Shown here piece after piece: positions 1 through 64,000 of a stretch of DNA of 64,000 bases. The position numbers and the translations under genes were made by a program. Origin of the DNA: Arthrobacter alkaliphilus (lineage in GTDB: Bacteria > Actinomycetota > Actinomycetes > Actinomycetales > Micrococcaceae); assembly GCF_021483235.1 (NCBI RefSeq), contig NZ_JAKEEC010000020.1, positions 1 to 64,000 of the forward strand, in the 5' to 3' direction. The stretch's first letter is position 1. Every line of letters begins with the position of its first letter. A model generated the notes under the pieces. The model was not told where the DNA came from. It made no database searches and worked only from the letters and a program-made list of their open reading frames with translations.

Positions 1-1
1 G

Positions 2-103
2 GAAGCCGCAAGGTTCCTGCAAGCTTTTCCCGAAGATTGCTCAAAGATTCAATCAAGCAGTTCCCGAGTGGTGAACCGGCACGTGCCCGGACCAGGCAAG
101 TAG
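2..103 (+). CDS. possible 3' end of an unidentified gene (partial)
   Basis: An open frame runs from the window edge to a TAG about 17 bases before the MFS gene and encodes roughly 33 residues (starting E-A-A-R-F-L-Q). It has no recognisable motif, so this could be the C-terminus of a gene mostly outside the window or chance. If real, it is co-directional with the MFS transporter and might share its transcript. Confidence 0.25.
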   Translation, partial: EAARFLQAFPEDCSKIQSSSSRVVNRHVPGPGK

Positions 104-119
104 CGGAAACGAGTAGGCT

Positions 120-1337
120 GTGGCCAGTGAACAGAGTCCGCCCGGAGGTGCACCAGTGAGCAAGACCAGCCCGGCCGGGACAATCCACCGGCCCGCCATT
201 CCTCTCTACGCAGCGGGATTCGTAACCGCTTTCGGTGCCCACAGCATTGCCGCCGGCATGGGAGCGCAGAGCGGAAGCATTGGCCTTAGCCTGCTGAATC
301 TGGGCATCCTGCTGGCCGTTTACGATCTGGCCGAAGTTTTTCTCAAACCCGTCTTCGGTGTCCTTAGTGACCGGATCGGACCCAAACCGGTCATCGTCGG
401 AGGCCTCCTGGCGTTCGCTGCCTTCTCGCTCGTTGGGCTGTGGGGCGCGGACCCGCTCCTGCTTGGCCTGGCCCGCTTGGGCCAGGGAGCAGCCGCGTCG
501 GCGTTCTCGCCCGCCTCATCGGCCACGGTGGCCCGCCTGGCCGGGGGCAAGAACGCCGGGAAATTCTTTGGCCGCTACGGATCGTGGAAAAGCCTTGGCT
601 ACATCATCGGCCCGCTCCTGGGAGCCGGACTGATCCAGGTGGGGGGCTTCGCATTGCTCTTTGCGGCCCTGTCGGCCTTGGCAACGGCCACCGCCATATG
701 GGTGGCTGTGAGCCTGCCGCGGTTCGAGCCGGTTCCCCGCGTCAGGTACACCGTCCTCGACCTCGCCAGGCAGGTCACCGAACGGCGTTTCCTCGTGCCC
801 ACGGCGGTCCTGGCAGCGTCCACCGGCGCCCTGGGTGCGGCCATCGGCTTCCTCCCGGCCCTGGCCACCCGGCACGGACTCGATCCGGTCGCCGGGACGG
901 CCGCAGTGAGCGTGCTGGCTATCGCTTCGGCCATCGCCTCGCCATGGGTCGGTACCCGGCGCGACCTGCAAGGGATCAGCGACGCAGCGGGGATGAGGGC
1001 CGGTCTGCTGCTCACCGCCGCGGGCATCGGAATCGTGGCCGCCATACCTGGACCCATCACGTTGTTCATCGCCGCCCTGCTGATCGGGGCCGGGATCGGA
1101 ACGGCCACCCCGCTCGCGTTCGCTCATCTCGCCGACACCACGCCCCCTGAGCGGATGGGCAGGACCATGGGCTCAGCCGAACTCGGCAGGGAACTTGGCG
1201 ACGCGGGCGGACCACTCATCGTGGGGAGCCTCGCCACACTGGGCGGATTGCCGCTGGGGCTTGGCGCACTCGCCCTGCTCATCGGTACAGCAAGTGCACC
1301 GCGGCTCAATCGGACCACTCCCCCGTTGCGCCGGTAG
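120..1337 (+). CDS. MFS family transporter (probable drug/metabolite exporter)
   Basis: The 405-residue protein is almost wholly hydrophobic with about 12 predicted membrane helices, the normal size for a major facilitator. A motif-A-like loop between helices 2 and 3 reads LSDRIGPKPVIVGG, and Gly/Ala-rich helices packed with small residues follow, as in proton-driven efflux proteins. The GTG start at 120 is the first in frame; the preceding residues are not conserved-looking, and the purine-rich gagtagg just upstream can serve as ribosome site. The substrate cannot be read from the sequence. It converges on the hydrolase gene that follows, only 20 bases away. Confidence 0.85.
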   Translation: MASEQSPPGGAPVSKTSPAGTIHRPAIPLYAAGFVTAFGAHSIAAGMGAQSGSIGLSLLNLGILLAVYDLAEVFLKPVFGVLSDRIGPKPVIVGGLLAFAAFSLVGLWGADPLLLGLARLGQGAAASAFSPASSATVARLAGGKNAGKFFGRYGSWKSLGYIIGPLLGAGLIQVGGFALLFAALSALATATAIWVAVSLPRFEPVPRVRYTVLDLARQVTERRFLVPTAVLAASTGALGAAIGFLPALATRHGLDPVAGTAAVSVLAIASAIASPWVGTRRDLQGISDAAGMRAGLLLTAAGIGIVAAIPGPITLFIAALLIGAGIGTATPLAFAHLADTTPPERMGRTMGSAELGRELGDAGGPLIVGSLATLGGLPLGLGALALLIGTASAPRLNRTTPPLRR

Positions 1338-1357
1338 GAGCCTCACGACGCCACGTT

Positions 1358-2176
1358 CTAGTAGTGGTGTGCTTGGGTCTCCTGGAGCCGCTTAATGAAC
1401 CAGCGCGACTGTTCGGGCCCGTAGGGAAGCACCGGGATCGCTTTGGTGGCGTCCGACGGCGTGTCCCGGATCGACTGCTTTGCTTGCCGTACCGCTGTGG
1501 ACATGGTGTTGGCCATGGTCTTCACGAACTGGTCGCTGCAGGGCTCCCCGTGGCCCGGGATGAGGAACTCGTAGCGGTGGCGCAGGGCCGAGATGTGCCG
1601 GAGGGTGGCCGCCCATTCCTCGGGATAGGAGTCCTCGAACGAGGGGTGCGCACCTTGTTCCAGAAGGTCACCGGCGAAAAGGGTGCTGGGCGTGCCCACC
1701 AGGAGGTCGCCGTCGGTGTGGCCGCGGCCCAAGTAGAACAGGGTGGCAGTGACTCCGCCGAGGTCAACCAGGACGGGCTGGTCCTTGACGATCGCGTTGG
1801 GGATGACGAGTTCGACGGCCTCGCCCTTGCCCGCGGCCATCTCCGGTTCGGTGGCGGCGACGAAGCGGCGCTGGTGGTCGCCGTCGTCGTCGATTGTTGC
1901 CGCACAGTTGACGTGCCCCCAAAACTCCGTGACGCCGTCGTCGGCAAAAACGGCGTTGCCGAAGTAGTGGTCGTAATGGGCGTGGGTGTTCACGACGACG
2001 AGGGGCAGCTGGGTCTTTTCGCGGACGGCGGCGAGGATTTGCCGGCCCTGGCGGGGTCCGCAGCCAGTGTCGATGACCATGGCTCGTTCCGTGCCGACGA
2101 CGAGGCCCGTGTTGAGCAGGCACCCTTCGGTCACCAACACGTAGTTGTTAGGGCCGACTTCGAGCCATGCTGACAT
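1358..2176 (-). CDS. metallo-beta-lactamase fold hydrolase
   Basis: A 272-residue cytosolic hydrolase of the glyoxalase II/metallo-beta-lactamase superfamily. The metal-binding motif THAHYDH lies at residues 64-70. Further ligands are probably in GRGHTDGD (~150) and LFAGD (~165), with a closing IPGHGEPC (~208). Such enzymes bind two zinc or iron ions and cleave thioesters, lactones or phosphoesters; the substrate is not evident. No signal peptide is visible. A GGAG ribosome site precedes the ATG. It stands alone, divergent from the EAL-domain gene. Confidence 0.85.
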   Translation of the reverse strand: MSAWLEVGPNNYVLVTEGCLLNTGLVVGTERAMVIDTGCGPRQGRQILAAVREKTQLPLVVVNTHAHYDHYFGNAVFADDGVTEFWGHVNCAATIDDDGDHQRRFVAATEPEMAAGKGEAVELVIPNAIVKDQPVLVDLGGVTATLFYLGRGHTDGDLLVGTPSTLFAGDLLEQGAHPSFEDSYPEEWAATLRHISALRHRYEFLIPGHGEPCSDQFVKTMANTMSTAVRQAKQSIRDTPSDATKAIPVLPYGPEQSRWFIKRLQETQAHHY

Positions 2177-2296
2177 TGTTTCTCCGTCTGATGCGTTCCA
2201 GCAGTGTTCAGGCCTCGATTCTACCCACGCAGGGCCAAGAGGACGGGGAAGGAAGGCGCACTTTAGGCGGGCAACAAATGTTTCATTCCAATACCG

Positions 2297-2321
2297 CTAT
2301 ACCGGACGGTTCGGTTATAGT
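2297..2321 (+). promoter_or_regulatory. imperfect palindrome over a TATAGT -10-like box
   Basis: CTATACCG and CGGTTATAG form an imperfect inverted repeat (one-base bulge) around GACGGTT, and the right arm contains TATAGT, a good -10 hexamer. It lies about 65 bases upstream of the EAL-protein ATG. The geometry suits a TetR-type or other dimeric repressor controlling that gene, possibly the TetR gene at 3527-4171. No convincing -35 box is visible, so this is a weak call. Confidence 0.3.
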
Positions 2322-2383
2322 GTTTGCCTTGTTGTAGTTCCCGGGCTCAGCCGGAGCTAATAGCAAAGGAATGGTTTATATCC

Positions 2384-3490
2384 ATGCGGAAACCGTCTTT
2401 TCTTGCATCGACCGACGCTGGGGGGCAAGCCGGTCAGAAGGCTGTTGAACCGCCCCTCGAGCAGTTGCGTGCATTGCGCCTTCAAGTGCTGGAAATCATC
2501 GATGAGGTCTTAGCCGAATCGTCGCAGGCAACCGAGGCGGTGCGGGAGCGGCTTCGGCAGCACGTTGCCGCCCATCCTGGCCATCCGGAAGAGGCGCTGC
2601 TTGCACACTTGTCGTCGCTCAGGTCCGAGCAGCCGGACCAGCAAGACGAGCAGGAGACGCAAAGTGAGCTGGCGCAGGACGAGCCCGCTCCCCAGCACGA
2701 GCCGGGCCAGCACCCAAGCAGCCCGCGCCTCGAAGCTGTGCTGCGGGACCACATGTTGATGACGGCCTTCCAACCAGTTTTCGACCTCACCACGGCCACC
2801 GTGGTCGGCGCCGAGGCATTGACCCGCTTCGTCAGCGATAGTGGGGACCCCGCCGATTATTGGTTTGCGGAGGCTGAAGACTCTGGGCTGCGGACTGATC
2901 TTGAATTCGCGGCGTTGGAATCGGGGCTGGAAGCCGCGCGCAAGCTGCCGCAGCACCTTCTCGTGGCGTTGAAGCTTTCAGATGTGGTGGGCCTGGATCC
3001 GCGTCTTCCCGTGCTTTTCGAGGAAATTCCTGTTGCGCCTTCCCGGGTGATCCTTGAGGTGTCCGGAAAGTTTTCCCCGGAGCGGGCGGCTTCACTCGCC
3101 GCTGCGCTGGCTCCGCTGCGGCGTGCAGGCGTCCGGTTGTCCATCGAAAACATGGGTTCCTTTTTCGCCGGGGCCAGCCCTGTCCTTCAACTCAAGCCCG
3201 AGATGATCAAGCTGGAGCGGAGTCTGACCGCCGGTCTCAACCAGGATTCCCTCCGGCAGGAACTTGTCGAGGCGGAGGTCAAGTTCGCGCGGGAGATCGG
3301 GGCCGCGTTGATTGCCCAGCGCATCGAAACCAAGGACGAACTCGCCACCCTTAAGGACTTGGGCGTCGCCTTTGGACAGGGATACCACCTTGGGCGGCCG
3401 TCGGTCCAGCCCACCGAATGGGCCAAGTGGGGCGGGAAGGCTCGCCATCTCGCGTCCCCGGCCGGCCGCGGCCGGACCACCCGGAACTGA
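2384..3490 (+). CDS. degenerate EAL-domain protein
   Basis: The 368-residue protein has an N-terminal ~110 residues rich in Gln, Glu and Pro (probably coiled-coil or disordered), then a single EAL domain without GGDEF or PAS. EALTR and a final GQGYHLGRP are family hallmarks. Several cyclic-di-GMP phosphodiesterase residues are changed: the usual N of VNLS is K (ALKLS), the DDFG loop reads ENMG, and the late E of AEGVET is Q (AQRIET). It is therefore probably not an active phosphodiesterase but a nucleotide or protein sensor (inference). The ATG at 2384 has AAAGGA upstream; an in-frame TTG at 2324 is less likely because it adds an untypical Cys-rich leader. Confidence 0.75.
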   Translation: MRKPSFLASTDAGGQAGQKAVEPPLEQLRALRLQVLEIIDEVLAESSQATEAVRERLRQHVAAHPGHPEEALLAHLSSLRSEQPDQQDEQETQSELAQDEPAPQHEPGQHPSSPRLEAVLRDHMLMTAFQPVFDLTTATVVGAEALTRFVSDSGDPADYWFAEAEDSGLRTDLEFAALESGLEAARKLPQHLLVALKLSDVVGLDPRLPVLFEEIPVAPSRVILEVSGKFSPERAASLAAALAPLRRAGVRLSIENMGSFFAGASPVLQLKPEMIKLERSLTAGLNQDSLRQELVEAEVKFAREIGAALIAQRIETKDELATLKDLGVAFGQGYHLGRPSVQPTEWAKWGGKARHLASPAGRGRTTRN

Positions 3491-3526
3491 CGGATCTCCC
3501 CTCAAGAGGATCCCGCGGTTCAGGAC

Positions 3527-4171
3527 TCAGGCGGTGACGGCGCGGTTCTGGCCCTTGTGCTGTTCGATCAGCCAGGCGGCCATCTGCTGGGCGCGCTTTG
3601 ACGCCAGGAGGTCACCTTCCGTCGCAGAGATGATGGAGCCCTTCATCAGGATGTGCCAGGACCGCGCGAATTCCTCAGTGCGCTCCAGGCCTGCTTCCTC
3701 CGCCAATTCCTGGATGTGTCCCCTGATCCTGGCGAGGTAGCCGATGCTGGCTTTCCCCAGCGGATGTTCGCGGCCCATTTCAAGCAGGACGTTGATGAAC
3801 GAGCACGCTTCGAAGTCCTCCCGCTGAAACCAGTCGCCGAATACGTCGAAGATGGCGAGCAGCTGCTCCTCGGCGGTGTTTCCCCGGCTCCGGGCGTCCG
3901 AAATGATCATGTCCACGGTCCACATCTGGTCGCGAAGGGCGAGGAAGGCAAGAACAAGATCGTCTTTGGACGGAAAGTGGCGCTGGAAAGTGGCCTTCGA
4001 AACTCCTGAACGTTCAATGAGCTGATCGACACCCACGGCGCGGATCCCGCGCCGTGAGAACAGTTCGTAGGCGGCGTCCAGGATTCGATCCACCGCGTCG
4101 TCACGGGTGGTGGTGTGTGCGGCCGGCAACGACGCCGGGCCGGGTGCTTCCGAGGCATCTGGCGTGCTCAT
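3527..4171 (-). CDS. TetR family transcriptional regulator
   Basis: 214 residues. The N-terminal helix-turn-helix is clear (ILDAAYELFSRRGIRAVGVD, then SGVSKATFQRHFPSKDDLV), followed by an all-helical ligand domain with the family end pattern. The frame stays open upstream to 4438, but the ATG at 4171 begins just before the helix-turn-helix and the upstream extension is Arg/Pro-rich shadow sequence, so 4171 is preferred. It is divergent from the FAD-Rieske oxidoreductase gene and may regulate it through the 205-base gap; this is inferred from position only. Confidence 0.85.
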   Translation of the reverse strand: MSTPDASEAPGPASLPAAHTTTRDDAVDRILDAAYELFSRRGIRAVGVDQLIERSGVSKATFQRHFPSKDDLVLAFLALRDQMWTVDMIISDARSRGNTAEEQLLAIFDVFGDWFQREDFEACSFINVLLEMGREHPLGKASIGYLARIRGHIQELAEEAGLERTEEFARSWHILMKGSIISATEGDLLASKRAQQMAAWLIEQHKGQNRAVTA

Positions 4172-4376
4172 GGTGAAAGCAATCCTACTCGCCCGTGCTC
4201 CACGGCAGGCCGGTCTGTCCTTGCTGTTTTTGGGGTGAACCCTGCACCAAACAACCGGCGACGGCGGCACTCCCCTCTTGCTTCTCTTGCGGGCTTCTGG
4301 TTCGCTGGCACTACCGGGCCGCCGCCGCGCTAATTCCGGTGTGGGCCGCGCCCGGCTGAAGGGACGTGGGACCGAC

Positions 4377-5882
4377 ATGACCTCTCTTTGGCTAGACACG
4401 CGCGACGCTTCCGCGGCCGCGACCCCCGATGAATTCACGCCCGGGAGCAGCTACGACACAGTGGTGGTGGGCGCAGGAATCACGGGCCTGGCCACGGCTC
4501 TCATGCTGGCCCAGACCGGGAGCAGCGTGCTGGTCCTCGAGGCCCGGCATGTCGGTGCGGTCAACACAGGCAACACCACGGCCAAGCTGAGCCTGCTGCA
4601 GGGCACCACGCTGTCCAAGCTCCGGAACCAGTATTCGGTGAACGTGGTCCGTGGCTACGTTGACGCGAACCGGGCGGGCCAGAAGTGGCTGCTCGAGTAC
4701 ATGGAGGGCCGGGGCGTGCCTTTCCAGTACCGGGATGCTTACACTTTCGCCACCACGCCCGCCGGCGCGGAAGAACTCGTGGCCGAGGCCAACGCTTCCC
4801 GGGCTTGCGGGCTCAACGTGAAGTCCACCCGCGACACCGGGCTGCCGTTCGACGTCGACGCCTCCTTGCGGCTTCCGAAGCAGGCGCAGTTCAACCCCAT
4901 GGATGTCCTGGATGCGCTGGTTGCCGATGTTCGGGCTGCCGGCGGGAGCATCGTGGAAGGTACCCGCGTCATGAACGTCCACAATGGCGATCCCTTGACG
5001 GTGGTCACCAGGAAGGGCGAGGTCCGGGCCCGCCATGTGGTGCTCGCCACCGGGACCCCCATCCTGAACCGGGGGCTGTACTTCGCGAAATTGCGGCCCA
5101 ACCGCTCGTACGCCGCCGCGCTGCGCCTGCCGGACGGCATGAGCCCACCTCCCGGAATGTACCTTTCCGCCGAGCCTCCTACCCGCTCGCTGAGGGACTA
5201 TCCCATGCCCGACGGCGGGCAGTTGCTTCTGGTGGGCGGGTTCGGGCACGCCGTTGGCCGGGTGCCGTCGACCCAGGTGCACCTCGACGAGTTGCTCGCC
5301 TGGGCCCTGGGGCACTATCCCGGTGCCGAGGTCACACACACGTGGGCTGCCCAGGACTACCAGGCCGGTAACCTCATGCCGTTCTTCGGCAGGTTCCCCC
5401 GGGGACGCGGAAAGATCTTTTTCGGCACCGGGTACAACAAGTGGGGCATGACGAACAGTGTTGCGGCGGCCCTGGATATCACCGCCGATATCCGGGGGGA
5501 AAAACTCGAGTGGGCCCGCACCATCCACCACCGGGTGACGGGTCCCCGCGGGGCAGCGTCGACAATTTCGTTCAACGTGGAAACACAGCAGCAGAATTTC
5601 CGGGACAGGGCTGCCTTGAAGGAGAAGCCGGCAATCACGGAGGAAACCGACCCCGCTGAAGGCACGGGCGTTACGGGGCTATTCCACGGAAAGCCTGCCG
5701 CGATCTGCAAGGTGGATGGCGTGGTGTGCAGGGTGTCGGCGGAGTGTGCCCACTTGGGCGGAATCCTGCACTGGAACAACGCCGAGAAGACCTGGGACTG
5801 CCCCCTGCACGGCTCGCGCTACTCGGCGGCAGGCAAGCTGCTGGAAGGGCCGGCGACGCACAATCTGTTCAAGCTTCAGTAG
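4377..5882 (+). CDS. FAD-dependent oxidoreductase with C-terminal Rieske [2Fe-2S] domain
   Basis: 501 residues in two domains. Residues ~27-400 form a DAO-type (glycine/D-amino-acid oxidase) flavoprotein opening with the dinucleotide fold VVGAGITGLATALMLA and closing with GYNKWGMTNS. The last ~100 residues are a Rieske ferredoxin-like domain with CAHLGG and CPLHGSRY, the Cys-His pairs that hold the 2Fe-2S cluster. Proteins of this arrangement oxidise amine-type substrates and pass electrons through the cluster; the substrate here is unknown. The ATG at 4377 is preferred over upstream in-frame codons because it begins right before the conserved domain and has a purine-rich gaaggga upstream. 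It is divergent from the TetR gene. Confidence 0.85.
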   Translation: MTSLWLDTRDASAAATPDEFTPGSSYDTVVVGAGITGLATALMLAQTGSSVLVLEARHVGAVNTGNTTAKLSLLQGTTLSKLRNQYSVNVVRGYVDANRAGQKWLLEYMEGRGVPFQYRDAYTFATTPAGAEELVAEANASRACGLNVKSTRDTGLPFDVDASLRLPKQAQFNPMDVLDALVADVRAAGGSIVEGTRVMNVHNGDPLTVVTRKGEVRARHVVLATGTPILNRGLYFAKLRPNRSYAAALRLPDGMSPPPGMYLSAEPPTRSLRDYPMPDGGQLLLVGGFGHAVGRVPSTQVHLDELLAWALGHYPGAEVTHTWAAQDYQAGNLMPFFGRFPRGRGKIFFGTGYNKWGMTNSVAAALDITADIRGEKLEWARTIHHRVTGPRGAASTISFNVETQQQNFRDRAALKEKPAITEETDPAEGTGVTGLFHGKPAAICKVDGVVCRVSAECAHLGGILHWNNAEKTWDCPLHGSRYSAAGKLLEGPATHNLFKLQ

Positions 5883-6314
5883 GGGGCAGGGCGGCCCCAC
5901 TGGACCAATGCGAACCCCGAAGACTACAGTCTGGAGCCTATCGCTAATGCCACTTTAGTATGCCGAATTGAGAACTAAAGTAGTTTTACTCGTAAGGCTC
6001 TTCGCATAGAGGCAAAAGCCTGTAAAATCGTCTCCAGGCCGTGGTTCGCAGGGGCGCCTAAATGAATAGGAGCTTCAATCGCGACGTCCACATAATTTTT
6101 TCCTCAGCTAGCGCATGCCTGCCGCTTTGGTTCTGACAGCGTCGCAGTCGCCCAAGTGCAGGTGATCACCGCGCCATCCCGGATCCCGGGTCGCCGGCAC
6201 TTCCGGCAGATCGGGATCGCTCGGGACCAAGAGAGCCTCCCAATGAACAAGCGCTGCCACCGCGGAAGTCTCTCATTAATTGTTAAAACAGATTTAATTC
6301 TGTCGGGGGGAACC
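5883..6314. other. 432-base gap; holds repeat copy A, no supported gene
   Basis: No convincing CDS or RNA gene was found. The AT-rich stretch 5945-6030 includes TAAAAT at 6023-6028, a possible -10 box, and the sequence 6021-6120 recurs at 7591-7690. A GGGGGG ribosome site at 6305-6310 belongs to the following gene. Confidence 0.5.
6021..6120 (+). repeat. ~100-bp direct repeat, copy A
   Basis: This stretch matches 7591-7690 with only scattered substitutions and single-base indels. The best-kept cores are CAGGCCGTGGTTCGCA and GCTTCAAT-GCGACGTCCACATA. Both copies contain a tiny ORF starting MN-SFN-DVHI (ATG at 6062 in this copy) that diverges after ~11 codons, so it may be chance. The copies are 1570 bases apart and each precedes a small secreted or membrane protein gene. 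Confidence 0.85.
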
Positions 6315-7274
6315 ATGATTCAACTGTTTTTGAGGACTGGCAAATTTGCGGCAGCGATTGCCGCCGGTTCTTTGATTTCTTCGGCTCTTAATGCGGGCCA
6401 TTCACCCGTGAAGCTCGAGGACGAATTTCTTATCGTCTCGCTAGCTGCACCCGAGGCGGTTTCCAGAGCCCGAGGCCATGGTGACTCCGCCCGAAGCCGA
6501 GTTACCCTTCCGAGGAACTCATCTGAACAAGTCAAAATGAAGTCTTCTACGAAGGGGCTCGAGGTCCAGCTGAAGCTGCCGTTTGCCGAGCGGAACGCGA
6601 GCGCCAAGCACATTGGAAATGAATTCGTGTCCTTTGACAACGGCAACGGAAGCAAAACGGTCCCGGTCCCTCAAGGAGAAGGTAGCGTCGCGGTGCACAC
6701 GATTATCGCTTCCATCAGCGCTCCGACGGTCTACGACTATGAGGTTGGATCCGACTCGGACATTCATCTGAAGTTGGTCGACGGCGGCGGAATATTGATC
6801 GTCGACGGCACGGGTTCCTTCGTCGCGGCCGTAGCCCCACCATGGGCCAAGGACGCCACAGGAGCCAAAGTGGAGACACACTACGAGATCCATGGCTCGA
6901 AGATTCGACAGGTTGTGCACCATTCATCTGCGAGCATCAAGTATCCGGTCGTTGCTGATCCATATCTTGGTGTGGACCTCTTTAGCTCGACCTGGTGGAC
7001 AGGGTCCGGCAGGAGTTTGGTCGCCCACTTGAACACTACGCCGATGATGGGCGTGGCATTTGCTGTAGGTCACGCGTTCACATTTGGATGGCCCGAAGCT
7101 GTCAACAAGATGGGAAACACTCTGAGGCAAGAAAACCTTTACCAACAGTTCGCCTGTCACGCCAACGGCGCACCCTTTGCCAGCAGCGGTGGAAGTCCTA
7201 GCTGGGACCTTGAGAACTACAGAGGAACAACATGGAACTACGCGCATTTCTGGGTCCATGGCTGCAATTGGTAG
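6315..7274 (+). CDS. secreted protein with DUF2599-like C-terminus
   Basis: 319 residues. The N-terminus (residues 1-27, two basic residues then a Ala/Ile-rich stretch) looks like a signal peptide. The middle is beta-rich with no recognised domain. The last ~50 residues carry a Cys near FACHANG and end in a final CNW within HFWVHGCNW, which resembles DUF2599, a family of secreted actinobacterial proteins of unknown function; the two Cys probably form a disulfide. The ATG at 6315 follows a GGGGGG ribosome site; the open frame before it is not signal-like. A small membrane protein follows 16 bases later, suggesting an operon. Codon use is less GC-biased than in flanking genes, in keeping with acquisition. 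Confidence 0.65.
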   Translation: MIQLFLRTGKFAAAIAAGSLISSALNAGHSPVKLEDEFLIVSLAAPEAVSRARGHGDSARSRVTLPRNSSEQVKMKSSTKGLEVQLKLPFAERNASAKHIGNEFVSFDNGNGSKTVPVPQGEGSVAVHTIIASISAPTVYDYEVGSDSDIHLKLVDGGGILIVDGTGSFVAAVAPPWAKDATGAKVETHYEIHGSKIRQVVHHSSASIKYPVVADPYLGVDLFSSTWWTGSGRSLVAHLNTTPMMGVAFAVGHAFTFGWPEAVNKMGNTLRQENLYQQFACHANGAPFASSGGSPSWDLENYRGTTWNYAHFWVHGCNW

Positions 7275-7290
7275 CGGAAGAGGAGCATGG

Positions 7291-7572
7291 GTGACCGTCT
7301 GGCAAAGTAAGGAGTCTAGAACCTTTGGTCTAACGCTGGCGGCCTTTTCCGCGCTGACAGTGTTTCTACCAATGTACGCCTGGGTGCTGACTTGGATATC
7401 CAGCAACCGTGTCGAAACCACTGGCAGCGGGTACTTCACGATGCTGGAGAGCGTTGTGATGTTCGGCGGCCCGGCCATTTGGCTCATTCTGCTAGCACGA
7501 CTCGTCTACCTGGCAAATCGCGGGGCCGGGGCAGCAGGACCATCCACAAAAGCCACGCACCAGCCATCCTGA
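7291..7572 (+). CDS. small two-helix membrane protein
   Basis: 93 residues from a GTG with AGGAG five bases upstream. Two hydrophobic stretches (~residues 12-35 and ~47-70) predict two membrane helices; the C-terminal tail is polar. No family is recognised. It follows the DUF2599-like gene by 16 bases and is probably co-transcribed with it, so it may help export, anchor or neutralise that protein (inference only). Confidence 0.55.
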   Translation: MTVWQSKESRTFGLTLAAFSALTVFLPMYAWVLTWISSNRVETTGSGYFTMLESVVMFGGPAIWLILLARLVYLANRGAGAAGPSTKATHQPS

Positions 7573-7590
7573 TGCATTCCTCAATAAGGC

Positions 7591-7690
7591 TGTAAAATCT
7601 TGTGCAGGCCGTGGTTCGCAGTGGGCGCCTATATGAATGGGAGCTTCAATTGCGACGTCCACATATTTTTGCCTCGCCTAGCGCCTGCCT
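7591..7690 (+). repeat. ~100-bp direct repeat, copy B
   Basis: Second copy of the repeat at 6021-6120. It begins in the same TGTAAAATC and ends in GCGCCTGCCT, and contains the counterpart tiny ORF (ATG at 7633). It starts 18 bases after the preceding small gene and ends 60 bases before the next. Confidence 0.85.
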
Positions 7691-7750
7691 TACTTTGATT
7701 GGTCACCCTGTGGCCTTGGATCAGACTGCGGCTTCTAAAAGAAGGCAGCC

Positions 7751-7981
7751 GTGAAATGGTACAGCTGCGCGCATCCGCCGATCTTTACGTTGTCCCTTGC
7801 GATCCTATTTATGACAGATTGGGACCTTTGGCTCCGAATCCTCTTGCCATCGGTGGTCCTGGTTTCCTACGTGATCAATGAAGTCATTCTTCACCGGCGT
7901 ACGAAGGCCGCACGTGCACGCGCAGCCGAACTCGATCGCATGGACCCGATGGTGCACGCCTATCGAGAGCCTCCGTCTTAG
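7751..7981 (+). CDS. small membrane protein, function unknown
   Basis: 76 residues from a GTG at 7751. A hydrophobic segment covers roughly residues 10-45 and is followed by an Arg/Ala-rich helix (RRTKAARARAAELDR) and a polar end. An in-frame ATG at 7811 is an alternative start that would remove the first hydrophobic turn. The purine run gaaggc lies upstream of the GTG. It sits directly downstream of repeat copy B. No homologue is recognised. Confidence 0.5.
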   Translation: MKWYSCAHPPIFTLSLAILFMTDWDLWLRILLPSVVLVSYVINEVILHRRTKAARARAAELDRMDPMVHAYREPPS

Positions 7982-8429
7982 TACCTCGGTCGGAGACCGG
8001 CAATCTTGACGCGGAGAGGAGCGTCTCGCCGAGGGCGGGGCGCTCTGCTCGCTTTCGGCCGCGTGGCCACTAGCGGTCTTCTGTGCCGGCTATTGGCCGG
8101 GGCTCACCGGCTTGTGGCCGCCCGGGTCAGGATTCGAATTTAGGTCAGTCTCGCTGCAAACATCGCAGCGACCAACGAATTGATGTGGGCAGTCGGGCCC
8201 GCCATCGCCTTCCCCGCTGAGCAGCGTCACTTTCATTCGGGCAGTCTAGTCCCCCGCGCGGACCCCCGGAAAGATTCCGCAGGTCTTCCGGGATTTACTT
8301 GACCTTCGTCATGGCCGCTCGTCAAGTTGCCCATCCGTTTACGAAGGCAGCCATGGTTGTTAGAAGATCCGGTAGTCTTGGAGCCAGTGCAGCGCAGCCG
8401 CCCCCATCCGCCGTTGGCAAAAGGACGGT
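7982..8429. other. 448-base gap, no supported gene
   Basis: Both strands were read. Several G/C-rich inverted stretches occur (for example around 8010-8060), and a GGATTCGAAT string at 8130-8139 resembles a tRNA T-loop on the minus strand, but no stems can be built around it. A short minus-strand frame at 8233-8436 has no protein-like features. Confidence 0.5.
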
Positions 8430-9035
8430 ATGACAATTACTCACACTCCCCCAGTAGAGGCCTCTCCGCCCAAGGGGAAAAGATCGCTCCTAGTAAGGTC
8501 ACTGGCCGTCATAGTCGGCCTCGGGATGGCCTGGGTTATCGCCGGCATTTTTTTGTACGTAGTGCCACCAGCTGACGATCCGGCGCACGCAGATGTGTTG
8601 TTGGTACTCGGGCCGCCTGACCGACGCATCGGCTACGCTGAAGAATTAATGCAGCAGGGATATGCGCCCACACTTGCGGTCTCAAGCCCGGTGGGAGCGG
8701 ACGGTAAATTCACAGCGGAAATTTGCGGTGCCCAGCGTACGTTCAGGATCATATGCTTTCATCCCGACCCTTTCACCACGCAGGGCGAGGCCCGGGCACT
8801 CACTGACCTTTCGCAACGTTACGGTTGGAAGAGCGCCAACGTCCTCACGGCGCAATTCCACGTGACTCGGTCCAGAGTGATCATCGGCCGATGCTACACA
8901 GGAGACCTGCACATGATTGCCGACCGGCGGGGGTTGCCTCTGGTCTCAATGTCCAACCCCACCTATTCCTGGGCGTACCAGTACGTCTACCAAACTGCGG
9001 CTTTCGTCAAGGTCGCCATCCATCCAGAATGCTAG
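8430..9035 (+). CDS. YdcF/SanA/ElyC-like (DUF218) membrane-anchored protein
   Basis: 201 residues. One N-terminal membrane helix (about 23-47), then a DUF218 domain outside the membrane: ADVLLVLG (~56), TTQGEARAL (~114) and TAQFHVTRSRVII (~140) match the family pattern. The family includes ElyC and SanA, linked to envelope integrity and vancomycin sensitivity in enterobacteria; the biochemical activity is not settled. It is monocistronic, convergent with the bkd operon 39 bases away. Confidence 0.75.
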   Translation: MTITHTPPVEASPPKGKRSLLVRSLAVIVGLGMAWVIAGIFLYVVPPADDPAHADVLLVLGPPDRRIGYAEELMQQGYAPTLAVSSPVGADGKFTAEICGAQRTFRIICFHPDPFTTQGEARALTDLSQRYGWKSANVLTAQFHVTRSRVIIGRCYTGDLHMIADRRGLPLVSMSNPTYSWAYQYVYQTAAFVKVAIHPEC

Positions 9036-9074
9036 GCCCGAAGCGCTAGCCGCAGTCACGGCAGCAGCCTGGCG

Positions 9075-10529
9075 TTACAAATCCGCCAGCACCGTCCCCG
9101 GGTTCTCGATTGCGTCCGCAACGTACCGCAGGAAACCGGCAGCCGTTTCCCCGTCACAGACCCGGTGATCGAACGCGAGCGTCAGTTCGGTGACCTTCCG
9201 GACCGCAAGCTGTCCGTCCACCACCCAGGGCTTGTCGATGATACGGCCCACGCCAAGCATCGCTACCTCGGGGTAGTTGATGATCGCCGCGGAACCGTCC
9301 ACGCCGAACACGCCGTAGTTGTTCAGGGTAAAGGTGCCACTGGCCAACTCTGCCGGCGTTGCCTTGCCCTCACGAGCGACTGCGGTGAGCCGGCGGATTT
9401 CGGTATCAAGTTCGCGGGCGTTCAACAGGTGGGCGTTGCGGACCGACGGAACCACGAGTCCGCGGTCCGTCTGTGCGGCGAAGCCCAGGTTGATGCCGTC
9501 GAATGCGATGATCTCCTGCATTTCACCGCCGGCCGTATCCTCAGCCGTGACAAACCGGGTATTCAGCTCCGGGAATTTTTTTAGCCCCGCTGTGACAAAA
9601 CGGGCGATGAACGCGAGCAGGCCGGGAGTACCGTGCGGATCACGCTTCTTGAGTTCTGCCCGCATTTCAAGCAGCGCAGTGGCGTCAACGTCCACCCAGA
9701 CAGTTGCCTCAGGGATCTCGGACCGGCTGCGGGCCATGTTCGCTGCCACAGCCTTCCGGACTCCGCGGACCGGGGTGCGCGAAGCCACGGACAATCCGGT
9801 CCGCGCGTCTTGATCCCCGGTGGAGGGCTGGACCCCGGCCGGCACCTCAGCGGGCTCCGACTCGCGGGTGGCGCCACCAATGGCGGCTTCAACGTCGCGG
9901 CGAAGAATCAGGCCGCTCTCCCCGGAGCCAGGCACCTCATCCAGCGAGACCCCGTGGTCCCGGGCCATCTTCCGCACCAAGGGGGAAATCACGGCGGAGA
10001 GCTTCCCGGGAATCCGCGTCCGGGACAATGCGAGTTCATCGAAGTCCGGCTCCGGGGCCACAGCAACGGCGGAACTGGCAGGCACCTTACGCGGACGGGT
10101 ACGGCGAGCTTCGCCACCTCCGGATGTGCCGTAGCCAATCAGGACGTTGCCGGAACCGGCTTTCTCCTCCGTCCGGTAGGTTTCGGCAGCAGCAGCGGCG
10201 GCAGCGGCGTCCGCCGGGGCGGCAGAGGCTTCTTCCTCCTGAGCCTCAGCCGCAACCTCGGGCTCGTTAGCGAGCGAGGCACCGACAGGAGCCACCGAGA
10301 TCAGCGGCTTGCCGACGTCGAGCGTCTGGCCGGCCTCGCCGTGCAGCTCTGCGACGATGCCTGCGTACGGCGATGGGACCTCCACCATGGACTTGGCGGT
10401 CTCGACCTCGGCGATCGGCTGATCGACGCGGATCTCGTCGCCCACAGCCACAAGCCAATTGACCAGCTCAGCCTCGGTCAGGCCCTCGCCAAGGTCCGGA
10501 AGCAGGAACACCTGCATTTCTGCGCTCAT
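9075..10529 (-). CDS. bkdC: dihydrolipoyl acyltransferase, branched-chain 2-oxoacid dehydrogenase E2
   Basis: 484 residues, cytosolic. The N-terminal lipoyl domain has its modified lysine at about K46 in ETAKSM; a long Ala/Glu-rich linker follows, then the E1/E3-binding domain (ISPLVRKMARDHGVSLDEV, ~165) and the catalytic acyltransferase domain, with the active-site DHRVCDG near the end. It transfers the acyl group from E1 to CoA. The ATG at 10529 lies two bases after the E1beta stop with GGGAGAA as ribosome site; an in-frame ATG at 10544 would overlap E1beta. It is the last gene of a three-gene operon, and E3 is not in the window. The neighbouring Lrp regulator favours branched-chain oxoacids over pyruvate as substrate. 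Confidence 0.9.
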   Translation of the reverse strand: MSAEMQVFLLPDLGEGLTEAELVNWLVAVGDEIRVDQPIAEVETAKSMVEVPSPYAGIVAELHGEAGQTLDVGKPLISVAPVGASLANEPEVAAEAQEEEASAAPADAAAAAAAAETYRTEEKAGSGNVLIGYGTSGGGEARRTRPRKVPASSAVAVAPEPDFDELALSRTRIPGKLSAVISPLVRKMARDHGVSLDEVPGSGESGLILRRDVEAAIGGATRESEPAEVPAGVQPSTGDQDARTGLSVASRTPVRGVRKAVAANMARSRSEIPEATVWVDVDATALLEMRAELKKRDPHGTPGLLAFIARFVTAGLKKFPELNTRFVTAEDTAGGEMQEIIAFDGINLGFAAQTDRGLVVPSVRNAHLLNARELDTEIRRLTAVAREGKATPAELASGTFTLNNYGVFGVDGSAAIINYPEVAMLGVGRIIDKPWVVDGQLAVRKVTELTLAFDHRVCDGETAAGFLRYVADAIENPGTVLADL

Positions 10530-10531
10530 GG

Positions 10532-11656
10532 TCAGTTCTCCCATTGAAGGTCGTCAACGGCGTCGAGGATGCGGTCGACGCTTGGCAAGTAGTAGTGCTC
10601 CAGCTTCGGAGCCGGGTACGGGACGTCGAATCCGGTCACCCGGCGGATCGGCGCCGCCAGGTAATGGAAGCAGCGCTCCTGGACCCGGGCCACAATTTCG
10701 GAGGCCACCGAGGCGAAACCGTGAGCCTCGGCGATCACAACAGCACGGCCGGTCTTTCGCACGGACGCGCAGACCGTCTCGTCGTCGAAGGGCACGATCG
10801 AGCGGACATCGATCACTTCGAGGGAGCGGCCTTCTTCAGCGGCCGCAGCAGCGGCAGCAAGCGCGGTCGGGACCGAGGGGCCATAGGCGATGAGCGTTGC
10901 ATCAGTGCCGGAACGCGCGACGGCGGCGCGCCCCTCGCTGCTGGATCCTGTCGCGGTGTTCGCGGCATGTTCGGCCCGGATGGCACCCAGGTCCACCTGG
11001 TCTTTGGACCAGTAGAGCTTCTTCGGTTCCATGAACATGACCGGATCGTCGGAATCGATCGCTTCGCGGAGCATGCGGTATCCGTCTGCGACGGTCGCCG
11101 GTGTGAAGACCTTCAGGCCTGCGGTGTGGGCGTAGTAGGACTCGGACGAGTCGCAGTGGTGCTCGACGCCGCCGATACCTCCCGCGTACGGCACACGGAT
11201 GACCATGGGCAGCTTGACGGCGCCTTTGGTGCGGTTGTGCATCTTGGCGACGTGGCTGACGATCTGTTCGAAGGCCGGGTAGGCGAAGGCGTCGAACTGC
11301 ATCTCGATCACGGGACGCATTCCGTTCATGGCCATGCCCACGGCCATGCCCACAATGCCGGACTCGGCCAGCGGGGTGTCGAAGCATCGCTGTTCTCCGA
11401 ACGTGGCCATGAGGCCGTCAGTGATCCGGAAGACACCGCCCAGGCGGCCAACGTCTTCGCCGAACACCAGAACGGAGGAATCCGCTTCCATGGCGTCGGC
11501 CATCGCGGTGTTGAGCGCCTTCGCCATGGTGATGGTCTGCGGACCGGACGCTTCGGCGACCGCCGCTGCACTGGCTGCCGCGCTCGCGGTGGCGGAGCTG
11601 ACGTCGCCTGTCGCGGCGTGCTCGGCTTCAGAGGATGTAGCGACTTCCGGGCTCAT
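10532..11656 (-). CDS. bkdB: 2-oxoacid dehydrogenase E1 component beta subunit
   Basis: 374 residues. The pyrimidine-binding and C-terminal transketolase domains are clear: VLVFGEDVGRLGGVFRITDGL (~61), then PLAESGIVGMAVGMAMNGMRPV, and a late VIDVRSIVPFD. The first ~40 residues are an Ala/Ser-rich leader not found in compact homologues. Its ATG overlaps the E1alpha stop (ATGA), indicating translational coupling to its partner subunit. With E1alpha it decarboxylates branched-chain 2-oxoacids using thiamine diphosphate. Confidence 0.92.
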   Translation of the reverse strand: MSPEVATSSEAEHAATGDVSSATASAAASAAAVAEASGPQTITMAKALNTAMADAMEADSSVLVFGEDVGRLGGVFRITDGLMATFGEQRCFDTPLAESGIVGMAVGMAMNGMRPVIEMQFDAFAYPAFEQIVSHVAKMHNRTKGAVKLPMVIRVPYAGGIGGVEHHCDSSESYYAHTAGLKVFTPATVADGYRMLREAIDSDDPVMFMEPKKLYWSKDQVDLGAIRAEHAANTATGSSSEGRAAVARSGTDATLIAYGPSVPTALAAAAAAAEEGRSLEVIDVRSIVPFDDETVCASVRKTGRAVVIAEAHGFASVASEIVARVQERCFHYLAAPIRRVTGFDVPYPAPKLEHYYLPSVDRILDAVDDLQWEN

Positions 11657-12885
11657 TTGCCGGCCTCCTTCTGGCTGGATGCCTCACGGGCGAGTTCGTC
11701 GGCGAGCAGGGCCGACTGCTCCTTCAGTTGGGGCGTGGGCGTGGAGAAAACGTAGCGGAAGAGGTTCTGCGGATCTACCGAAACGTCCTGCCCGAGGCCT
11801 TCCCGGAGCTGCGATGCCACGGCCTCGGCCTTTGCCGCGATGCGGGCGGAAGCGTCGTCGTCGAGCAATCCGCGGCCGTTGAGGTACGTCGTCATGCGGC
11901 TGATGGGGTCCTTTGCGGTCCACTCGGCCACTTCGCTATCGGCCCGGTAGCGGGTGGCGTCGTCGGCGTTGGTGTGGGCCTGCATGCGGTAGGTGTGGGC
12001 TTCGATCAGGAGCGGGCCCGAGCCTTCGCGGGCCAGTTTCACAGCGCGGTCCAGCACTGCCAGCAGCGCGACCAGGTCGTTGCCGTCAACGCGTTCACCG
12101 GCCATGCCGTAACCGACAGCCTTGTGCGCGAGCGACGGTGCCACGGACTGTTGGCTCAGCGGCACCGAGATGGCGTACTTGTTGTTCTGGACGAAGAAGA
12201 TGACGGGCAGGTGGAAGACCGCGGCGAAGTTCAGTGCTTCGTGGAAGTCCCCTTCGCTCGTAGCACCATCGCCGCACATTGCCAACACCACGGTGTCCTC
12301 GCCGCGCAGCTTGGCGGCATGGGCAACCCCAACGGCGTGCAGCAGCTGGGTGGTCAACGGCGTGCACTGGATGCCGACCTTGTGCTTCGCGGGGTCGTAA
12401 CCGCCGTGCCAGTCGCCGCGGAAGATAGTCATGGTCTCCACCGGGTCGACTCCGCGGGACATGACCGCCACGGCGTCTCGGTACGTGGGAAACAGCCAGT
12501 CACCGTCGCGGAGGCACAGGGCGGCCGCTACCTGGCACGCCTCCTGGCCGTGGCTGGACGGATAGACGGCCATGCGGCCCTGCCGGACCAGGGCGGAGTT
12601 CTGGTCATTGACGCGGCGCCCGACGACGAGTTGTTCGTAGGCTGCCATGAGTTCGGCATCGCCGGGGATGGGGTATTCGTGGCCGGGCTCGGTGCCTTGT
12701 TCATCTTCGGGTTTGAGGACGCCGGAAGGATCGACCATCTGGATCTGGTGGCGGGCGGGCAGCATGTAGTCTTCCACGCTGATGCCGAACTTGCGCCGCA
12801 CTTCGGAAGCTTGGTCGTTTGAGTCGGTGCCGTCCGGCCGGGCGTCAGCCAGACCCTGGGCCTCGTGGTCCGCGGAGATCGTCAT
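11653..12885 (-). CDS. bkdA: 2-oxoacid dehydrogenase E1 component alpha subunit
   Basis: 410 residues. The thiamine-diphosphate/Mg motif begins GDGATSEGDFHEALN (~210) and ends in QNNKYAIS, the GDG...NN pattern of the family. SSHGQEACQVA (~107) and HTYRMQAHTNADD (~305) mark the substrate and phosphorylation-loop regions. First gene of the operon; its ATG is 170 bases from the divergent Lrp-type regulator. Branched-chain specificity is inferred from the linked Lrp gene and domain architecture; a pyruvate dehydrogenase role cannot be excluded. Confidence 0.92.
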   Translation of the reverse strand: MTISADHEAQGLADARPDGTDSNDQASEVRRKFGISVEDYMLPARHQIQMVDPSGVLKPEDEQGTEPGHEYPIPGDAELMAAYEQLVVGRRVNDQNSALVRQGRMAVYPSSHGQEACQVAAALCLRDGDWLFPTYRDAVAVMSRGVDPVETMTIFRGDWHGGYDPAKHKVGIQCTPLTTQLLHAVGVAHAAKLRGEDTVVLAMCGDGATSEGDFHEALNFAAVFHLPVIFFVQNNKYAISVPLSQQSVAPSLAHKAVGYGMAGERVDGNDLVALLAVLDRAVKLAREGSGPLLIEAHTYRMQAHTNADDATRYRADSEVAEWTAKDPISRMTTYLNGRGLLDDDASARIAAKAEAVASQLREGLGQDVSVDPQNLFRYVFSTPTPQLKEQSALLADELAREASSQKEAGK

Positions 12886-13055
12886 TGGTCCGTCCTTCTG
12901 TATCCACTATTTGTCACCAGTATGTTCCCTGCCGAACTTTCGTATCCAGCTCTGGCCGGAATCATGGAAAAGCTTGCTCGAAACCTCTAATCTGGAAGAC
13001 AAATCGCAAATGTGAGCTGGCTAGCTGCCCCCACTGTGGACGAATTGGAGATGCG

Positions 13056-13520
13056 ATGGCGCAGGTCGAAGCCGATCAGGCGGAAGTCCCGCTTGACCAA
13101 GTGGACAGGGACATCATTGCCGAGCTGACGCGGGACGGCCGGATGTCGGTGACCCAGGTGGCGGAAAACGTCCACATCAGCAGGGCGCACGCGTACACGA
13201 GAATCTCCCGGCTGACGGGTGAAGGGGTGCTCACCAAGTTCACTGCCCTGGTGGATCCGATCAAGGCCGGCCTAAAGTCATCTGCCTACGTCACGCTCAA
13301 GGTCCAGCAACATTCCTGGCGCGAGCTCCGTGAAGAGCTTCGGCTCATTCCGGAGGTGCAGCACATTGCGCTGGTTGGCGGCGATTTCGATGTCATCCTG
13401 TTGGTCCGCGCCACAGACAACATTCACCTGCGCAGGGTTATTTTCGACCAGTTGCAGTCGATGCCCGGGGTGCAGGATACCCAGACGTTCCTGGTGTTCG
13501 AGGATCTGGATACGCGGTAG
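13056..13520 (+). CDS. Lrp/AsnC family regulator, probably of the bkd operon
   Basis: 154 residues: a winged helix-turn-helix (LDQVDRDIIAELTRDGRMSV, then ISRAHAYTRISRLTGEGVL) followed by the RAM ligand/oligomer domain (HIALVGGDFDVILLVRA). The frame is open upstream, but the ATG at 13056 has TTGGAG before it and starts the domain at the usual place. It is transcribed away from bkdABC, the arrangement of BkdR-type regulators; control of bkd by leucine or branched-chain oxoacids is a reasonable inference. Confidence 0.88.
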   Translation: MAQVEADQAEVPLDQVDRDIIAELTRDGRMSVTQVAENVHISRAHAYTRISRLTGEGVLTKFTALVDPIKAGLKSSAYVTLKVQQHSWRELREELRLIPEVQHIALVGGDFDVILLVRATDNIHLRRVIFDQLQSMPGVQDTQTFLVFEDLDTR

Positions 13521-13720
13521 GACCATACCGGCTTGCTGGGCATTTATTTCCAAGTCCGCGCGTTTCCAAATCCGCGCTGCCGCGGGATATCCAGTACGCG
13601 AGTGCCGCGACCAGACTCTGCACGGTTCGTGGTCATTGCCAGCGGCAGTGAATATTCGCACCGCCGCGCAGGCGGCGCCTTCAGCATAAGGGCTTGGTGG
13701 GGATCCGGCTGTTGACAATC

Positions 13721-13744
13721 GACGGCCGGTCCGTCTTTTTTTTT
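13721..13744 (+). terminator. Rho-independent terminator
   Basis: GACGG and CCGTC form a 5-bp stem round a CCGGT loop and are followed at once by nine T residues. It lies 200 bases downstream of the Lrp-type gene and would end its transcript. Confidence 0.5.
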
Positions 13745-14522
13745 GGGTATTCGATGGCGACGTTGTTTGTCGCCGCCCTTACCGAGCTTCACTCGTGTCG
13801 ATGAGACTTCACATTTCTTTTTACCAGCGGTATAGAGAGCATGCGTCTGGGCTTGTTCATCCGAGGCTCGACAGCGTGTTCAACGGGCTTCTTTACCTAG
13901 TTCGTCGCCGCGCCCGCGTCCTCGCGAGAGCCGGCGCATAGCACGACAAGGAGCCTCCATACGACGGCGCCGGGCAGGCTTTTTGGACATGGCCGAGTGC
14001 CGTTCGAAACAGGCATTCAAAGCTTGCATTGCCGAACGGGCCTTGCTTGGCCGACAGGGTCACGGCGTGACGAGGCACAGGTCCACCAGGTTCAAGACCG
14101 TAGCCGCCGAAGGGCTCCCCGGCGCAGCCGTGGGCAACGGAGCCATTCTATGTCGACCGGCTTGTCGACCGGCGTTCCACTCGCCCTGACCGGAGCCATC
14201 ACGCTGGGCTGAGAACGTGTGCGCATACTTCGACCGGGCCGGTAGCTTTAACGGACACACAGACCCATCACCCGACGGTCTCCAACACCGTTGCGGGTCG
14301 GTCATCGGTCTCCATAACCTGGCCCAGCATTTCGCTCATCACTGCCCGGACCGGCAGATTCAGACGTCATCTACACTCCCAGACGCGCGATCAGCCTGCT
14401 CATACGGCACCAAATCTTATTCCCGCCATCCGCGATGAGCCCATGTCTCCAATTCACGCCCGTCGGCGGGATCGATCATCTTGGCGATGCTTGGTTGTCG
14501 ACAGCGTCCTGTCATACTTAAG
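13745..14522. other. ~780-base gap, no supported gene
   Basis: Six frames hold only short, low-quality ORFs with no start signal or recognisable domain. A short tandem GTCGACCGGC...GTCGACCGGC occurs at about 14153-14172. The stretch separates the bkd/Lrp block from the polysaccharide operon and may hold decayed DNA, but no remnant can be named. Confidence 0.45.
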
Positions 14523-15476
14523 CTAAAGACGACTTGAGCTAGACCGCTGACTCACCTCTCTTTGAAACGCCTCGTAGGAGCGAATATAGTCCGAAGCATC
14601 GTAAGGCAGCGATGCAAAAACGGCCAGCACTGCATCCGAACTATAAGCATATTGGGTTCCCCAGGTCATAGCTGGCATGTACAGGCCAACATTTGCAGAA
14701 TCGAGCAGAAACTCCTCGCGAACGGATCCGTCGTCAACGATGGCGTGAACAGAGCCCTTTACACAAACAAGGAATTGCTCACAAGCGAGGTGCGCATGCT
14801 CTCCCCGAACATCTAAGGACGGAACGTCATAGACAATGAAGAAACGCTGCGGAACGAACGGTAAATCCGAGCCGAGTTCAGCTACCACAAGGCTTCCACG
14901 AAGGTCCGTTGCTTTACGAAGGTGCACAATTCGCCCGCCCGTACTTTCCGACTCAACAGCGTCCTTCTGATGGCGTTGCGCTTCGGACGATGTCAGTCTC
15001 CTCCCCGCGGCGTCCGAATAGCCGCTTATGGCGGCAGGATTGCCCGAGACAATCGCAAATGGAGGTACGTCTCGAGTAACTACAGCACCATCGCAGACCG
15101 CCGCATTGCGCCCCACGCGAACACCTTTGGCAATTACAGACCCGCCCCCAACCGTAGCACCCGCCTCAATGACAGTGCGCAGATTGCCGTCCTTAGAAAC
15201 AGTTTCCGCCTCACGGTTGTCTGAAACGAAAGTCACGTTAGGCCCTAGGATCACGTCATCCTGGATCTCAACATCCCCAAATATAGCTGCGCCAGGCCCA
15301 ATGGACACGCGATCCCTAAGAAGAACGTTGCCGCCAATCACGGCATGGTCCCCAACTAGCGATCGACGGCCCACGCTCGCACCTGAATATATACGAGCGA
15401 ATGCAGCGACAGTAGAATCAGCCCCTACGGAGCTTGGCTCACAAATTGCTGTTGCATGAATAACCGGGTTTCCCAT
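14523..15476 (-). CDS. bifunctional sugar N-acyltransferase / 3,4-ketoisomerase (FdtD/WxcM-like)
   Basis: 317 residues. Residues ~1-155 are a left-handed beta-helix of hexapeptide repeats (VIGGNVLLRDRVSIGPGA, then IEAGATVGGGSVIAKGV), the fold of sugar O/N-acetyltransferases. Residues ~185-310 are a WxcM/FdtA-type cupin with the signature RGEHAHLACEQFLVCVKGS. The order matches bifunctional FdtD: the cupin half turns dTDP-4-keto-6-deoxyglucose into the 3-keto isomer, the DegT enzyme at 19086-20195 aminates it, and the acyltransferase half would acetylate the 3-amino sugar. No rmlA/rmlB is present in the window, so the dTDP sugar must come from elsewhere. Last gene of the operon. Confidence 0.82.
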   Translation of the reverse strand: MGNPVIHATAICEPSSVGADSTVAAFARIYSGASVGRRSLVGDHAVIGGNVLLRDRVSIGPGAAIFGDVEIQDDVILGPNVTFVSDNREAETVSKDGNLRTVIEAGATVGGGSVIAKGVRVGRNAAVCDGAVVTRDVPPFAIVSGNPAAISGYSDAAGRRLTSSEAQRHQKDAVESESTGGRIVHLRKATDLRGSLVVAELGSDLPFVPQRFFIVYDVPSLDVRGEHAHLACEQFLVCVKGSVHAIVDDGSVREEFLLDSANVGLYMPAMTWGTQYAYSSDAVLAVFASLPYDASDYIRSYEAFQREVSQRSSSSRL

Positions 15477-15541
15477 GAGAAATCAACTTTCTATTTGGTG
15501 ACCAAAGGACTCAAATCAAAGCGTAGCAAAGCATTCTTGCA

Positions 15542-16804
15542 TCATCGAAGATCTACTGCACTGCGCGATCCGGAATTTTCTGGTTTTCGTGAAAAAATCC
15601 TAGAAGACGCGGCGAACATTGCAAGAAAAAAAACCGACGCGGCGGACGGCTGATAGAGGGTGCCGTTCGCAAAAACAGAATTAATAACAAAAATAAAAAA
15701 AGCAACCGCCAGAGGGCCAAACGACGGCGACAGGCGCGCTTTCCATCTCTGGACAAGTGCAACTTGGATACGAGCAATTATGAGAACGAGAACAACACCA
15801 CCAATTAAGCCGAAAACCGAAACGACTTCAGCATATTGATTGTGCGCCATCGGAGCCAGCACGTCGCCAACTGGAACCAGAGCCGTATTACCCATTCCGA
15901 AGCCTCCCCCCAACAAGTAAGACAGGGGGCTATGCAAGTCGCCTAAAGCTCGAAAATTAGCCAACGGAAGGTCAACAATTCGCTCCATAGCACTCGTCTC
16001 CACATTGACATCATCCCTGATAATGGCACTCGAGTTTGTCTGCAACCCGAAACTTTGCAAAGAAGCATCAATCCGCTCTTGCACCACTGGAAGCATTGAA
16101 TATGATAGAAGAAAGACAGCTACCGAAACCGTGGCCGCCAGAAAAACTCGAGATAGTGAGCGCCAGTTAAGGAGAATTAAGCCCAAAATCGCAATGGCTA
16201 TGTTAACCATTGCAGCCTTGTTCAAGGAAACAACAGCCGGTAGCACCATTCCAACTATCAATAAGAACTTTGCCCTAGACTTCGCGCCTTGCACCAGAAC
16301 CAAATAGGACCCGACAATTACACCGATCGACGTAAGACTACCCACCAAAGAAGAATATCTTTCTAATCCAGCCCGCTGAGACGCTTCCGCAAACCAAGAG
16401 ATTGGCCCCACGGCGAACTGGAGCGGTAAAGAAAGACTGGCAACGGCAAAAAAATAGACAAACGTCGAAATATGTGACCGAAATTCATCAGCTGTCTCAG
16501 TATACAAAACTAGGGCCATAAAAATCGGAGCAGCAAAGAGAAATCGAGTGAAACCAGTGAAGGCACCTGCAGGACTTATCACGAGGAGGGAAACGAAAAG
16601 CGCGCTGAACGAGAAACCGATCCAGACGAAGAACATGCTTCCAATTCCGGCGCGCTCGCGGTGATAGATCTTAGTGACAAACGCGACTAAAATCACAAGT
16701 ACCATCGGAACATATACGGACAAGTAGATAACTAGTGACAGATTGCGAACAAGATGTAAATTGACAATGAGAAAAACAAGGGCAAACTTAGTACGGTTAG
16801 ACAT
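15542..16804 (-). CDS. polysaccharide polymerase (Wzy/O-antigen ligase-like)
   Basis: 420 residues, about 11-12 predicted membrane helices, with the large extracytoplasmic loop typical of Wzy/WaaL-type proteins (~residues 250-310, ending near GGGFGMGN...MAHNQYAEV). HNQYAEV is close to the H-N-x-Y/xxE signature of O-antigen polymerases. It would join lipid-linked repeat units outside the membrane. AAGGAG precedes the ATG. Its codons are much AT-richer than in genes outside the cluster, as expected for the fast-evolving, horizontally moved part of such loci. Confidence 0.75.
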   Translation of the reverse strand: MSNRTKFALVFLIVNLHLVRNLSLVIYLSVYVPMVLVILVAFVTKIYHRERAGIGSMFFVWIGFSFSALFVSLLVISPAGAFTGFTRFLFAAPIFMALVLYTETADEFRSHISTFVYFFAVASLSLPLQFAVGPISWFAEASQRAGLERYSSLVGSLTSIGVIVGSYLVLVQGAKSRAKFLLIVGMVLPAVVSLNKAAMVNIAIAILGLILLNWRSLSRVFLAATVSVAVFLLSYSMLPVVQERIDASLQSFGLQTNSSAIIRDDVNVETSAMERIVDLPLANFRALGDLHSPLSYLLGGGFGMGNTALVPVGDVLAPMAHNQYAEVVSVFGLIGGVVLVLIIARIQVALVQRWKARLSPSFGPLAVAFFIFVINSVFANGTLYQPSAASVFFLAMFAASSRIFSRKPENSGSRSAVDLR

Positions 16805-16861
16805 TAGTCTGACTCCTTCGGTTTCCTCGAGGTCCTGGCGGAAGATAGTTTCAGCACTTCA

Positions 16862-17800
16862 TCACACGTAACGCTTGAGAAATGACTTTGCCAACCGAAA
16901 CATCCCGCCGGCACCGGGAATATAGGTAATCAAATATATCCCGACGCCGAGCATCCAGCTCGCATACTGAGGAAGTTGCGCAGTGTACACGCGCGCCCTT
17001 TTCAATTCCCCCTGCGAAATCGACCTATAAATTATCCCTAGAAGAAATCGGCGCGCACCACGCTTCGCCGCAGAAGCTACACCGTCAATGTGACCGTAGC
17101 GTCGTCCTGCAATTTCGATCGTACGAATGAAGTCACCTGAATAGTCGAAATACCGATGCCCAACATTGCCCCCGTGCTGGCGATATATAGCTAATGTCTC
17201 ATTGAGCCGAGAAACGCGCCCGCGAGAACTCACATCAATAAAGAAAAGCCAATCGCTCGCCGTTGGAATGCTAGAGTCGAAACCGTCCTCGGGAACTGCC
17301 GATGCGCGAACCATGGTGGCGGGACCGGGAAGCTGCGCTTCGAATTTCCCAATCATGTCGATCAATCCGGAGACCAGGTCCTTGTCACGGTGCCCCACCT
17401 TATCGACTACACGATTATCAACGGAGACGTCGCAAGGATGATAAGAGAGCACGAGCTCAGGATCATCCATAAATGCGTGAACCTGAAGCTCAACTTTTTG
17501 AGGGAGAAGCAGATCATCCCCACCCATGAGTGCTACAAACTCTCCGTCACAAGCAGCCAGTCCGATGTTGCAGTTGGCTGTAATGCCGGAATTTTTAGGA
17601 TTCAGAACAAGCTTTATCCGCTCAGGATAACGCTCTTTCAACTCGCGCAGGATTTCGGGGGTCCTATCTGATGATCCATCATCACTGACAACGATTTGAA
17701 TGTTCTTATATGTCTGTCCAAGACACGACTCCACAGTTTCAAAAATAAGGTCCTGCTGATTATATGAAATCACCAATATGCTCACGAGAGGTATACTCAT
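16862..17800 (-). CDS. family 2 glycosyltransferase
   Basis: 312 residues. GT-A fold with VSILVISYNQQDLIFETVES at the N-terminus and the acidic metal site in VVSDDGSSDRT (~35) and GGDDLLLPQK (~92). The start at 17800 overlaps the flippase stop by ATGA, which decides it over the longer open frame. A C-terminal hydrophobic stretch (~WMLGVGIYLITYIPG) may attach it to the membrane. It adds one sugar of the repeat unit; donor unknown. Confidence 0.88.
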   Translation of the reverse strand: MSIPLVSILVISYNQQDLIFETVESCLGQTYKNIQIVVSDDGSSDRTPEILRELKERYPERIKLVLNPKNSGITANCNIGLAACDGEFVALMGGDDLLLPQKVELQVHAFMDDPELVLSYHPCDVSVDNRVVDKVGHRDKDLVSGLIDMIGKFEAQLPGPATMVRASAVPEDGFDSSIPTASDWLFFIDVSSRGRVSRLNETLAIYRQHGGNVGHRYFDYSGDFIRTIEIAGRRYGHIDGVASAAKRGARRFLLGIIYRSISQGELKRARVYTAQLPQYASWMLGVGIYLITYIPGAGGMFRLAKSFLKRYV

Positions 17801-19089
17801 TCCGCTGCACCGCTCCTCGCAACTGCCGGCTTCACAAGGGCCATGCGATGAATTTCCCTCCGGGTCATGACTGCCACGTATATCCAGTAGAAGAAATAGT
17901 TTACCGTGTAGGCGACCGCAACTCCTTGAAGTCCGAAAGGGCCGACTAGCCAAACAACTAGGCCAAAAAACGACGCACTGAAAATGAGCTCGGCAAAAAC
18001 ATACGCCTTTACCATTGTACGGCCAAGTAAGACATAGCCAAGGACCCACGAACCTATTTTGAGTGCATCGCCGACTAGCTGCCAAAAGAAGAGATCACGG
18101 ATCGGTAGAAAGTCCTGAGTGAAAAGAATATGAATGATAAAATCTCTAAGCAGAAAGATCAAAAGAGCGCTACCGACAACGACGGGAATCACGAAAACGT
18201 AGAGGCGTCTAATTTCAGCCTTCAGCTCGCCAGCCAAACTAATCTCACCAAGCCTTGGCAAGAAGTAAAGCGAAAGAGTTGTGGTAATTAGCATCAGGTA
18301 GACCTCGCTGATGCGCCAAACCGCCTGCCAATATCCGGCGGCTTCCAGCCCTAACGTCTCAGTGATGTGCTGCCGAATTAGAATAGAGGCCAGCGGCATA
18401 GAAACTGCGCCAGCCAGGCCCATCATGCCGAACCGCAAAAGCTGGGTTCTCGCGTTTCGATCTGACTTGCCGAACAGACTGGAATACTTGAACCAGGCCT
18501 TCTTCCTCAGCATAAAGACTGTCCCGACGAGCGCAACAGCCGGGCTCACAGCGAAAGCTGTCAGCCCGCCGTTAAGTCCAAAAGCCAGTGTCAGAGTTGC
18601 AGCCAAGATAAGTACAACAACACTACCGAGTATATTGGCCTTGACATACAGAGAAACATCTTTCTTGCCGTTTATTATCGCCAAGAGAATATTGTTCGAA
18701 ATAATTGCAGGCAATAAGAAGGCAAGGCATATGAACACGTAACTGGAGTCTGGGCTATCGAGCAACCACGATGCCAAGCTTGAGCTGAAGAGCCCAATCG
18801 CCGCACCGATAACGGCCGACAAAATGGTGGCGATAGTGAAGGCAGTTCTCCAGATCCCAATCTGTTTCCGCGGGTTGTCTGCAAAGGCTGCAGTCTCCCT
18901 AGTAACGCCAGAAGAAATTCCCGCGCTCGAAAGACTAATGGCGACTGTAACCGCATTCTGAAACTGACCAATCGCAGCGTAACCACTCGGCCCGACAAGT
19001 ACGGCGAAGATCTTATTCAGAGCCAACGCGCTCCCAATTCTCACCGCCACTACGATTCCGTTTAACAGACTGGTCCGGAGGAGGCTCAT
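17797..19089 (-). CDS. Wzx-type oligosaccharide flippase
   Basis: 430 residues with ~12 membrane helices; polysaccharide transporter/MOP superfamily. It starts MSLLRTSLLNG, and the helix 2 region carries the typical VGPSGYAAIGQFQN and GVTRETA patterns of Wzx/RfbX proteins. It flips the undecaprenyl-linked repeat unit across the membrane. The ATG at 19089 overlaps the aminotransferase stop by ATGA, and its own stop overlaps the GT2 start in the same way. Confidence 0.88.
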   Translation of the reverse strand: MSLLRTSLLNGIVVAVRIGSALALNKIFAVLVGPSGYAAIGQFQNAVTVAISLSSAGISSGVTRETAAFADNPRKQIGIWRTAFTIATILSAVIGAAIGLFSSSLASWLLDSPDSSYVFICLAFLLPAIISNNILLAIINGKKDVSLYVKANILGSVVVLILAATLTLAFGLNGGLTAFAVSPAVALVGTVFMLRKKAWFKYSSLFGKSDRNARTQLLRFGMMGLAGAVSMPLASILIRQHITETLGLEAAGYWQAVWRISEVYLMLITTTLSLYFLPRLGEISLAGELKAEIRRLYVFVIPVVVGSALLIFLLRDFIIHILFTQDFLPIRDLFFWQLVGDALKIGSWVLGYVLLGRTMVKAYVFAELIFSASFFGLVVWLVGPFGLQGVAVAYTVNYFFYWIYVAVMTRREIHRMALVKPAVARSGAAE

Positions 19090-20195
19090 GCTGAGCGATG
19101 CTTTACGGCAACACAAGCTGCGATGACCGCATCCACCTGCTCGGAGTCCATCTGCGGATACATCGGTAGGCTAAAGACGCTGTCGTGAATTTTTTCGGAC
19201 AACGGAAAAGACCCCTTCCCGTGACCTAAGTCAAGGTAGGCTTCCTGCAAGTGAGGAGCAATAGGATAATGGATCAGGGTTCCGATACCAGACTTTGCAA
19301 GTTCGACTTGGAAGACGTTTCTGTCCTCGGATTGAACCGCAAAAACGTGCCATACTGGCTCCGCATTTGTATCCACTTTGGGCAAGACGAGGCTAGAACT
19401 AGCCAAGCCGCTGAGATATTGTTGTGCTATTGCTCGGCGAGCCTGATTCCATCTATCAAGGTACTTCAACTTCACACCAAGCGCTGCAGCCTGAATCGGG
19501 TCCAAACGGCTGTTGAATCCACGGACTTCGTTTACATACTTCCTTTCGGACCCATAGTTGCGCAGAACTCTAATCCGCCGAGCAAGATCAGGATCATCGG
19601 TGGTAACTGCGCCGGCATCACCAAATGCTCCTAGGTTCTTCCCAGGGTAAAAGCTCCATGCCACGGCATCCCCGTGTGCGCCGATACGTCGCCCCTTGTA
19701 TCGAGCACCGTGCGCTTGGGCGCCATCCTCAAGAACAAATATGCCATATCTGCGAGCTACCGCAATAATAGGGTCTAGGTCAGCTGGCTGGCCGTACAAA
19801 TGAACCGGAATAACAGCGCGAGTTTTAGAGGTTATCGCTTCCTCTATCTTAGACGGATCGATATTGAAGGTCCCCGTTGCCGGCTCGACCGGCACTGGGG
19901 TTGCACCACACTGGCTCACAGCCAGCCATGTGGCAATATACGTGTTAGAAGGTACTATCACTTCATCACCGGGCCCGAGCCCCATGGCCAGCAAGGCCAG
20001 ACGGATTGCCTCGAGTCCGTTCCCCACACCGACACAATGAGCAGCTTCACTGTAAGCGGCATAGTTGGCCTCAAATTTGTCTACCTCCTCACCCAAGACG
20101 TACCAGCCGGAATCGAGAACTCTGACTATTGTCTCGTCTAGCTCTGCCTTTAATTCGAGGTATGAAGCCCTCAAATCGAGAAATGGAACTTTCAT
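19086..20195 (-). CDS. DegT/DnrJ/EryC1/StrS sugar aminotransferase (FdtB-like)
   Basis: 369 residues. PLP-dependent fold type I: FLDLRASYLELKAELDETI at the start, VGVGNGLEAIRLAL (~56), VLEDGAQAHGARYKGRRIGAHGD (~155) and the Schiff-base lysine in WSFYPGKNLGAFGDAGA (~185). It aminates a keto-sugar nucleotide. Given the FdtA-like cupin at 14523-15476, the most likely product is dTDP-3-amino-3,6-dideoxyhexose, but a 4-keto substrate cannot be excluded. It begins the downstream half of the operon after a 156-base gap. Confidence 0.88.
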   Translation of the reverse strand: MKVPFLDLRASYLELKAELDETIVRVLDSGWYVLGEEVDKFEANYAAYSEAAHCVGVGNGLEAIRLALLAMGLGPGDEVIVPSNTYIATWLAVSQCGATPVPVEPATGTFNIDPSKIEEAITSKTRAVIPVHLYGQPADLDPIIAVARRYGIFVLEDGAQAHGARYKGRRIGAHGDAVAWSFYPGKNLGAFGDAGAVTTDDPDLARRIRVLRNYGSERKYVNEVRGFNSRLDPIQAAALGVKLKYLDRWNQARRAIAQQYLSGLASSSLVLPKVDTNAEPVWHVFAVQSEDRNVFQVELAKSGIGTLIHYPIAPHLQEAYLDLGHGKGSFPLSEKIHDSVFSLPMYPQMDSEQVDAVIAACVAVKHRSA

Positions 20196-20242
20196 CTCAA
20201 GACCACCCTAGCGGAATCGAATTGCTTTGGATACAAACTGCC

Positions 20243-20294
20243 TTAGCTCTAAATGCCGACATGTGCACTTAGCTCTAAATGCCGACATGTGCAC
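20243..20294 (+). repeat. 26-bp perfect tandem duplication
   Basis: The 26-base unit at 20243-20268, which opens TTAGCTCTAAATGCC and ends ATGTGCAC, is repeated exactly at 20269-20294. It lies in the only sizeable gap of the middle operon, between the aminotransferase and the acetyltransferase. Each copy holds an ACATGT/GTGCAC palindromic core. Confidence 0.95.
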
Positions 20295-20351
20295 AGTGCA
20301 TGCATATTCATCATTCCTTCTTCGTTAAAGTCACCCACGCGACGTACTAGC

Positions 20352-20906
20352 CTATGTTGGCGTACCATCTACATTTGACCGCACACGACCAGAAACATTC
20401 CCTATGATTCTGGCAGGGTTCCCGACTACCACGGCATTGGCTGGTACCGACCTGGTCACGACAGAACCCGCCCCAATCATCGAATACGGCCCAATCTCAA
20501 CCCCGGGTAAAATTACGGCACCGGCACCGATCGAAGCGCCGCGATAAACCCTGGTCACCAACAGCGCGTTTTCATGGTTTTTTGAACGAGGAAATATATC
20601 ATTCGCAAAGGTCGCGTTTGGTCCAATAAAGACATCTTCGTCTACTCGGAGTCCGTCCCACAGTTGAACACCGCTCTTGACCGTAACTCTGTCGCCGATT
20701 ACGACGTCTGACTCGACAAGAACATGGGCGCAAATATTACAATCCGCACCGATTTTGGCACCCTCGAAAATCACCACGAATTGCCAGATATTAGTTCCTT
20801 CGCCGATTTGGTCGCTCTTAACATCGGCCAGCGGATGAATGCGCGGGTTTTCCGCCTCACCCACCCTCTTCAATTCAACCCCATGTGCCGCCATCGAGTC
20901 ACGCAC
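20352..20906 (-). CDS. hexapeptide-repeat acetyltransferase (WlbB/FdtC-like)
   Basis: 184 residues forming a left-handed beta-helix: [20 protein letters not shown], repeated [IV]G-x4 turns, the inserted loop [18 protein letters not shown], and the ending [16 protein letters not shown]. This pattern is typical of acetyltransferases that act on 3-amino sugar nucleotides. Since the FdtD-like fusion already supplies one acyltransferase, this one may serve a different amino sugar or replace it. The GTG at 20906 overlaps the capG stop by 8 bases; an ATG at 20894 is an equally possible start. Confidence 0.8.
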
Positions 20907-22053
20907 CGTCGCGGTCTCGAGAGTTCATGCGAATTCCGGACCGCTGGGCGTGGCTGTGGGCAGCCGATCGAATGAAGTTCACGACACGGCGGGAAGTGTC
21001 CTCGATCTGGTAGTCAGTCGGCGCTTGGGCAAAACCTGATATACCTACCTGCTCCAAGGTCATATCAATGGCATCCAATATGCTATCCTTCTGCAGGCCG
21101 GAGGTCACAATACTACCCGAGTCCAGCGACTCCGGTCGTTCGATGAAATCACGAAGCGTTACAGCGGGAAAGCCCAGAATTGACGACTCCTCGCTGATTG
21201 TTCCACTGTCCGAGAGCACAATAAGCGCTTCTTTCTGAAGCTTGATATAGTCGTTGAATCCGAAGGGTGGGTGCAATATCACGCCCGCTTTGAGCTCCTC
21301 GGGCTGGTCTTCTAGTCTTTTGCGGGTCCGCGGATGCGTAGATAACAACACAGGAACATCGTGAAACGACCCAACCGCATTTAACGCTTCAAGGACCGAT
21401 CCCAGTCGCTCTGGACTGTCGACATTCTCTTCGCGGTGCAAGCTCACCAGTACGTATTTGCCAGGCTTAAGTCCTTGGCGCTCCAGAATGTCACTGGTAT
21501 CAATAGAAACCGTATTGGCTTTGAGGACTTCCCTCATTGGCGAGCCGGTAAGCAGGATACGAGAAGGATGGATACCCTCGGCCAGCAAATTCCTCCGAGC
21601 ATGTTCGGTATAGACCAGGTTATAGTCAGAAACGTGATCTACTAAACGCCGATTAATCTCCTCGGGCACATTTTCGTCGAAGCAGCGGTTCCCGGCTTCC
21701 ATATGGAAGACCGGAATTTTCATGCGACGAGCAATTACGGCAGAGATGCAGCTATTGGTGTCCCCCAGAACGAGCAGAGCATCCGGTTTTTCCACGAGGA
21801 GGACTTCTTCCATTTTTATGAGAATTGAACCCAGCACCGCCCCGAGAGACGACACATCCGCGGCTAAGAAATGGTCCGGTTTACGAAGCTCTAGGTCTTC
21901 AAAAAAAACTTCATTTAATTCGTAGTCATAGTTCTGACCAGTGTGAATAAGCACATGATCCATATATCTATCCAGACGCTTAATAGTTGCTGCGAGGCGA
22001 ATGATTTCAGGTCTGGTGCCAACCACCGTGGCGACTTTGAGCTTGGGAGTCAT
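20899..22053 (-). CDS. capG: UDP-N-acetylglucosamine 2-epimerase family, UDP-L-FucNAc step
   Basis: 384 residues, GT-B-like non-hydrolysing 2-epimerase fold: [33 protein letters not shown] (~37), [19 protein letters not shown] (~137), [11 protein letters not shown] (~205) and [12 protein letters not shown] (~282). Because it directly follows CapE and CapF, it is best assigned as CapG/WbjD/FnlC, which makes UDP-N-acetyl-L-fucosamine from the talose intermediate, rather than WecB. Confidence 0.85.
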
Positions 22054-22056
22054 CGC

Positions 22057-23154
22057 TTACACTTCCTCTGCGAACGTATCGGGATTGGCTGGATCGAAAA
22101 TATCATTGGTCCAAAACATCGTGTACAAACCAGAGTCACCGGTGTTGGTGATACTGTGCGTCCACAGCGTCGGCATGTCGATCGCTACTGGAGCCGAACC
22201 GTTGACCTGGAATCTCAATACTTCCTGAGAGAAGAGTCGCCGCATAGCTATCTCCGCTGTACCGGAGAGAACCACGAATCTCTCAATCTTCCGTCGGTGG
22301 TAGTGCTGTCCTCTGGTGATACCAGGCAGCGTCGTCGAGAAGCTCGTTTGGCTTGCTCCGCCTTGGGAGCGACAGACCTCGAAGAAACTCCCGCGAGAAT
22401 CCGCCCGACGGTCCAGAGCAAAAGGCAGATCTTCCGGCTTGTTAGTACGAAACGAGCGATACGTGTTAAATAGATCGCGGTCAAAATCAGTTGTTACGAC
22501 CGGAACATCGCCGTGCCGGTAGGTCTCTGCTATTTGTTCCAATTGGGCGAGTATTTCCGAAACCCAACGTCGAGTGGCCAATGACTCCATTTGGTTTACC
22601 GTGACGATACCCAAGAGCACTTCAGCAGCAGTCTGCGCGTGAAGCAGGACAAGTTGCTTATCATCCCTCACTTCAGGAAGCGCTCCGGCATGGAGCTTAT
22701 GGCAAAACGTCGCCACAACAGAGTTATAAAGGGGTCGGCCGTGCTCGCCGAACAAATTCGGCAACATAATATCAGTGAATCGTGCACCGACCGATTCACA
22801 TGCGGTTCTCAAAATATCGCCGGAACGGGCCTTGGCATAACCGTATACGGAATCATTCCCAGCCTGAATAGAATTGGCATAAACCACTTCAGCTGGAGGC
22901 GATGCCACAGACCGAAGTACTTGTGCTAGTTGCGTAGCGAAGTTCATATTCCCATCTAGGATCTCGGAATCGGTTCCTCGATTTACCCCAGCGAGGTGGA
23001 CCAGCCGATCGCTTCCATCAACGCTATTCCGGGCTTCGTCCGCGTCGAAACGTTCCCCGAGACCAACAGCGAGGCTATTGCCCCCCAAACTTTGAACCAG
23101 TGCTCTGGTGTGAAATCCGAGGAAACCGCCGGCCCCTGTGAGCGCTACTTTCAC
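22057..23154 (-). CDS. capF: CapF-like bifunctional epimerase/reductase
   Basis: 365 residues. N-terminal short-chain dehydrogenase (VALTGAGGFLGFHTRAL; YGYAKARSGD carries the YxxxK pair) and a C-terminal cupin (GITRGQHYHRRKIERFVVLSG), the unmistakable CapF/WbjC/FnlB layout. It carries out the C3-epimerisation and C4-reduction that follow CapE. ATGA-type overlap with capE; three bases separate it from capG. Confidence 0.9.
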   Translation of the reverse strand: MKVALTGAGGFLGFHTRALVQSLGGNSLAVGLGERFDADEARNSVDGSDRLVHLAGVNRGTDSEILDGNMNFATQLAQVLRSVASPPAEVVYANSIQAGNDSVYGYAKARSGDILRTACESVGARFTDIMLPNLFGEHGRPLYNSVVATFCHKLHAGALPEVRDDKQLVLLHAQTAAEVLLGIVTVNQMESLATRRWVSEILAQLEQIAETYRHGDVPVVTTDFDRDLFNTYRSFRTNKPEDLPFALDRRADSRGSFFEVCRSQGGASQTSFSTTLPGITRGQHYHRRKIERFVVLSGTAEIAMRRLFSQEVLRFQVNGSAPVAIDMPTLWTHSITNTGDSGLYTMFWTNDIFDPANPDTFAEEV

Positions 23155-24209
23155 AGCGTCGCGCCTATCCGGTCAGTTTTCCCGGCCAGAACAAGCTCTC
23201 GGCGGACCTCCGGCAGACTGAGAAGGAGGTCTTCGACCTGACCCACGCTCATTCTTTCCACCGTGTGTGAATCATAGTCCGCATAATTTGCCTGGTTGAC
23301 GTCACCAGATTCGAAGAAGAGACTGTAATTTAGGTGGCGGTTGTCGGCCGGGACCTTGAAGTAATCCCCCAAATCCTGTGCACGGGTCAACTCCTCACGA
23401 GTGGCCAAGGCTTCGGACAACTTTTCAGCATGCCGAGTGCCAATAACTTGGATATCGGTATCCGACTCAAAGAGGTTGGCGACTGCCTGCGCCAAGTCAG
23501 CGATCGTGGACGAGGGAGCCTTCTTGACAAATAAATCACCTTGGCGAGCATGCTCAAATGCGAACTCGACGAGACTCACGGAGTCGGCAAGCGACATCAT
23601 AAAGCGGGTCATTTGCGGGTTAGTGATTGTCAGTGGTTTGCCAGCTTTGAGTTGATTAATGAACAGTGGAATCACCGACCCGCGCGAGTACATGACGTTG
23701 CCATAGCGTACACACGATACGATTGTCTCTGCTCCCGGGTTGTTTAGCCCATGCGACTGCGCGACTTTTTCCATCATGGCCTTGCTCATGCCCATCGCAT
23801 TGACAGGATAAACGGCTTTGTCGGTGCTCAGACACACCAAGGACCTAATGCCGTTTTTCTCCGCTGCTCGGACAACATTTTCACTACCCGTAATGTTGGT
23901 TTTTACCGCCTCCATTGGAAAGAACTCGCAGGAAGGAACTTGCTTAAGTGCGGCAGCATGAAAAACATAGTCCACGTTCTTAGTCGCACGATCTACGCTG
24001 TCGAAATCTCGAACGTCACCAACGTAAAACTTCAGGCGCGAGTCAGGAACTTCGTGTCGCATCGCGTCCTGTTTCGCTTCGTCTCGACTCAAAATGCGTA
24101 TTTGCTCTACTCCGGTGTCCAGCAGCTTTTTAGCCACGGTATGCCCAAAGGAACCGGTCCCGCCTGTAATTAGGACTTTTTTACCCTCATAGGGCTGAGT
24201 GGTCATCAT
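23151..24209 (-). CDS. capE: UDP-GlcNAc 4,6-dehydratase/5-epimerase, CapE-like
   Basis: 352 residues. Extended SDR with ITGGTGSFGHTVAKKLL (~14), STDKAVYPVNAMGMSKAMMEK (~127) holding the unusual Met in place of the catalytic Tyr, and YGNVMYSRGSVIPLF (~168), all typical of CapE/WbjB/FnlA. It begins the path to UDP-L-FucNAc. It starts ATGATG, overlapping the GT4 stop; either Met can be used. Confidence 0.9.
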   Translation of the reverse strand: MMTTQPYEGKKVLITGGTGSFGHTVAKKLLDTGVEQIRILSRDEAKQDAMRHEVPDSRLKFYVGDVRDFDSVDRATKNVDYVFHAAALKQVPSCEFFPMEAVKTNITGSENVVRAAEKNGIRSLVCLSTDKAVYPVNAMGMSKAMMEKVAQSHGLNNPGAETIVSCVRYGNVMYSRGSVIPLFINQLKAGKPLTITNPQMTRFMMSLADSVSLVEFAFEHARQGDLFVKKAPSSTIADLAQAVANLFESDTDIQVIGTRHAEKLSEALATREELTRAQDLGDYFKVPADNRHLNYSLFFESGDVNQANYADYDSHTVERMSVGQVEDLLLSLPEVRRELVLAGKTDRIGATL

Positions 24210-25444
24210 TTACTTTTCCCTGTTGTCGCAGCTTCGAGAAGGATCTTTTCCAATGCGTCCATCCCTTGATCTAGAGACATTGTGCTCCTGTAGAACTCCC
24301 GGCCATTTGCAGCCATCTGCCTCCTGGCCGCAACGGCGGTCCGCCCACCTGCGCGAAACATATCAGCCATCGCATCAACCGATCCAGGCTCACAGGTAAA
24401 CCCAAGCTGTTCACTCGCGCAAATCTGGGCAACGTCTCCGGCGATATTCGACATGATCGCCGAGCCATTGAAAAGAGCAGCCTGCAGCTTTGAGGGAATG
24501 GTCCCCCTGAAGATTTCTCGGTCCTTGAGCGTAACGAGCTGGAAGTCTGCCTTTTCGTAAACACTTCTCATTTCGGTCGCACTGACGGAACCACAAAACG
24601 TCAGGTTCAAAACGCCTAGCTCAGACGCCAATTTTTCCAAGCGACCCCTCGCCATACCCGAACCGTAGACTTCAAACCGTAAATTTTCCTCGGTCTCGAC
24701 GGACTTTGCCGCGCGAATGACGGTTTCGAGATCTTGATGGTCCCCCAAGTTCCCGGCGTAGACAATCAGCACCTGGTCAGACTTTAGAGGCCTTTCCACC
24801 TGCTCGTTCGGCGGATCCAAATCCGACACTTTCTCATTTGCCCAGTTGAAGAGCATCTTGATACGTGACGATGGCACACCTCGTTCAACGAGCATGCTTG
24901 CCATAGTCGGAGCGATGGCGACAGTGGCCGTCGCTTGCTTGTAGAGAAACCGTAACCAAGGTTCAAGGATGGCAGCAATGAAGCGCGAAGTTCTGCCGCC
25001 GCCCACCATAGATGAACCCGTCACGGATTCAGGCCACAAGTCCTGAACATGCATAACGTAGGGCGAGCCTCCAAAGGCCCTGATCATGGAGGGTCCAATT
25101 GCTGGGGTCATCTGAGTGGCGTAGACATACACGACATCGGCGCCGCGCACGCTCCAACTGGCAGCCATCGCCGAGAGCGCGAAAGACAGGTAATTGGCAA
25201 GCCTTCCTATCGGATTCTTGGAATGGCTGATCAGCAAAGGAGTTCGGACGACTTTAACAGGGCCATCATATTCGCTTCCACGGAGCCGTTGACGGTACCC
25301 TCCATAGATTCGGCCGTGCGGATAGTTTGGGTAGCCTGTAATGACGGTAACCTCGTGACCACGCTCCGCCAGACCCCGCGCCACGGTCCCTGGGATGTAA
25401 ATCGGTTCTGGATCATAGTACTGAGTAACAATGAGAATCTTCAT
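24206..25444 (-). CDS. family 4 glycosyltransferase (WbuB-like, probably L-FucNAc transferase)
   Basis: 412 residues, GT-B fold: ILIVTQYYDPEPIYIPGTVA at the start, TGYPNYPHGRIY, and a C-terminal nucleotide-sugar site in SKLQAALFNGSAIMSNIAGD (~325). This N-terminus is characteristic of the WbuB group, which usually sits beside fnlABC/capEFG and transfers L-FucNAc. The start at 25444 overlaps the upstream stop by ATGA, which decides it. Confidence 0.82.
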   Translation of the reverse strand: MKILIVTQYYDPEPIYIPGTVARGLAERGHEVTVITGYPNYPHGRIYGGYRQRLRGSEYDGPVKVVRTPLLISHSKNPIGRLANYLSFALSAMAASWSVRGADVVYVYATQMTPAIGPSMIRAFGGSPYVMHVQDLWPESVTGSSMVGGGRTSRFIAAILEPWLRFLYKQATATVAIAPTMASMLVERGVPSSRIKMLFNWANEKVSDLDPPNEQVERPLKSDQVLIVYAGNLGDHQDLETVIRAAKSVETEENLRFEVYGSGMARGRLEKLASELGVLNLTFCGSVSATEMRSVYEKADFQLVTLKDREIFRGTIPSKLQAALFNGSAIMSNIAGDVAQICASEQLGFTCEPGSVDAMADMFRAGGRTAVAARRQMAANGREFYRSTMSLDQGMDALEKILLEAATTGKSK

Positions 25445-26394
25445 TCTGCTCCTTCCCTGCTCCATCGAGAACCGAATCTCCTAATACCTTCTTGGAATGT
25501 CAGCGGGGCCTCCCAGTCGAACCCTTCAATGGTGGAGCTGGTCCTCACCTCCAGAGAATCACAAAGCCTGGATACTTCGCGCGATTTCCCTGTTAGCTTG
25601 CCCAGTGCGGACAAGAGCACTACTGGACTACTCAGGATTCGCGGCTGGGCACCGATCGCTGCGACCAATTCGCGATACAGCTCAGGCGTCGACGGACTGT
25701 ACACGTCACCAGCCACAACCAGACCTGAAGTTAGCCCACTTTGCGTGGCACACGTTACGAGGAGATCAACAAGATTCCAAACAGAAATCATGGTCCGCTT
25801 GTTCCGAATACGCCCAATCGGCAGCGGAATGCCGTCCGACGCGAGACGTATCAAGCGTGCCATGTTTCCGCCAACTCCTGGCCCGTAAACAAGCGGCGTC
25901 CGGATAGAAATGACCACCATCTCGCTAGACGCAGCTAACTCAGAAAGCGCTAACTCAGCCTTCCATTTCGACACACCGTAAGGGTCCAAAGGATTTGCTA
26001 TCGCAGATGCATCAAAGGGGAAATCCAACGTTTGTTCGCCATTAACTTTAATGCTGCTCATGAACACAAATCGGCGCACCCCCGCAGCTGCTGCGGCATT
26101 TGCTAGATTCATGGTTCCTTCGACGTTTGTACGCAGAAATGCCGCTTCAGGGTCGCTCACGGTTTCACGCATTACATGTACTCTTGCCGCCAAATGTACT
26201 ACGGTGTCTACGCCCTCCAAAGCAGGAGCCCATTGAACCGGGTCAGCCAAATCTCCAAACGCAAACTCCGTGGTTTGGTCAGGGGCGGTAAACTTGTTTC
26301 GAACCGCACCGATGACCTCCTGGCCATCTCGCAAGAGCTCCTGACAAATATGTGTCCCAACAAATCCATTCGCTCCAGTAACCAAAATCTTCAA
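25441..26394 (-). CDS. NAD-dependent sugar epimerase/reductase (WbpV/Gne-like)
   Basis: 317 residues. SDR with VTGANGFVGTHI, SSIKVNGE (~115) and YGVSKWKAE (~139). Such genes occur right before WbpL- and WbpM-type genes in Pseudomonas-like O-antigen loci, where they reduce or epimerise C4 of the WbpM product to give UDP-D-QuiNAc or UDP-D-FucNAc. That role is inferred from the identical order here. ATGA overlaps on both sides (25441-25444 and 26391-26394). Confidence 0.8.
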   Translation of the reverse strand: MKILVTGANGFVGTHICQELLRDGQEVIGAVRNKFTAPDQTTEFAFGDLADPVQWAPALEGVDTVVHLAARVHVMRETVSDPEAAFLRTNVEGTMNLANAAAAAGVRRFVFMSSIKVNGEQTLDFPFDASAIANPLDPYGVSKWKAELALSELAASSEMVVISIRTPLVYGPGVGGNMARLIRLASDGIPLPIGRIRNKRTMISVWNLVDLLVTCATQSGLTSGLVVAGDVYSPSTPELYRELVAAIGAQPRILSSPVVLLSALGKLTGKSREVSRLCDSLEVRTSSTIEGFDWEAPLTFQEGIRRFGSRWSREGAE

Positions 26395-27401
26395 GCGGAT
26401 TCCCCAATCATTTCGCGCTTATTTCGCTTTAGCATGTTTGGCAACATGAGATAAAATACTACTGCTAGTAGCATTAAAATAAGTGATCCAACTATTGCAA
26501 TCCAAGTCGAAAGAAGTACTAACAAGGAGGCCGCTGCAGTGCCAACCGAAAGCGCTGCGACCAAAAGAGCGACTTTGATGTGACCGCCGGCCTCCGACGT
26601 TAGCTGCTGGTATATGTGACTCCGATGCGCTTCAGCCCAGCGCTCACCGCGCTGGATCCTACGCGTGAGTGTGTAGCCAGTGTCAGCCAGATATATCACT
26701 GTGGGGCCCACGACCAGTACCGGGTTAAGTCCAGATGCAACTGCCAAGACGGCCGTTCCTGCGATCCAGGCGCCGAGGAGGTAGCTCCCTGCATCGCCCA
26801 AAAATACACGTCGGTTGGACAAATTCCAGGGAAGGAACGCGACGAACACACCCGCTGCGATTATCCCCAGTTGTATCATCCAGGGCCTGTCTGTACCCGC
26901 ACCGAGAACGGCATAAAAAGTCCCGGCGACTCCCCCATGGAGTCCTGATATCCCGTTGATACCGTCCATGAAATTCGCGATATTGATATAGGCGGCGACG
27001 GAAATCGCAATAACAGGGATCCAGATCCAGTTGGTTCCATATGCTGATATGACCAGAATACCGAAACCTGCGGCAATCAAAATCTGTATACAAGCACGCT
27101 TTCTGGTCCCTACTCCTCGCCAATCTTCGACGAAACCAAGGGTGGCGGCAGCAGACGATAGCAGAGTCAAGGCAAGAACATATTCCGACCCGGCGCCACT
27201 AACGAATAACGCCAAAATCAGCCCAGTAAGGCTTGCAGCTATGGCAAGAGCTAGGCCCATTCCTCGAATCGTTGGAACTTCATGCGAAGAACGAGCATTT
27301 GGCAAGTCCACAATCCCAAGCCGAGTAAGCACCGGGTACATCCATCTCGGGAGGATAAGCGCGAAGAGTACGCCCGAACATATGACTACGTTGGCAATCA
27401 C
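26391..27401 (-). CDS. WbpL/WecA-type undecaprenyl-phosphate sugar-1-phosphate transferase
   Basis: 336 residues, ~10-11 membrane helices, PNPT family. The hallmark sites are NFMDGINGISG (~143), RRVFLGDAGSYLLG (~197) and HRSHIYQQL (~260). It loads the first sugar-1-phosphate onto undecaprenyl phosphate; by neighbourhood that is probably a HexNAc-derived D-QuiNAc or D-FucNAc. GTG start overlaps the stop of the CapD-like gene (GTGA). Confidence 0.88.
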   Translation of the reverse strand: MIANVVICSGVLFALILPRWMYPVLTRLGIVDLPNARSSHEVPTIRGMGLALAIAASLTGLILALFVSGAGSEYVLALTLLSSAAATLGFVEDWRGVGTRKRACIQILIAAGFGILVISAYGTNWIWIPVIAISVAAYINIANFMDGINGISGLHGGVAGTFYAVLGAGTDRPWMIQLGIIAAGVFVAFLPWNLSNRRVFLGDAGSYLLGAWIAGTAVLAVASGLNPVLVVGPTVIYLADTGYTLTRRIQRGERWAEAHRSHIYQQLTSEAGGHIKVALLVAALSVGTAAASLLVLLSTWIAIVGSLILMLLAVVFYLMLPNMLKRNKREMIGESA

Positions 27402-29185
27402 GTCAAAGAATCCTGAGCAGATCGATTCGTGAAAATTTCATAAGCATTAGGAAGTTCACTAGGATCGATTCCTCCGATGGACGTATGGGAGATGCTTGGA
27501 TGGAAAGGACGTTCGTCTTTTTCACCCACATCGATCAGAGCTTCGTGCAGTTTTTCGCCATGCCTCAGCCCTGTAAATGTGATATCGATTTGCTTGCCCG
27601 ACATCGCTATCATTCGCTCAGCTACATCGAGAATGCGGACAGGCTGACCCATGTCCAAGATAAGCACTTCGCCTGGCCTGCCTATCGCGCCGGCCTGAAC
27701 AACCAATTGGCACGCCTCGGGAATACTCATGAAGTAACGCGTAACCTCTGGATCGGTCACAGTGATGGGGCCGCCGGCCTCAATCTGTGCGAGAAAAGTA
27801 GGCAGCATCGACCCTCTACTGCCTATGACGTTGCCGAATCGCACTGACAGATAGCGCATTCCGGTCTCCTGAGCCATCCAAGCCGTGAGTTGCTCAGCTA
27901 TTCTCTTTGACCTGCCTAGGAAGCTTGTCGGGTCCGCAGCCTTGTCCGTGGAGATATTTACGAGGGTGTGGACCCCGGCAGTCCTGCACGACTCAAGAAC
28001 GTTGAGAGTTCCCAGTACGTTGGTCTTCCAAGCTTCCTCAGGGTACTGCTCAAGCATGGGCAAGTGCTTCAGCGCGGCAGCGTGAAAAACTACTTCGGGT
28101 CGCCTTTGAGTCAAGATAGCCGACAGAACATCCTTGTCCCTGATGTCCGCGAGAATTACATCCTTTGTGTCCAGAAGCCCATGTCCGAAAACAGACATCT
28201 GAGTCCCATGGAGCCCAGACTCGTCTCTGTCCAGCATGAGTACCTCGGCCGGTGAATACCGCCATAACTGGCGGCACAACTCGGAACCAATTGATCCGCC
28301 GGCGCCCGTGACAAGTATTCGCTTGCCTGTCACGTAGTGGGCAATTGAGTCCATCTCAGTGTCGACCGGGTGGCGACCGATAATGTCATCGATGGACACG
28401 TCCCGCAAGTCGCCAAGTTGGGCGCGGCCCTCAAGGATATCTGCCAGCGACGGCAGAACAAGAAGCCGAAGACCTGCAGCATCCGCAGCGTCAGAAACTT
28501 CTCGCAGTAGCTCGGCATCGGCACGAGCTACTGCAAAGATCAAGACCTCTGCGCCCGTTCCTCGTGCTATCCGCGTCAACTCGGCGCGGCTCCCTAGAAC
28601 AGGAACCCCTTCCAACCGGAAGTCACGAAGGCGCGGGTTGTCGTCAATAACGCCTACCGGTCGGAACGGAGAATATCTATCTTTATTCATCTGCTGGACA
28701 ACGTGCTGTCCAAGATCACCGGCCCCATACACCAGAGTCGGAGCAGCAGATTCCGCCGGACGGAGATCCCGCTCTCTAAGCGCTCGATGTAAGAGACGAA
28801 CTCCTGCCATCAACACAAAAGCGACGAGGAATCCTATAATCGGTGCACTGCGGGGGAAATCATCAGAGGCCGGGACGAAGAGCCGGCCGATTGTCAATGT
28901 CGCACCGACGCTCGATACCACCAGCATGAGGCTGAGCGCATCATGGCGGGAACCATACGGGTGACGGAACCGGTACAGGCCCAGGACCCAACCGGAGGCT
29001 GCTTGTAGAAGTGCGGCCAGAACTACTGCGCCGCTGACTGCAGCCGGTGAAATCCGCGTAGCATCGAAATCCACGCGGATCAACGTGGATATCGGAAGGG
29101 CAACGGCCCAAACGCCAGCATCCATAAGATACTCTGGCCAACGAAACATCAGAGATGGCTTTAACCGGAAATCGTCGCGGATCAT
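27398..29185 (-). CDS. membrane UDP-HexNAc 4,6-dehydratase-like protein (WbpM/CapD family)
   Basis: 595 residues in three parts: four N-terminal membrane helices (~residues 15-125), a CoA-binding-like Rossmann domain (TLVYGAGDLGQHV, ~150) and the catalytic SDR domain (VTGAGGSIGSELCRQL, ~300; STDKAADPTSFLGRSKR, ~430). The long form matches WbpM. The residue normally Met in the catalytic triad of WbpM/CapE is Leu here (FLGRSK), a pattern that may lower or alter activity. The ATG at 29185 has GGGGGA nine bases upstream and is preferred over the upstream ATG at 29275, which adds an atypical tail. Confidence 0.85.
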   Translation of the reverse strand: MIRDDFRLKPSLMFRWPEYLMDAGVWAVALPISTLIRVDFDATRISPAAVSGAVVLAALLQAASGWVLGLYRFRHPYGSRHDALSLMLVVSSVGATLTIGRLFVPASDDFPRSAPIIGFLVAFVLMAGVRLLHRALRERDLRPAESAAPTLVYGAGDLGQHVVQQMNKDRYSPFRPVGVIDDNPRLRDFRLEGVPVLGSRAELTRIARGTGAEVLIFAVARADAELLREVSDAADAAGLRLLVLPSLADILEGRAQLGDLRDVSIDDIIGRHPVDTEMDSIAHYVTGKRILVTGAGGSIGSELCRQLWRYSPAEVLMLDRDESGLHGTQMSVFGHGLLDTKDVILADIRDKDVLSAILTQRRPEVVFHAAALKHLPMLEQYPEEAWKTNVLGTLNVLESCRTAGVHTLVNISTDKAADPTSFLGRSKRIAEQLTAWMAQETGMRYLSVRFGNVIGSRGSMLPTFLAQIEAGGPITVTDPEVTRYFMSIPEACQLVVQAGAIGRPGEVLILDMGQPVRILDVAERMIAMSGKQIDITFTGLRHGEKLHEALIDVGEKDERPFHPSISHTSIGGIDPSELPNAYEIFTNRSAQDSLT

Positions 29186-29281
29186 TTGGTGAGTTCCCCC
29201 AGCAGGAATTTGAATCTTCGAAAGTGTAAGACGCCCGATTCCTCCCCGTGACTGATTGCTCAGTATTGGGATCAAGCGGTT

Positions 29282-30664
29282 TCATGCTTTATTTTTTTTA
29301 TTTCTCCCACGCTTCCCAGATTCCTCGAACTCTGGGCGGTAGTCATAGTACGAATAGCCCTTCGCAACCTTCTCTACCCGGTTGATTACGACGCCCAGCA
29401 AACGAGCATTTACCGACTGCAGGTTTGCCACGGCCTGTGTTACGTCAGCTCGCTTGGTCCGGCCATCGGCACTAACCACAAGGACGACGCCACTGGCCAT
29501 TGCGCCTAGTACCGCCGGATCTGTGACAGGCAGTAATGGTGGCGCATCAATCACCACTACCTCGTAATCAGTCTGAAAACGAGCAATGAGCTTTTCCATT
29601 GTCGGAGATCCTAGAAGTTCACTCGGGTTAGGTGCCTGACGTCCGGACGCAAGTACGTGGAGTCCTCCGCCACGGCCCCACTCTTGGATGGCGTCTTCAG
29701 GAGCTACTGCATGCGAGAGCACGCCGGTCAAACCAACTGAGCCTTCAATACCAAGGTATCGGGCAACCCGAGGGCGTCTCAGGTCCGCGTCTACCAAGAG
29801 CACACGAGTTCCGCCTTCGGCAAGCATGATCGCAAGGTTTATCGCCGTTGACGTCTTGCCCTCCCCCGGGATTGCAGACGACACGACGACCGTCTGCGCG
29901 CCCCCAGAGATGTTGGTGAAGTGGAGGTGCGTCCTGAGTTGGCGGAAGCTTTCAGCTCTGTGACTGAATCGATCCCTCTGAGTGACCAACGGTTCCTTAT
30001 CGACGCCGGGATCATTCGCGAACGTTCCGAGAATGCCCGCCTCAACAGTCCGTTCAACATCGGTCTGATTTCGGATCCTGGTGTCGACTACGTCGCGTAG
30101 CAAGGCAGATCCAGCTCCGACCAGAAGTCCAAACAGCCCTCCGAGGGCGAGATTCAAAGGCACTCTTGGCGAGGACGGGCTTCCCGGTGGAGTTGCTTGT
30201 TCGAACACGCTCAGACGGACAATGCTAACGTCTTCGACCTCGTTGACGGCCGTGATGAGTTGTTTCGCGGCCGAATTGGCGATCCTGGCCGCTTGTTGCC
30301 CATTAGGGTCTGTGGCCCTTATGTCAATTAGCACGGTTTGCGCGGGGGTGGTGGCCACGACCCGGCCTGACAGGGCTTGCGCTCCTCCGCTCAGATTGAG
30401 CTCTCCGGCAACTGCTTGAAGCACCCTTGGACTTGTCGCCAAGCTCAAATACGACGTGACACGCTTCTCAGCGAAGGCATTGCCTTGGGACAGGTCTGTC
30501 GCTGATGCACCCGCTTTTACCGAAACGAAAAGCTGGCTCTTAGCTTCGTACTGCGGTGTCTGCAGAAAAGTGTACCCGGCCCCCAGCGCTAACCCTATCA
30601 AGGCTGCGGCAACGATGGAGATCCATCGTTGCCGCATGACGCGTAAGTAGTCTTTCAGCTCCAT
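29282..30664 (-). CDS. Wzz chain-length domain fused to BY-type tyrosine kinase
   Basis: 460 residues. Wzz domain first: MELKDYLRVMRQRWISIV, membrane helix ~13-33, second helix ~165-190 after a Pro-rich TPPGSPSSPRVP. The cytoplasmic kinase follows: Walker A SAIPGEGKTSTAINL, Walker A' VLLVDADLRRP, Walker B VVIDAPP, and a Tyr-cluster YSYYDY near the C-terminus as phosphorylation site. It is one continuous chain instead of the two-protein adaptor/kinase system of many Gram-positives. It controls chain length and assembly. First gene of the operon; the ATG at 30664 is preceded by GGGGAT. The phosphatase at 36776-37375 is the likely partner. Confidence 0.9.
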   Translation of the reverse strand: MELKDYLRVMRQRWISIVAAALIGLALGAGYTFLQTPQYEAKSQLFVSVKAGASATDLSQGNAFAEKRVTSYLSLATSPRVLQAVAGELNLSGGAQALSGRVVATTPAQTVLIDIRATDPNGQQAARIANSAAKQLITAVNEVEDVSIVRLSVFEQATPPGSPSSPRVPLNLALGGLFGLLVGAGSALLRDVVDTRIRNQTDVERTVEAGILGTFANDPGVDKEPLVTQRDRFSHRAESFRQLRTHLHFTNISGGAQTVVVSSAIPGEGKTSTAINLAIMLAEGGTRVLLVDADLRRPRVARYLGIEGSVGLTGVLSHAVAPEDAIQEWGRGGGLHVLASGRQAPNPSELLGSPTMEKLIARFQTDYEVVVIDAPPLLPVTDPAVLGAMASGVVLVVSADGRTKRADVTQAVANLQSVNARLLGVVINRVEKVAKGYSYYDYRPEFEESGKRGRNKKNKA

Positions 30665-30713
30665 AGGATCCCCAGCACTTTTCCGCTGCAGAAGCAGCTC
30701 CGTCACGAATAAA

Positions 30714-30719
30714 ACTATA
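30714..30719 (-). promoter_or_regulatory. possible -10 box of the polysaccharide operon
   Basis: TATAGT lies on the minus strand 50 bases before the Wzz/kinase ATG, in a short AT-rich stretch (30705-30745). No good -35 hexamer stands 16-18 bases further upstream, so the promoter may need an activator. Position and AT content are the only support. Confidence 0.3.
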
Positions 30720-30734
30720 GAGGCTCTAGGCGCT

Positions 30735-31108
30735 CCGTTTTTATTAGAACACGCTTTGGAGATACTCCGGAACGCCCCTTCGGACGGGCGTCAAAATCAA
30801 CGTAAAGTTCACGCGCTCGATAGCATCGTAGCCGTTCCGGATGCCAATCCGTAGTCGGTTGTTGGTGTCAAACTGGCGGTGAGTCCGTGCCCCGCGAACA
30901 AGTATGCCGGTGTGCTGCTTCCGGATGCTTGTTGCCGGGTCGGGGTGCCAACCAAGTTGTTGGCGGCGTGCGGCAGTCACGGTCTGCCAGTTCTTGCAGA
31001 TTTGCGCACCTTCAGTCCATGTGTCCAGTTGGCACCGTTGATTCTTGACCTGCAAGCGCCGCCGGTAGGCACCGGGATTCTCTGTGTTTCACCGGCCAGG
31101 GACTTGAA
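30735..31108. other. 374-base gap between operon and IS remnant
   Basis: A minus-strand frame at 30744-31055 (103 codons) has no recognisable domain or good ribosome site and is probably chance. The sequence probably holds the upstream regulatory region of the polysaccharide operon cut by the IS insertion. Confidence 0.4.
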
Positions 31109-31138
31109 GGGACTGCCCCGGCTATCGTTGGCTCTGGG

Positions 31139-32010
31139 TCAAAGGCCGCTGTGAGCGCGAACTGTTTCATGTTCGATCGGCGTGAGTTTGCCCAGCCGTC
31201 TTCGCCGTCGCCGGCGGTGGTAGGTCCGCTCGATCCAGGACGTAATGGGGCTAGCCGGAGGTCCGGTCTGGTGAGCCATCTCTGACGGTCCGGGACGTTC
31301 TTCTGCAGCAGCAAGAAGAACGACTCCATGGAGGCGTTGTCGGCGCATGCCACAACCCTGCCCATGGATCCTGTGAGCCCGTGGTGCCAGAGTAATTCAA
31401 CGAAGCGGCGGGGCCGGTTGAATACGGCTTGGGATCCGCGATCCGAATGACCACTGTCCCTGCCGGGCGGCGTGACCGCACCGCGTTCTCCAGCGAAGTG
31501 AGGGCCCGCGAGGACTTCATCCTGGCGTCCATCGAGTACCCGACGATCCTGCGGGAGAAGACTTCCTTCGCCGCGCAGATGTAGAGTTTCCCTTCGGCAG
31601 TTGGTGTTCGGTGATGTCCGTCAGCCACAGCTCGTTTGGGGCCGTCCCGGTGAAACCCGCTCCGCCAGGTCGACGTGGTCCGGTGGCCCCGGCTTCCGGT
31701 CCAGGCCCAATTTCTTGGAGAACACCGAGCAGATGCCCGTGGTCCCTGCATAAGCGCTGGACCCTGTTCTCGCCAGCCACGATGCCCTTCTCGGGGAGGT
31801 CGTCGGCGATGAACCGGTATCCGAACGCTGGGTCGTCTGCGGGGATGTCAAGTGCGGCGTTGACCAGGTGCGCATCGAGCCGATCCCGTTCCGTCACCGA
31901 GTTGGTCTTCCACCGGTAATAGTCTTGCGTGCTGAATCCCACCACCCTGCAGGTCACTGCCACGGGAACACCGTCGGCGGCAAGATCCCGTGACCAGCGG
32001 GAGATCTGTA
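31139..32010 (-). pseudogene. IS3-family transposase orfB, frameshifted
   Basis: Reading down the minus strand, the DDE transposase can be followed through three frames: LAADGVPVAVTCRVVGFSTQ, DDPAFGYRFIADDLPEKGI, NELWLTDITEH, GKLYICAAKEVFSRRIVGY, NASMESFFLLLQKNV and WIERTYHRRRRRRRLGKLT. At least four frame changes are needed and the HSDRGSQ segment is destroyed, so no active enzyme can be made. Confidence 0.8.
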
Positions 32011-32099
32011 ATGGTCAGTAGCCGGCCCGAGCCTGGCTGGCCGGCTGGTCCCGAAGGACGGTGCGTGACTCAGGGTATATCCGACCCGCTTGTGCGGTG

Positions 32100-32530
32100 T
32101 CTTGACAGGCACGTGCCTTCAAAGACTTCGCGGGCCAGCTCGCCGAAAACCACAAGGGCTTGGCCCAACCCACCGACGAACTGGCTCCCGGACTGCAAAC
32201 GACTCCCGGAGTCGGCCCGGTGACCGCGGCCATCATCATCTGCGCGTACTCCCACCACGGCCGGATCCGCTCAGAGGCAGCCTTCGCCGCCCTCGGTGGT
32301 GTTGCGCCCCGCCCTGCATCCTCCGGCAACACCACCAGACACCGGCTCAACCGAACCGGCGACCGCCAAGTCAACCGCGCCTTGGACGTCATAGTCCAAC
32401 CCGCACGAGCTTCGACATCGCCACGAAGGACTACGTCACGCGCAGCCCGGCTACAGGAAAATCAAACCGCGAGATCCGCCGCAAGCTCAAACGCTACGTC
32501 TGCCGCTCCATCTTCCGCCAACTCCAAACC
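32100..32530 (+). pseudogene. IS110-family transposase C-terminal remnant
   Basis: The Transposase_20 region is readable: GVGPVTAAIIICAYSHHGRI, then EAAFAALGGVAPRPASSGNT, then TRHRLNRTGDRQVNRAL, continuing in another frame as NREIRRKLKRYVCRSIFRQL. A frameshift lies near 32400, and the N-terminal catalytic half is absent. It is inserted in, and in opposite orientation to, the IS3 element. Confidence 0.75.
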
Positions 32531-32773
32531 ATCATGGTCCTGCTCCAACAAGCGGTTCAGCCTCTTCAGTTCCGGCATCTCAGCCGACTCTGCTCCCACG
32601 GTCCATGCCCGCCCTGACTCCTTGCGTTCGGGGACCGCAACCCACCGCTTAAGCGTCGTGACCGAGAGCCCGAAATCTTTCGCGATCTGCGCCAGCGGCG
32701 CCTCGCCCTTGTGGGCCACATCAATAACATCCTGGCGGAACTCCGCCCCATACGGTGTGGGCATGGTCAACAT
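32531..32773 (-). pseudogene. IS3-family orfA, truncated
   Basis: The small helix-turn-helix protein of an IS3 element: MLTMPTPYGAEFRQDVIDVA, then LAQIAKDFGLSVTTLKRWV, then a leucine-zipper start LKRLNRLLEQ. After LLEQ the frame runs antisense into the IS110 remnant, so the C-terminus and the frameshift site to orfB are lost. Confidence 0.75.
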
Positions 32774-32985
32774 CCTTCCATGAGCACAAGCTCGCTTGAT
32801 AAAGGAGTCAACAAAACCGGGGGCAGTCCCCAGAGGGTTCTCCCCCTTCTGAGAGATAGTGTGTGTGGTTCCCCGCGTTCTACCGCGGAGACGACCTAGA
32901 TCTCGCCTACTTGGACCGAAACCGAGTTCTCGCGGGCCGGGCGGCCCGAACATCGCCCAGCTGGCCCACAAGCTGCTCTGCCGGG

Positions 32986-33331
32986 AAATTGAGGTTCCCA
33001 TTCGTCAGAGAGCTTGCCGCTGACGGTATCCCCGTTGTGGCGACGTTCCCGGAGCTGAAGATCGGCCGCCAACCTTGCTAACCCTGGCCAGCCACCCCGG
33101 CAACGATGCCAAGTATGAGCAGGCATACCGGGCCAGAGCTTGTTCGATGCCCACTGGGATGACCCAGAATTCTGGTACCGGTTCCTGGTCAAAGAAGCCG
33201 GCATCTCGGGTGAGCAGATTCTAAGCGGACCGCGTGGCGGGTCCGAGGACCACGCCTGGTGGTCAGTCTTTGGAAAGAAACGCGGCAAGTCCAAGAAGGC
33301 CGGGCCGCCGGCCCACCACCTGACGGTGTGA
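32986..33331 (+). pseudogene. second IS3-family orfB remnant (N-terminal part)
   Basis: On the plus strand the start of another IS3 orfB is visible in two frames: FVRELAADGIPVVATFPELK, then LFDAHWDDPEFWYRFL, then WWSVFGKKRGKSKKAGPP. The DDE core is missing. It belongs to a different element from the one at 31109-32830, judging by strand and sequence. Confidence 0.65.
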
Positions 33332-33815
33332 CGTCGCTCGCTGCATTTTCCTTACTGATCGCGGAGCGCCATTCGCGAGCCGGAACCTCGTCCAAGCCCC
33401 GAGCCGCCATCGGATGACGGTGGCGGAGGGCAGATTGGCGCCCCGTGGACAACCGCCGCAGTCGAATCCTTCTTTACCTGGCAGGGTCCCTTGGCTGATC
33501 AACCGTGGTTTCAAGGATAAAGGGTACGATACTGAGAGCTAGGTTCGTCAATCGAGTCCAGAGGGAGTCCGATGGTGGGACCGACAAGCCGCTCGAGCGA
33601 TCGCGGCGCAGTTCCCGAGAAGCTCTCAAAGACCTTCCCAGAGGCTTCTACTACGTCTCCAACGCGCTGTCGAATCGGCCCCCATGACTCTGATTGGTCG
33701 ACGCCGGCGGAGCGCAAGGCCTTCGCTGGGATGCAACACGACGGCCGGTGTCCCCTACTTCTAGTACTACTACGCACCGTGGATTCACTTGGACATTCAC
33801 GCATCGAGGCACGTC
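33332..33815. other. 484-base gap downstream of IS debris, no supported gene
   Basis: Only short frames without domains are present. The first ~150 bases may be unrecognisable IS remains; the rest holds the leader of the DUF4012 gene. No terminator or promoter was clear enough to call. Confidence 0.45.
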
Positions 33816-35720
33816 ATGTCTGATCCCGCACTACCGGAGGTCCGCGAAATTTATACATCTTGCACCAATCCAACCCAGCCGGAGTCAAGCAAGAAGCCAC
33901 AGCTGAAGCGTGGTCGCGATCGTGGGCGCCGCAGAGCTCCCCTCCTGACGTGGACCATTGTTGCTACCTTGGCTGCCTTGATATTTGCCGGCGTCTGGCT
34001 AACGCACAGGGCATACGAGATAAAGACGGAGCTCGCCTCAGCCGAACAACTGTTACCGGCGCTTAAGAACCAGTTGCTCACGAAAGACCAAAAGTCAGCA
34101 CGCGAAACGTTGACCGCCCTGGAGACCCACTTTGGGGCTGCTCGGCTGGCTGCGAACGATCCCCTGTGGAGGGCCGCAAGTGGTCTTCCACTTATCGGCC
34201 CGAATTTCACTGCGGCCACTGAGCTTGTTCTGGTAGGAAATGACGTGCTGGCTGGCGCCGGCGAACCGATCCTCCGCCTGGCAGATTCTTGGGCCAGCGG
34301 GAACTTGACACCAGTTGATGGCAAGATCAACGTCGCGCGGCTGAGAGATTCGTCTTCAGATATCGTGTCTTCGGCCAACGCGATCCAACGCGCTTACACT
34401 CGGATTTCTGAGCTAGACCGCACTAGCCTATTGCCGGAAATTTCCGCCCCGATCACCAGCGCACAAAGAGTCTTGGATGGTTTCCGATCACCATTGAATA
34501 TAGCGGCGGACACGTCGAAAGTCCTCCCTACGATGTTGGGGGCAAAGGCGGCGAGAAACTACCTAGTACTAATCCAAAATAGTGCCGAGGTCCGCGCAAC
34601 TGGCGGACTTCCCGGCGCACTTGCGGTGTTGCGCTTCGATAACGGCACCGTTCAACTAGCAGCGCAATCGAGCGGAAAGTCGCTTGGCGCCTTCACACCG
34701 CAAGTCGATGTGGATCCTGCTCAACGTGCTATATACACCGACAGGTTGGGAACTTTCATCAGCGATGTGAACCTCACACCTGATTTTCCAACCGCTGCGC
34801 GATCCGCGAAGGAAATGTGGGAAGTTCGCCACAACACAGTAATCGACGGGGTCATCGCTCTGGATCCGACAGTGCTGGCTCACATACTTGAGGCGTCAGG
34901 GCCGATCTCGATGGCTGGCGATCCGAAGCTCTCCGCTGCCGGTCTGCCGCCGGCGCTTGATGCCAGCAACGTCGTTCGGACGCTTCTGTCTGATGTGTAC
35001 ACGCGACTTGAGGGTACAGAAATCCAAGACGCTTACTTTGAATCTGCAGCTCAAAAGATCTTTCAGTCCTTGGCGTCAGGCAAGGCCCCCGGGGACAAGC
35101 TCATTCAGGCTCTAATGAGGAGCTCTGACGAACACCGGCTCTATGTTTGGAGCGACCACAAAGAAGAGCAGGAGGTGCTACGAACCACAAGCGTGGGAGG
35201 GGCGATTTCAGGCCCAAGGACCATGGGAGCGTCATTCGGCGTCTACTTCAATGACGGGACGGGCGCGAAAATGGACTACTACGTCAAGCGCACGGTCCAA
35301 CTCGTAGAGAACTGCAGCAAAGACGAGCATTCCCAGGTCACCATCAGAGTCACCACCACCAACACAGCCCCTTTGGATGCGGCGACCTCGTTACCCGCCA
35401 CAGTGACCGGCGGCGGGGTGTACGGGGTGCCAGCAGGAATCGCCCAGAGCAACGTAATCGTCTACGGACCGGCCGGGTCTGGTGTCGAAACAGCCAGACA
35501 AGATGGGAAGGAAGTCTCATTCGGCGCACAGCGGCACGACGACAGACCGGTTGGGAGCCTCACGGTGCGCCTTGCACCCGGACAGAGCAGCACAGTCGAA
35601 TTTACCTTCGGAAAGATCGAACAACACCGCCAGCCAGAAGTGGTGGTAACCCCAACAATCGAATCTCTGGACAACGTGCTTCTCCCCATGGAGATCGCAA
35701 ACTGCGGTTCTGCCGGATAA
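33816..35720 (+). CDS. DUF4012 domain membrane protein
   Basis: 634 residues. A basic N-terminus (KKPQLKRGRDRGRRR), one membrane helix (~45-67), then a large outside domain. RNYLVLIQNSAEVRATGGLPGA (~250) and the following DVDP...TPDFPTAARSAKEMWE pattern are characteristic of DUF4012, commonly found in actinobacterial polysaccharide loci but of unknown function. The ATG at 33816 is preferred over the in-frame TTG at 33789. Its position just outside the IS graveyard suggests that it belonged to the polysaccharide locus before the insertions (inference). Confidence 0.82.
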   Translation: MSDPALPEVREIYTSCTNPTQPESSKKPQLKRGRDRGRRRAPLLTWTIVATLAALIFAGVWLTHRAYEIKTELASAEQLLPALKNQLLTKDQKSARETLTALETHFGAARLAANDPLWRAASGLPLIGPNFTAATELVLVGNDVLAGAGEPILRLADSWASGNLTPVDGKINVARLRDSSSDIVSSANAIQRAYTRISELDRTSLLPEISAPITSAQRVLDGFRSPLNIAADTSKVLPTMLGAKAARNYLVLIQNSAEVRATGGLPGALAVLRFDNGTVQLAAQSSGKSLGAFTPQVDVDPAQRAIYTDRLGTFISDVNLTPDFPTAARSAKEMWEVRHNTVIDGVIALDPTVLAHILEASGPISMAGDPKLSAAGLPPALDASNVVRTLLSDVYTRLEGTEIQDAYFESAAQKIFQSLASGKAPGDKLIQALMRSSDEHRLYVWSDHKEEQEVLRTTSVGGAISGPRTMGASFGVYFNDGTGAKMDYYVKRTVQLVENCSKDEHSQVTIRVTTTNTAPLDAATSLPATVTGGGVYGVPAGIAQSNVIVYGPAGSGVETARQDGKEVSFGAQRHDDRPVGSLTVRLAPGQSSTVEFTFGKIEQHRQPEVVVTPTIESLDNVLLPMEIANCGSAG

Positions 35721-35902
35721 ACGGACGGTAAATATTTAGTAACGACCCTGTAGTTATTTGCAGTAAGCAGACTTAGGGTGGTAAGTTCCTTCTGGGCTAG
35801 GTCTTCGATTTCAGTTCACGGGTTCGTGGTGAGTGGAATCGCGCCATCACAAGGAATTACGTACCCGATCTCACGTACGAACCAAGGTCTCAGGGGGACA
35901 AA

Positions 35903-36493
35903 TTGAGGAAAACTCTTTCGGTGCTCGCCATTGCGGGCACCATCGCACTTGCCGCTTCGGCTCCAGCAATGGCCGATAATTACCCGGCACCGGCCCAGCA
36001 GGGCACCGTTTCAAGCGCAACTGTCGGTGTTGGCGGTTATGTCACCTTTTCCGGCACCGGGTTCGCGCCCGGTGAAACCGTCAACATCTCGGTGACCCAG
36101 ACCACCACGGCGCAGGGTGCAGCAGCACCTGGCTCTGCAGGTTCAGTCACCATGGCAGTTCCCGGAGCACTTCCGCTTGCACCGCTTAGCCTGACTGCTG
36201 TTGCAAACAGTGCAGGCGCATTTTCTGTCACCGTTCAGCTGAACTCTGCTGGGACCTACGTCCTGACCGCCGTTGGTGCAACGTCCGGCCACACTGTGAC
36301 AGCGACCGTGGTTGTTGTAGCGGCAAGCACTGCAGGTCTGTCCACCACGGGCGGCACGCCACTTGCAAACACCGGCGCCGACTCCAGCCTGCTTCTGTGG
36401 GGCTTGGTCGGCGCGGGCGCCCTCGTAACAGGTACGGTCTCCGTAGCGGTGGTTCGGCGTCGTGCAAAGAGCGAAACCGTCGCCGCAGCCTAA
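35903..36493 (+). CDS. sortase-anchored surface protein with LAxTG motif
   Basis: 196 residues. A signal peptide (RKTLSVLAIAGTIALAASA, cleavage near APAMA|DN), an Ig-like beta domain around GYVTFSGTGFAPGETVNIS, and a C-terminal sorting signal: LANTG (~156), a hydrophobic helix, and the basic tail VVRRRAKSE. LAxTG is the class E sortase motif of high-GC actinobacteria, so the protein should be linked to peptidoglycan; no sortase gene is in the window. The TTG at 35903 is chosen because GGGGG stands five bases upstream and the signal peptide starts immediately. A strong terminator follows at once. Confidence 0.82.
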   Translation: MRKTLSVLAIAGTIALAASAPAMADNYPAPAQQGTVSSATVGVGGYVTFSGTGFAPGETVNISVTQTTTAQGAAAPGSAGSVTMAVPGALPLAPLSLTAVANSAGAFSVTVQLNSAGTYVLTAVGATSGHTVTATVVVVAASTAGLSTTGGTPLANTGADSSLLLWGLVGAGALVTGTVSVAVVRRRAKSETVAAA

Positions 36494-36498
36494 ACGCT

Positions 36499-36548
36499 AA
36501 ACAAAGAGGGGTTGTTTCCGGTGATCCGGAAACAACCCCTCTTTGTTT
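36499..36548. terminator. perfect 23-bp hairpin terminator
   Basis: Bases 36499-36521 and 36526-36548 are exact reverse complements round a TGAT loop; the stem begins AAACAAAGAGGGG and the 3' side ends CTTTGTTT. It starts six bases after the surface-protein stop and is symmetric enough to work on both strands, though the T tract is interrupted by a G. Confidence 0.9.
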
Positions 36549-36570
36549 ATCCGTACGGTACTTTATTACC

Positions 36571-36738
36571 ATGGGGAGACATTGGCGGACACCGAAGAGG
36601 CTGAGCTTCAGGGCAGAATTGCCCGCGATTGCGCGAATTCCGACCTTCTCGAAGCACGGCTGGTCGATCGTCTTGCTGATCCTTCTGGGACTGGCATCCC
36701 TTAGCATGGCTGCTTTTGCCTTGACGCGACAGTCGTGA
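36571..36738 (+). CDS. small single-helix membrane protein (55 aa)
   Basis: From the ATG at 36571, 55 residues: a basic amphipathic start (RHWRTPKRLSF), then one membrane helix WSIVLLILLGLASLSMAAFA, ending LTRQS. No clear ribosome site is visible, so it may be chance, but the clean membrane topology and position 38 bases before the phosphatase gene support it. Confidence 0.4.
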   Translation: MGRHWRTPKRLSFRAELPAIARIPTFSKHGWSIVLLILLGLASLSMAAFALTRQS

Positions 36739-36775
36739 TTTTGACTCTCTGACAGCTAGTGAAAGAGCTATACTT

Positions 36776-37375
36776 TTGACTTTGCTCCACCCGGTCCGGA
36801 TACTGACCGTTTGCACCGGTAATATCTGCCGCTCCCCCGTCGCGGAACGGTTGCTTCAAGCAGGCTTGGACCAAGTTCTCCCCGGCGGATTCGAAGTCCG
36901 TAGCGCAGGCACAAGGGCCATGGTGGGCAACCCCATCCAGCCATTATCCGCGGATATCATCCGCAGGTATGGCGGCACACCCGATGACTTTTCCTCTCGA
37001 CAGCTCAACCAGAACATCCTGCGGGAATCGGATCTCGTCCTGACCATGGCGTCAAACCACCGTGGTGAAGTCCTGCAGCTCGACCCCTCCATGCTCAAGC
37101 GGACCTTTACCATCCGGGAGTTCGCTCGAATGGTGACCGCCCTGGAAGCACGTGGCAACGCATCGCCGTCGGACACCGACTTCGCTCAACTATGGCGGGA
37201 ACTGCCGGCGCGGGCGTCGTCCGTGCGCCATCTCGTTCTTGCTGCGCAAGCCTCCGACAACGACGTCGCAGACCCTTACAAGCAAGGCGCCGAGGCGTAC
37301 CTTCGCATGGAAGACGAGCTGGCTCCGGCGATCCTAAGGATCCTCCGTCACGCCCGGCTGTCCTTGGCGTCCTAG
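36776..37375 (+). CDS. low-molecular-weight protein-tyrosine phosphatase
   Basis: 199 residues. The phosphatase loop CTGNICRSP has its nucleophile at C13 and R19, near the N-terminus as always in this family; the general acid is in VADPYKQG (~163). An inserted segment (FARMVTALEARGN...) makes it longer than the ~160-residue norm, a pattern seen in actinobacterial homologues. It is the expected partner that dephosphorylates the Tyr-cluster of the BY-kinase at 29282-30664. The TTG at 36776 is eight bases after GAAAGAG. It overlaps the convergent AhpD-like gene by 4 bases (CTAG serving as both stops). Confidence 0.85.
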   Translation: MTLLHPVRILTVCTGNICRSPVAERLLQAGLDQVLPGGFEVRSAGTRAMVGNPIQPLSADIIRRYGGTPDDFSSRQLNQNILRESDLVLTMASNHRGEVLQLDPSMLKRTFTIREFARMVTALEARGNASPSDTDFAQLWRELPARASSVRHLVLAAQASDNDVADPYKQGAEAYLRMEDELAPAILRILRHARLSLAS

Positions 37376-37848
37376 GTTCGAACCTTGCGCACCGGGTGCT
37401 CGCTCAGGATGGACAGGCGGTTGAAGGCGTTGATGCCGATGCACGCCATGCACAGCACGCTGATCTGCTCCTCGGTGTAAACCTTCCGCGCGCGGGAGAA
37501 CAGCTCCGGCGTGGGACGGGCAGTGCTCATTCGCGTGATCTGTTCAGCCAGCTCAAGCGCCACCTGCTCGGCCTCGTCGAAGAGCGCTACCTCGCCATGC
37601 ACGGCCAGCAGCGATAGCCGCTGCTCAGTCTCGCCGTACCCGATGGCACGGCGGTGATGCAGATCCAGGCAGAAGGCGCAGCCGTTGATCTGGGACGCCC
37701 GGTAGTTCAACAACTCCAGGGTGCGGCGCGGGATTCCGGTCCGGTCCGCTTCCGCGGTGACCTGCGCCGCGTAGCTGGACAGTGCTTCATAGAGTCCGGG
37801 CTGCTGCTTGTCCAGATAACCGGCGAGTCTCGGCGTATTTTCGCTCAT
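37372..37848 (-). CDS. AhpD-like/carboxymuconolactone decarboxylase family protein
   Basis: 158 residues. The redox motif NGCAFCLDLHHRRA gives C57-x-x-C60 and H64, the active site of AhpD-type alkylhydroperoxidases. ASQINGC precedes it as usual. It may reduce peroxides or act as a disulfide carrier in the cytosol; the substrate is not evident. It is monocistronic, and its 3' end overlaps that of the phosphatase. Confidence 0.85.
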   Translation of the reverse strand: MSENTPRLAGYLDKQQPGLYEALSSYAAQVTAEADRTGIPRRTLELLNYRASQINGCAFCLDLHHRRAIGYGETEQRLSLLAVHGEVALFDEAEQVALELAEQITRMSTARPTPELFSRARKVYTEEQISVLCMACIGINAFNRLSILSEHPVRKVRT

Positions 37849-37888
37849 CCGCCGAGCCTATCGGAGAGGCGATCCGCAGGACCACGGC

Positions 37889-38786
37889 TTGAAACAACCG
37901 GGCGCCGGGCTGAACATAGATCCGAACACCCTGAGCCAGGACGCCCTGAAAGCAAAGACGGGCACCGCTCCGCCCAGCGACGCCGGGCAATTCATCCTGG
38001 GCATCATCCCGACGAGCGTGATCGGTGCCTTCGCCAGCAAAAACCTCCTCCAGGTCCTGTTCTTCTCTGTCTTCTTCGGCGCCGCAATAGTGGTGACCGG
38101 CAAGGACCGGTGTGCCCCCGTCATGAATGTCCTGGAGACAATTTTGGAGGTCTTCTTCAAGATCATGGGCTGGGTCATGCGCCTGGCCCCGATCGGCGCC
38201 TTCGGTGCTATGGCAGTTCATCAAGTGCACCCGCGAGGAGTTCCTCCTCGCTCTGGGCACCGCGTCCACTGAGTCGGTCATGCCGCGGATCATGACCAAG
38301 CTGACCGACGCCGGCTGCTCCCGCTCCACCGCCGGCCTGGTGGTCCCCACCGGCTACTCCTTCAACCTGGACGGTGCGGCAATCTACTTGTCGATTTCGC
38401 TCTTGTTCCTTGCACAGGCCTTCGGCCACCACTTGGATCTCGGGCAGCAGCTGGCCGCCCTGGGCATCCTGATGCTCACCTCAAAGGGCATGGCAGGCGT
38501 CCCCGGCTCGGCCTTCCTCGCACTGTCCGCGACGGCCGGCGCCTTGGGGATCTTCCCGGTGGCCGGCGTCGCACTCCTCCTGGGAGCCGACCGCCTCATG
38601 GACTCCATGCGCGTCGTCGTGAACCTGCTGGGCAACTGCGTTGCCACCTTCGTCGTGGCCAAATGGGAAGGGCAATTCGACCGCGAAGCCATGCTTCGTG
38701 CTTTCAACGGAAAGGAACCCGTAGCTGAAGCCGGTCCGGTCGATGCCGGCAACCTTGCCGTGCAGGGCGCAGGGGTCCGTAGTTAG
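37889..38786 (+). pseudogene. DAACS (DctA/GltP-like) dicarboxylate symporter, broken
   Basis: The first frame gives KQPGAGLNIDPNTLS...IMGWVMRLAPIGAFGAMA and the second, from about 38217, gives FIKCTREEFLLALGTASTES, then GYSFNLDGAAIYLSISLLFL and TSKGMAGVPGSAF, all DctA signatures. The N-terminal ~130 residues are missing, and ~50-60 residues between GAFGAMA and FIK are deleted with a frame change at the junction. No functional carrier can result. Confidence 0.85.
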
Positions 38787-38808
38787 ATGACCGGTTCAGC
38801 CCATCGCG

Positions 38809-40149
38809 CTATTTGACGCAGGGTATGGCACCGCCCTGGAGGGCTCCGGTGGAATCCGCGTAGACGTTGCTCGCGGGAGCTGACGGGGTGGCCGGGGCTT
38901 GCGGGGCTGGGGCTTCCGAGGCGGGTGGCGCTTGGGGTGCGGGCGCAGCAGGCGAGGCGGCCGCCGTGGTGGGGGCCGCCGTCGTCGTCGGCGCGGGAGC
39001 CGGCGGGACCGGGGTGAGGAGTTCCTTCACAGTGGCCTGGACCTGTTTGACGTCCACGGTGTTGATTGAGGCGCCATCCGGGGACCAGCCGAAGCCTGTG
39101 ATCGGCAGGGTTGAGAAGGAGATGTTTCCCCCCGTCAGGGACGTAGCCTGCTGGGCAAGCTGGATCAGGTTCAACTCCGAATCCACCACGATGTTCTTGC
39201 TCACCGCATCGAGCACACCCTGCATTTTCCCGAGGTCGGTGAAGGTTCCGGCGTCCTTGAGCTGGTGGGAAACGGAGGCGATGAAGGCCTGCTGGCGGCG
39301 TTCGCGGTCCAGGTCAGAAAAGAGGTAGGTCGGGTCGGAGGTGTCCCGGCGCTGCCGCACGAAGGCCATGGCCTGCCTGGCATCGATCTGCTGCATGCCC
39401 GCCTTGAAGTCGGCACCGGAGAAGGTGTCCTGTGTTGCCCGGTTGATGCACACGGTGATGGGTGCGATGGCTTGGGCCGTCTGATAAAAGGCAGCCATGG
39501 TGACTTCGATGAAGTGATCGATGTGCACACTGCCCAGGAACTTGGACACGGTGGCTATTTCGGCCTTGCGCCCGGCGTCACGGGCCGCCTGGTAGGTGGT
39601 GTCGTCGTCGGGCTTTCCCGACTCGGTCAAGGCCGTCTTCTCCGCCGCAAAACCATAGCCGTACGCCTCTTTGATTTTGGCCTTGAACGGTCCGCTTCCC
39701 GGTATGCCGTCCACCTGGACGTAGTCATCGCGGGGAATCGAGATTCCGGTCGCTTTGGAGCCGTCGGCGGGGATGTGGATGAGCATCAGGACGTTCGAGT
39801 TGTAGCCGCCGATGTTCTCATCGCCCGCATGCAAGGCGTCATACATCTCTGGAGGAAGAGGCTTGCCCTTCTCGTCCACCCTCGTATCGAGGCCCATGAT
39901 CAGGATGTTCGTGTCCTGGGTCAGTTTCGGCACCGCCTGGGGCGCCGTCTTCAAATCCTTAAGGACATCCGAGCGGTGGACGTTGTTGTTGGCCACAACC
40001 GCCGTCGCGCCCACGTAGGTGATCGCGACGGCGACGGCCAGGGCCACGGCGGCAACAACCGCCGTGGCCGAAATCAGGATGACCGACTTGCGCCGGGGGT
40101 GGCGCATGTGGCGGGGACACGCTGAGCGTGTATGGTGCCCAACATTCAT
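38809..40149 (-). CDS. LytR-CpsA-Psr (LCP) family cell-wall ligase
   Basis: 446 residues. Short cytoplasmic start, membrane helix ~22-46, then the LCP domain: NILIMGLDTR (~81), ISIPRDDYVQVDG (~136) and AMAFVRQRRDTSDP (~268), carrying the conserved Asp and Arg residues that bind the lipid-linked glycopolymer. A long Pro/Ala/Thr-rich tail (~370-430) probably spans the wall. LCP enzymes attach wall teichoic acids, arabinogalactan or capsules to peptidoglycan, so this one may anchor the polymer made by the 14.5-30.7 kb operon (inference from neighbourhood). AGGAGA precedes the ATG. Confidence 0.88.
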   Translation of the reverse strand: MNVGHHTRSACPRHMRHPRRKSVILISATAVVAAVALAVAVAITYVGATAVVANNNVHRSDVLKDLKTAPQAVPKLTQDTNILIMGLDTRVDEKGKPLPPEMYDALHAGDENIGGYNSNVLMLIHIPADGSKATGISIPRDDYVQVDGIPGSGPFKAKIKEAYGYGFAAEKTALTESGKPDDDTTYQAARDAGRKAEIATVSKFLGSVHIDHFIEVTMAAFYQTAQAIAPITVCINRATQDTFSGADFKAGMQQIDARQAMAFVRQRRDTSDPTYLFSDLDRERRQQAFIASVSHQLKDAGTFTDLGKMQGVLDAVSKNIVVDSELNLIQLAQQATSLTGGNISFSTLPITGFGWSPDGASINTVDVKQVQATVKELLTPVPPAPAPTTTAAPTTAAASPAAPAPQAPPASEAPAPQAPATPSAPASNVYADSTGALQGGAIPCVK

Positions 40150-40264
40150 GAAATTCTCCTGTCCCCGCCTTTGTTGGCGTGGTGGCTGGTTCCGCGGCGC
40201 GACCAGCCGGTATGCAGATTGTAATCGGCCATCCGGATAATGGCCTGCTTGACGCGGGAATCGA

Positions 40265-41902
40265 TCAGGCCCCGAGCGCGAGCTGAACCACCCGGACGAT
40301 GACCAGGACCATCGCGATCAGCAGGTACGTGCGCAGGACGGTCAGTCCGATCCGGCGCCCAGTGGACAGTTTCGGCGCGGTGAGCAGGGCAAGCGGGGGC
40401 ATCCGCCACGTGGACTGCTGTGACCGGTCGACGGCGTCGGGGCTCGGCGCAGCGGGATAAATCCGGCGGTAGACAAGGAACACCACTCCCGCGATGGCCG
40501 CGACGGCGCCACCTCCGATCAGGATCCCCAGGATGGCGCCCGAGCCCATGTCAGGGAACAACACCCCGGCGGTCAGAACCAGCGAAAGGAGCACCAGGAC
40601 AGCGATCACGGCCGAGGTGAAGAAGTTCATGAACCGCCCGTTCACCCACGGACCCAGCACCTGCTTGTCATTGCAGAGCAGCAGCAGGAACACGGTGGCC
40701 GAGGGAAGAAGCACCCCGGCCAGCACCTGGACGCCCACCGTGAGCAGACCCAAAGGGCTGCCCGGGATCAGGACCACAATGGCCGAGAGGAGCAGGACAC
40801 CGGCGAACACCGCGTAGAAACCCTTGGCGTCGGACACTTTGCGGTGCAGGGAGTGCTTGAGCCCAAAAACATCACCGAGAGCGTAGGAGGTGGAAAGCCC
40901 GACGGCGGCTGCCCCGATGATCGAGGCATCGATCAGTGCCAGCGCGAACAAGACGCCGGCAACCTTTCCGACGTGCTGTTCGAGGCCGACGGCGACTCCG
41001 CCCGCGTCCGTGAAGTTGCCGAACTCCGGGGTGCCGGCAAAGGTCGCCGCGGTGAAGGAAATGATCGCTGCGGCGCCCACGACGACAATAACGATTCCCA
41101 GCCAGAGATCGGCCTTCTCGTACTTCAGGAACCGGGGAGTGATGCGCTTGTCGATGATGTAGGACTGCTGGAAGAACAGCTGCCACGGAGCTACGGTGGT
41201 TCCCACGATCCCGATGACCAGCAGCGTCACGGTGGACAGGTCCGCGCCCTGGGGCATGCCAGGCACGACGAAGTCGTGGGCGACTTGTCCGAGGTCGGGG
41301 TGGACCATGAAGATGATCGGCACCAGCAGCAGCGACCCGGCCACGAGCGCCAAGCAGACACGCTCGAAACGCTTGAAGGAACCAGTGCTCGCGGCGGCCA
41401 CGATCACCACTGTGGCCAGGAGAATTCCGGGGATCTTGGGGATGCCCAGGTAGTCCAGGCCCAGGCTGATCCCGATGAATTCGGTGACGATGGTCAAGGC
41501 GTTGAGGATGAAGAGGTCGATGACGCTGAACGCGCCCCAGAACTTGCCGAACCGCTCGAGGATGAGCCGGGCATGTCCCACGCCGGTGACTACCCCCAGG
41601 CGCAGCACCATTTCCTGGTTTACGTACAGCACCGGGACCAGCAGCAGCAAAGTCCATAGCAGTGAGGTTCCGTAGTTCTGCCCGGCTTCGGAGTAGGTGC
41701 CGAACGCGCCGGCGTCGTTGTCGCCGACCATAACGATCAGCCCGGGTCCGATGATCGCCAGCAAGGTCTTCAGGCGCGCTTTGATGCCGGAGCGCTGCTT
41801 TTCGTCGTTGAGACGGATGGTGCCGAAAGCACCCTCGATGTCACCGATGTGGGCGGTGTCCAGGGCTGCGGTGGGAGCTGGCATGGTCTTGGTCTCGGTC
41901 AT
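40265..41902 (-). CDS. Nramp-related divalent metal transporter, probably Mg2+
   Basis: 545 residues, 11-12 membrane helices, Nramp family. In helix 1 the canonical DPGN is DAGA (D63-A-G-A66) and in helix 6 the canonical MPHN is APWQ (GTTVAPWQLFFQQS), so the metal-binding Asn and Met are both Ala while the Asp is kept. Loss of the soft Met ligand is the pattern described for Nramp-related magnesium transporters. The M-box-like leader at 42213-42380 points the same way. The ATG at 41902 is preferred over the long upstream frame, which would run into the riboswitch. The C-terminal ~80 residues are an extra helix and tail. Confidence 0.82.
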   Translation of the reverse strand: MTETKTMPAPTAALDTAHIGDIEGAFGTIRLNDEKQRSGIKARLKTLLAIIGPGLIVMVGDNDAGAFGTYSEAGQNYGTSLLWTLLLLVPVLYVNQEMVLRLGVVTGVGHARLILERFGKFWGAFSVIDLFILNALTIVTEFIGISLGLDYLGIPKIPGILLATVVIVAAASTGSFKRFERVCLALVAGSLLLVPIIFMVHPDLGQVAHDFVVPGMPQGADLSTVTLLVIGIVGTTVAPWQLFFQQSYIIDKRITPRFLKYEKADLWLGIVIVVVGAAAIISFTAATFAGTPEFGNFTDAGGVAVGLEQHVGKVAGVLFALALIDASIIGAAAVGLSTSYALGDVFGLKHSLHRKVSDAKGFYAVFAGVLLLSAIVVLIPGSPLGLLTVGVQVLAGVLLPSATVFLLLLCNDKQVLGPWVNGRFMNFFTSAVIAVLVLLSLVLTAGVLFPDMGSGAILGILIGGGAVAAIAGVVFLVYRRIYPAAPSPDAVDRSQQSTWRMPPLALLTAPKLSTGRRIGLTVLRTYLLIAMVLVIVRVVQLALGA

Positions 41903-42180
41903 GATGTACCGGCTTTCTGCCCGGAACGGGCACAAAAAGTCGTGGACAAGCCTCACCGGACCGAAGGCGCGGCGGGCGTCATTGCATAAGGGTTTGCGTG
42001 GGGGCACGGCGAGTGCCGGCTGGTTCAGTCCCGAGTGGATCACGCACGGCTGTTACCGAAGCAATCAGCGCAGGGCCTCAGGAGGCTGGAACAGGATCCG
42101 GAAAACGGGACGGGAAACAGGGATTATCACCATCGTTCATGATGGAACCGTCACCTCCCGCTGCCGTTGGACGCGCCGCG

Positions 42181-42215
42181 GGGAGGGCGGGCATAAAGGC
42201 CCGCAATGCCCCTCC
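42181..42215 (-). terminator. strong hairpin downstream of the M-box (expression platform candidate)
   Basis: On the minus-strand RNA, GCGGGC and GCCCGC close a CTTTAT loop, and GGAGG...CCTCC extends the stem with a bulge. It begins where the 3' side of the M-box P1 helix ends, so the two structures may exclude one another. There is no U tract, so termination would be Rho-linked or the hairpin may act otherwise. Confidence 0.45.
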
Positions 42216-42380
42216 TCGTAAGACCTTTGGCACTTCGCGGCGTGAACCCGGACTGTGTCCAGGAGCCAATCGGGACCGCCCCTTATGCCGGAGCGGCCTG
42301 TCCTGACCCGGGGCGTCTCTCGACGTTGGGGGTCGCTGGCATGTTTCCGCGAAGGAGCCTCAGCTAACGAACGGCACCTT
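42213..42380 (-). promoter_or_regulatory. M-box (ykoK leader) magnesium riboswitch
   Basis: The minus-strand RNA carries the M-box consensus in order: GTTAGCTGAGGCTCC (42367-42353), then GGAAACATGCCAGCGACCC, then CGTCGAGAGACGCC, then GGGTCAGGACAGG, then GGCATAAGG, and near the end AGTGCCAAAGGTCTTACGA, which pairs back to the first segment to close P1. The aptamer lies 311 bases upstream of the Nramp-like ATG. M-boxes bind several Mg2+ ions and turn off transporter expression when magnesium is ample. Confidence 0.82.
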
Positions 42381-42384
42381 GCTT

Positions 42385-42412
42385 TATATATGTATACCTC
42401 ATTTTGCCGCAA
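42385..42412 (-). promoter_or_regulatory. promoter of the M-box/Nramp transcript
   Basis: TTGCGG (42412-42407) and TATATA (42390-42385) are separated by 16 bases. The expected start near 42378 is the first base of the riboswitch fold, a good internal check. Confidence 0.6.
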
Positions 42413-42554
42413 TGAAAAAATATAAGCATGGATGCAGATAACGCCGGGGTACGGCCGGGAGCCGCCAGCCAGGCCGGATTGGCGGCGCTCGGCCCGTCCG
42501 TTCGCAGTTTCCACATAAGACAGAATGTATCTTGAGGAACTGAAGGGAAGTGTG

Positions 42555-43070
42555 ATGGGAACGAAACCGGCTCAAACATCCACGCTCGACCGGACATTTC
42601 GCGTGAGCCTCATCCTGAAGGGCCTGGACGGTGTCCTGGAACTGATCGGCGGCATACTGCTTTTGCTGATCAAGCCCGAACAAATCGGTGATCTGGTCCG
42701 GTTACTTACCCAGCACGAGCTCGCCCGTGATCCGAACGATTTCCTGGCGAACAGTTTGGTGCACATGAGCTCCAACCTCTCAGGTTCGGGGACCCTGTTC
42801 GGTGCGATCTACTTGCTGCTCCACGGACTCATCAAAATCGTCCTGGTCTGGGCCGTCCTGAAGGACCAACTCTGGGCCTACCCGTGGATGATCGCATTCC
42901 TACTGGTGTTCATCGTCTACCAGGTGTATCGGATCGTGGTCGCCTTCTCGTGGGGACTCGTCCTCCTGACGGCGTTCGACATCTTCATCGTGTGGATCAC
43001 CGGACGTGAGTACCGGCTGCGCCGGACAAAGAATCAACAGCACTCCCCCGCGTCCAACCCGGCCGAATAG
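42555..43070 (+). CDS. DUF2127 family membrane protein
   Basis: 171 residues with four predicted membrane helices (~20-40, 78-97, 103-122, 128-148). The opening DRTFRVSLILKGLDGVLELIGG and the later HGLIKIVLVWAVLKDQLWAYPW are typical of DUF2127, a family of unknown function. The ATG at 42555 follows AAGGGAAG; the in-frame ATG at 42525 has no such site. Divergent from the Mg transporter. Confidence 0.8.
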   Translation: MGTKPAQTSTLDRTFRVSLILKGLDGVLELIGGILLLLIKPEQIGDLVRLLTQHELARDPNDFLANSLVHMSSNLSGSGTLFGAIYLLLHGLIKIVLVWAVLKDQLWAYPWMIAFLLVFIVYQVYRIVVAFSWGLVLLTAFDIFIVWITGREYRLRRTKNQQHSPASNPAE

Positions 43071-43239
43071 GGGCACCGCCTGGCGTAGACGGGCCGGGGT
43101 GGCGAGGTCAGCAACGGCCCGGGCGTCCGGCAAGCATGGTTGGCCGCCTATTCTTGCTATGCTTCTTCGCGATCGGAAAAACATCCCAATTGGCTGAGTC
43201 CGACGCCCCGGCAACCAGAACTCAACAATAGGTGCTTTT

Positions 43240-44544
43240 GTGACTAATCCGGCTTCGAGACAGCGGCCACTTCGGCTTCGATCCTTGGACGGTTGTCGAG
43301 GCCTGGCCGCCGTAATTGTCCTGATCCACCATTGCGCCCTAACCGTGCCTGAGTATGCCAACCTCTACTTGGCAGGCAAGATCCCCGCTCAAGGGACTCT
43401 TCTGTGGTGGTTGAACGCCACCCCTTTGAAGATTTTCACTGCCGGCAGCGAAGCAGTCCTGGTGTTCTTTGTCTTGAGCGGCCTTGTCGTGTCCCTACCC
43501 GTTTTGCGCGCCAAATCCTTCGACTGGACGGCCTACTACATCACGAGGACCCTTCGTCTTTGGATACCTGTGGCCGCGTCCCTGCTGCTGGCCGGTCTCT
43601 GCGTAACATTGGTCACGCCAGACCCGGCCGTCTCCGTCAGCAAATGGGTCGCAGAATCCGACGTGCCCTTGCTTGAATGGCAGGAAGTCGTCCGTGGTTT
43701 TGACGCCGTCCGCGGACCCACGAGGATAAACAACCCGTTGTGGTCTATCCAGTGGGAGTTCATCTTCTCGTTCTTGCTGCCCGTCTTCGTGGGAATCGCC
43801 GTCGTGATGAGACGCTGGATCGTCGCCACAATCTGTTTGTGCGTAATTCTCGCGGTCGTTGGCGTAATGAATGACATCAGCTTCATGATTTTTCTCTCCG
43901 CTTTCCTCGCGGGGGCTGTTCTCGTCTTTCCCGTGATCGCCAGGACCAGACGTTATCGGTCACGGGGTGCCTCGGCCTGGACTCGGGCGGGATGGCTCGG
44001 CTGCTTCATTGCCGCGGTCCTTTTGCTGTGCGCGTACTGGCCATTGCTCTTAGGCGGGAACACGGATCCGCTGGCACTGGCGATTGGCAAGGGTGTGGGC
44101 ATTTTGGGTGCCGTGCTCATTGTCCTGTGCGCAATATATTCGAGAACAGTGGCCCGTTTCCTCGAATTGGGATTCGTCCAGTGGCTGGGGAAGATCTCGT
44201 TCAGCCTCTATCTGGTTCACGTTCCGATTATTGAGCTCTTCAGCCGTTTGCTGGGTAGCGATCACTGGATGCGGGCACTGTTGTTCGCGGTACCGGTATC
44301 GGTTGCGGTTGCCTGGATGTTCTCAAAGTTTGTCGAGCTTCCCTCCCACCGCCTCTCACGGTATGTGGGCCGGTTCGTAAGCGCGAAGTTCAGGGAATAT
44401 GTAGCCACCGATCACATAGGTCCAAGAACTCGTGACAACACACCAAGTGGCGAGCGTTTCAGAGCAAGCCAGTCCGACCCCGGAGTGGAACCGGTTTCAA
44501 TTCCGGTTCGGGAAATTCGACCTACCACGGGCCTTAACCCCTGA
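43240..44544 (+). CDS. acyltransferase 3 family membrane protein (OafA/YrhL-like)
   Basis: 434 residues, ~10 membrane helices. LRSLDGCRGLAAVIVLIHHC at the start holds the catalytic-type His, and KISFSLYLVHVPIIEL near the end is the family's late motif. Such enzymes O-acylate sugars in cell-surface polymers; it may act on the polysaccharide of this region or on the wall. GTG start at 43240. It ends at a shared terminator with the convergent lipoprotein gene. Confidence 0.85.
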   Translation: MTNPASRQRPLRLRSLDGCRGLAAVIVLIHHCALTVPEYANLYLAGKIPAQGTLLWWLNATPLKIFTAGSEAVLVFFVLSGLVVSLPVLRAKSFDWTAYYITRTLRLWIPVAASLLLAGLCVTLVTPDPAVSVSKWVAESDVPLLEWQEVVRGFDAVRGPTRINNPLWSIQWEFIFSFLLPVFVGIAVVMRRWIVATICLCVILAVVGVMNDISFMIFLSAFLAGAVLVFPVIARTRRYRSRGASAWTRAGWLGCFIAAVLLLCAYWPLLLGGNTDPLALAIGKGVGILGAVLIVLCAIYSRTVARFLELGFVQWLGKISFSLYLVHVPIIELFSRLLGSDHWMRALLFAVPVSVAVAWMFSKFVELPSHRLSRYVGRFVSAKFREYVATDHIGPRTRDNTPSGERFRASQSDPGVEPVSIPVREIRPTTGLNP

Positions 44545-44550
44545 TCTTCG

Positions 44551-44591
44551 AAACGGTGTCATTTCGGTTATGCCCCTGCGGCACCGTTTTT
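44551..44591. terminator. bidirectional terminator
   Basis: AAACGGTG (44551-44558) pairs with CACCGTTT (44582-44589), with TGCC/GGCA pairing inside, followed by T residues. It lies exactly between the convergent acyltransferase and lipoprotein genes. Confidence 0.6.
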
Positions 44592-44995
44592 CAGTCGTCT
44601 TCGTTTTTTCCTTTGTCTTTGCCTGGCGGTTGGGGTGCTGGCGGGGACGGCGTCTGGATGGTTCGTGATGGAGTGGGTGTGGGTGTCGCGGTCATCGCGC
44701 CTAGGTCCGCGCGGATGAGATCGATGGTCTTTTGGATGTCCTGGCGTCGCGTCGGTGAGATTTCGCCATTGGCTGCCGCGGTGGATACGTCATTGGCGAA
44801 CAGGTCGAGTTCAGTCTTTGTTGCGGGCAGGTTGTTGTCGGCGGCGGCCCGTGCGAGTGACTGGAGGCGGGTTTGGAGCTTCGCGGCCGCACTGGGGTGC
44901 AGATCGGTAGGGGTGTTCGCGCATCCTGTGAGGATCCCGGCGATTAGCAGGGCCGCGGTCGCGCTGGTGAGGAATCTTGCCTGTTTCTTCGTCAT
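44591..44995 (-). CDS. small lipoprotein paired with a Ser/Thr kinase
   Basis: 134 residues. Signal peptide with lipobox ILTGC (Cys at ~25), a helical middle of ~75 residues, and a Pro/Thr-rich tail ending in acidic/basic residues. No domain is recognised. Its ATG overlaps the kinase stop (ATGA), so the two are translationally coupled; it could be an outside sensor or partner of the kinase, an inference from linkage. Confidence 0.7.
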   Translation of the reverse strand: MTKKQARFLTSATAALLIAGILTGCANTPTDLHPSAAAKLQTRLQSLARAAADNNLPATKTELDLFANDVSTAAANGEISPTRRQDIQKTIDLIRADLGAMTATPTPTPSRTIQTPSPPAPQPPGKDKGKNEDD

Positions 44996-46227
44996 GGTGT
45001 GATGTTTCGCTTCAGTTGCTCGATGTGTTGGCCCAGGTCACCGGAAATACTTGGCAGCGGTTGCGGCACCGGCGGCGCGGGTGCCTGAGTATGGAGAACG
45101 ACGACGACCAAAACCACGAGGATGGCCACTACGAGGCCGGCACCGGTGAACAACGCGGCCCCAGGCTGCAGGCCAAGCAGTTTCCGGTGCCATTGTCCCT
45201 TGGCGGCGGGGCTTGGCGCCGGCGTTCCTGTGCGGTACTCGTCGCTGTCGACCGGGAGCTTGGGGATCAGGACGCGGGTGCCTGCGGGTTGGGTTCCGGC
45301 GCGGGGCAGATAGTTCGGCATGTCGGGAATTCTCTGCGTCATCGCCGTAGTGATACGCGGCAGCGCACCGGGCACGCCGGTGCCGGCGACGGCGGTGAGT
45401 GCTGTTTCGACCTCGCTCGCCGGGGGGCGGTCAGAGGGTTCGGTTGCTGTCATGGCGGCGAGGATGGCGCTCCACTGCGGGCCAAGGCTGTCCGGTATCC
45501 GTGGTGAACGGTGCAGCCGTGCGATGGCTGACTCGACGTTGCTCCCAGGGTACTCGACGGTCCCAGTAAGGCACTCAAGCAGGACCAGTCCGAGGGAGTA
45601 AATATCGCTTTCCACTCCAAGGAGGGCCCCTGTGACTTGTTCCGGACTGAGATACGGGGCAGTTCCCACGGTGGTGCCGGCCGCGGTAAGCCGGGGCCCT
45701 TCGAGCAGGCGAGCGATCCCGAAATCCGCGAGTTTGGTGCGAGGAAAGCTGCCTGGCTGGGGCTCGGACAAAAGGACGTTGGCCGGTTTGATGTCCCGAT
45801 GGATTACCCTTCGTCCATGAAGGTAGGCCAGAGCTGACGCAAGCTCCGCCCCGATCCTGGCAACATCAATGGCGGGCAGGGGACCGCGGCCAAGCCTGGT
45901 GTGCAGGTCTGGCCCGTCGATGAGTTCCATAGACAGGAAGGTCCGGGGCGTGTCCGGGACCGTCGTATCGGTTCCGGCGTCGTACAGCGTTACCAAGGCG
46001 GGGTGGTTGAAAGTGGCCAGGAGCTGCATTTCCGACTCGACCCGGCCCTGACCGTCGACTGCTTCATGGGGCTGGGCGGGAAAAAGCTTCAGCGCAACAT
46101 CACGGCCAAGTTGTTCATCGCGCGCACGGTAAACCACAGCTGTGGCGCCCTGCCCGATCAGGGCAATAATCCGGTATCGTCCAGCAACCAGCGGTACAGG
46201 TGAGCCAGAGAATGAAATCTCGGACAC
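44992..46227 (-). CDS. membrane Ser/Thr protein kinase (PknB-type, no PASTA)
   Basis: 411 residues. All kinase motifs are intact: glycine loop IGQGATAVVYRA (~24), VALKL lysine, HRDIKPANVLL (~140), DFGIAR (~162) and GTAPYLSPEQ (~182). A Pro-rich juxtamembrane linker, one membrane helix (~355-377) and only ~35 outside residues follow; PASTA repeats are absent, so signal input may come through the linked lipoprotein. The GTG at 46227 is chosen for the GGGAG five bases upstream; an ATG at 46299 would add an unusual leader. Confidence 0.85.
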   Translation of the reverse strand: MSEISFSGSPVPLVAGRYRIIALIGQGATAVVYRARDEQLGRDVALKLFPAQPHEAVDGQGRVESEMQLLATFNHPALVTLYDAGTDTTVPDTPRTFLSMELIDGPDLHTRLGRGPLPAIDVARIGAELASALAYLHGRRVIHRDIKPANVLLSEPQPGSFPRTKLADFGIARLLEGPRLTAAGTTVGTAPYLSPEQVTGALLGVESDIYSLGLVLLECLTGTVEYPGSNVESAIARLHRSPRIPDSLGPQWSAILAAMTATEPSDRPPASEVETALTAVAGTGVPGALPRITTAMTQRIPDMPNYLPRAGTQPAGTRVLIPKLPVDSDEYRTGTPAPSPAAKGQWHRKLLGLQPGAALFTGAGLVVAILVVLVVVVLHTQAPAPPVPQPLPSISGDLGQHIEQLKRNITP

Positions 46228-46413
46228 TGTGACTCCCACTTCCTGTAAACGGTGAACCCCCGCGGCGACTAAGTGCGCCCGGGGCATGGCGTCGGCCACG
46301 ATGAAACCTGGTCAACTCCAAGCCTCATCCTACGTTCTACCCGTTACCCGTCCTTCAGCAGCGAAGAGGCATTTCGTCGTGCGGCCTGCATGACCAAGAA
46401 CCTCTCCGCTGGT

Positions 46414-47814
46414 TTACCTGGACCTCCTGTCGATGAGATCCACTTCGAATCGCCTGAACAGGAGGATGGCTGTGGCGCCGAATCCCACGCAGAGCCCGAG
46501 CCACACTCCGTATCCCTGCCAATGCAGCACGTGGGCGGCGAAGACCATGACGGGTACCCCGATGGCCCAGTAGCCGATCAGGGTGGCCTTGAGGCTTGAG
46601 CCCGTGTTGCCGAGGCCCCGAAGGAGGCCCACGCAGACGTTCTGGCCTCCCTTGAAGTATTGGTGGGCGACCGCGAACCAGAGGAGACCCGTCGCGGTGG
46701 CCACAACCTCGGCGCCATCGCTTGCATGAAGGAACGGAGCCAGAACAAGGCCCGGCGCCGCGATGTACAACAACCCGAAGAAAGTCATGGCCGCCGCGCT
46801 GACCGTGAGGGCACGGTGACCGATCTGGCCGGCCTCGGCTATGTCTCCGCGACCGATGGATTTGCTCACCAGCACGGACGATCCTTGAGAGAGCCCGATA
46901 TTGAGCTGGTAGACGATGTAGGCGAGCTGGTTCACGACGTTGCTGGCCGCAAGCATGACGGGTCCGAACCCGCCCATCATGACGGTCGCGATGGAAGTGA
47001 CCGCGGCTTCGTTACCGTAGGTGAGGGCGATCGGCGTGCCCATCTTGGCGATTCGGGCGACGCTCTGACGGTCGCAATTCCACCAGTCGAGAACGAGCAA
47101 GCCGCTGAGTCGAGTGTCTCGACGAACGCGCGAGTAGAAAACGGCGAGGGTAAACACTTGTACACATGTGGTTGACAGGCCAACGCCTGTGACTCCGAGA
47201 GCGGGGACGCCGAACCAGCCGTAGATGAACACCGCATTGAGGAAGGCGTTCACGCCGATCGAGACGATCGTCACCTTAAGCAGCGATCCCGGCCGGTGCA
47301 TTCCGACGGCGAACTGCCGGAGCACGTTCAGCCAGAGCATTGGAAGGAGCCCGGGCGCGAGAGCGATCATCATGGGCCGCGCGAGGGCGAGGACGTCATC
47401 GCCGAGGCCGAAGTACTGCATCACGAAGCTGAGCCCGATAAGGACCGCGGCCGCGGCGATCCCAACGATGGTAGCGACGAGGAACGCGGATCGCACGAGG
47501 TCCCTGATTTCACCGCGGGCCAGGTCGTCGAGGTCGTGGCCTCCTGTGCGTTTCTCGCTGCGCCCGAGCGCGCCGGCGATCTGGTTGCCGACGCCGGTAA
47601 CCATGCCCACGCACATCGTGCGGAATTGATTGTAGAGCAGTATTGCCAGACCGCCGGCGGCGACGGCGACAACGCCGATGAGGCCCATCATGGCCAGATC
47701 GACCGTGGTCAGGGCGACCTGTGCGAGCTGGATACCGGCGATTGGCATCGAGAGGGCCACGACGGCCCGGTAGTTGCGCAGGCGCGTGCGGGAGTCGTGA
47801 AGCAGGCTGGCCAT
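46414..47814 (-). CDS. MATE family efflux transporter
   Basis: 466 residues, 12 membrane helices, MATE/MOP type (IAGIQLAQVALTTVDLAMMG, GLSQGSSVLVSKSIGRGD, LRGLGNTGSSLKATLIGY). The ATG at 47814 overlaps the cysteine-synthase-like stop by one base (TGATG), so the long upstream frame is discarded. As the last gene of an iron-boxed SbnB-SbnH-SbnA operon, it is the probable exporter of the metallophore made there (inference). Confidence 0.82.
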   Translation of the reverse strand: MASLLHDSRTRLRNYRAVVALSMPIAGIQLAQVALTTVDLAMMGLIGVVAVAAGGLAILLYNQFRTMCVGMVTGVGNQIAGALGRSEKRTGGHDLDDLARGEIRDLVRSAFLVATIVGIAAAAVLIGLSFVMQYFGLGDDVLALARPMMIALAPGLLPMLWLNVLRQFAVGMHRPGSLLKVTIVSIGVNAFLNAVFIYGWFGVPALGVTGVGLSTTCVQVFTLAVFYSRVRRDTRLSGLLVLDWWNCDRQSVARIAKMGTPIALTYGNEAAVTSIATVMMGGFGPVMLAASNVVNQLAYIVYQLNIGLSQGSSVLVSKSIGRGDIAEAGQIGHRALTVSAAAMTFFGLLYIAAPGLVLAPFLHASDGAEVVATATGLLWFAVAHQYFKGGQNVCVGLLRGLGNTGSSLKATLIGYWAIGVPVMVFAAHVLHWQGYGVWLGLCVGFGATAILLFRRFEVDLIDRRSR

Positions 47815-48884
47815 CAGGCGCTCATCCCGAGGCTGCGGTCGTTTTCGGCGATACTGACGGAGTCTGAGTAGGCGTTGAGCAGACGGTAGTACCTCCGGTG
47901 GGCGAAGTCCGAGAGGAGGTCCCGATCGTAGAGCCAGTCGTCGTTGTAGATCGTGTCGAGGTATTTCTCGCCGGAGTCGCAGACGAGGACGACGACGGTG
48001 CTCCCCGCAGGGAAGAGAGCGAGCCGCTTGAGTGCGACGCTCACGCACGAGCCTGCCGAGCCGCCCACGAGCAGCCCGGTGCGCCTTGCGACGACTCGTG
48101 CGGCGGTGAAGGCGTCGATGTCTTTGACTTTGACGCCTTCGTCGATCATGGAGTAGTCGACGTTCGAGCCGATGGTGAAGCCTTCAGGGGCTCCTGCACC
48201 GCTTTGCCAGTATTTGCCTCCTGGGCCGCCGAAGATGATCGATCCGACGGGTTCGACGCCGATCGTTGTGAACGCGGCTCCTCGTCGCCGGAGCTCCCTG
48301 GCGGTGCCACACATGGACCCGCCGGTGCCGACGGCGCCGATGAGGTAGTCGATTTGAGGCAGGGCGTCGAGCAGCTCGCCGGCGAGCCCGGTGTAGCCCC
48401 CGCTGTTTCCGAGGTTATTGTGCTGGTCCGGGCGGAACGCTCCTGTACGGGTCGCGATCTCGTCGGCGACGCGACGGCGCTCCACCGTGCTGGGCCCCGT
48501 GGTGTTCTTGGAATCGACGAACACGAGCTCAGCGCCCATGGCCGCCATCGCGCGCAGTTTGTCCTTGCTCGCGTGGCCGTCCACAACGGCCGTGAAGCGG
48601 TACCCACGTTCGAGGGCCACCAGTGCCAAGCCGAGACCCGTATTGCCTGATGTCGGTTCAACGATGTGCCCGCCGGGTTTGAGCTTCCCGGATTGCTCGG
48701 CGTCGAGGACCATCTGTCGTGCCATGCGCACTTTGCCGGAGCCCGTGGGATTGAACTGCTCGAGTTTGAGCAGAAGTCGCGTGCCCGAGCCGGTTCGGGT
48801 GAACTCGAGCAGAGGGGTGTTGCCGATGAGGTCCGAGGCGTACTGGGATATGTGGGGGTAGGTGCGGCTGAGGGTGGCCACCAT
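47814..48884 (-). CDS. SbnA-like PLP enzyme of 2,3-diaminopropionate synthesis
   Basis: 356 residues, fold type II PLP enzyme of the cysteine synthase family. The PLP lysine is in NPTGSGKVRMA (~51), EPTSGNTGLGLA (~78) binds substrate, and GAVGTGGSMCG (~186) holds the phosphate. Linked to an SbnB-like dehydrogenase, it best matches SbnA, which condenses O-phosphoserine with glutamate on the way to L-2,3-diaminopropionate. AAAGGA precedes the ATG. A housekeeping cysteine synthase is unlikely in this context. Confidence 0.78.
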   Translation of the reverse strand: MVATLSRTYPHISQYASDLIGNTPLLEFTRTGSGTRLLLKLEQFNPTGSGKVRMARQMVLDAEQSGKLKPGGHIVEPTSGNTGLGLALVALERGYRFTAVVDGHASKDKLRAMAAMGAELVFVDSKNTTGPSTVERRRVADEIATRTGAFRPDQHNNLGNSGGYTGLAGELLDALPQIDYLIGAVGTGGSMCGTARELRRRGAAFTTIGVEPVGSIIFGGPGGKYWQSGAGAPEGFTIGSNVDYSMIDEGVKVKDIDAFTAARVVARRTGLLVGGSAGSCVSVALKRLALFPAGSTVVVLVCDSGEKYLDTIYNDDWLYDRDLLSDFAHRRYYRLLNAYSDSVSIAENDRSLGMSA

Positions 48885-48905
48885 GTGAGGGTTCCTTTGT
48901 CGGTG

Positions 48906-50228
48906 TCAGGGGGTGTCGGTACGCGAGAGGTAACGGCCGTCCGCGCGCTCGAGAATGATCTTGGGTGGGAGAGGGAGCTGGTGGAATTCGCTCTCGTTCT
49001 TGTCCATTTGGTAGCCGGCGGTGTTCGGATAGATGAGCAGGTCTCCGTACACAGGCGTGCGAGGGAACGAAATCTTACGCCAGGTGAGCACGTCGTATTC
49101 CATGCAGCTCGCGCCGCCGACAAACGCCACAACAGGACACTCGTCGTCCGTCGAACCGGCTTGCCAGAGGATCGGCTCGGGCAGGAACTCGCTGTTCTTC
49201 CATTGCTCGGAAATACTCATACTGAGTCCACCGACGGTGACCACTCCATGGTCACCGCGCTCCTTGTACCCGTGAACGGGGAACACGGAGAATCCCGTCT
49301 GGTCGAGCAGTGCGCGGCCCGGCTCGAGGTACAGCTGAGTGCCGGTCTCGGCGAACCGCGAACCGACTCGATCGAGGATCGCGGCGAGCATGTCGGCTCC
49401 GGCGGGTCCTTGGTGGTAGGGGTAGAACTTCGCGAACTGCTTGCCGGCATGGAACCAATCGTCCGTGTACTCGTCCTGGAACTGCTGCCATACCTCCGCC
49501 TCGAAGTAGCTGCAGGCGAAGCCGCCGCCGATCGAGACGGCGGTCGCGGCGAGACCTTGGGCACGGGCCTCGAGGCACGCATCGATGAGCCGGGCCGCCA
49601 GTTCGACGCGAGGCTCGACCTGGTACCCGTCGAGATGGAACGAGAAGCCGCACATCGTGACGGTATCGACCATCTCGACGCAGCGTGCCAGAGCTTGACG
49701 GAGCTGGTCCGGATCGAGTCCGAAGCGACTGGCCGGGTTCGCTTCGGGCAGGACGCGCAGCATGATGCGCGCGGGGATGCCGAGGGCGATAAGCCGGTCG
49801 AGTTCATCGAGGTTGTCGACGGCGATGATGCACCGTTGCCGGGCGGCGAGCCACAGCAGCTCGTGTGCCTTCGCGGCTCCGGTCACCACAATGTCTTCGC
49901 CGCGTACACCGTGCGCGAGGGCGTTCACAAGCTCGGGCGAGCTTGCGACGTCGACCCCGGCCCCGTGCTTGACGCACTCGGGCAGCCATGCGCCGGCCTT
50001 GTTGGCCTTTTTGCCAAAGTAGGTCTGCCCGGCCACTCCCGCGCCGCGCAGGGCAGCTTGGAAGGCCTCGAGGTTTTCGCCGAAACTCGCGGGACTGATG
50101 ACGTGGAACGGGCCGTTCACGGACCGCGCGAGGTCCTTCAGCAGGAACGGGTCGGCCTGGGCTTCCAGCGCCCAGCTCGACTGGATCGCAGGCAGCGCAA
50201 CCGCGCACGCGGTCTGTGTCAGCGCCAC
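48906..50228 (-). CDS. SbnH-like PLP decarboxylase (fold type III)
   Basis: 440 residues of the diaminopimelate/ornithine decarboxylase family. PLP lysine in YFGKKANKAGAW (~70), HLDGYQVEPR (~197), IGGGFACSYFE (~232), EPGRALLDQTG (~302) and the active-site Cys in GGASCMEYD (~370). SbnH decarboxylates a citryl-diaminopropionate intermediate in staphyloferrin B synthesis; here the substrate is probably a diaminopropionate adduct, since a free-lysine pathway is not otherwise indicated. The GTG at 50228 overlaps the SbnB-like end by 10 bases with GGAGG upstream. Confidence 0.78.
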   Translation of the reverse strand: MALTQTACAVALPAIQSSWALEAQADPFLLKDLARSVNGPFHVISPASFGENLEAFQAALRGAGVAGQTYFGKKANKAGAWLPECVKHGAGVDVASSPELVNALAHGVRGEDIVVTGAAKAHELLWLAARQRCIIAVDNLDELDRLIALGIPARIMLRVLPEANPASRFGLDPDQLRQALARCVEMVDTVTMCGFSFHLDGYQVEPRVELAARLIDACLEARAQGLAATAVSIGGGFACSYFEAEVWQQFQDEYTDDWFHAGKQFAKFYPYHQGPAGADMLAAILDRVGSRFAETGTQLYLEPGRALLDQTGFSVFPVHGYKERGDHGVVTVGGLSMSISEQWKNSEFLPEPILWQAGSTDDECPVVAFVGGASCMEYDVLTWRKISFPRTPVYGDLLIYPNTAGYQMDKNESEFHQLPLPPKIILERADGRYLSRTDTP

Positions 50229-51184
50229 AGGTTGACCTCCTGGCCGCGGCCTGCCGCGATCGCCCGGGTTGCGAGCGTGTGTGCAACGGGGATGTCTGTG
50301 ATGATCATGCCGCTTGAGAAGGCGAAGACGCGATCGGTTTCGGAACGGCGGCCTGGGGCCTTCCCGGCCAGGATGTCGGGCAGTTCGGCGTCGACGTGGG
50401 CCTTGCCGCTGTTGCCCGCGAGCCGGGTCCCGGTCACGCCAAGCTGGCCGGTGTTCGTCGCGAGGGTGTAATCGGCATCTTGGAGGGCGCCGGACGCGAC
50501 GCCCTTGCTCGCGACCGAGATGAGCAGGCCGCCGGGTTCAAGCCAGCTTGTTTGGACCTGCGGGTGCGCGGCACGCCCGGAGGCGGCCACGACGATGTCG
50601 GAGGACGCGACCGCTGAGGGGACGTCCTCGACGAGCTCGATTTCCCGGTCCGGGAACTGCTCAGCGAAGGTCTTGAGGGACAACGCGATACCGTCCGGAT
50701 GCGTGCCGAAGAGCCGCAGATGTTCGAGCTCGGGCAACGCTGTGAGCAGATAGGGCAGCGTGTTGACCCCTTGGACGCCTGTGCCGATCATGAGGGCCGA
50801 TGTGGCACCGGGCTTGGCACAGGCCCGAGCAATAAGAGCCGTCGTTGCCGGGGTGCGCGACGCCCCCACACGCTGGCAGTCCATGAGAGCGAACGGCAGA
50901 CCGGTGTCGTCGTCGTACAGGCTGATCGTCGTGTAGTACTTCTCGTTGGTCGTCGAGCCCTGCCGGTACGAGGTCTTGAAGCCGAGCTGTTCCAGATTCC
51001 CGTCGTAACCGAGCATCGAATAAGACACCGAGTCGCGGCTCTCCTCGGGCAGGGGAAGCATGAGCTTCGTGGGGCATCGCGAACGGCCTTCGGCATAGGC
51101 GATGTACGCGTCTTCAACAGCGCCGATAACGTCCTGCGGTGAGACGTGCAAATCGGCCAGATCACTGCGGGTCAAGATGTGCAT
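50219..51184 (-). CDS. SbnB-like ornithine cyclodeaminase family dehydrogenase
   Basis: 321 residues. NAD-binding core MIGTGVQGVNTLPYLL (~129), KTSYRQGSTTNEKYYTTISLYD (~70), and TDRVFAFSSGMIITDIP near the end fit the ornithine cyclodeaminase/mu-crystallin family; with the SbnA-like neighbour it is best read as SbnB, which oxidatively releases L-2,3-diaminopropionate and 2-oxoglutarate. The ATG at 51184 has CGGAGA six bases upstream; a TTG at 51190 is less likely. First gene of the operon, with an iron box at 51250-51268 in its upstream region. Confidence 0.78.
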   Translation of the reverse strand: MHILTRSDLADLHVSPQDVIGAVEDAYIAYAEGRSRCPTKLMLPLPEESRDSVSYSMLGYDGNLEQLGFKTSYRQGSTTNEKYYTTISLYDDDTGLPFALMDCQRVGASRTPATTALIARACAKPGATSALMIGTGVQGVNTLPYLLTALPELEHLRLFGTHPDGIALSLKTFAEQFPDREIELVEDVPSAVASSDIVVAASGRAAHPQVQTSWLEPGGLLISVASKGVASGALQDADYTLATNTGQLGVTGTRLAGNSGKAHVDAELPDILAGKAPGRRSETDRVFAFSSGMIITDIPVAHTLATRAIAAGRGQEVNLWR

Positions 51185-51249
51185 GAGCAATCTCCGGATC
51201 GTAGGGGGGTGCCTTGACCGGGGAAGTAAACAGAAGCCCGGCGGCTTGA

Positions 51250-51268
51250 TGAGGTTAGCCTTACCTAA
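51250..51268 (-). promoter_or_regulatory. DtxR/IdeR-type iron box 1
   Basis: Matches the 19-base consensus TTAGGTTAGGCTAACCTAA at 16 positions (TGAGGTTAGCCTTACCTAA as read on the plus strand). It lies 66 bases before the SbnB-like ATG, where a DtxR/IdeR/DmdR repressor with Fe2+ would block the operon. Confidence 0.75.
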
Positions 51269-51322
51269 GTGACTTGTGCAAACCTGATCTTTTTCGCTGA
51301 TGCCGGGGAATTAATGAATTAG

Positions 51323-51350
51323 TTGACAAAAAGCTTGCGTATTTCATAGC
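51323..51350 (+). promoter_or_regulatory. promoter of the metallophore uptake operon
   Basis: TTGACA at 51323-51328 and a weak -10 CATAGC at 51345-51350, 16 bases apart. The expected start near 51357 is immediately before iron box 2. Confidence 0.5.
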
Positions 51351-51361
51351 CTACCCGGAGC

Positions 51362-51380
51362 TAAGGAAAGGCTAACCTAA
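51362..51380 (+). promoter_or_regulatory. DtxR/IdeR-type iron box 2 overlapping the ribosome site
   Basis: The minus-strand reading TTAGGTTAGCCTTTCCTTA fits the iron-box consensus at 15 of 19 positions. It covers AAGGAAAGG, the only ribosome site before the ATG at 51383, so operator and ribosome site share bases. Confidence 0.7.
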
Positions 51381-51382
51381 AT

Positions 51383-52561
51383 ATGACACCCAAACGACGC
51401 GTGTGGACGAAGGCGCTGGCAGCGCTTGTCGCCGGCGCACTCCTGAGCTTGACGGCCTGTTCTTCCGGGCAGAGCGGGAGCGCTCCCACCGCGAGCAGTT
51501 CGCCCACGCAGCAACAGGTCACCGATGTCCTCGGTCGGACGGTCACGGTTCCCGCGCCTGCCAAGCGTGTCCTTCTCGACGGTGGCCGCATGCTCTATAC
51601 GACCGCTCTGCTGAACAAGAAGGACCCCTTGGCGGGTATCGTCGGCATGCCCAAAGACCTCGAGCAGAACGACCCTGACACGCTTGCGCAGTACCGCAAG
51701 CAATTCCCAGACATAGACAAGATCCCCAGGACTGGCCAAGTGTATGACGGGTCGTTCTCGGCTGAAACCGCGATCAAGCTGAATCCGGATATCTTCGTGA
51801 TCAGCGCAGCGAATTATCAGATTGCCGTTGACGCCGGAGTCATCAAGACTCTCGAGGGAGCCGGGATCCCAACCGTTGTGGTCGACTACTTCGTCGATCC
51901 GCTCAAGAACACCCTCCCGAGCGTCCAGCTCATGGGCAAGGTCCTCGGGCATACCGCCGAAGCCGAGGCGTTCACCAAGAAATACCAGTCCGTGGTGGAC
52001 ATGGTCAGTGAGCGACTCAAAAAGTCCGGGCAACCCGCGACGCCGACGCTGCTGTGGCGAGCACCGGGCTACTTCGATTGCTGCTCAAGCTTCGCCAAGT
52101 CCAATCTGGGCCAGCTGGTGACCTTCGCCGGCGGGACGAACATCGCCGATGACATCCTTACAACCAAGCAAGGAATGCTGTCCCCCGAGGCGGTCATCAA
52201 GAAGAACCCGCAGGTCATCATCGCCACCGGCGCCAACTGGGCCCCCGGAACACCCGCCAAGCCAGGCAGCTTCATCCCCTTCGGTTACCAGGAGTCTCCG
52301 GAACACGCCAAAGACCAGCTGAGCGCGATCGTCGGCAAGCAGACCGGTTTCGACAGCATCTCCGCCGTTCAAAACCACCGTGCGTACGCGGTGTGGCACC
52401 ACTTCTATGACTCGCCCTACAACTACCTCGCGATCGCGTGGTTCGCGAAGTGGATGCATCCGGACCTGTTCGCCGATGTCGATCCCACAGCGATGATCAA
52501 GGAACTGCACAGCAGCTTCCTGCCGGTGCCGTACAACGGGACCTTCTGGACAAATTCCTGA
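51383..52561 (+). CDS. iron-siderophore ABC transporter substrate-binding lipoprotein
   Basis: 392 residues. Signal peptide with lipobox LSLTACSS (Cys ~26), then a FecB/FhuD-like periplasmic-binding fold: VTDVLGRTVTVPAPAKRVLL (~46) is the family's opening motif, and the long central helix and second lobe follow. It binds a ferric (or other metal) chelate outside the membrane. First gene of the uptake operon; the iron boxes indicate induction by iron shortage. Confidence 0.88.
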   Translation: MTPKRRVWTKALAALVAGALLSLTACSSGQSGSAPTASSSPTQQQVTDVLGRTVTVPAPAKRVLLDGGRMLYTTALLNKKDPLAGIVGMPKDLEQNDPDTLAQYRKQFPDIDKIPRTGQVYDGSFSAETAIKLNPDIFVISAANYQIAVDAGVIKTLEGAGIPTVVVDYFVDPLKNTLPSVQLMGKVLGHTAEAEAFTKKYQSVVDMVSERLKKSGQPATPTLLWRAPGYFDCCSSFAKSNLGQLVTFAGGTNIADDILTTKQGMLSPEAVIKKNPQVIIATGANWAPGTPAKPGSFIPFGYQESPEHAKDQLSAIVGKQTGFDSISAVQNHRAYAVWHHFYDSPYNYLAIAWFAKWMHPDLFADVDPTAMIKELHSSFLPVPYNGTFWTNS

Positions 52562-53676
52562 TGACCCACCAGGTAACCGAGTCCGTATTGGTGAACGAAC
52601 TGGCTGACCCGGACACGACGATGCGGGACCGCGCCTCAGGCGCGGTCCGCGCACACCGTCAAACACTTCTCCGCAAGCGCCTGACCGTGGCCGCACTAAG
52701 TGTTCTCACGATCGCCATGATTGCCGCCGACATCGCGATCGGCAGTCGCGGACTGGAGCTCGGGGAAACAATCCGGACGCTCTTCGCGCCCGGGTCCTCC
52801 CCGTCGGTCGATGTCAAGATCGTCTGGGAACTCAGAATGCCGATGACCGCCACCGCGGTCCTCGTCGGGGCCGCGTTGTCTTTGGCCGGGGCCCAGATGC
52901 AGACCGTCCTCAACAACCCGCTGGCCGAGCCATACACGCTAGGCGTCTCCGCGGCCGCGAGTTTTGGTGCAGCCCTCAGCTTGGTCCTCGGTTTCTCGGC
53001 ACTCCCGTTCGGAGAGCTGTTGGGCACCGCCGGAACGGCATGGGTGTTCGCCATCGGCAGCAGCGCCGTGATCATCGCAGTCAACGCCGCCCGCGGCGCG
53101 CAGACCGAGACCATCGTTCTACTCGGCATCGCGATGGTGTTCCTCTTCAGCTCCTTGCTGGCACTCATGCAATACATCGCCTCCGAAGCCCAGCTCCAAC
53201 AGGTGGTCTTCTGGACCCTCGGCAGCCTCGGCCGGGCCCGCTGGCCCCAAGTAGGGCTCCTGGCGGCCGTTATCATGATCGCCATCCCCGCCCTCATGCG
53301 GCTATCTCCCCAGCTGACAGCCATGCGCCTTGGAGACGAACGCGCCCGGGCGCTCGGCGTCCCCGTGGTGCGGCTGCGGATCTTCGTCCTCGCCGGACTC
53401 TCCGTCGTCGCCGCGACCGCAGTATCGATCGCCGGGAGCATCGCTTTCATCGGGATGGTCGGCCCGCATGTAGCCCGCATGCTCGTGGGCGAAAGCCACC
53501 GCTACTTCCTCGCCACATCGGTCCTCACCGGCTCGATCGTGCTGTGCGGCTCTTCGCTCGTGGCCAAGCTCATCATTCCCGGCGTGATCCTGCCCGTCGG
53601 CATCATCACCTCGATCATTGGCGTCCCGGTATTCCTCAGCCTCATCCTTTCCAGGCGGCGAACACTATGGGCATAG
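52561..53676 (+). CDS. FecCD-type ABC permease
   Basis: 371 residues, ~9-10 membrane helices. LSLAGAQMQTVLNNPLAEPYTLGVSAAASFGAAL and GSIAFIGMVGPHVARMLVG are the hallmark stretches of FecCD/BtuC permeases (first one abbreviated here by ends LSLAGAQMQT and SAAASFGAAL). The ATG at 52561 shares one base with the upstream stop (TGATG). As no second permease is present it should form a homodimer. Confidence 0.9.
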   Translation: MTHQVTESVLVNELADPDTTMRDRASGAVRAHRQTLLRKRLTVAALSVLTIAMIAADIAIGSRGLELGETIRTLFAPGSSPSVDVKIVWELRMPMTATAVLVGAALSLAGAQMQTVLNNPLAEPYTLGVSAAASFGAALSLVLGFSALPFGELLGTAGTAWVFAIGSSAVIIAVNAARGAQTETIVLLGIAMVFLFSSLLALMQYIASEAQLQQVVFWTLGSLGRARWPQVGLLAAVIMIAIPALMRLSPQLTAMRLGDERARALGVPVVRLRIFVLAGLSVVAATAVSIAGSIAFIGMVGPHVARMLVGESHRYFLATSVLTGSIVLCGSSLVAKLIIPGVILPVGIITSIIGVPVFLSLILSRRRTLWA

Positions 53677-54434
53677 CCACCCTGCACGTCGAAAAGCTCT
53701 CCTTCAACTACCGCCGCGAACCGGTTTTGCGCGATATCACCCTGCCGCCCCTCCAAAGCGGGAAAATCACCGCCGTCATCGGCCCAAACGCCGCCGGAAA
53801 GTCAACCCTGCTGCGCTGCATCGCCGGCTTCCACAAGACGACCGGTCATGTACGGTTCTCCGAGGACGTCAGCTCTCACAGAAGTCTCAGGGATCGGATT
53901 CTCTACCTGCCCCAAGACCCTCCGCCACGCAGCTCGATCACCGTGTTCGGTGCCGTCGAACTCGCACACCGACTCGGCGGCGGGCCGCACCGCACCCAGG
54001 ACGACCTGGATATCGCCATGGTGCTCGCGCGCCTCGGCCTCGAGAACCTCGCAACCAGACGATTGTCCGACCTCTCCGGAGGGCAACGCCAGATGGTCGC
54101 CCTCGCCCAAGCAGTCATCCGCAGACCCGACGTGCTGCTGCTCGATGAGCCGACCAGCAGTCTCGATCTGCGCAACCAGCTCGAAGTCCTCCGCATCGTA
54201 CGCGAAATAGCCTGCGACCAAGCCGTAGCTGTGCTCACCGTCATCCACGACCTCGGCCTCGCCGCACGCATCGCCGATCAAGTGGTTGTCCTCGACCGAG
54301 GAGTCGTCCGCTCAGCTGGCGCACCTGCCGAGGTCATCACGCGAAACATGCTCAGGGAGGTCTACCGTGTCGACGGCATCGTCCACACGACAGACGCCGG
54401 GGACCTGAGCGTCGCCGTATCGCACGGCATTTGA
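53667..54434 (+). CDS. iron-siderophore ABC transporter ATPase
   Basis: 255 residues. Walker A GPNAAGKST (~39), signature LSGGQRQMVALAQA (~142), Walker B VLLLDEPTSSLD (~163) and switch His in TVIHDLG (~197). The ATG at 53667 overlaps the permease end by 10 bases. Drives uptake of the chelate with the two upstream genes. Confidence 0.92.
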   Translation: MGIATLHVEKLSFNYRREPVLRDITLPPLQSGKITAVIGPNAAGKSTLLRCIAGFHKTTGHVRFSEDVSSHRSLRDRILYLPQDPPPRSSITVFGAVELAHRLGGGPHRTQDDLDIAMVLARLGLENLATRRLSDLSGGQRQMVALAQAVIRRPDVLLLDEPTSSLDLRNQLEVLRIVREIACDQAVAVLTVIHDLGLAARIADQVVVLDRGVVRSAGAPAEVITRNMLREVYRVDGIVHTTDAGDLSVAVSHGI

Positions 54435-54501
54435 AACGAACCGGCCGCGAAATCTAAGTTGCATGTTTTAAATAGCGGTGACGGAAGGGAAGTGCCCGGG
54501 C

Positions 54502-55833
54502 ATGCCGGAGTTTGTATTGGCCTTGAGGATCGTCGACGGCCCGGTCCTTGTCTTTGTTTTCATGCTTGCGTGCACCGGGCTGTTCTTCCTTTGCTGGCGC
54601 CGCGTACGCCACTGGGCCGTCGTCGCGCCCGGCGCGGCCGCCGCCGGGGTCCTCTGCGGGGCTCTCGGCTTATGGCTGGTGGAGGATGTGTTCAACACAT
54701 TTGGCACACCCTTGGTGTGGCAGACCAGGGCCTGGGTCCTGGCCCTGTCCGCGGCTGTCGGCCTGGCCGGAGCTAACTGCTGGAACTCCGGGCTCTGGCG
54801 AAAAGTTGCCGCCATAGGCGCGTCCCTGGTCTTCCTGCTGGCGGCCGGCCTGGGTGTTAACGCCCTCTACGGGTTCCACCCCACCGTGGCATCATTGGCC
54901 GGAATTTCGCTGATCAAACCGATGAAACTCCAACCCCGGCCCCCTGCCCCGGAGACACCGCACCCGCACAGTACCGGTCCCACCGACGTCGGCGCCTACT
55001 GGACGCCGCCGCCCGGGATGCCCGCAACCGGGACCATCGGAACCCAGGAGATCCCCAATCCGGCCTCGGGATTTCCCTCACGCCCCGCCGGGATCTACCT
55101 TCCTCCAGCCGCTCTGGTTCCGGAACCGCCTGCCCTGCCCCTGGTTGTTCTCATGATGGGGCAACCCGGGAACCCGGACCCACAATTCGCTGCGGCGGTG
55201 TTGGACAAGTACGCCGCCCGCCACCGGGGCCTGGCCCCGATCGTCATCGTCGCGGACCAGCTCGGAGACCCCCTAATCGACAGCCTCTGCCTGGACACCC
55301 CGGTCTACGGAAACGTCGAAACGTTCATCAGCAAGGACGTCCTCGCCTGGGCGAACAGCCACCTCAAGGTGATCAATGACCGCCGCTACCGAACGATCGC
55401 CGGGTACTCCCACGGAGGCCAGTGCGCGATTTCCTTCGCGTCCAAATACCCGCAGCTCTGGGGAAACGTCTTGGACATTTCCGGCGAAGAATACCCCGGC
55501 GCCGAACACCCCGACACCACCCTCCGCAATCTTTTCGGAGGAAACCAGTCAGCCTACGACGCGCAAAAACCCATCAACATCCTCCACGGACACCGCTACA
55601 CAGACACTGTCGCAGTCTTCACCGTCGCCAACGACGACCCGGTCTACGTCGACGCGGCAAGGAAAGTTAACGACGCCGCCAAATCAGCCGGCATGACCGC
55701 GACCTACGTTGAGATACCCAACGCCGGCCACGCGATCGGGGCCCTCAACGGAGGCCTCCGTGAAGGATTACGCGTGCTCTACCCCCGCCTCGGCCTCACC
55801 CAAGCAGCCCCCCCACCCAAAAATGAACAGTGA
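54502..55833 (+). CDS. membrane-anchored alpha/beta-hydrolase esterase
   Basis: 443 residues: four N-terminal membrane helices (~1-125) carrying a C-terminal esterase-D/mycolyltransferase-like domain outside. The nucleophile elbow is GYSHGGQ (~302), and the catalytic His is probably in NAGHAIG (~413). AGIYLPPA...LPLVVLMMGQPG begins the domain. Proteins of this layout occur widely in actinobacteria as putative esterases; the substrate is unknown. The ATG at 54502 follows GGAAGGGAAG; an in-frame GTG at 54478 lacks a site. It follows the ABC operon by 67 bases and may be a separate unit, though a role in chelate-ester processing cannot be excluded. Confidence 0.78.
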   Translation: MPEFVLALRIVDGPVLVFVFMLACTGLFFLCWRRVRHWAVVAPGAAAAGVLCGALGLWLVEDVFNTFGTPLVWQTRAWVLALSAAVGLAGANCWNSGLWRKVAAIGASLVFLLAAGLGVNALYGFHPTVASLAGISLIKPMKLQPRPPAPETPHPHSTGPTDVGAYWTPPPGMPATGTIGTQEIPNPASGFPSRPAGIYLPPAALVPEPPALPLVVLMMGQPGNPDPQFAAAVLDKYAARHRGLAPIVIVADQLGDPLIDSLCLDTPVYGNVETFISKDVLAWANSHLKVINDRRYRTIAGYSHGGQCAISFASKYPQLWGNVLDISGEEYPGAEHPDTTLRNLFGGNQSAYDAQKPINILHGHRYTDTVAVFTVANDDPVYVDAARKVNDAAKSAGMTATYVEIPNAGHAIGALNGGLREGLRVLYPRLGLTQAAPPPKNEQ

Positions 55834-55868
55834 ATGAACCAATGGCCGACCGATAGCCGGTGCGTTGA

Positions 55869-56153
55869 TTACCGGTGCGAGTACGTGAGGCAGTCGGCGT
55901 TATCCTTGCCGGGGCCGACATGGACTTCGGGGGCCTGACACATCAGGTGGTCGTTGTGGATGCACTCTGCGCGCTGGCAGGCTCCGACGTCGGCCAGGAC
56001 CTTGGGTAGCCCGCCATGACTGCCGGTGTCGATGAAGGTTGCGCAGCTGGCATGGTCTTCGGCACCGCCCACGGTGATGGCTGCGGCATTGCAGTTGGTG
56101 TGGTCATTAAAGGAACAGCTGGTCACGCTGCAGTCGGCGACATGCGTTGTCAT
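55869..56153 (-). CDS. DUF1540 Cys-rich protein (two repeats)
   Basis: 94 residues made of two similar halves, each with Cys spaced as CSVTSCSFNDHTNC...SCATF and CQRAECIHNDHLMC...DCLTY: eight Cys in all, as in tandem DUF1540 modules. The spacing suggests metal binding, but the function is unknown. It is monocistronic and convergent with the esterase gene. Confidence 0.8.
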   Translation of the reverse strand: MTTHVADCSVTSCSFNDHTNCNAAAITVGGAEDHASCATFIDTGSHGGLPKVLADVGACQRAECIHNDHLMCQAPEVHVGPGKDNADCLTYSHR

Positions 56154-56315
56154 CTTCGGATCCTCATCACTTCAGCGCCCGGGTCACTTCATCGACCGGG
56201 CTGGCCGCTCTGTAGGTCCCAAGATAAGCCCGCACACGCCAATCAAAAAGACCCAATTGTTTGACGTAATTCCGCTAATGCCCGGCGGCACCGCCGACCC
56301 GACGACGCTATCTCC

Positions 56316-57095
56316 CTACCCCTTGAAGACGGGTGCCCGCTTCTCCTGGAATGCCCGGAAACCTTCGGCGTAGTCCTCGGTCTTGCAGAGCCGGGCTTGT
56401 TCGTCGTTCTCTTCGGACATCGCGTCCCACAAGCCAAGTCGTTGATCGCGGATATGGGCCACGAGCTCCTTGCTCGCGGCGAACGCACCGGTGGCACCCT
56501 CCGCCACCCGCTCCACGATGGTGCGGGTAGCAGGCAGCAGGTCCTCATCGAGCATGACCCTGCTGAACATTCCCTGGGCCACCGCCTCGGCACCGCTGAT
56601 CAGGTCGGCCGTGTAGATGAGGTCAAGGGTCCGGTGCATGCCGAGGCGCTCCGTGAAGTACCAGTGGCCGCCCGAGTCCAAGGTCGCCCCCAGCTTGGCG
56701 AACGGCGAACCGAACTTCGCGCTCTCCGCCACGTACACCACGTCCGTCGCGAGCAACAGACCGAGCCCGACGCCGAGGCACGCGCCGTGCGCTGCTGCGA
56801 ACGTCGGGGCGGGGAAGGCTGCCATCTTCTTGAGCAGCGGCTCCACGAGCCCGCTCAAGTAAGCCTTCGCGTCGTCGCTCTCCGGGGTCACGCCGGCAAT
56901 GTCGCGTCCCGCGCAAAAGGCGCGGCCCTCTCCGCGGAGGAGCAGCGCCCGCACCAACCCGCGGGAGGCGGCGGCAGCGGCGTCGTCGTACGCTTTATCC
57001 AGTTCCGCGAGCGCCGCCTCGTCAAGCGAGTTCAGCTTTTCCGGGGCGTTGAGGACGATTTCGGCGATGCCGTTGGCGATGGAGAGCTCAATCAT
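56316..57095 (-). CDS. paaG: enoyl-CoA hydratase/isomerase, probably PaaG
   Basis: 259 residues, crotonase fold: NAPEKLNSLD (~15), GEGRAFCAGRDI (~54; oxyanion-hole Gly/Ala region), and ACLGVGLGLLLATDVVYVAE (~104). It directly follows paaE in the phenylacetate operon, so it most likely isomerises ring-1,2-epoxyphenylacetyl-CoA to the oxepin (PaaG role); a PaaF-type hydratase is the alternative. 11 bases separate it from paaE. Confidence 0.75.
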   Translation of the reverse strand: MIELSIANGIAEIVLNAPEKLNSLDEAALAELDKAYDDAAAAASRGLVRALLLRGEGRAFCAGRDIAGVTPESDDAKAYLSGLVEPLLKKMAAFPAPTFAAAHGACLGVGLGLLLATDVVYVAESAKFGSPFAKLGATLDSGGHWYFTERLGMHRTLDLIYTADLISGAEAVAQGMFSRVMLDEDLLPATRTIVERVAEGATGAFAASKELVAHIRDQRLGLWDAMSEENDEQARLCKTEDYAEGFRAFQEKRAPVFKG

Positions 57096-57106
57096 TCGTT
57101 TATTCC

Positions 57107-58342
57107 TTAGACGTCGAAATCGACCGTGACGGATTCACTGGTGGGGTGGGCCTGGCATGTGAGCACGTAGCCCTTGTCCAGTTCATCCTGCTCCAAGGCG
57201 TAGTTCTCGTCCATGCTGACCGTCCCCGTGACCAGTTTGGCGCGGCAAGTGCCGCAGACGCCACCGGCGCACGCGAACGGAACGTCCGGGCGGACCCGCA
57301 ATGCCGCGTTGAGGATCGATTCCCGTGCGTGGGTGGGGCTAGCGACGTCGCCGGTCAATCCATCCAGCTTGAAGGTGATCTTGAACGTGTCCTTCGACTC
57401 GTCCTCCACAACGGGCCGGCCGGCGTTGCCCTCGGGGCGGTCCGGACGGCCGGTGGTGAAGAGCTCGAACCGTACGTGCTCGGGCGCCACGCCGCGGGCG
57501 GCGAGGGTATCCCGGCACAGCTGGACCAGCTCGAACGGTCCGCAGAGGAACCATTCGTCCACGTCCTCCGCGTGGATGGCGGTGCCCAGCAATTGCTGCA
57601 GCTTCTCGGCGTCGATGCGTCCCGTCATGAGCGGCGCAATGCGCTGCTCGCGCGACAACACATGGTGCAGCGCCAGTCGCGAGGGGTACTTGTCCTTCAG
57701 GTCCGCCAATTCCTCAAGGAACATGACGTCCATCGCGGCCTTGTTGGCGTAGATCAGGTCGAAGCGCGTCTCCGGGTTGGCGGCCAGCAGGGTGCGGGCG
57801 ATCGCGATCACCGGGGTGATGCCCGAGCCGGCGGCAATGGCCACGAAGGACCCGGCTTCCGGCAGTTCGTCGGCCATGTTGTTCGGATTGTTCATCGAAT
57901 TCATGACATTCCGCTGGACGGTCTTACCGTCCTTGCCATGCTTGGAAACGAACGCGCCCATGGGGCTCATGACGTCCAGAGTGTCGCCCGCCTTGAGTTC
58001 CGCATTCGCCCATGTGGAGAAGATGCCGCCCAGGTCCTTCTTGATGGCCACGCGAATCTCGCTGCTGCCGTCCTCGAAGCTGCGCGGCTCGGCGCAGATG
58101 GAGTAGCTCCTGCGGACCTCGTGCGGTTCGCCGTTCTCGTCCGGGAGCGTGGTCCGCAGTGCAACGTACTGGCCGGGAAGGTAGTCGTACTGGCCGGCGA
58201 GCTCCGCTGGAACATCGAACGTGACCTCGATGGCGTCTTCTGTCAGGCGGCGGACTTCGGAAACGGTGAGGGAATGGAAAGACGCACGACGGCGGCCGGT
58301 GGCCTCCGCTTGTTCGGCTGCGGTCTGGCGGACAACGGGCAT
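57107..58342 (-). CDS. paaE: phenylacetyl-CoA epoxidase reductase subunit PaaE
   Basis: 411 residues: an FNR-type FAD/NAD(P)H domain (RRSYSICAEP, ~75; GITPVIAIARTLL, ~190) followed by a plant-type ferredoxin with CAGGVCGTCRAKL and a later VLTCQAHP holding the 2Fe-2S cluster. It feeds electrons to the PaaA diiron centre. The ATG at 58342 has AAGGAA upstream and lies 10 bases after the paaD stop. Confidence 0.92.
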   Translation of the reverse strand: MPVVRQTAAEQAEATGRRRASFHSLTVSEVRRLTEDAIEVTFDVPAELAGQYDYLPGQYVALRTTLPDENGEPHEVRRSYSICAEPRSFEDGSSEIRVAIKKDLGGIFSTWANAELKAGDTLDVMSPMGAFVSKHGKDGKTVQRNVMNSMNNPNNMADELPEAGSFVAIAAGSGITPVIAIARTLLAANPETRFDLIYANKAAMDVMFLEELADLKDKYPSRLALHHVLSREQRIAPLMTGRIDAEKLQQLLGTAIHAEDVDEWFLCGPFELVQLCRDTLAARGVAPEHVRFELFTTGRPDRPEGNAGRPVVEDESKDTFKITFKLDGLTGDVASPTHARESILNAALRVRPDVPFACAGGVCGTCRAKLVTGTVSMDENYALEQDELDKGYVLTCQAHPTSESVTVDFDV

Positions 58343-58352
58343 GTCGGATTCC

Positions 58353-58904
58353 TTACAGGACTTTGAAGTAGTCGAACGGTTCCTTGCAGTCCTGGCAGAC
58401 GAAAAGCGCCTTGCAGGACGTGGAACCAAAGCGGGTGAGTTCCTTGGTGTTCAACGACGAACACTGGGGGCATTTCACGGCGAGCTTGAGGCGCACCGGG
58501 CCGGCATGTCCCCCGGCGGCTGCCCTGCCACTCGGAGGTGCGATGCCGTATTCCTGCAGCTTGGCCTTGCCGTGCTCGGTCATCCAGTCCGTGGTCCAGG
58601 CCGGAGCTAGGACGAGTTCGACGTGGACACTCGGGTAGCCCTCCTTGTGGAACGCCGCCTTAAGGTCGTCGCGGATGGCGTCCATCGCGGGGCAGCCCGA
58701 GTAGGTCGGCGTAATGGTGACCTGGACGGCGGGGACCAGGCCGCCGTCGTCGAACAGTGCCACCTTGCGGAGGATCCCCAGGTCCTCGATGGTGAGCACG
58801 GGAATCTCGGGATCGCAGACCGTCGCCGCAAGCGCCCAGGCCTTCTGCTCGGCGGTTTGCTTGGGCTTTGTTGCCTCGTGAAGGAACATGTCCACTGCTG
58901 TCAC
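58353..58904 (-). CDS. paaD: PaaD, Fe-S/maturation subunit of phenylacetyl-CoA epoxidase
   Basis: 183 residues: a MIP18/DUF59 domain (VCDPEIPVLTIEDLGIL, ~28) plus a C-terminal zinc-ribbon-like part with CPQCSS and CQDCKEPFDY. Required for epoxidase function, probably in maturation. GTG start overlaps the paaC stop (GTGA). Confidence 0.9.
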   Translation of the reverse strand: MTAVDMFLHEATKPKQTAEQKAWALAATVCDPEIPVLTIEDLGILRKVALFDDGGLVPAVQVTITPTYSGCPAMDAIRDDLKAAFHKEGYPSVHVELVLAPAWTTDWMTEHGKAKLQEYGIAPPSGRAAAGGHAGPVRLKLAVKCPQCSSLNTKELTRFGSTSCKALFVCQDCKEPFDYFKVL

Positions 58905-59863
58905 CAGCTTGCGCCGGGATGTTCGCGGGCCAGCACCTGCATCTCGGCGAGGAGGTAACCCAGGTGCTCGGAATGCTTGCCCTGGCGGCCACCACCCAGG
59001 GATTGCGGAATGCGTTCGAGGGCCAGTTCCTCATCGAGGCCGCCTTCGGCCAGGATCTCGCCGGTGAGCTGGTCGAAGTCCGCGCGGAGGCTGGAAGGCT
59101 GCACGCCTGCTCCGGTCTCGGCGAGGCGGGCCGTGAGCTCGTCGTCTTCGAAGAGTTCTTCCACGTACGGCCAAACGAGCTTGAAAGCCCGGACGATACG
59201 ACGGCGGGACTCTTCCGTGCCGCCGTCGAGTCTGAGGACCCACTGCGCGCTGTGGTCACGGTGGTAGTCGACCTCTTTGAGGGCCTTCGCCGCGATGGCC
59301 GCGATGGTTTGGTCGCTTGAACCGGTCAGCCGCTTGTATAGCTCGAACTGGTAGTAGCTCACGATGAACTGCCGGGCGATGGTGACGGCGAAGTCCCCGT
59401 TCGGCTGCTCGAACAAGTGCGCGGAGCGGAACTCGTGCTCCCGGCGGAAGTAGGCCAGATCGTCCTCGGACTTGTCCCATGCAGCGCCCGCGTAGGTGAG
59501 GAAGGAACGGGCGTGGCCCAGTTGGTCGAGCGCGATGTTGCCGAGGGCAACGTCTTCTTCGAGCTCGGGAGCGCGGGAGATCCAGTGGCCCAGGCGCTGG
59601 GCCAGGATCAGGCCGTCGTCGCCGAGCCGCAGGGCGTATTCCGCGACGTCTTCGTTCGGCTTTACTTGTCCTTTTCGCACCTCGAGGGCGATATCCTCGG
59701 GGCGCAGGGCATTCCCGGGCGTGATACGCGTGGCGCTCGCGGAGCCATCCCCGGAAGCCCCCGCACCCTTGACGCCGACCGAGATGTCGCCGTGGCCCTC
59801 GATGGCGAAGTCGGTGTTGTTTTCGGCGTTTTGCGGGTTTTGCGTGTTTTCGGGGGCCGTCAC
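58901..59863 (-). CDS. paaC: PaaC, structural subunit of phenylacetyl-CoA epoxidase
   Basis: 320 residues, ferritin-like helical fold related to PaaA but without a full diiron ligand set; SDQTIAAIAAKALKEVDYHRDHSAQW (named by its ends SDQTIAAIAA and DYHRDHSAQW) is typical PaaC. The first ~60 residues are an extra Asn/Gly-rich leader not seen in enterobacterial PaaC. GTG start overlaps the paaB stop (GTGA). Confidence 0.9.
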   Translation of the reverse strand: MTAPENTQNPQNAENNTDFAIEGHGDISVGVKGAGASGDGSASATRITPGNALRPEDIALEVRKGQVKPNEDVAEYALRLGDDGLILAQRLGHWISRAPELEEDVALGNIALDQLGHARSFLTYAGAAWDKSEDDLAYFRREHEFRSAHLFEQPNGDFAVTIARQFIVSYYQFELYKRLTGSSDQTIAAIAAKALKEVDYHRDHSAQWVLRLDGGTEESRRRIVRAFKLVWPYVEELFEDDELTARLAETGAGVQPSSLRADFDQLTGEILAEGGLDEELALERIPQSLGGGRQGKHSEHLGYLLAEMQVLAREHPGASW

Positions 59864-60171
59864 AGGTGCTTCACGCCTTCGCTCTTGGTGTAATACGTCG
59901 CGTGGCGGTAGTCCTTGCCCTGCGGGGATTCGAAGAAGGAACCCTTGGAATCCGGGTCGCTCGAGGAAATAGCGTCGGCCGGGACCACCCAGATGGACAC
60001 GCCTTCGTTGCGGCGCGTGTACAGGTCGCGGGCGTTGCGCAGGGCCATGGCGGCGTCAGGAGCGTGCAAGGATCCGGCGTGGACGTGCGACAAGCCTCGG
60101 CTGGACCGCACGAAGACTTCCCAGAGGGGCCAGGCGTTGGGGTGATCGGTTGGGGAGTCGTTGGGGATCAT
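59860..60171 (-). CDS. paaB: PaaB, small subunit of phenylacetyl-CoA epoxidase
   Basis: 103 residues: [20 protein letters not shown], then [20 protein letters not shown], then SIWVVP are the near-invariant PaaB stretches. The ATG at 60171 overlaps the paaA stop (ATGA), which decides the start over the longer open frame. Confidence 0.95.
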
Positions 60172-61163
60172 GCTGCGTGTTCCTTCTCTGCTTGCTTGCG
60201 GGCGTACTCGGCCGCTGCCTCGCGGACCCAAGCGCCGTCGTCGTGCGCTTCACGGCGGCGCTCAAGCCGCTGCGCGTTGCAGGGGCCCTTCCCGGCGAGA
60301 ACGTTTTTGAACTCTTCCCAGTCCAAGGGGCCGTGCTCCCACTTCTTGGTTTCTTCGTTGAAACGGATCTGGTCGTCCGGGAGGGTGAGGCCCAGGACCT
60401 TGACCTGCTCAACCATCATGCCCACGAAGCGGCTGCGGAGCTCATCGTTGCTGAACCGCTTGATGTTCCACGCCATGGACTGCTTGGAGTTGGGGGAATC
60501 GTCATCCGGCGGCCCGAACATCATCAGCGCCGGCGCGTACCAGCGGTTCACGGCGTCCTGGGCCATCTGCTTCTGGGCCTCGGTGCCGTTGGAGAGCTCA
60601 AGGAGGATCTCGAAACCCTGGCGCTGGTGGAACGATTCTTCCTTGCAGATGCGCACCATTGCGCGTCCGTAGGGGCCATAGGATGCACGGCACAAGGGAA
60701 CCTGGTTGCAGATCGCGGCGCCGTCAACCAGCCAGCCGATCGCGCCCATGTCAGCCCACGAGACCGCAGGGTAGTTGAAGATGGACGAGTAGCGGGCCTT
60801 GCCGGCGATCAGGTCTTCCATCATCTTGTCGCGCGACTGGCCGAGCGTTTCCGCGGCCGAGTAGAGGTAGAGCCCGTGGCCTGCCTCGTCCTGCACCTTG
60901 GCCATGAGGATGGCCTTGCGCTTGAGGCTCGGAGCCCTGGTGATCCAGTTGGCTTCGGGCTGCATGCCTATGATCTCCGAGTGTGCGTGCTGCGAGATCT
61001 GGCGGAGCAGGGTCTTGCGGTAGGCCTCCGGCATCCAGTCGCGGGGTTCGATACGCGAATCCTCGGAGATGATCCGGTCAAAGTTCGCCTGACCGGCCCG
61101 CTCCAACTCAAGCTCTTCGGGGGACAGCTCAGCGGGCACAGACTGCAGATTCTGCGATGCCAT
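60168..61163 (-). CDS. paaA: PaaA, catalytic subunit of phenylacetyl-CoA epoxidase
   Basis: 331 residues. The diiron ligands are visible in [12 protein letters not shown] (~100) and [14 protein letters not shown] (~185), both E-x-x-H motifs. It epoxidises the aromatic ring of phenylacetyl-CoA with O2. First gene of the operon; the ATG at 61163 follows a GGAG seven bases upstream and a clear promoter. Confidence 0.95.
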
Positions 61164-61181
61164 GGTTGCTCCTAAATATTT

Positions 61182-61226
61182 ACCGACCGTTCGTTCAGAA
61201 TATGCGGAAGGCGCGAGGCGCGTCAA
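61182..61226 (-). promoter_or_regulatory. paa promoter with PaaR-like operator
   Basis: TTGACG (61226-61221) and TATTCT (61202-61197) are 18 bases apart, pointing to a start near 61190. Over the start site lies ACCGACCGTTCGTTC (61182-61195), resembling the ACCGACCG-type palindrome of TetR-family PaaR repressors. Phenylacetyl-CoA would be the expected inducer; no paaR gene is in the window. Confidence 0.65.
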
Positions 61227-61249
61227 GCGTCCGCGCGGGTTGGACGCCC

Positions 61250-62015
61250 GGTCACATATCCCCCCAAATCCCCCGACCCCCGGTCACCTATCCCCCCAAA
61301 TCCCCCGACCCCCGGTCACCTATCCCCCCAAATCCCCCGACCCCCGGTCACCTATCCCCCCAAATCCCCCGACCCCCGGTCAGATCATGTGACCGGGCAT
61401 CGATGAAAAACACCCCGAAGGTGACCGGGCGTCCAGGGTGAGCACACGCAAAGCCGGGACGGCGGCGCAACGGGCCCGCCGCCGTCGGGCACTAACAAAC
61501 CACCGACGTACAACGCCCGGTCAGATATACGCCCAACACCACGGACGCCCGGTCAGATATACGCCCAACACCACGGACGCCCGGGCAGATGAACGCTAAT
61601 TTCCCGCGACGCCTGGTCAGATCAAGTGACCGGGCGTCGGTCGAAAACGGCCTAAAAGCGACCGGGCGTCCGGGGTGAGCACACGCAAAGGCGAGACGGC
61701 GGCGCAACGGGCCGGCCGCCGTCGGGCATTAACGAACCAAACGAGGGCGCACCTCCCCCGACGCTCGGTCAGATACACGCCTATCTCCCGGGACGCTCGG
61801 TCAGATACACGCCCAAAAGCCGCGACGCCCGGTCAGATCACGTGACCGGGCGTCGGCCGAAAGCGGCCCAAAGGTGGCAGGGCGTCGATCGAAAACGGCC
61901 CAAAGGTGGCAGGGCGTCGATCGAAAACGGCCCAAAGGTGACCGGGCGTCCGTGAAAACACCCCAAAGGTGACCGGGCGTCGGTGAAAAACGCCCCAAAG
62001 GTGACCGGGCGTCGG
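61250..62015. repeat. array of 32-bp-periodic repeats in alternating orientation
   Basis: The core CGCCCGGTCA recurs every 32 bases on the plus strand (GG at 61250, 61282, 61314, 61346, 61378; 61519, 61551, 61583, 61615; 61767, 61799, 61831) and, as TGACCGGGCG, every 31-32 bases on the minus strand (T at 61390, 61422; 61627, 61659; 61843, 61875, 61907, 61939, 61970, 62002). Orientation flips at three palindromes with loops GATCATG, GATCAAG and GATCACG. The first two blocks each end in a GAGCACACGCAAA segment plus a GC-rich hairpin. It has no CRISPR-like spacers and no gene. Confidence 0.9.
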
Positions 62016-62035
62016 GAGGGAGGGAGGGTCGGGGC

Positions 62036-62413
62036 TTAGGCCGACGCCGAGACGGGGACGAGGGCGGGACGCGGTGTCAGTTGCTTCCGCGCCCAGCGGG
62101 CCAGCTTCTTGCCTTTGCCTTTCCACCAGTTGTCCTCGTCCTTGTCCTGGTGCCAGCGGAAGATGATCATCACGATCACGAAGACGCCCATGGCCACGTC
62201 GGCCCACGACCATTGGATTGCCTTGGCCAGCACACTGACGCCCATGACGAGAATCGAAGGCACGGCCAAGGTCCTAAAAACGGTGTTGGCAACATAGCGC
62301 CGGTGCGACCGCGGCACGGAGATGGCGCGGACCATGTCGAAACACACGCACACCACCACCATTGTCTGGCCCAGGTCCATCAGAATGAGCCCGGGCAGCG
62401 ACGATGCGAACAT
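62036..62413 (-). CDS. small membrane protein, function unknown
   Basis: 125 residues from the ATG at 62413 (the frame is open to 62530, but the extra 39 residues are Cys/Ser-rich and unlike a membrane protein start). Three hydrophobic segments (~3-27, ~48-66, ~71-86) and a basic tail rich in Lys/Trp (DNWWKGKGKKLARWARKQL). No family is recognised. It is downstream of and co-directional with the sensor kinase but separated by ~200 bases. Confidence 0.6.
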   Translation of the reverse strand: MFASSLPGLILMDLGQTMVVVCVCFDMVRAISVPRSHRRYVANTVFRTLAVPSILVMGVSVLAKAIQWSWADVAMGVFVIVMIIFRWHQDKDEDNWWKGKGKKLARWARKQLTPRPALVPVSASA

Positions 62414-62619
62414 GACTGCCGGGCTCAACGGACTGCCGCCGTCGCTACGGGACGCGAAAATGACGCAATGGGATTGCGGGAAACACACATACGGATAACC
62501 CCCAGAGACCAGGAACTGCATTGAGACCAACTGGGGTTAATTCAATCCGGAGGCTCCGGGGCCGGTCACGAGTAGTGAGTACTCTACTTTGCGCGGCCGG
62601 CTACTTGCACGGCGGACGG

Positions 62620-64000
62620 TTACCCGGCAGGCAGCGCCAAAGTGAACGTGCTCCCGTTGCCGGGTTCGCTGCTGCAGGAAATGCTGCCCCCATGTCGTTC
62701 CACAATGGACTTCGTAATGGACAGCCCGAGCCCGACGCCCGGGATCGCTGCTTGACGGGCAGCGTTTGTCCGGAAGAACCGCGTGAAAATCCGGGCCGAC
62801 TCGTCCTTGGTCATACCCATCCCCGTGTCCTTCACTTCAAGCTGGACCCATCCGTCGTTGCGCTCGGCCCTCACGGTCACGAGTCCGCCACCAGGGGAAT
62901 ATTTGATGGCGTTCGATACCAGATTGTCCAAGGCTTGGCCCAGTCTCAAGGGATCGGCATTCGCCCACAGGGGCGCCGGAACGTCGGCCACGAGGCCCAC
63001 ATGGGCAGCGTCGGCCTGCGCCCGCGCAGAAACCAAGGTATTTTCGACCAACCCCGCCAAATCCGTGCGGCGCAAATGCACACTCTCCACCGCAACGGCC
63101 GACGAGAGCAGGTCCTCCACCAAAGCCCGGAGCCGCTCGGCATTCCGCTCCGCAACCTCCAACCCACGCTTTGTTGCCGGTTGAAGCTCCTGGTCACCGC
63201 GAAGAACCAGATCGATGTTGCCCAAGATCGATGTCAGCGGCGAACCGAATTCGTGCGAAACGTTGGCAATCAATTCGTCCTTGGCCGCCAGGGCATGGAC
63301 AACATCCGTCACGTCCTTGAAAACGACGACGGCGCCACCAAACCCGCCGTCGACGTCGCTCTTCATAACCCGCGCGGCCGTGGAAATGGCCCGTTGCTCC
63401 GTACCGGCGCCGAACCAGAGCAGGTAATCGGAGAATGTTTCCCCTCGAATGGCCCGCTGGACAGGGCCCTTTTCAAGTTGAATCGGCGTCTGCCTGTCTT
63501 GGCCGAAAACCAGCCAGCCCTGTTCCGCCGGGCCGTGCGCGCGTTCCGCGGGCCCCTGCGCGGCCGCGGGTCCGTGCGCGCCGTCCGCCGGGCCGTGCGC
63601 GCCGAGCGCTCCGTCGGCCGGCCCATGAGCATCAGGCATTGCCATCCGCAGGAATGCCTTTTGTTGGTCGTTGATCAGGAGGGTTTCGCCCTGCGAATCG
63701 ACGGCGACAATTCCGACGTCGATCGTGTCCAGGATCGTCTTGAGCAGCGTTTCCCGTTCCCTGCTGGCTGCCAACAATTGCCGCAGGGCCTGATCCCGCC
63801 GGCTCACCCGGCCTTGCTGAAGACGGGCATTTGAGCCAGCCAAACGGATGCAGACGGCCATTGCAAACATCATGAGGGGCAAAAGCAGCACGGAATAATC
63901 GGCTGCGCTGGGACGGGGCAAGTGCGAAAGCACAGACGGAAGGGCAATGATGAAAGGGCCTACAAAGCTGAGGACCAGGCTTGTCTTGGCGAGTAACCCT
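62620..64000 (-). CDS. PAS-containing sensor histidine kinase (5' end outside window)
   Basis: The frame is open to the window edge; at least 459 residues. Membrane helices (SLVLSFVGPFIIALPSVL, then YSVLLLPLMMFAMAVCIRLA) are followed by a PAS domain (ILDTIDVGIVAVDSQGETLLIN), HisKA (DELIANVSHEFGSPLTSILG, with the phospho-His) and an HATPase domain (DNLVSNAIKYSPGGG, DTGMGMTKDE, GVGLGLSITKSIVERHGG). The PAS domain contains an inserted AHGPAD repeat tract (~residues 100-140 of the visible part). The signal and partner regulator are not in the window. Confidence 0.88.
   Translation of the reverse strand, partial: GLLAKTSLVLSFVGPFIIALPSVLSHLPRPSAADYSVLLLPLMMFAMAVCIRLAGSNARLQQGRVSRRDQALRQLLAASRERETLLKTILDTIDVGIVAVDSQGETLLINDQQKAFLRMAMPDAHGPADGALGAHGPADGAHGPAAAQGPAERAHGPAEQGWLVFGQDRQTPIQLEKGPVQRAIRGETFSDYLLWFGAGTEQRAISTAARVMKSDVDGGFGGAVVVFKDVTDVVHALAAKDELIANVSHEFGSPLTSILGNIDLVLRGDQELQPATKRGLEVAERNAERLRALVEDLLSSAVAVESVHLRRTDLAGLVENTLVSARAQADAAHVGLVADVPAPLWANADPLRLGQALDNLVSNAIKYSPGGGLVTVRAERNDGWVQLEVKDTGMGMTKDESARIFTRFFRTNAARQAAIPGVGLGLSITKSIVERHGGSISCSSEPGNGSTFTLALPAG

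Follow-up and report, generated by a model that had tools for sequence, protein, structure and literature searches.

M-box control of an Nramp-related gene is already known from a 2014 paper on the NrmT of Clostridium acetobutylicum, which complemented Mg2+ but not Mn2+ transport; in the same work, Mn2+ transport was rescued by a riboswitch-free NrmT relative from Acidobacterium (PMC4072509). The NRMT signature has been printed as DxxG-TxxA/T (PMC8806188). The combination of an M-box with a uORF is known as well, from mycobacteria, where the M-box is described as controlling a uORF by a translational platform and Rho as ending transcription early; there, uORF2 (Rv1805A, with Pro at position 7) was called specific for mycobacteria (PMC12810186). 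In the leader peptide MgtL, ribosomes are reported to drop off at low Mg2+ (PMC11282234), and a comparable slow-leader event has been proposed for MgtQ (PMC8092293).

Here, we compare with these systems a locus of Arthrobacter alkaliphilus, lying in a 64,000-nucleotide stretch of DNA that was analyzed as a whole and is called the window below. An earlier note on this DNA had seen an M-box upstream of an Nramp-like gene and had read the pair as a magnesium system. On balance, we lean toward a putative Mg2+ importer that would have two sensors upstream of it, one being the M-box and the other an acidic and proline-containing leader ORF whose decoding is slow, probably acting with Rho.

An M-box precedes an Nramp-family gene lacking the usual metal ligands

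The gene and the elements upstream of it are as follows.

40265..41902, (-) strand: nrmT-like gene for a 545-aa Nramp-family protein in which the Asn and Met metal ligands are missing (PF01566, nearest solved relative, tree)
42205..42378, (-) strand: aptamer of the M-box (Mg2+) riboswitch, RF00380 (full-length cmscan match of 115.7 bits against a gathering score of 44)
42385..42396, (-) strand: AT-rich stretch TATACATATATA resembling a -10 element, immediately before the aptamer (read directly)
42428..42442, (+) strand: what is left of the start of a divergent gene of the arsR type, coding MDADN (loci L001 and L009 have an intact ArsR-family gene with the same start in this position)

The RF00380 run on the minus strand that the earlier note had suggested gave a match far above threshold and from end to end of the model (positions 1-169 of 169, E 4.1e-26). 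The full M-box is therefore present before the Nramp gene as claimed, although the bounds proposed for it, 42213-42380, were a few bases off. A promoter had also been proposed, with its start on the first base of the M-box. By eye, TATATA at 42390-42385 fits this and would place the transcription start there, but no sigma-70-type site emerged from a consensus scan (0 sites, with 0.2 expected). Among the loci of the family Micrococcaceae, to which the organism belongs, 29 of 33 have a TAnnnT hexamer whose end lies 5-12 nt upstream of the aptamer (background 1.8%), the window being one of the four without the exact pattern.

The nrmT-like gene likely starts at ATG 41902 rather than at GTG 42043, since the alignments with the nearest relatives begin there. 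Its product belongs to the Nramp superfamily by its match to PF01566 (5.7e-84, 282.6 bits, cut-off 29.8). As had been read from the sequence, it carries DAGA for DPGN and APWQ for MPHN (NDAGAFG and TTVAPWQLFF); the DxxN and A/CxxM ligands of canonical Mn/Fe Nramps are thus missing, with Ala at both ligand places (DAGA, TTVAPW). The best solved relative was EleNRMT (7qia, E 3.6e-54); 10ky came next with 2.9e-28, and other MntH structures scored no better than 1.4e-16. In a 17-row tree, the window protein was split from the canonical Nramps (the MntH of the same genome and 10ky) with support 100/99 and so fell outside the Mn/Fe cluster, a placement inside which had been named as refuting the magnesium reading; the canonical rows and EleNRMT form long branches in this tree, and the fork of the window protein with EleNRMT stays open. 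The protein has the TxxA/T of helix 6 (TTVAPW) and, in helix 1, DxxA instead of DxxG, and it is therefore labeled NRMT-like rather than a strict NRMT.

The genome holds five Nramp-family genes: two NrmT-like, one canonical MntH (DPGN, MPHA), and a third type, present twice, with DDDPSG. A second M-box (121.1 bits) lies upstream of a paralogue that shares 80% identity with the window protein. Across the family, a close NrmT was found in 14 of 197 genomes, and by comparison of coordinates every one of the close NrmT genes (16/16, not counting a match of 38% identity and a fragment at the start of a contig) has an M-box just upstream.

The two lines behind the magnesium reading, an M-box far above threshold and a protein nearest EleNRMT and apart from canonical Nramps, both held up, and they suggest that the window gene encodes an NrmT-like Mg2+ importer. 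Instead, Mn2+/Fe2+ or a broad range of divalent ions could be the protein's main cargo, with the M-box responding to another ion. The match to the NCBIfam MntH model fell short of the cut-off and that to the general Nramp model passed its own, the first motif is DxxA and not the printed DxxG, and the Acidobacterium relative that rescued Mn2+ transport (PMC4072509) would be a precedent. Against this are the separate canonical MntH in the genome, the fact that the nearest solved relative is a Mg2+ transporter, and the M-box before 16/16 close relatives in the family, and we consider this alternative improbable.

We also found that the pairing itself is not uncommon, as the earlier note had thought it might be. 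An NrmT-like gene lies in sense downstream of 66 of the 192 M-boxes sampled in Actinomycetota, and as the pairing is thus common and was published in 2014 for C. acetobutylicum (PMC4072509), it is not new.

A short ORF follows most of the sampled actinobacterial M-boxes

The interval of about 300 nt between the aptamer and nrmT holds a short ORF that had been missed before.

42078..42140, (-) strand: leader ORF, 20 codons, MNDGDNPCFPSRFPDPVPAS (a comparable ORF in 157/192 M-box leaders)
42151..42159, (-) strand: Shine-Dalgarno (SD) sequence GGGAGGTGA of the leader ORF (read directly, scored)

It starts with MNDGDNP 64 nt past the aptamer and thus has acidic residues at D3 and D5 and a proline at P7. 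As a short SD-led ORF after the aptamer with Pro7, it has the features of the mycobacterial uORF2, and with an acidic/proline start in the leader of what is probably a Mg2+ importer, it also has those of MgtL.

To follow this ORF, we used 192 M-boxes of Actinomycetota, leaving out a partial match, a below-cut-off match, a 59.6-bit match, and four duplicate loci; the searches drew genomes out of the larger groups, with stricter filters above 40 genomes. The ORF was picked 15-190 nt after the aptamer as the start codon with the best SD match, blind to codons and peptide. Such an ORF followed 157 of the 192 M-boxes. Within the class of the organism (Actinomycetes), it was found in 147/174, with at least one AGT codon in 132/174, and outside this class in only 10/18, with AGT in only 4. 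No ORF was detected at 27 of the 174 M-boxes of the class, including five of the family lying directly before MgtC. Sorted by the downstream gene, the larger groups were as follows, the target names coming from one scanned representative each and MgtE from a below-cut-off fragment match plus reading by eye.

NrmT: 59 M-boxes, ORF in 56, with AGT in 48
MgtE: 30 M-boxes, ORF in 20, with AGT in 13
MgtC: 15 M-boxes, ORF in 9, with AGT in 6
P-type ATPase: 15 M-boxes, ORF in 13, with AGT in 13
PPE: 13 M-boxes, ORF in 10, with AGT in 10

For counting, a non-redundant set of 69 ORFs was made with one ORF per genus and downstream-gene cluster, from families of the same class only. The median distance from the aptamer was 88 nt, and the lengths ran from 7 to 75 codons with a median of 24. 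Polar peptide starts such as MSSGDSP, MDSDSPGRS, MPDDSRS, and MNDGHKP were common, the start being strongly polar in 67/69. An acidic residue stood at positions 2-6 in 56/69, and an acidic residue at 2-7 together with a proline at 2-10 in 44/69; Pro7 was not universal in the wider ORF set, being absent in L001 and L013, for example. In a Mycobacterium-like genus, ORFs with uORF2 features preceded PPE and class I tRNA-synthetase genes. If uORF2 equivalents are identified, as here, by position, SD, and Pro7 and not by comparison of peptide letters, ORFs of the same build occur outside mycobacteria, and on that identification the restriction of the uORF2-type leader to one genus would not hold.

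The leader ORFs carry an in-frame AGT signature

The serine codon AGT made up 104 of the 754 codons at positions 2-12 of the 69 leader ORFs, compared to 25/15462 in the downstream genes, an 84-fold excess. Against 560 ordinary SD-led gene starts (22/6160), the excess was still about 38-fold (Fisher p 2e-80). Among serine codons alone, the share of AGT was 104/182 in the leader ORFs and 25/786 in the downstream genes. The signal depended on the reading frame, with counts of 104/754, 3/685, and 3/685 in frames 0, +1, and +2, and the bias appeared separately in three well-sampled families (11/1/0, 45/2/2, and 45/0/1). In any frame, AGT occurred 48.6 times per kb inside the leader ORF, 5.1 upstream, and 4.1 downstream. 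At least two AGT codons were found in 88 of 157 leader ORFs versus 0 of 151 SD-led ORFs of the locus flanks, where the SD match threshold was 6 or more, compared to 5 or more for the leader ORFs. A single leader held up to three AGT codons in the 69-ORF set and four in the named loci described below, sometimes in tandem. The ORF of the window is atypical in this respect, since it has no AGT codon; it has GAT, GGT, GAT, AAT, and TGT, and its close relatives L007, L010, and L265 have one AGT each.

Other codons were enriched mostly in frame as well (frames 0/+1/+2): CAT 36/4/7, TAT 14/2/4, TGT 9/4/0, AGA 9/1/0, AAA 9/4/2, and GAT 37/10/4. Codon rarity in its simple form was rejected as the whole explanation: TCA, about as rare as AGT, was hardly enriched (3 versus 1.4 expected), and ATA and CTA were not; TTA was, but with 3 codons. 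The synonymous bias and the frame test ruled out peptide conservation as the whole explanation. A frame-independent nucleotide motif was ruled out by the frame counts for AGT but not for CGA, which was enriched over the reference yet not frame specific (24/25/44). As a control, cobalamin riboswitches were used; none was found in 41 genomes of the family, and in another family a short SD-led ORF followed 7 of 30 loci, with AGT in 0 of 69 codons, a small control. A search of the whole genome of the organism with an AGT-led start pattern gave no excess (60 matches versus 81 for a reversed control), the pattern being a loose one.

A conserved leader with one serine codon in such excess, synonymous, strong, and almost only in frame, points to decoding by the ribosome as the property under selection. 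This bears on two alternatives. The ORF could encode a functional small protein, for example a transporter partner as proposed for Rv1805A, in line with the conserved N-terminal pattern and with Rv0115A, a copy in M. tuberculosis outside the M-box context (PMC12810186). A small protein, however, cannot feel the synonymous choice that made AGT 104 of 182 serine codons, and the strongly polar start of 67/69 ORFs and the varying C-terminal parts and lengths also argue against it; we hold this alternative to be quite improbable, slightly more so than a Mn2+/Fe2+ importer. The AGT runs, up to three or four in one leader and some in tandem, could also suggest a classical amino acid attenuator that senses seryl-tRNA. 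But the enrichment extends to rare codons of other amino acids (CAT, TAT, TGT, and AGA), and most of the assigned targets are Mg2+ transporters and not serine genes, which leaves very little room for such an attenuator.

Candidate pairing elements in the leader give little signal over shuffled controls

Between the aptamer and the leader ORF, three further elements can be placed.

42209..42217, (-) strand: purine strand of P1, GAGGAGGGG, candidate SD1/anti-anti-SD (read directly; placed as in the model for mycobacteria, PMC12810186)
42187..42204, (-) strand: hairpin GCGGGC-CTTTAT-GCCCGC after the aptamer (predicted fold)
42180..42186, (-) strand: candidate anti-SD CCTCCCC (read directly)

In the window, a mutually exclusive pairing of SD1, anti-SD, and SD2 is visible by eye. 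Over the 69 GC-rich leaders, however, it did not rise above shuffles: the duplex energies, with a mean z of -0.19 and -0.02 against dinucleotide shuffles, gave no signal for a conserved switch of this kind, which is retained here only as the model proposed for mycobacteria. SD1 was paired in the folds of 63/69 leaders versus 88% in controls, again no signal. The hairpin stretch at 42187-42204 was not more stable than its shuffles (z 0.66), and across the 69 leaders the hairpins after the aptamer were modestly longer than in shuffles. A MAFFT alignment of 25 leaders of the family failed to register this variable hairpin, and covariation on it was therefore not counted. A terminator scan of the window leader found no intrinsic terminator.

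Similar leader ORFs precede some NrmT genes at which no M-box was found

With the window protein as query, a search of named genomes gave NrmT loci of which the best 80 among the matches listed were used, headed by Arthrobacter sp. B2a2-09 at 94%. Among these 80, an M-box was found at 31 and none at the gathering score at the other 49; a permissive search of 12 of the 49 also found none, the other 37 having been searched at the gathering score only. The 31 loci with an M-box had a leader ORF in 30, with AGT at 73/330 codons and frame counts of 72/0/0, in a set that is not fully independent because 5 of the 31 were identical to loci of the first set. We then applied a fixed rule, written after candidates had been seen, asking for an SD-led ORF with an acidic and polar start and at least one AGT. 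It found an ORF in 29 of the 31 loci with an M-box versus 0, 0, and 0 in controls. Among the 49 loci with no M-box detected, 16 had such an ORF within 750 nt upstream in sense, versus 1 antisense and 0 and 0 downstream, and 33 had none under this rule.

Going by the record titles, nine of these 16 loci belong to actinomycetes and seven to proteobacteria. Some come from metagenome bins, for which the assigned taxonomy may be wrong. The Streptomyces locus L273, with no M-box detected, has the leader MDGSCSSPGHSWPVRMSSSTSGTR with four AGT codons. By eye, the Streptomyces loci L293, L295, and L296 seem to retain the 3′ end of an M-box whose core is gone, and a decayed M-box is seen at L282. Proteobacterial NrmT leaders start, for example, with MNDGPSRL, MDEGPSCP, and MDSDSYP, and also with MPDPEPC, which lacks AGT.

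Sensing by the M-box alone is the simplest rival reading. The ORF would then merely be the first ORF gated by the M-box, and its slow codons would hold ribosomes on the leader against Rho and so prolong its protection. This closely matches the mycobacterial data, with a translational platform, Rho, and a uORF as the regulated ORF (PMC12810186), and is in line with a leader in which no intrinsic terminator was found. It does not account for the ORFs before 16 of the 49 NrmT genes without a detected M-box, nor does it explain the acidic start in 56/69 ORFs, and we rate it as unlikely, though well ahead of the other alternatives.

Discussion

Two sensors, the M-box and the leader ORF, would work together at this locus in the following way. 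The M-box would sense Mg2+ and control access to the ribosome-binding site of the 20-codon leader ORF, which would itself be a second, translation-based device. Across this ORF family, roughly the first ten codons encode an acidic stretch rich in proline and serine and are slow or rare, so that ribosomes may slow down there or be prone to fall off. By analogy with MgtL, they would pause or drop from the leader more often at low Mg2+, and the pause or drop-off would set the downstream fold or the access of Rho. The progress of ribosomes through the leader ORF would thus decide, probably through Rho, whether transcription and translation continue into nrmT. Translation of the ORF in this organism, Mg2+-responsive decoding, the direction of control, and the part played by Rho are what we infer here, and it is the resemblance to MgtL that suggests the leader peptide as a Mg2+ sensor.

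A bolder version, which we offer tentatively and would not expect to hold as readily, is that the leader ORF, through the decoding of in-frame AGT and other slow codons together with acidic residues and proline, is itself the Mg2+ sensor, occurring before NrmT in Actinomycetota and Proteobacteria and behind actinomycete M-boxes of many targets. The M-box would then be an exchangeable second module. Since natural versions of the leader seem to occur without an aptamer, aptamer and peptide can be tested for their separate roles.

In the open-access papers searched, we found no report of the spread of this leader over Actinomycetota and beyond, of the ORFs at NrmT loci without an M-box, or of the in-frame AGT signature, and no description of a codon-encoded magnesium attenuator. 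A peptide that had been called mycobacterium specific is thereby tied to a class-wide element.

Comparison with known systems

An M-box likewise stands upstream of the NrmT genes of C. acetobutylicum (Ca_c0685 and Ca_c3329; PMC4072509), which are Nramp related but fall outside the canonical group. There, control by M-boxes is described as acting mostly via intrinsic terminators, whereas the window leader has a leader ORF and no intrinsic terminator found; the paper names mostly Clostridia and Deltaproteobacteria and, in its accessible parts, no leader ORF, whereas the window is from an actinomycete. With EleNRMT (7qia; PMC8806188), the window protein shares the TxxA motif and the Trp replacing the His of helix 6b, but it has DxxA rather than DxxG and longer ends (545 aa).

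The leaders mgtL and mgtQ of enteric bacteria (PMC11282234, PMC8092293) also place a short acidic or proline-containing N terminus before a Mg2+ transporter. Their sequences are unlike those seen here, the accessible parts of these papers mention no M-box, and the drop-off at low Mg2+ is described for MgtL and carried over to the present leaders by analogy. There is also a likeness with the M-box of M. tuberculosis pe20/rv1535 and its uORF2 (Rv1805A; PMC12810186), in which an M-box is likewise followed by a short SD-led ORF with Pro7 and then by the operon. In the accessible parts of that paper, rare codons are remarked on for uORF1 only, whereas the leaders described here carry the AGT signature, and unlike the uORF2 that it calls specific for mycobacteria, they occur in other families and before genes for NrmT, MgtE, MgtC, P-type ATPases, CorA, and ABC proteins.

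M-boxes upstream of ABC-type genes

Eleven of the M-boxes (RF00380, the Mg2+ riboswitch aptamer) had as their target a single cluster of membrane genes, and both cluster members that we scanned matched the ABC permease family PF00528. Because PF00528 matched two separate stretches in one of these two proteins, this one is apparently a fused double permease. A leader ORF, the short Shine-Dalgarno-led frame between M-box and target gene, was found at 9 of the 11 M-boxes, and all nine of these ORFs contained the in-frame serine codon AGT. An ATPase gene came next after the permease in both operons inspected:

L350, 6480-4693 and 4655-3339, minus strand: permease and ATPase, the latter matching ABC_tran and AAA_assoc_C
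L351, 669-2405 and 2434-3783: permease and ATPase, the latter recognised by eye

M-box-preceded permease and ATPase operons of this type are a possible uncharacterised ABC-type importer of Mg2+.

Variation among M-box and NrmT loci

Genome G091 carries two M-boxes (L004 and L014) with very similar leaders. At L014, no leader ORF was found, and no NrmT gene was seen within the stretch examined; this copy is perhaps a decayed duplicate.

Among the NrmT loci with no M-box detected, four (L276, L281, L310, and L327) showed by eye palindromes of the ACTTGCGCAAGT or GTTGCGCAAC type near the presumed promoter, and two others (L273 and L284) a longer inverted repeat, as if the aptamer had given way to a protein repressor. 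Burkholderia-type NrmT loci (L313, L317, L322, and L323) have small ORFs in a chain upstream: an AGT-rich one (LDSCSSRPSKSFSA or a near variant; none seen in L322), another beginning MPDPEP..., and, ahead of nrmT, one for a short protein that is conserved (M-FALLVSQLP...).

A conserved stretch upstream of seven own-genus M-boxes

One upstream stretch, TTATCTGCATCCATGCTTATATT-N-TTTCAT-N8-AATGAGGTATA, is conserved in seven M-box NrmT loci of the window's own genus: L001, L002 (the window), L003, L007, L009, L010, and L012. The window features are as follows:

42379-42442: region of the conserved stretch and the arsR-type gene remnant
42525-43070, plus strand: divergent DUF2127 membrane protein gene beside the M-box (PF09900 match)

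In L001 and L009, this stretch overlaps the 5' end of an ArsR/SmtB-family gene that runs divergently. Of that gene the window retains only codons 1 to 5, so an operator may persist there with its adjacent regulator gone. The C-terminal His/Glu spacing of the L001 and L009 gene products is similar to that of the Ni/Co sensor KmtR.
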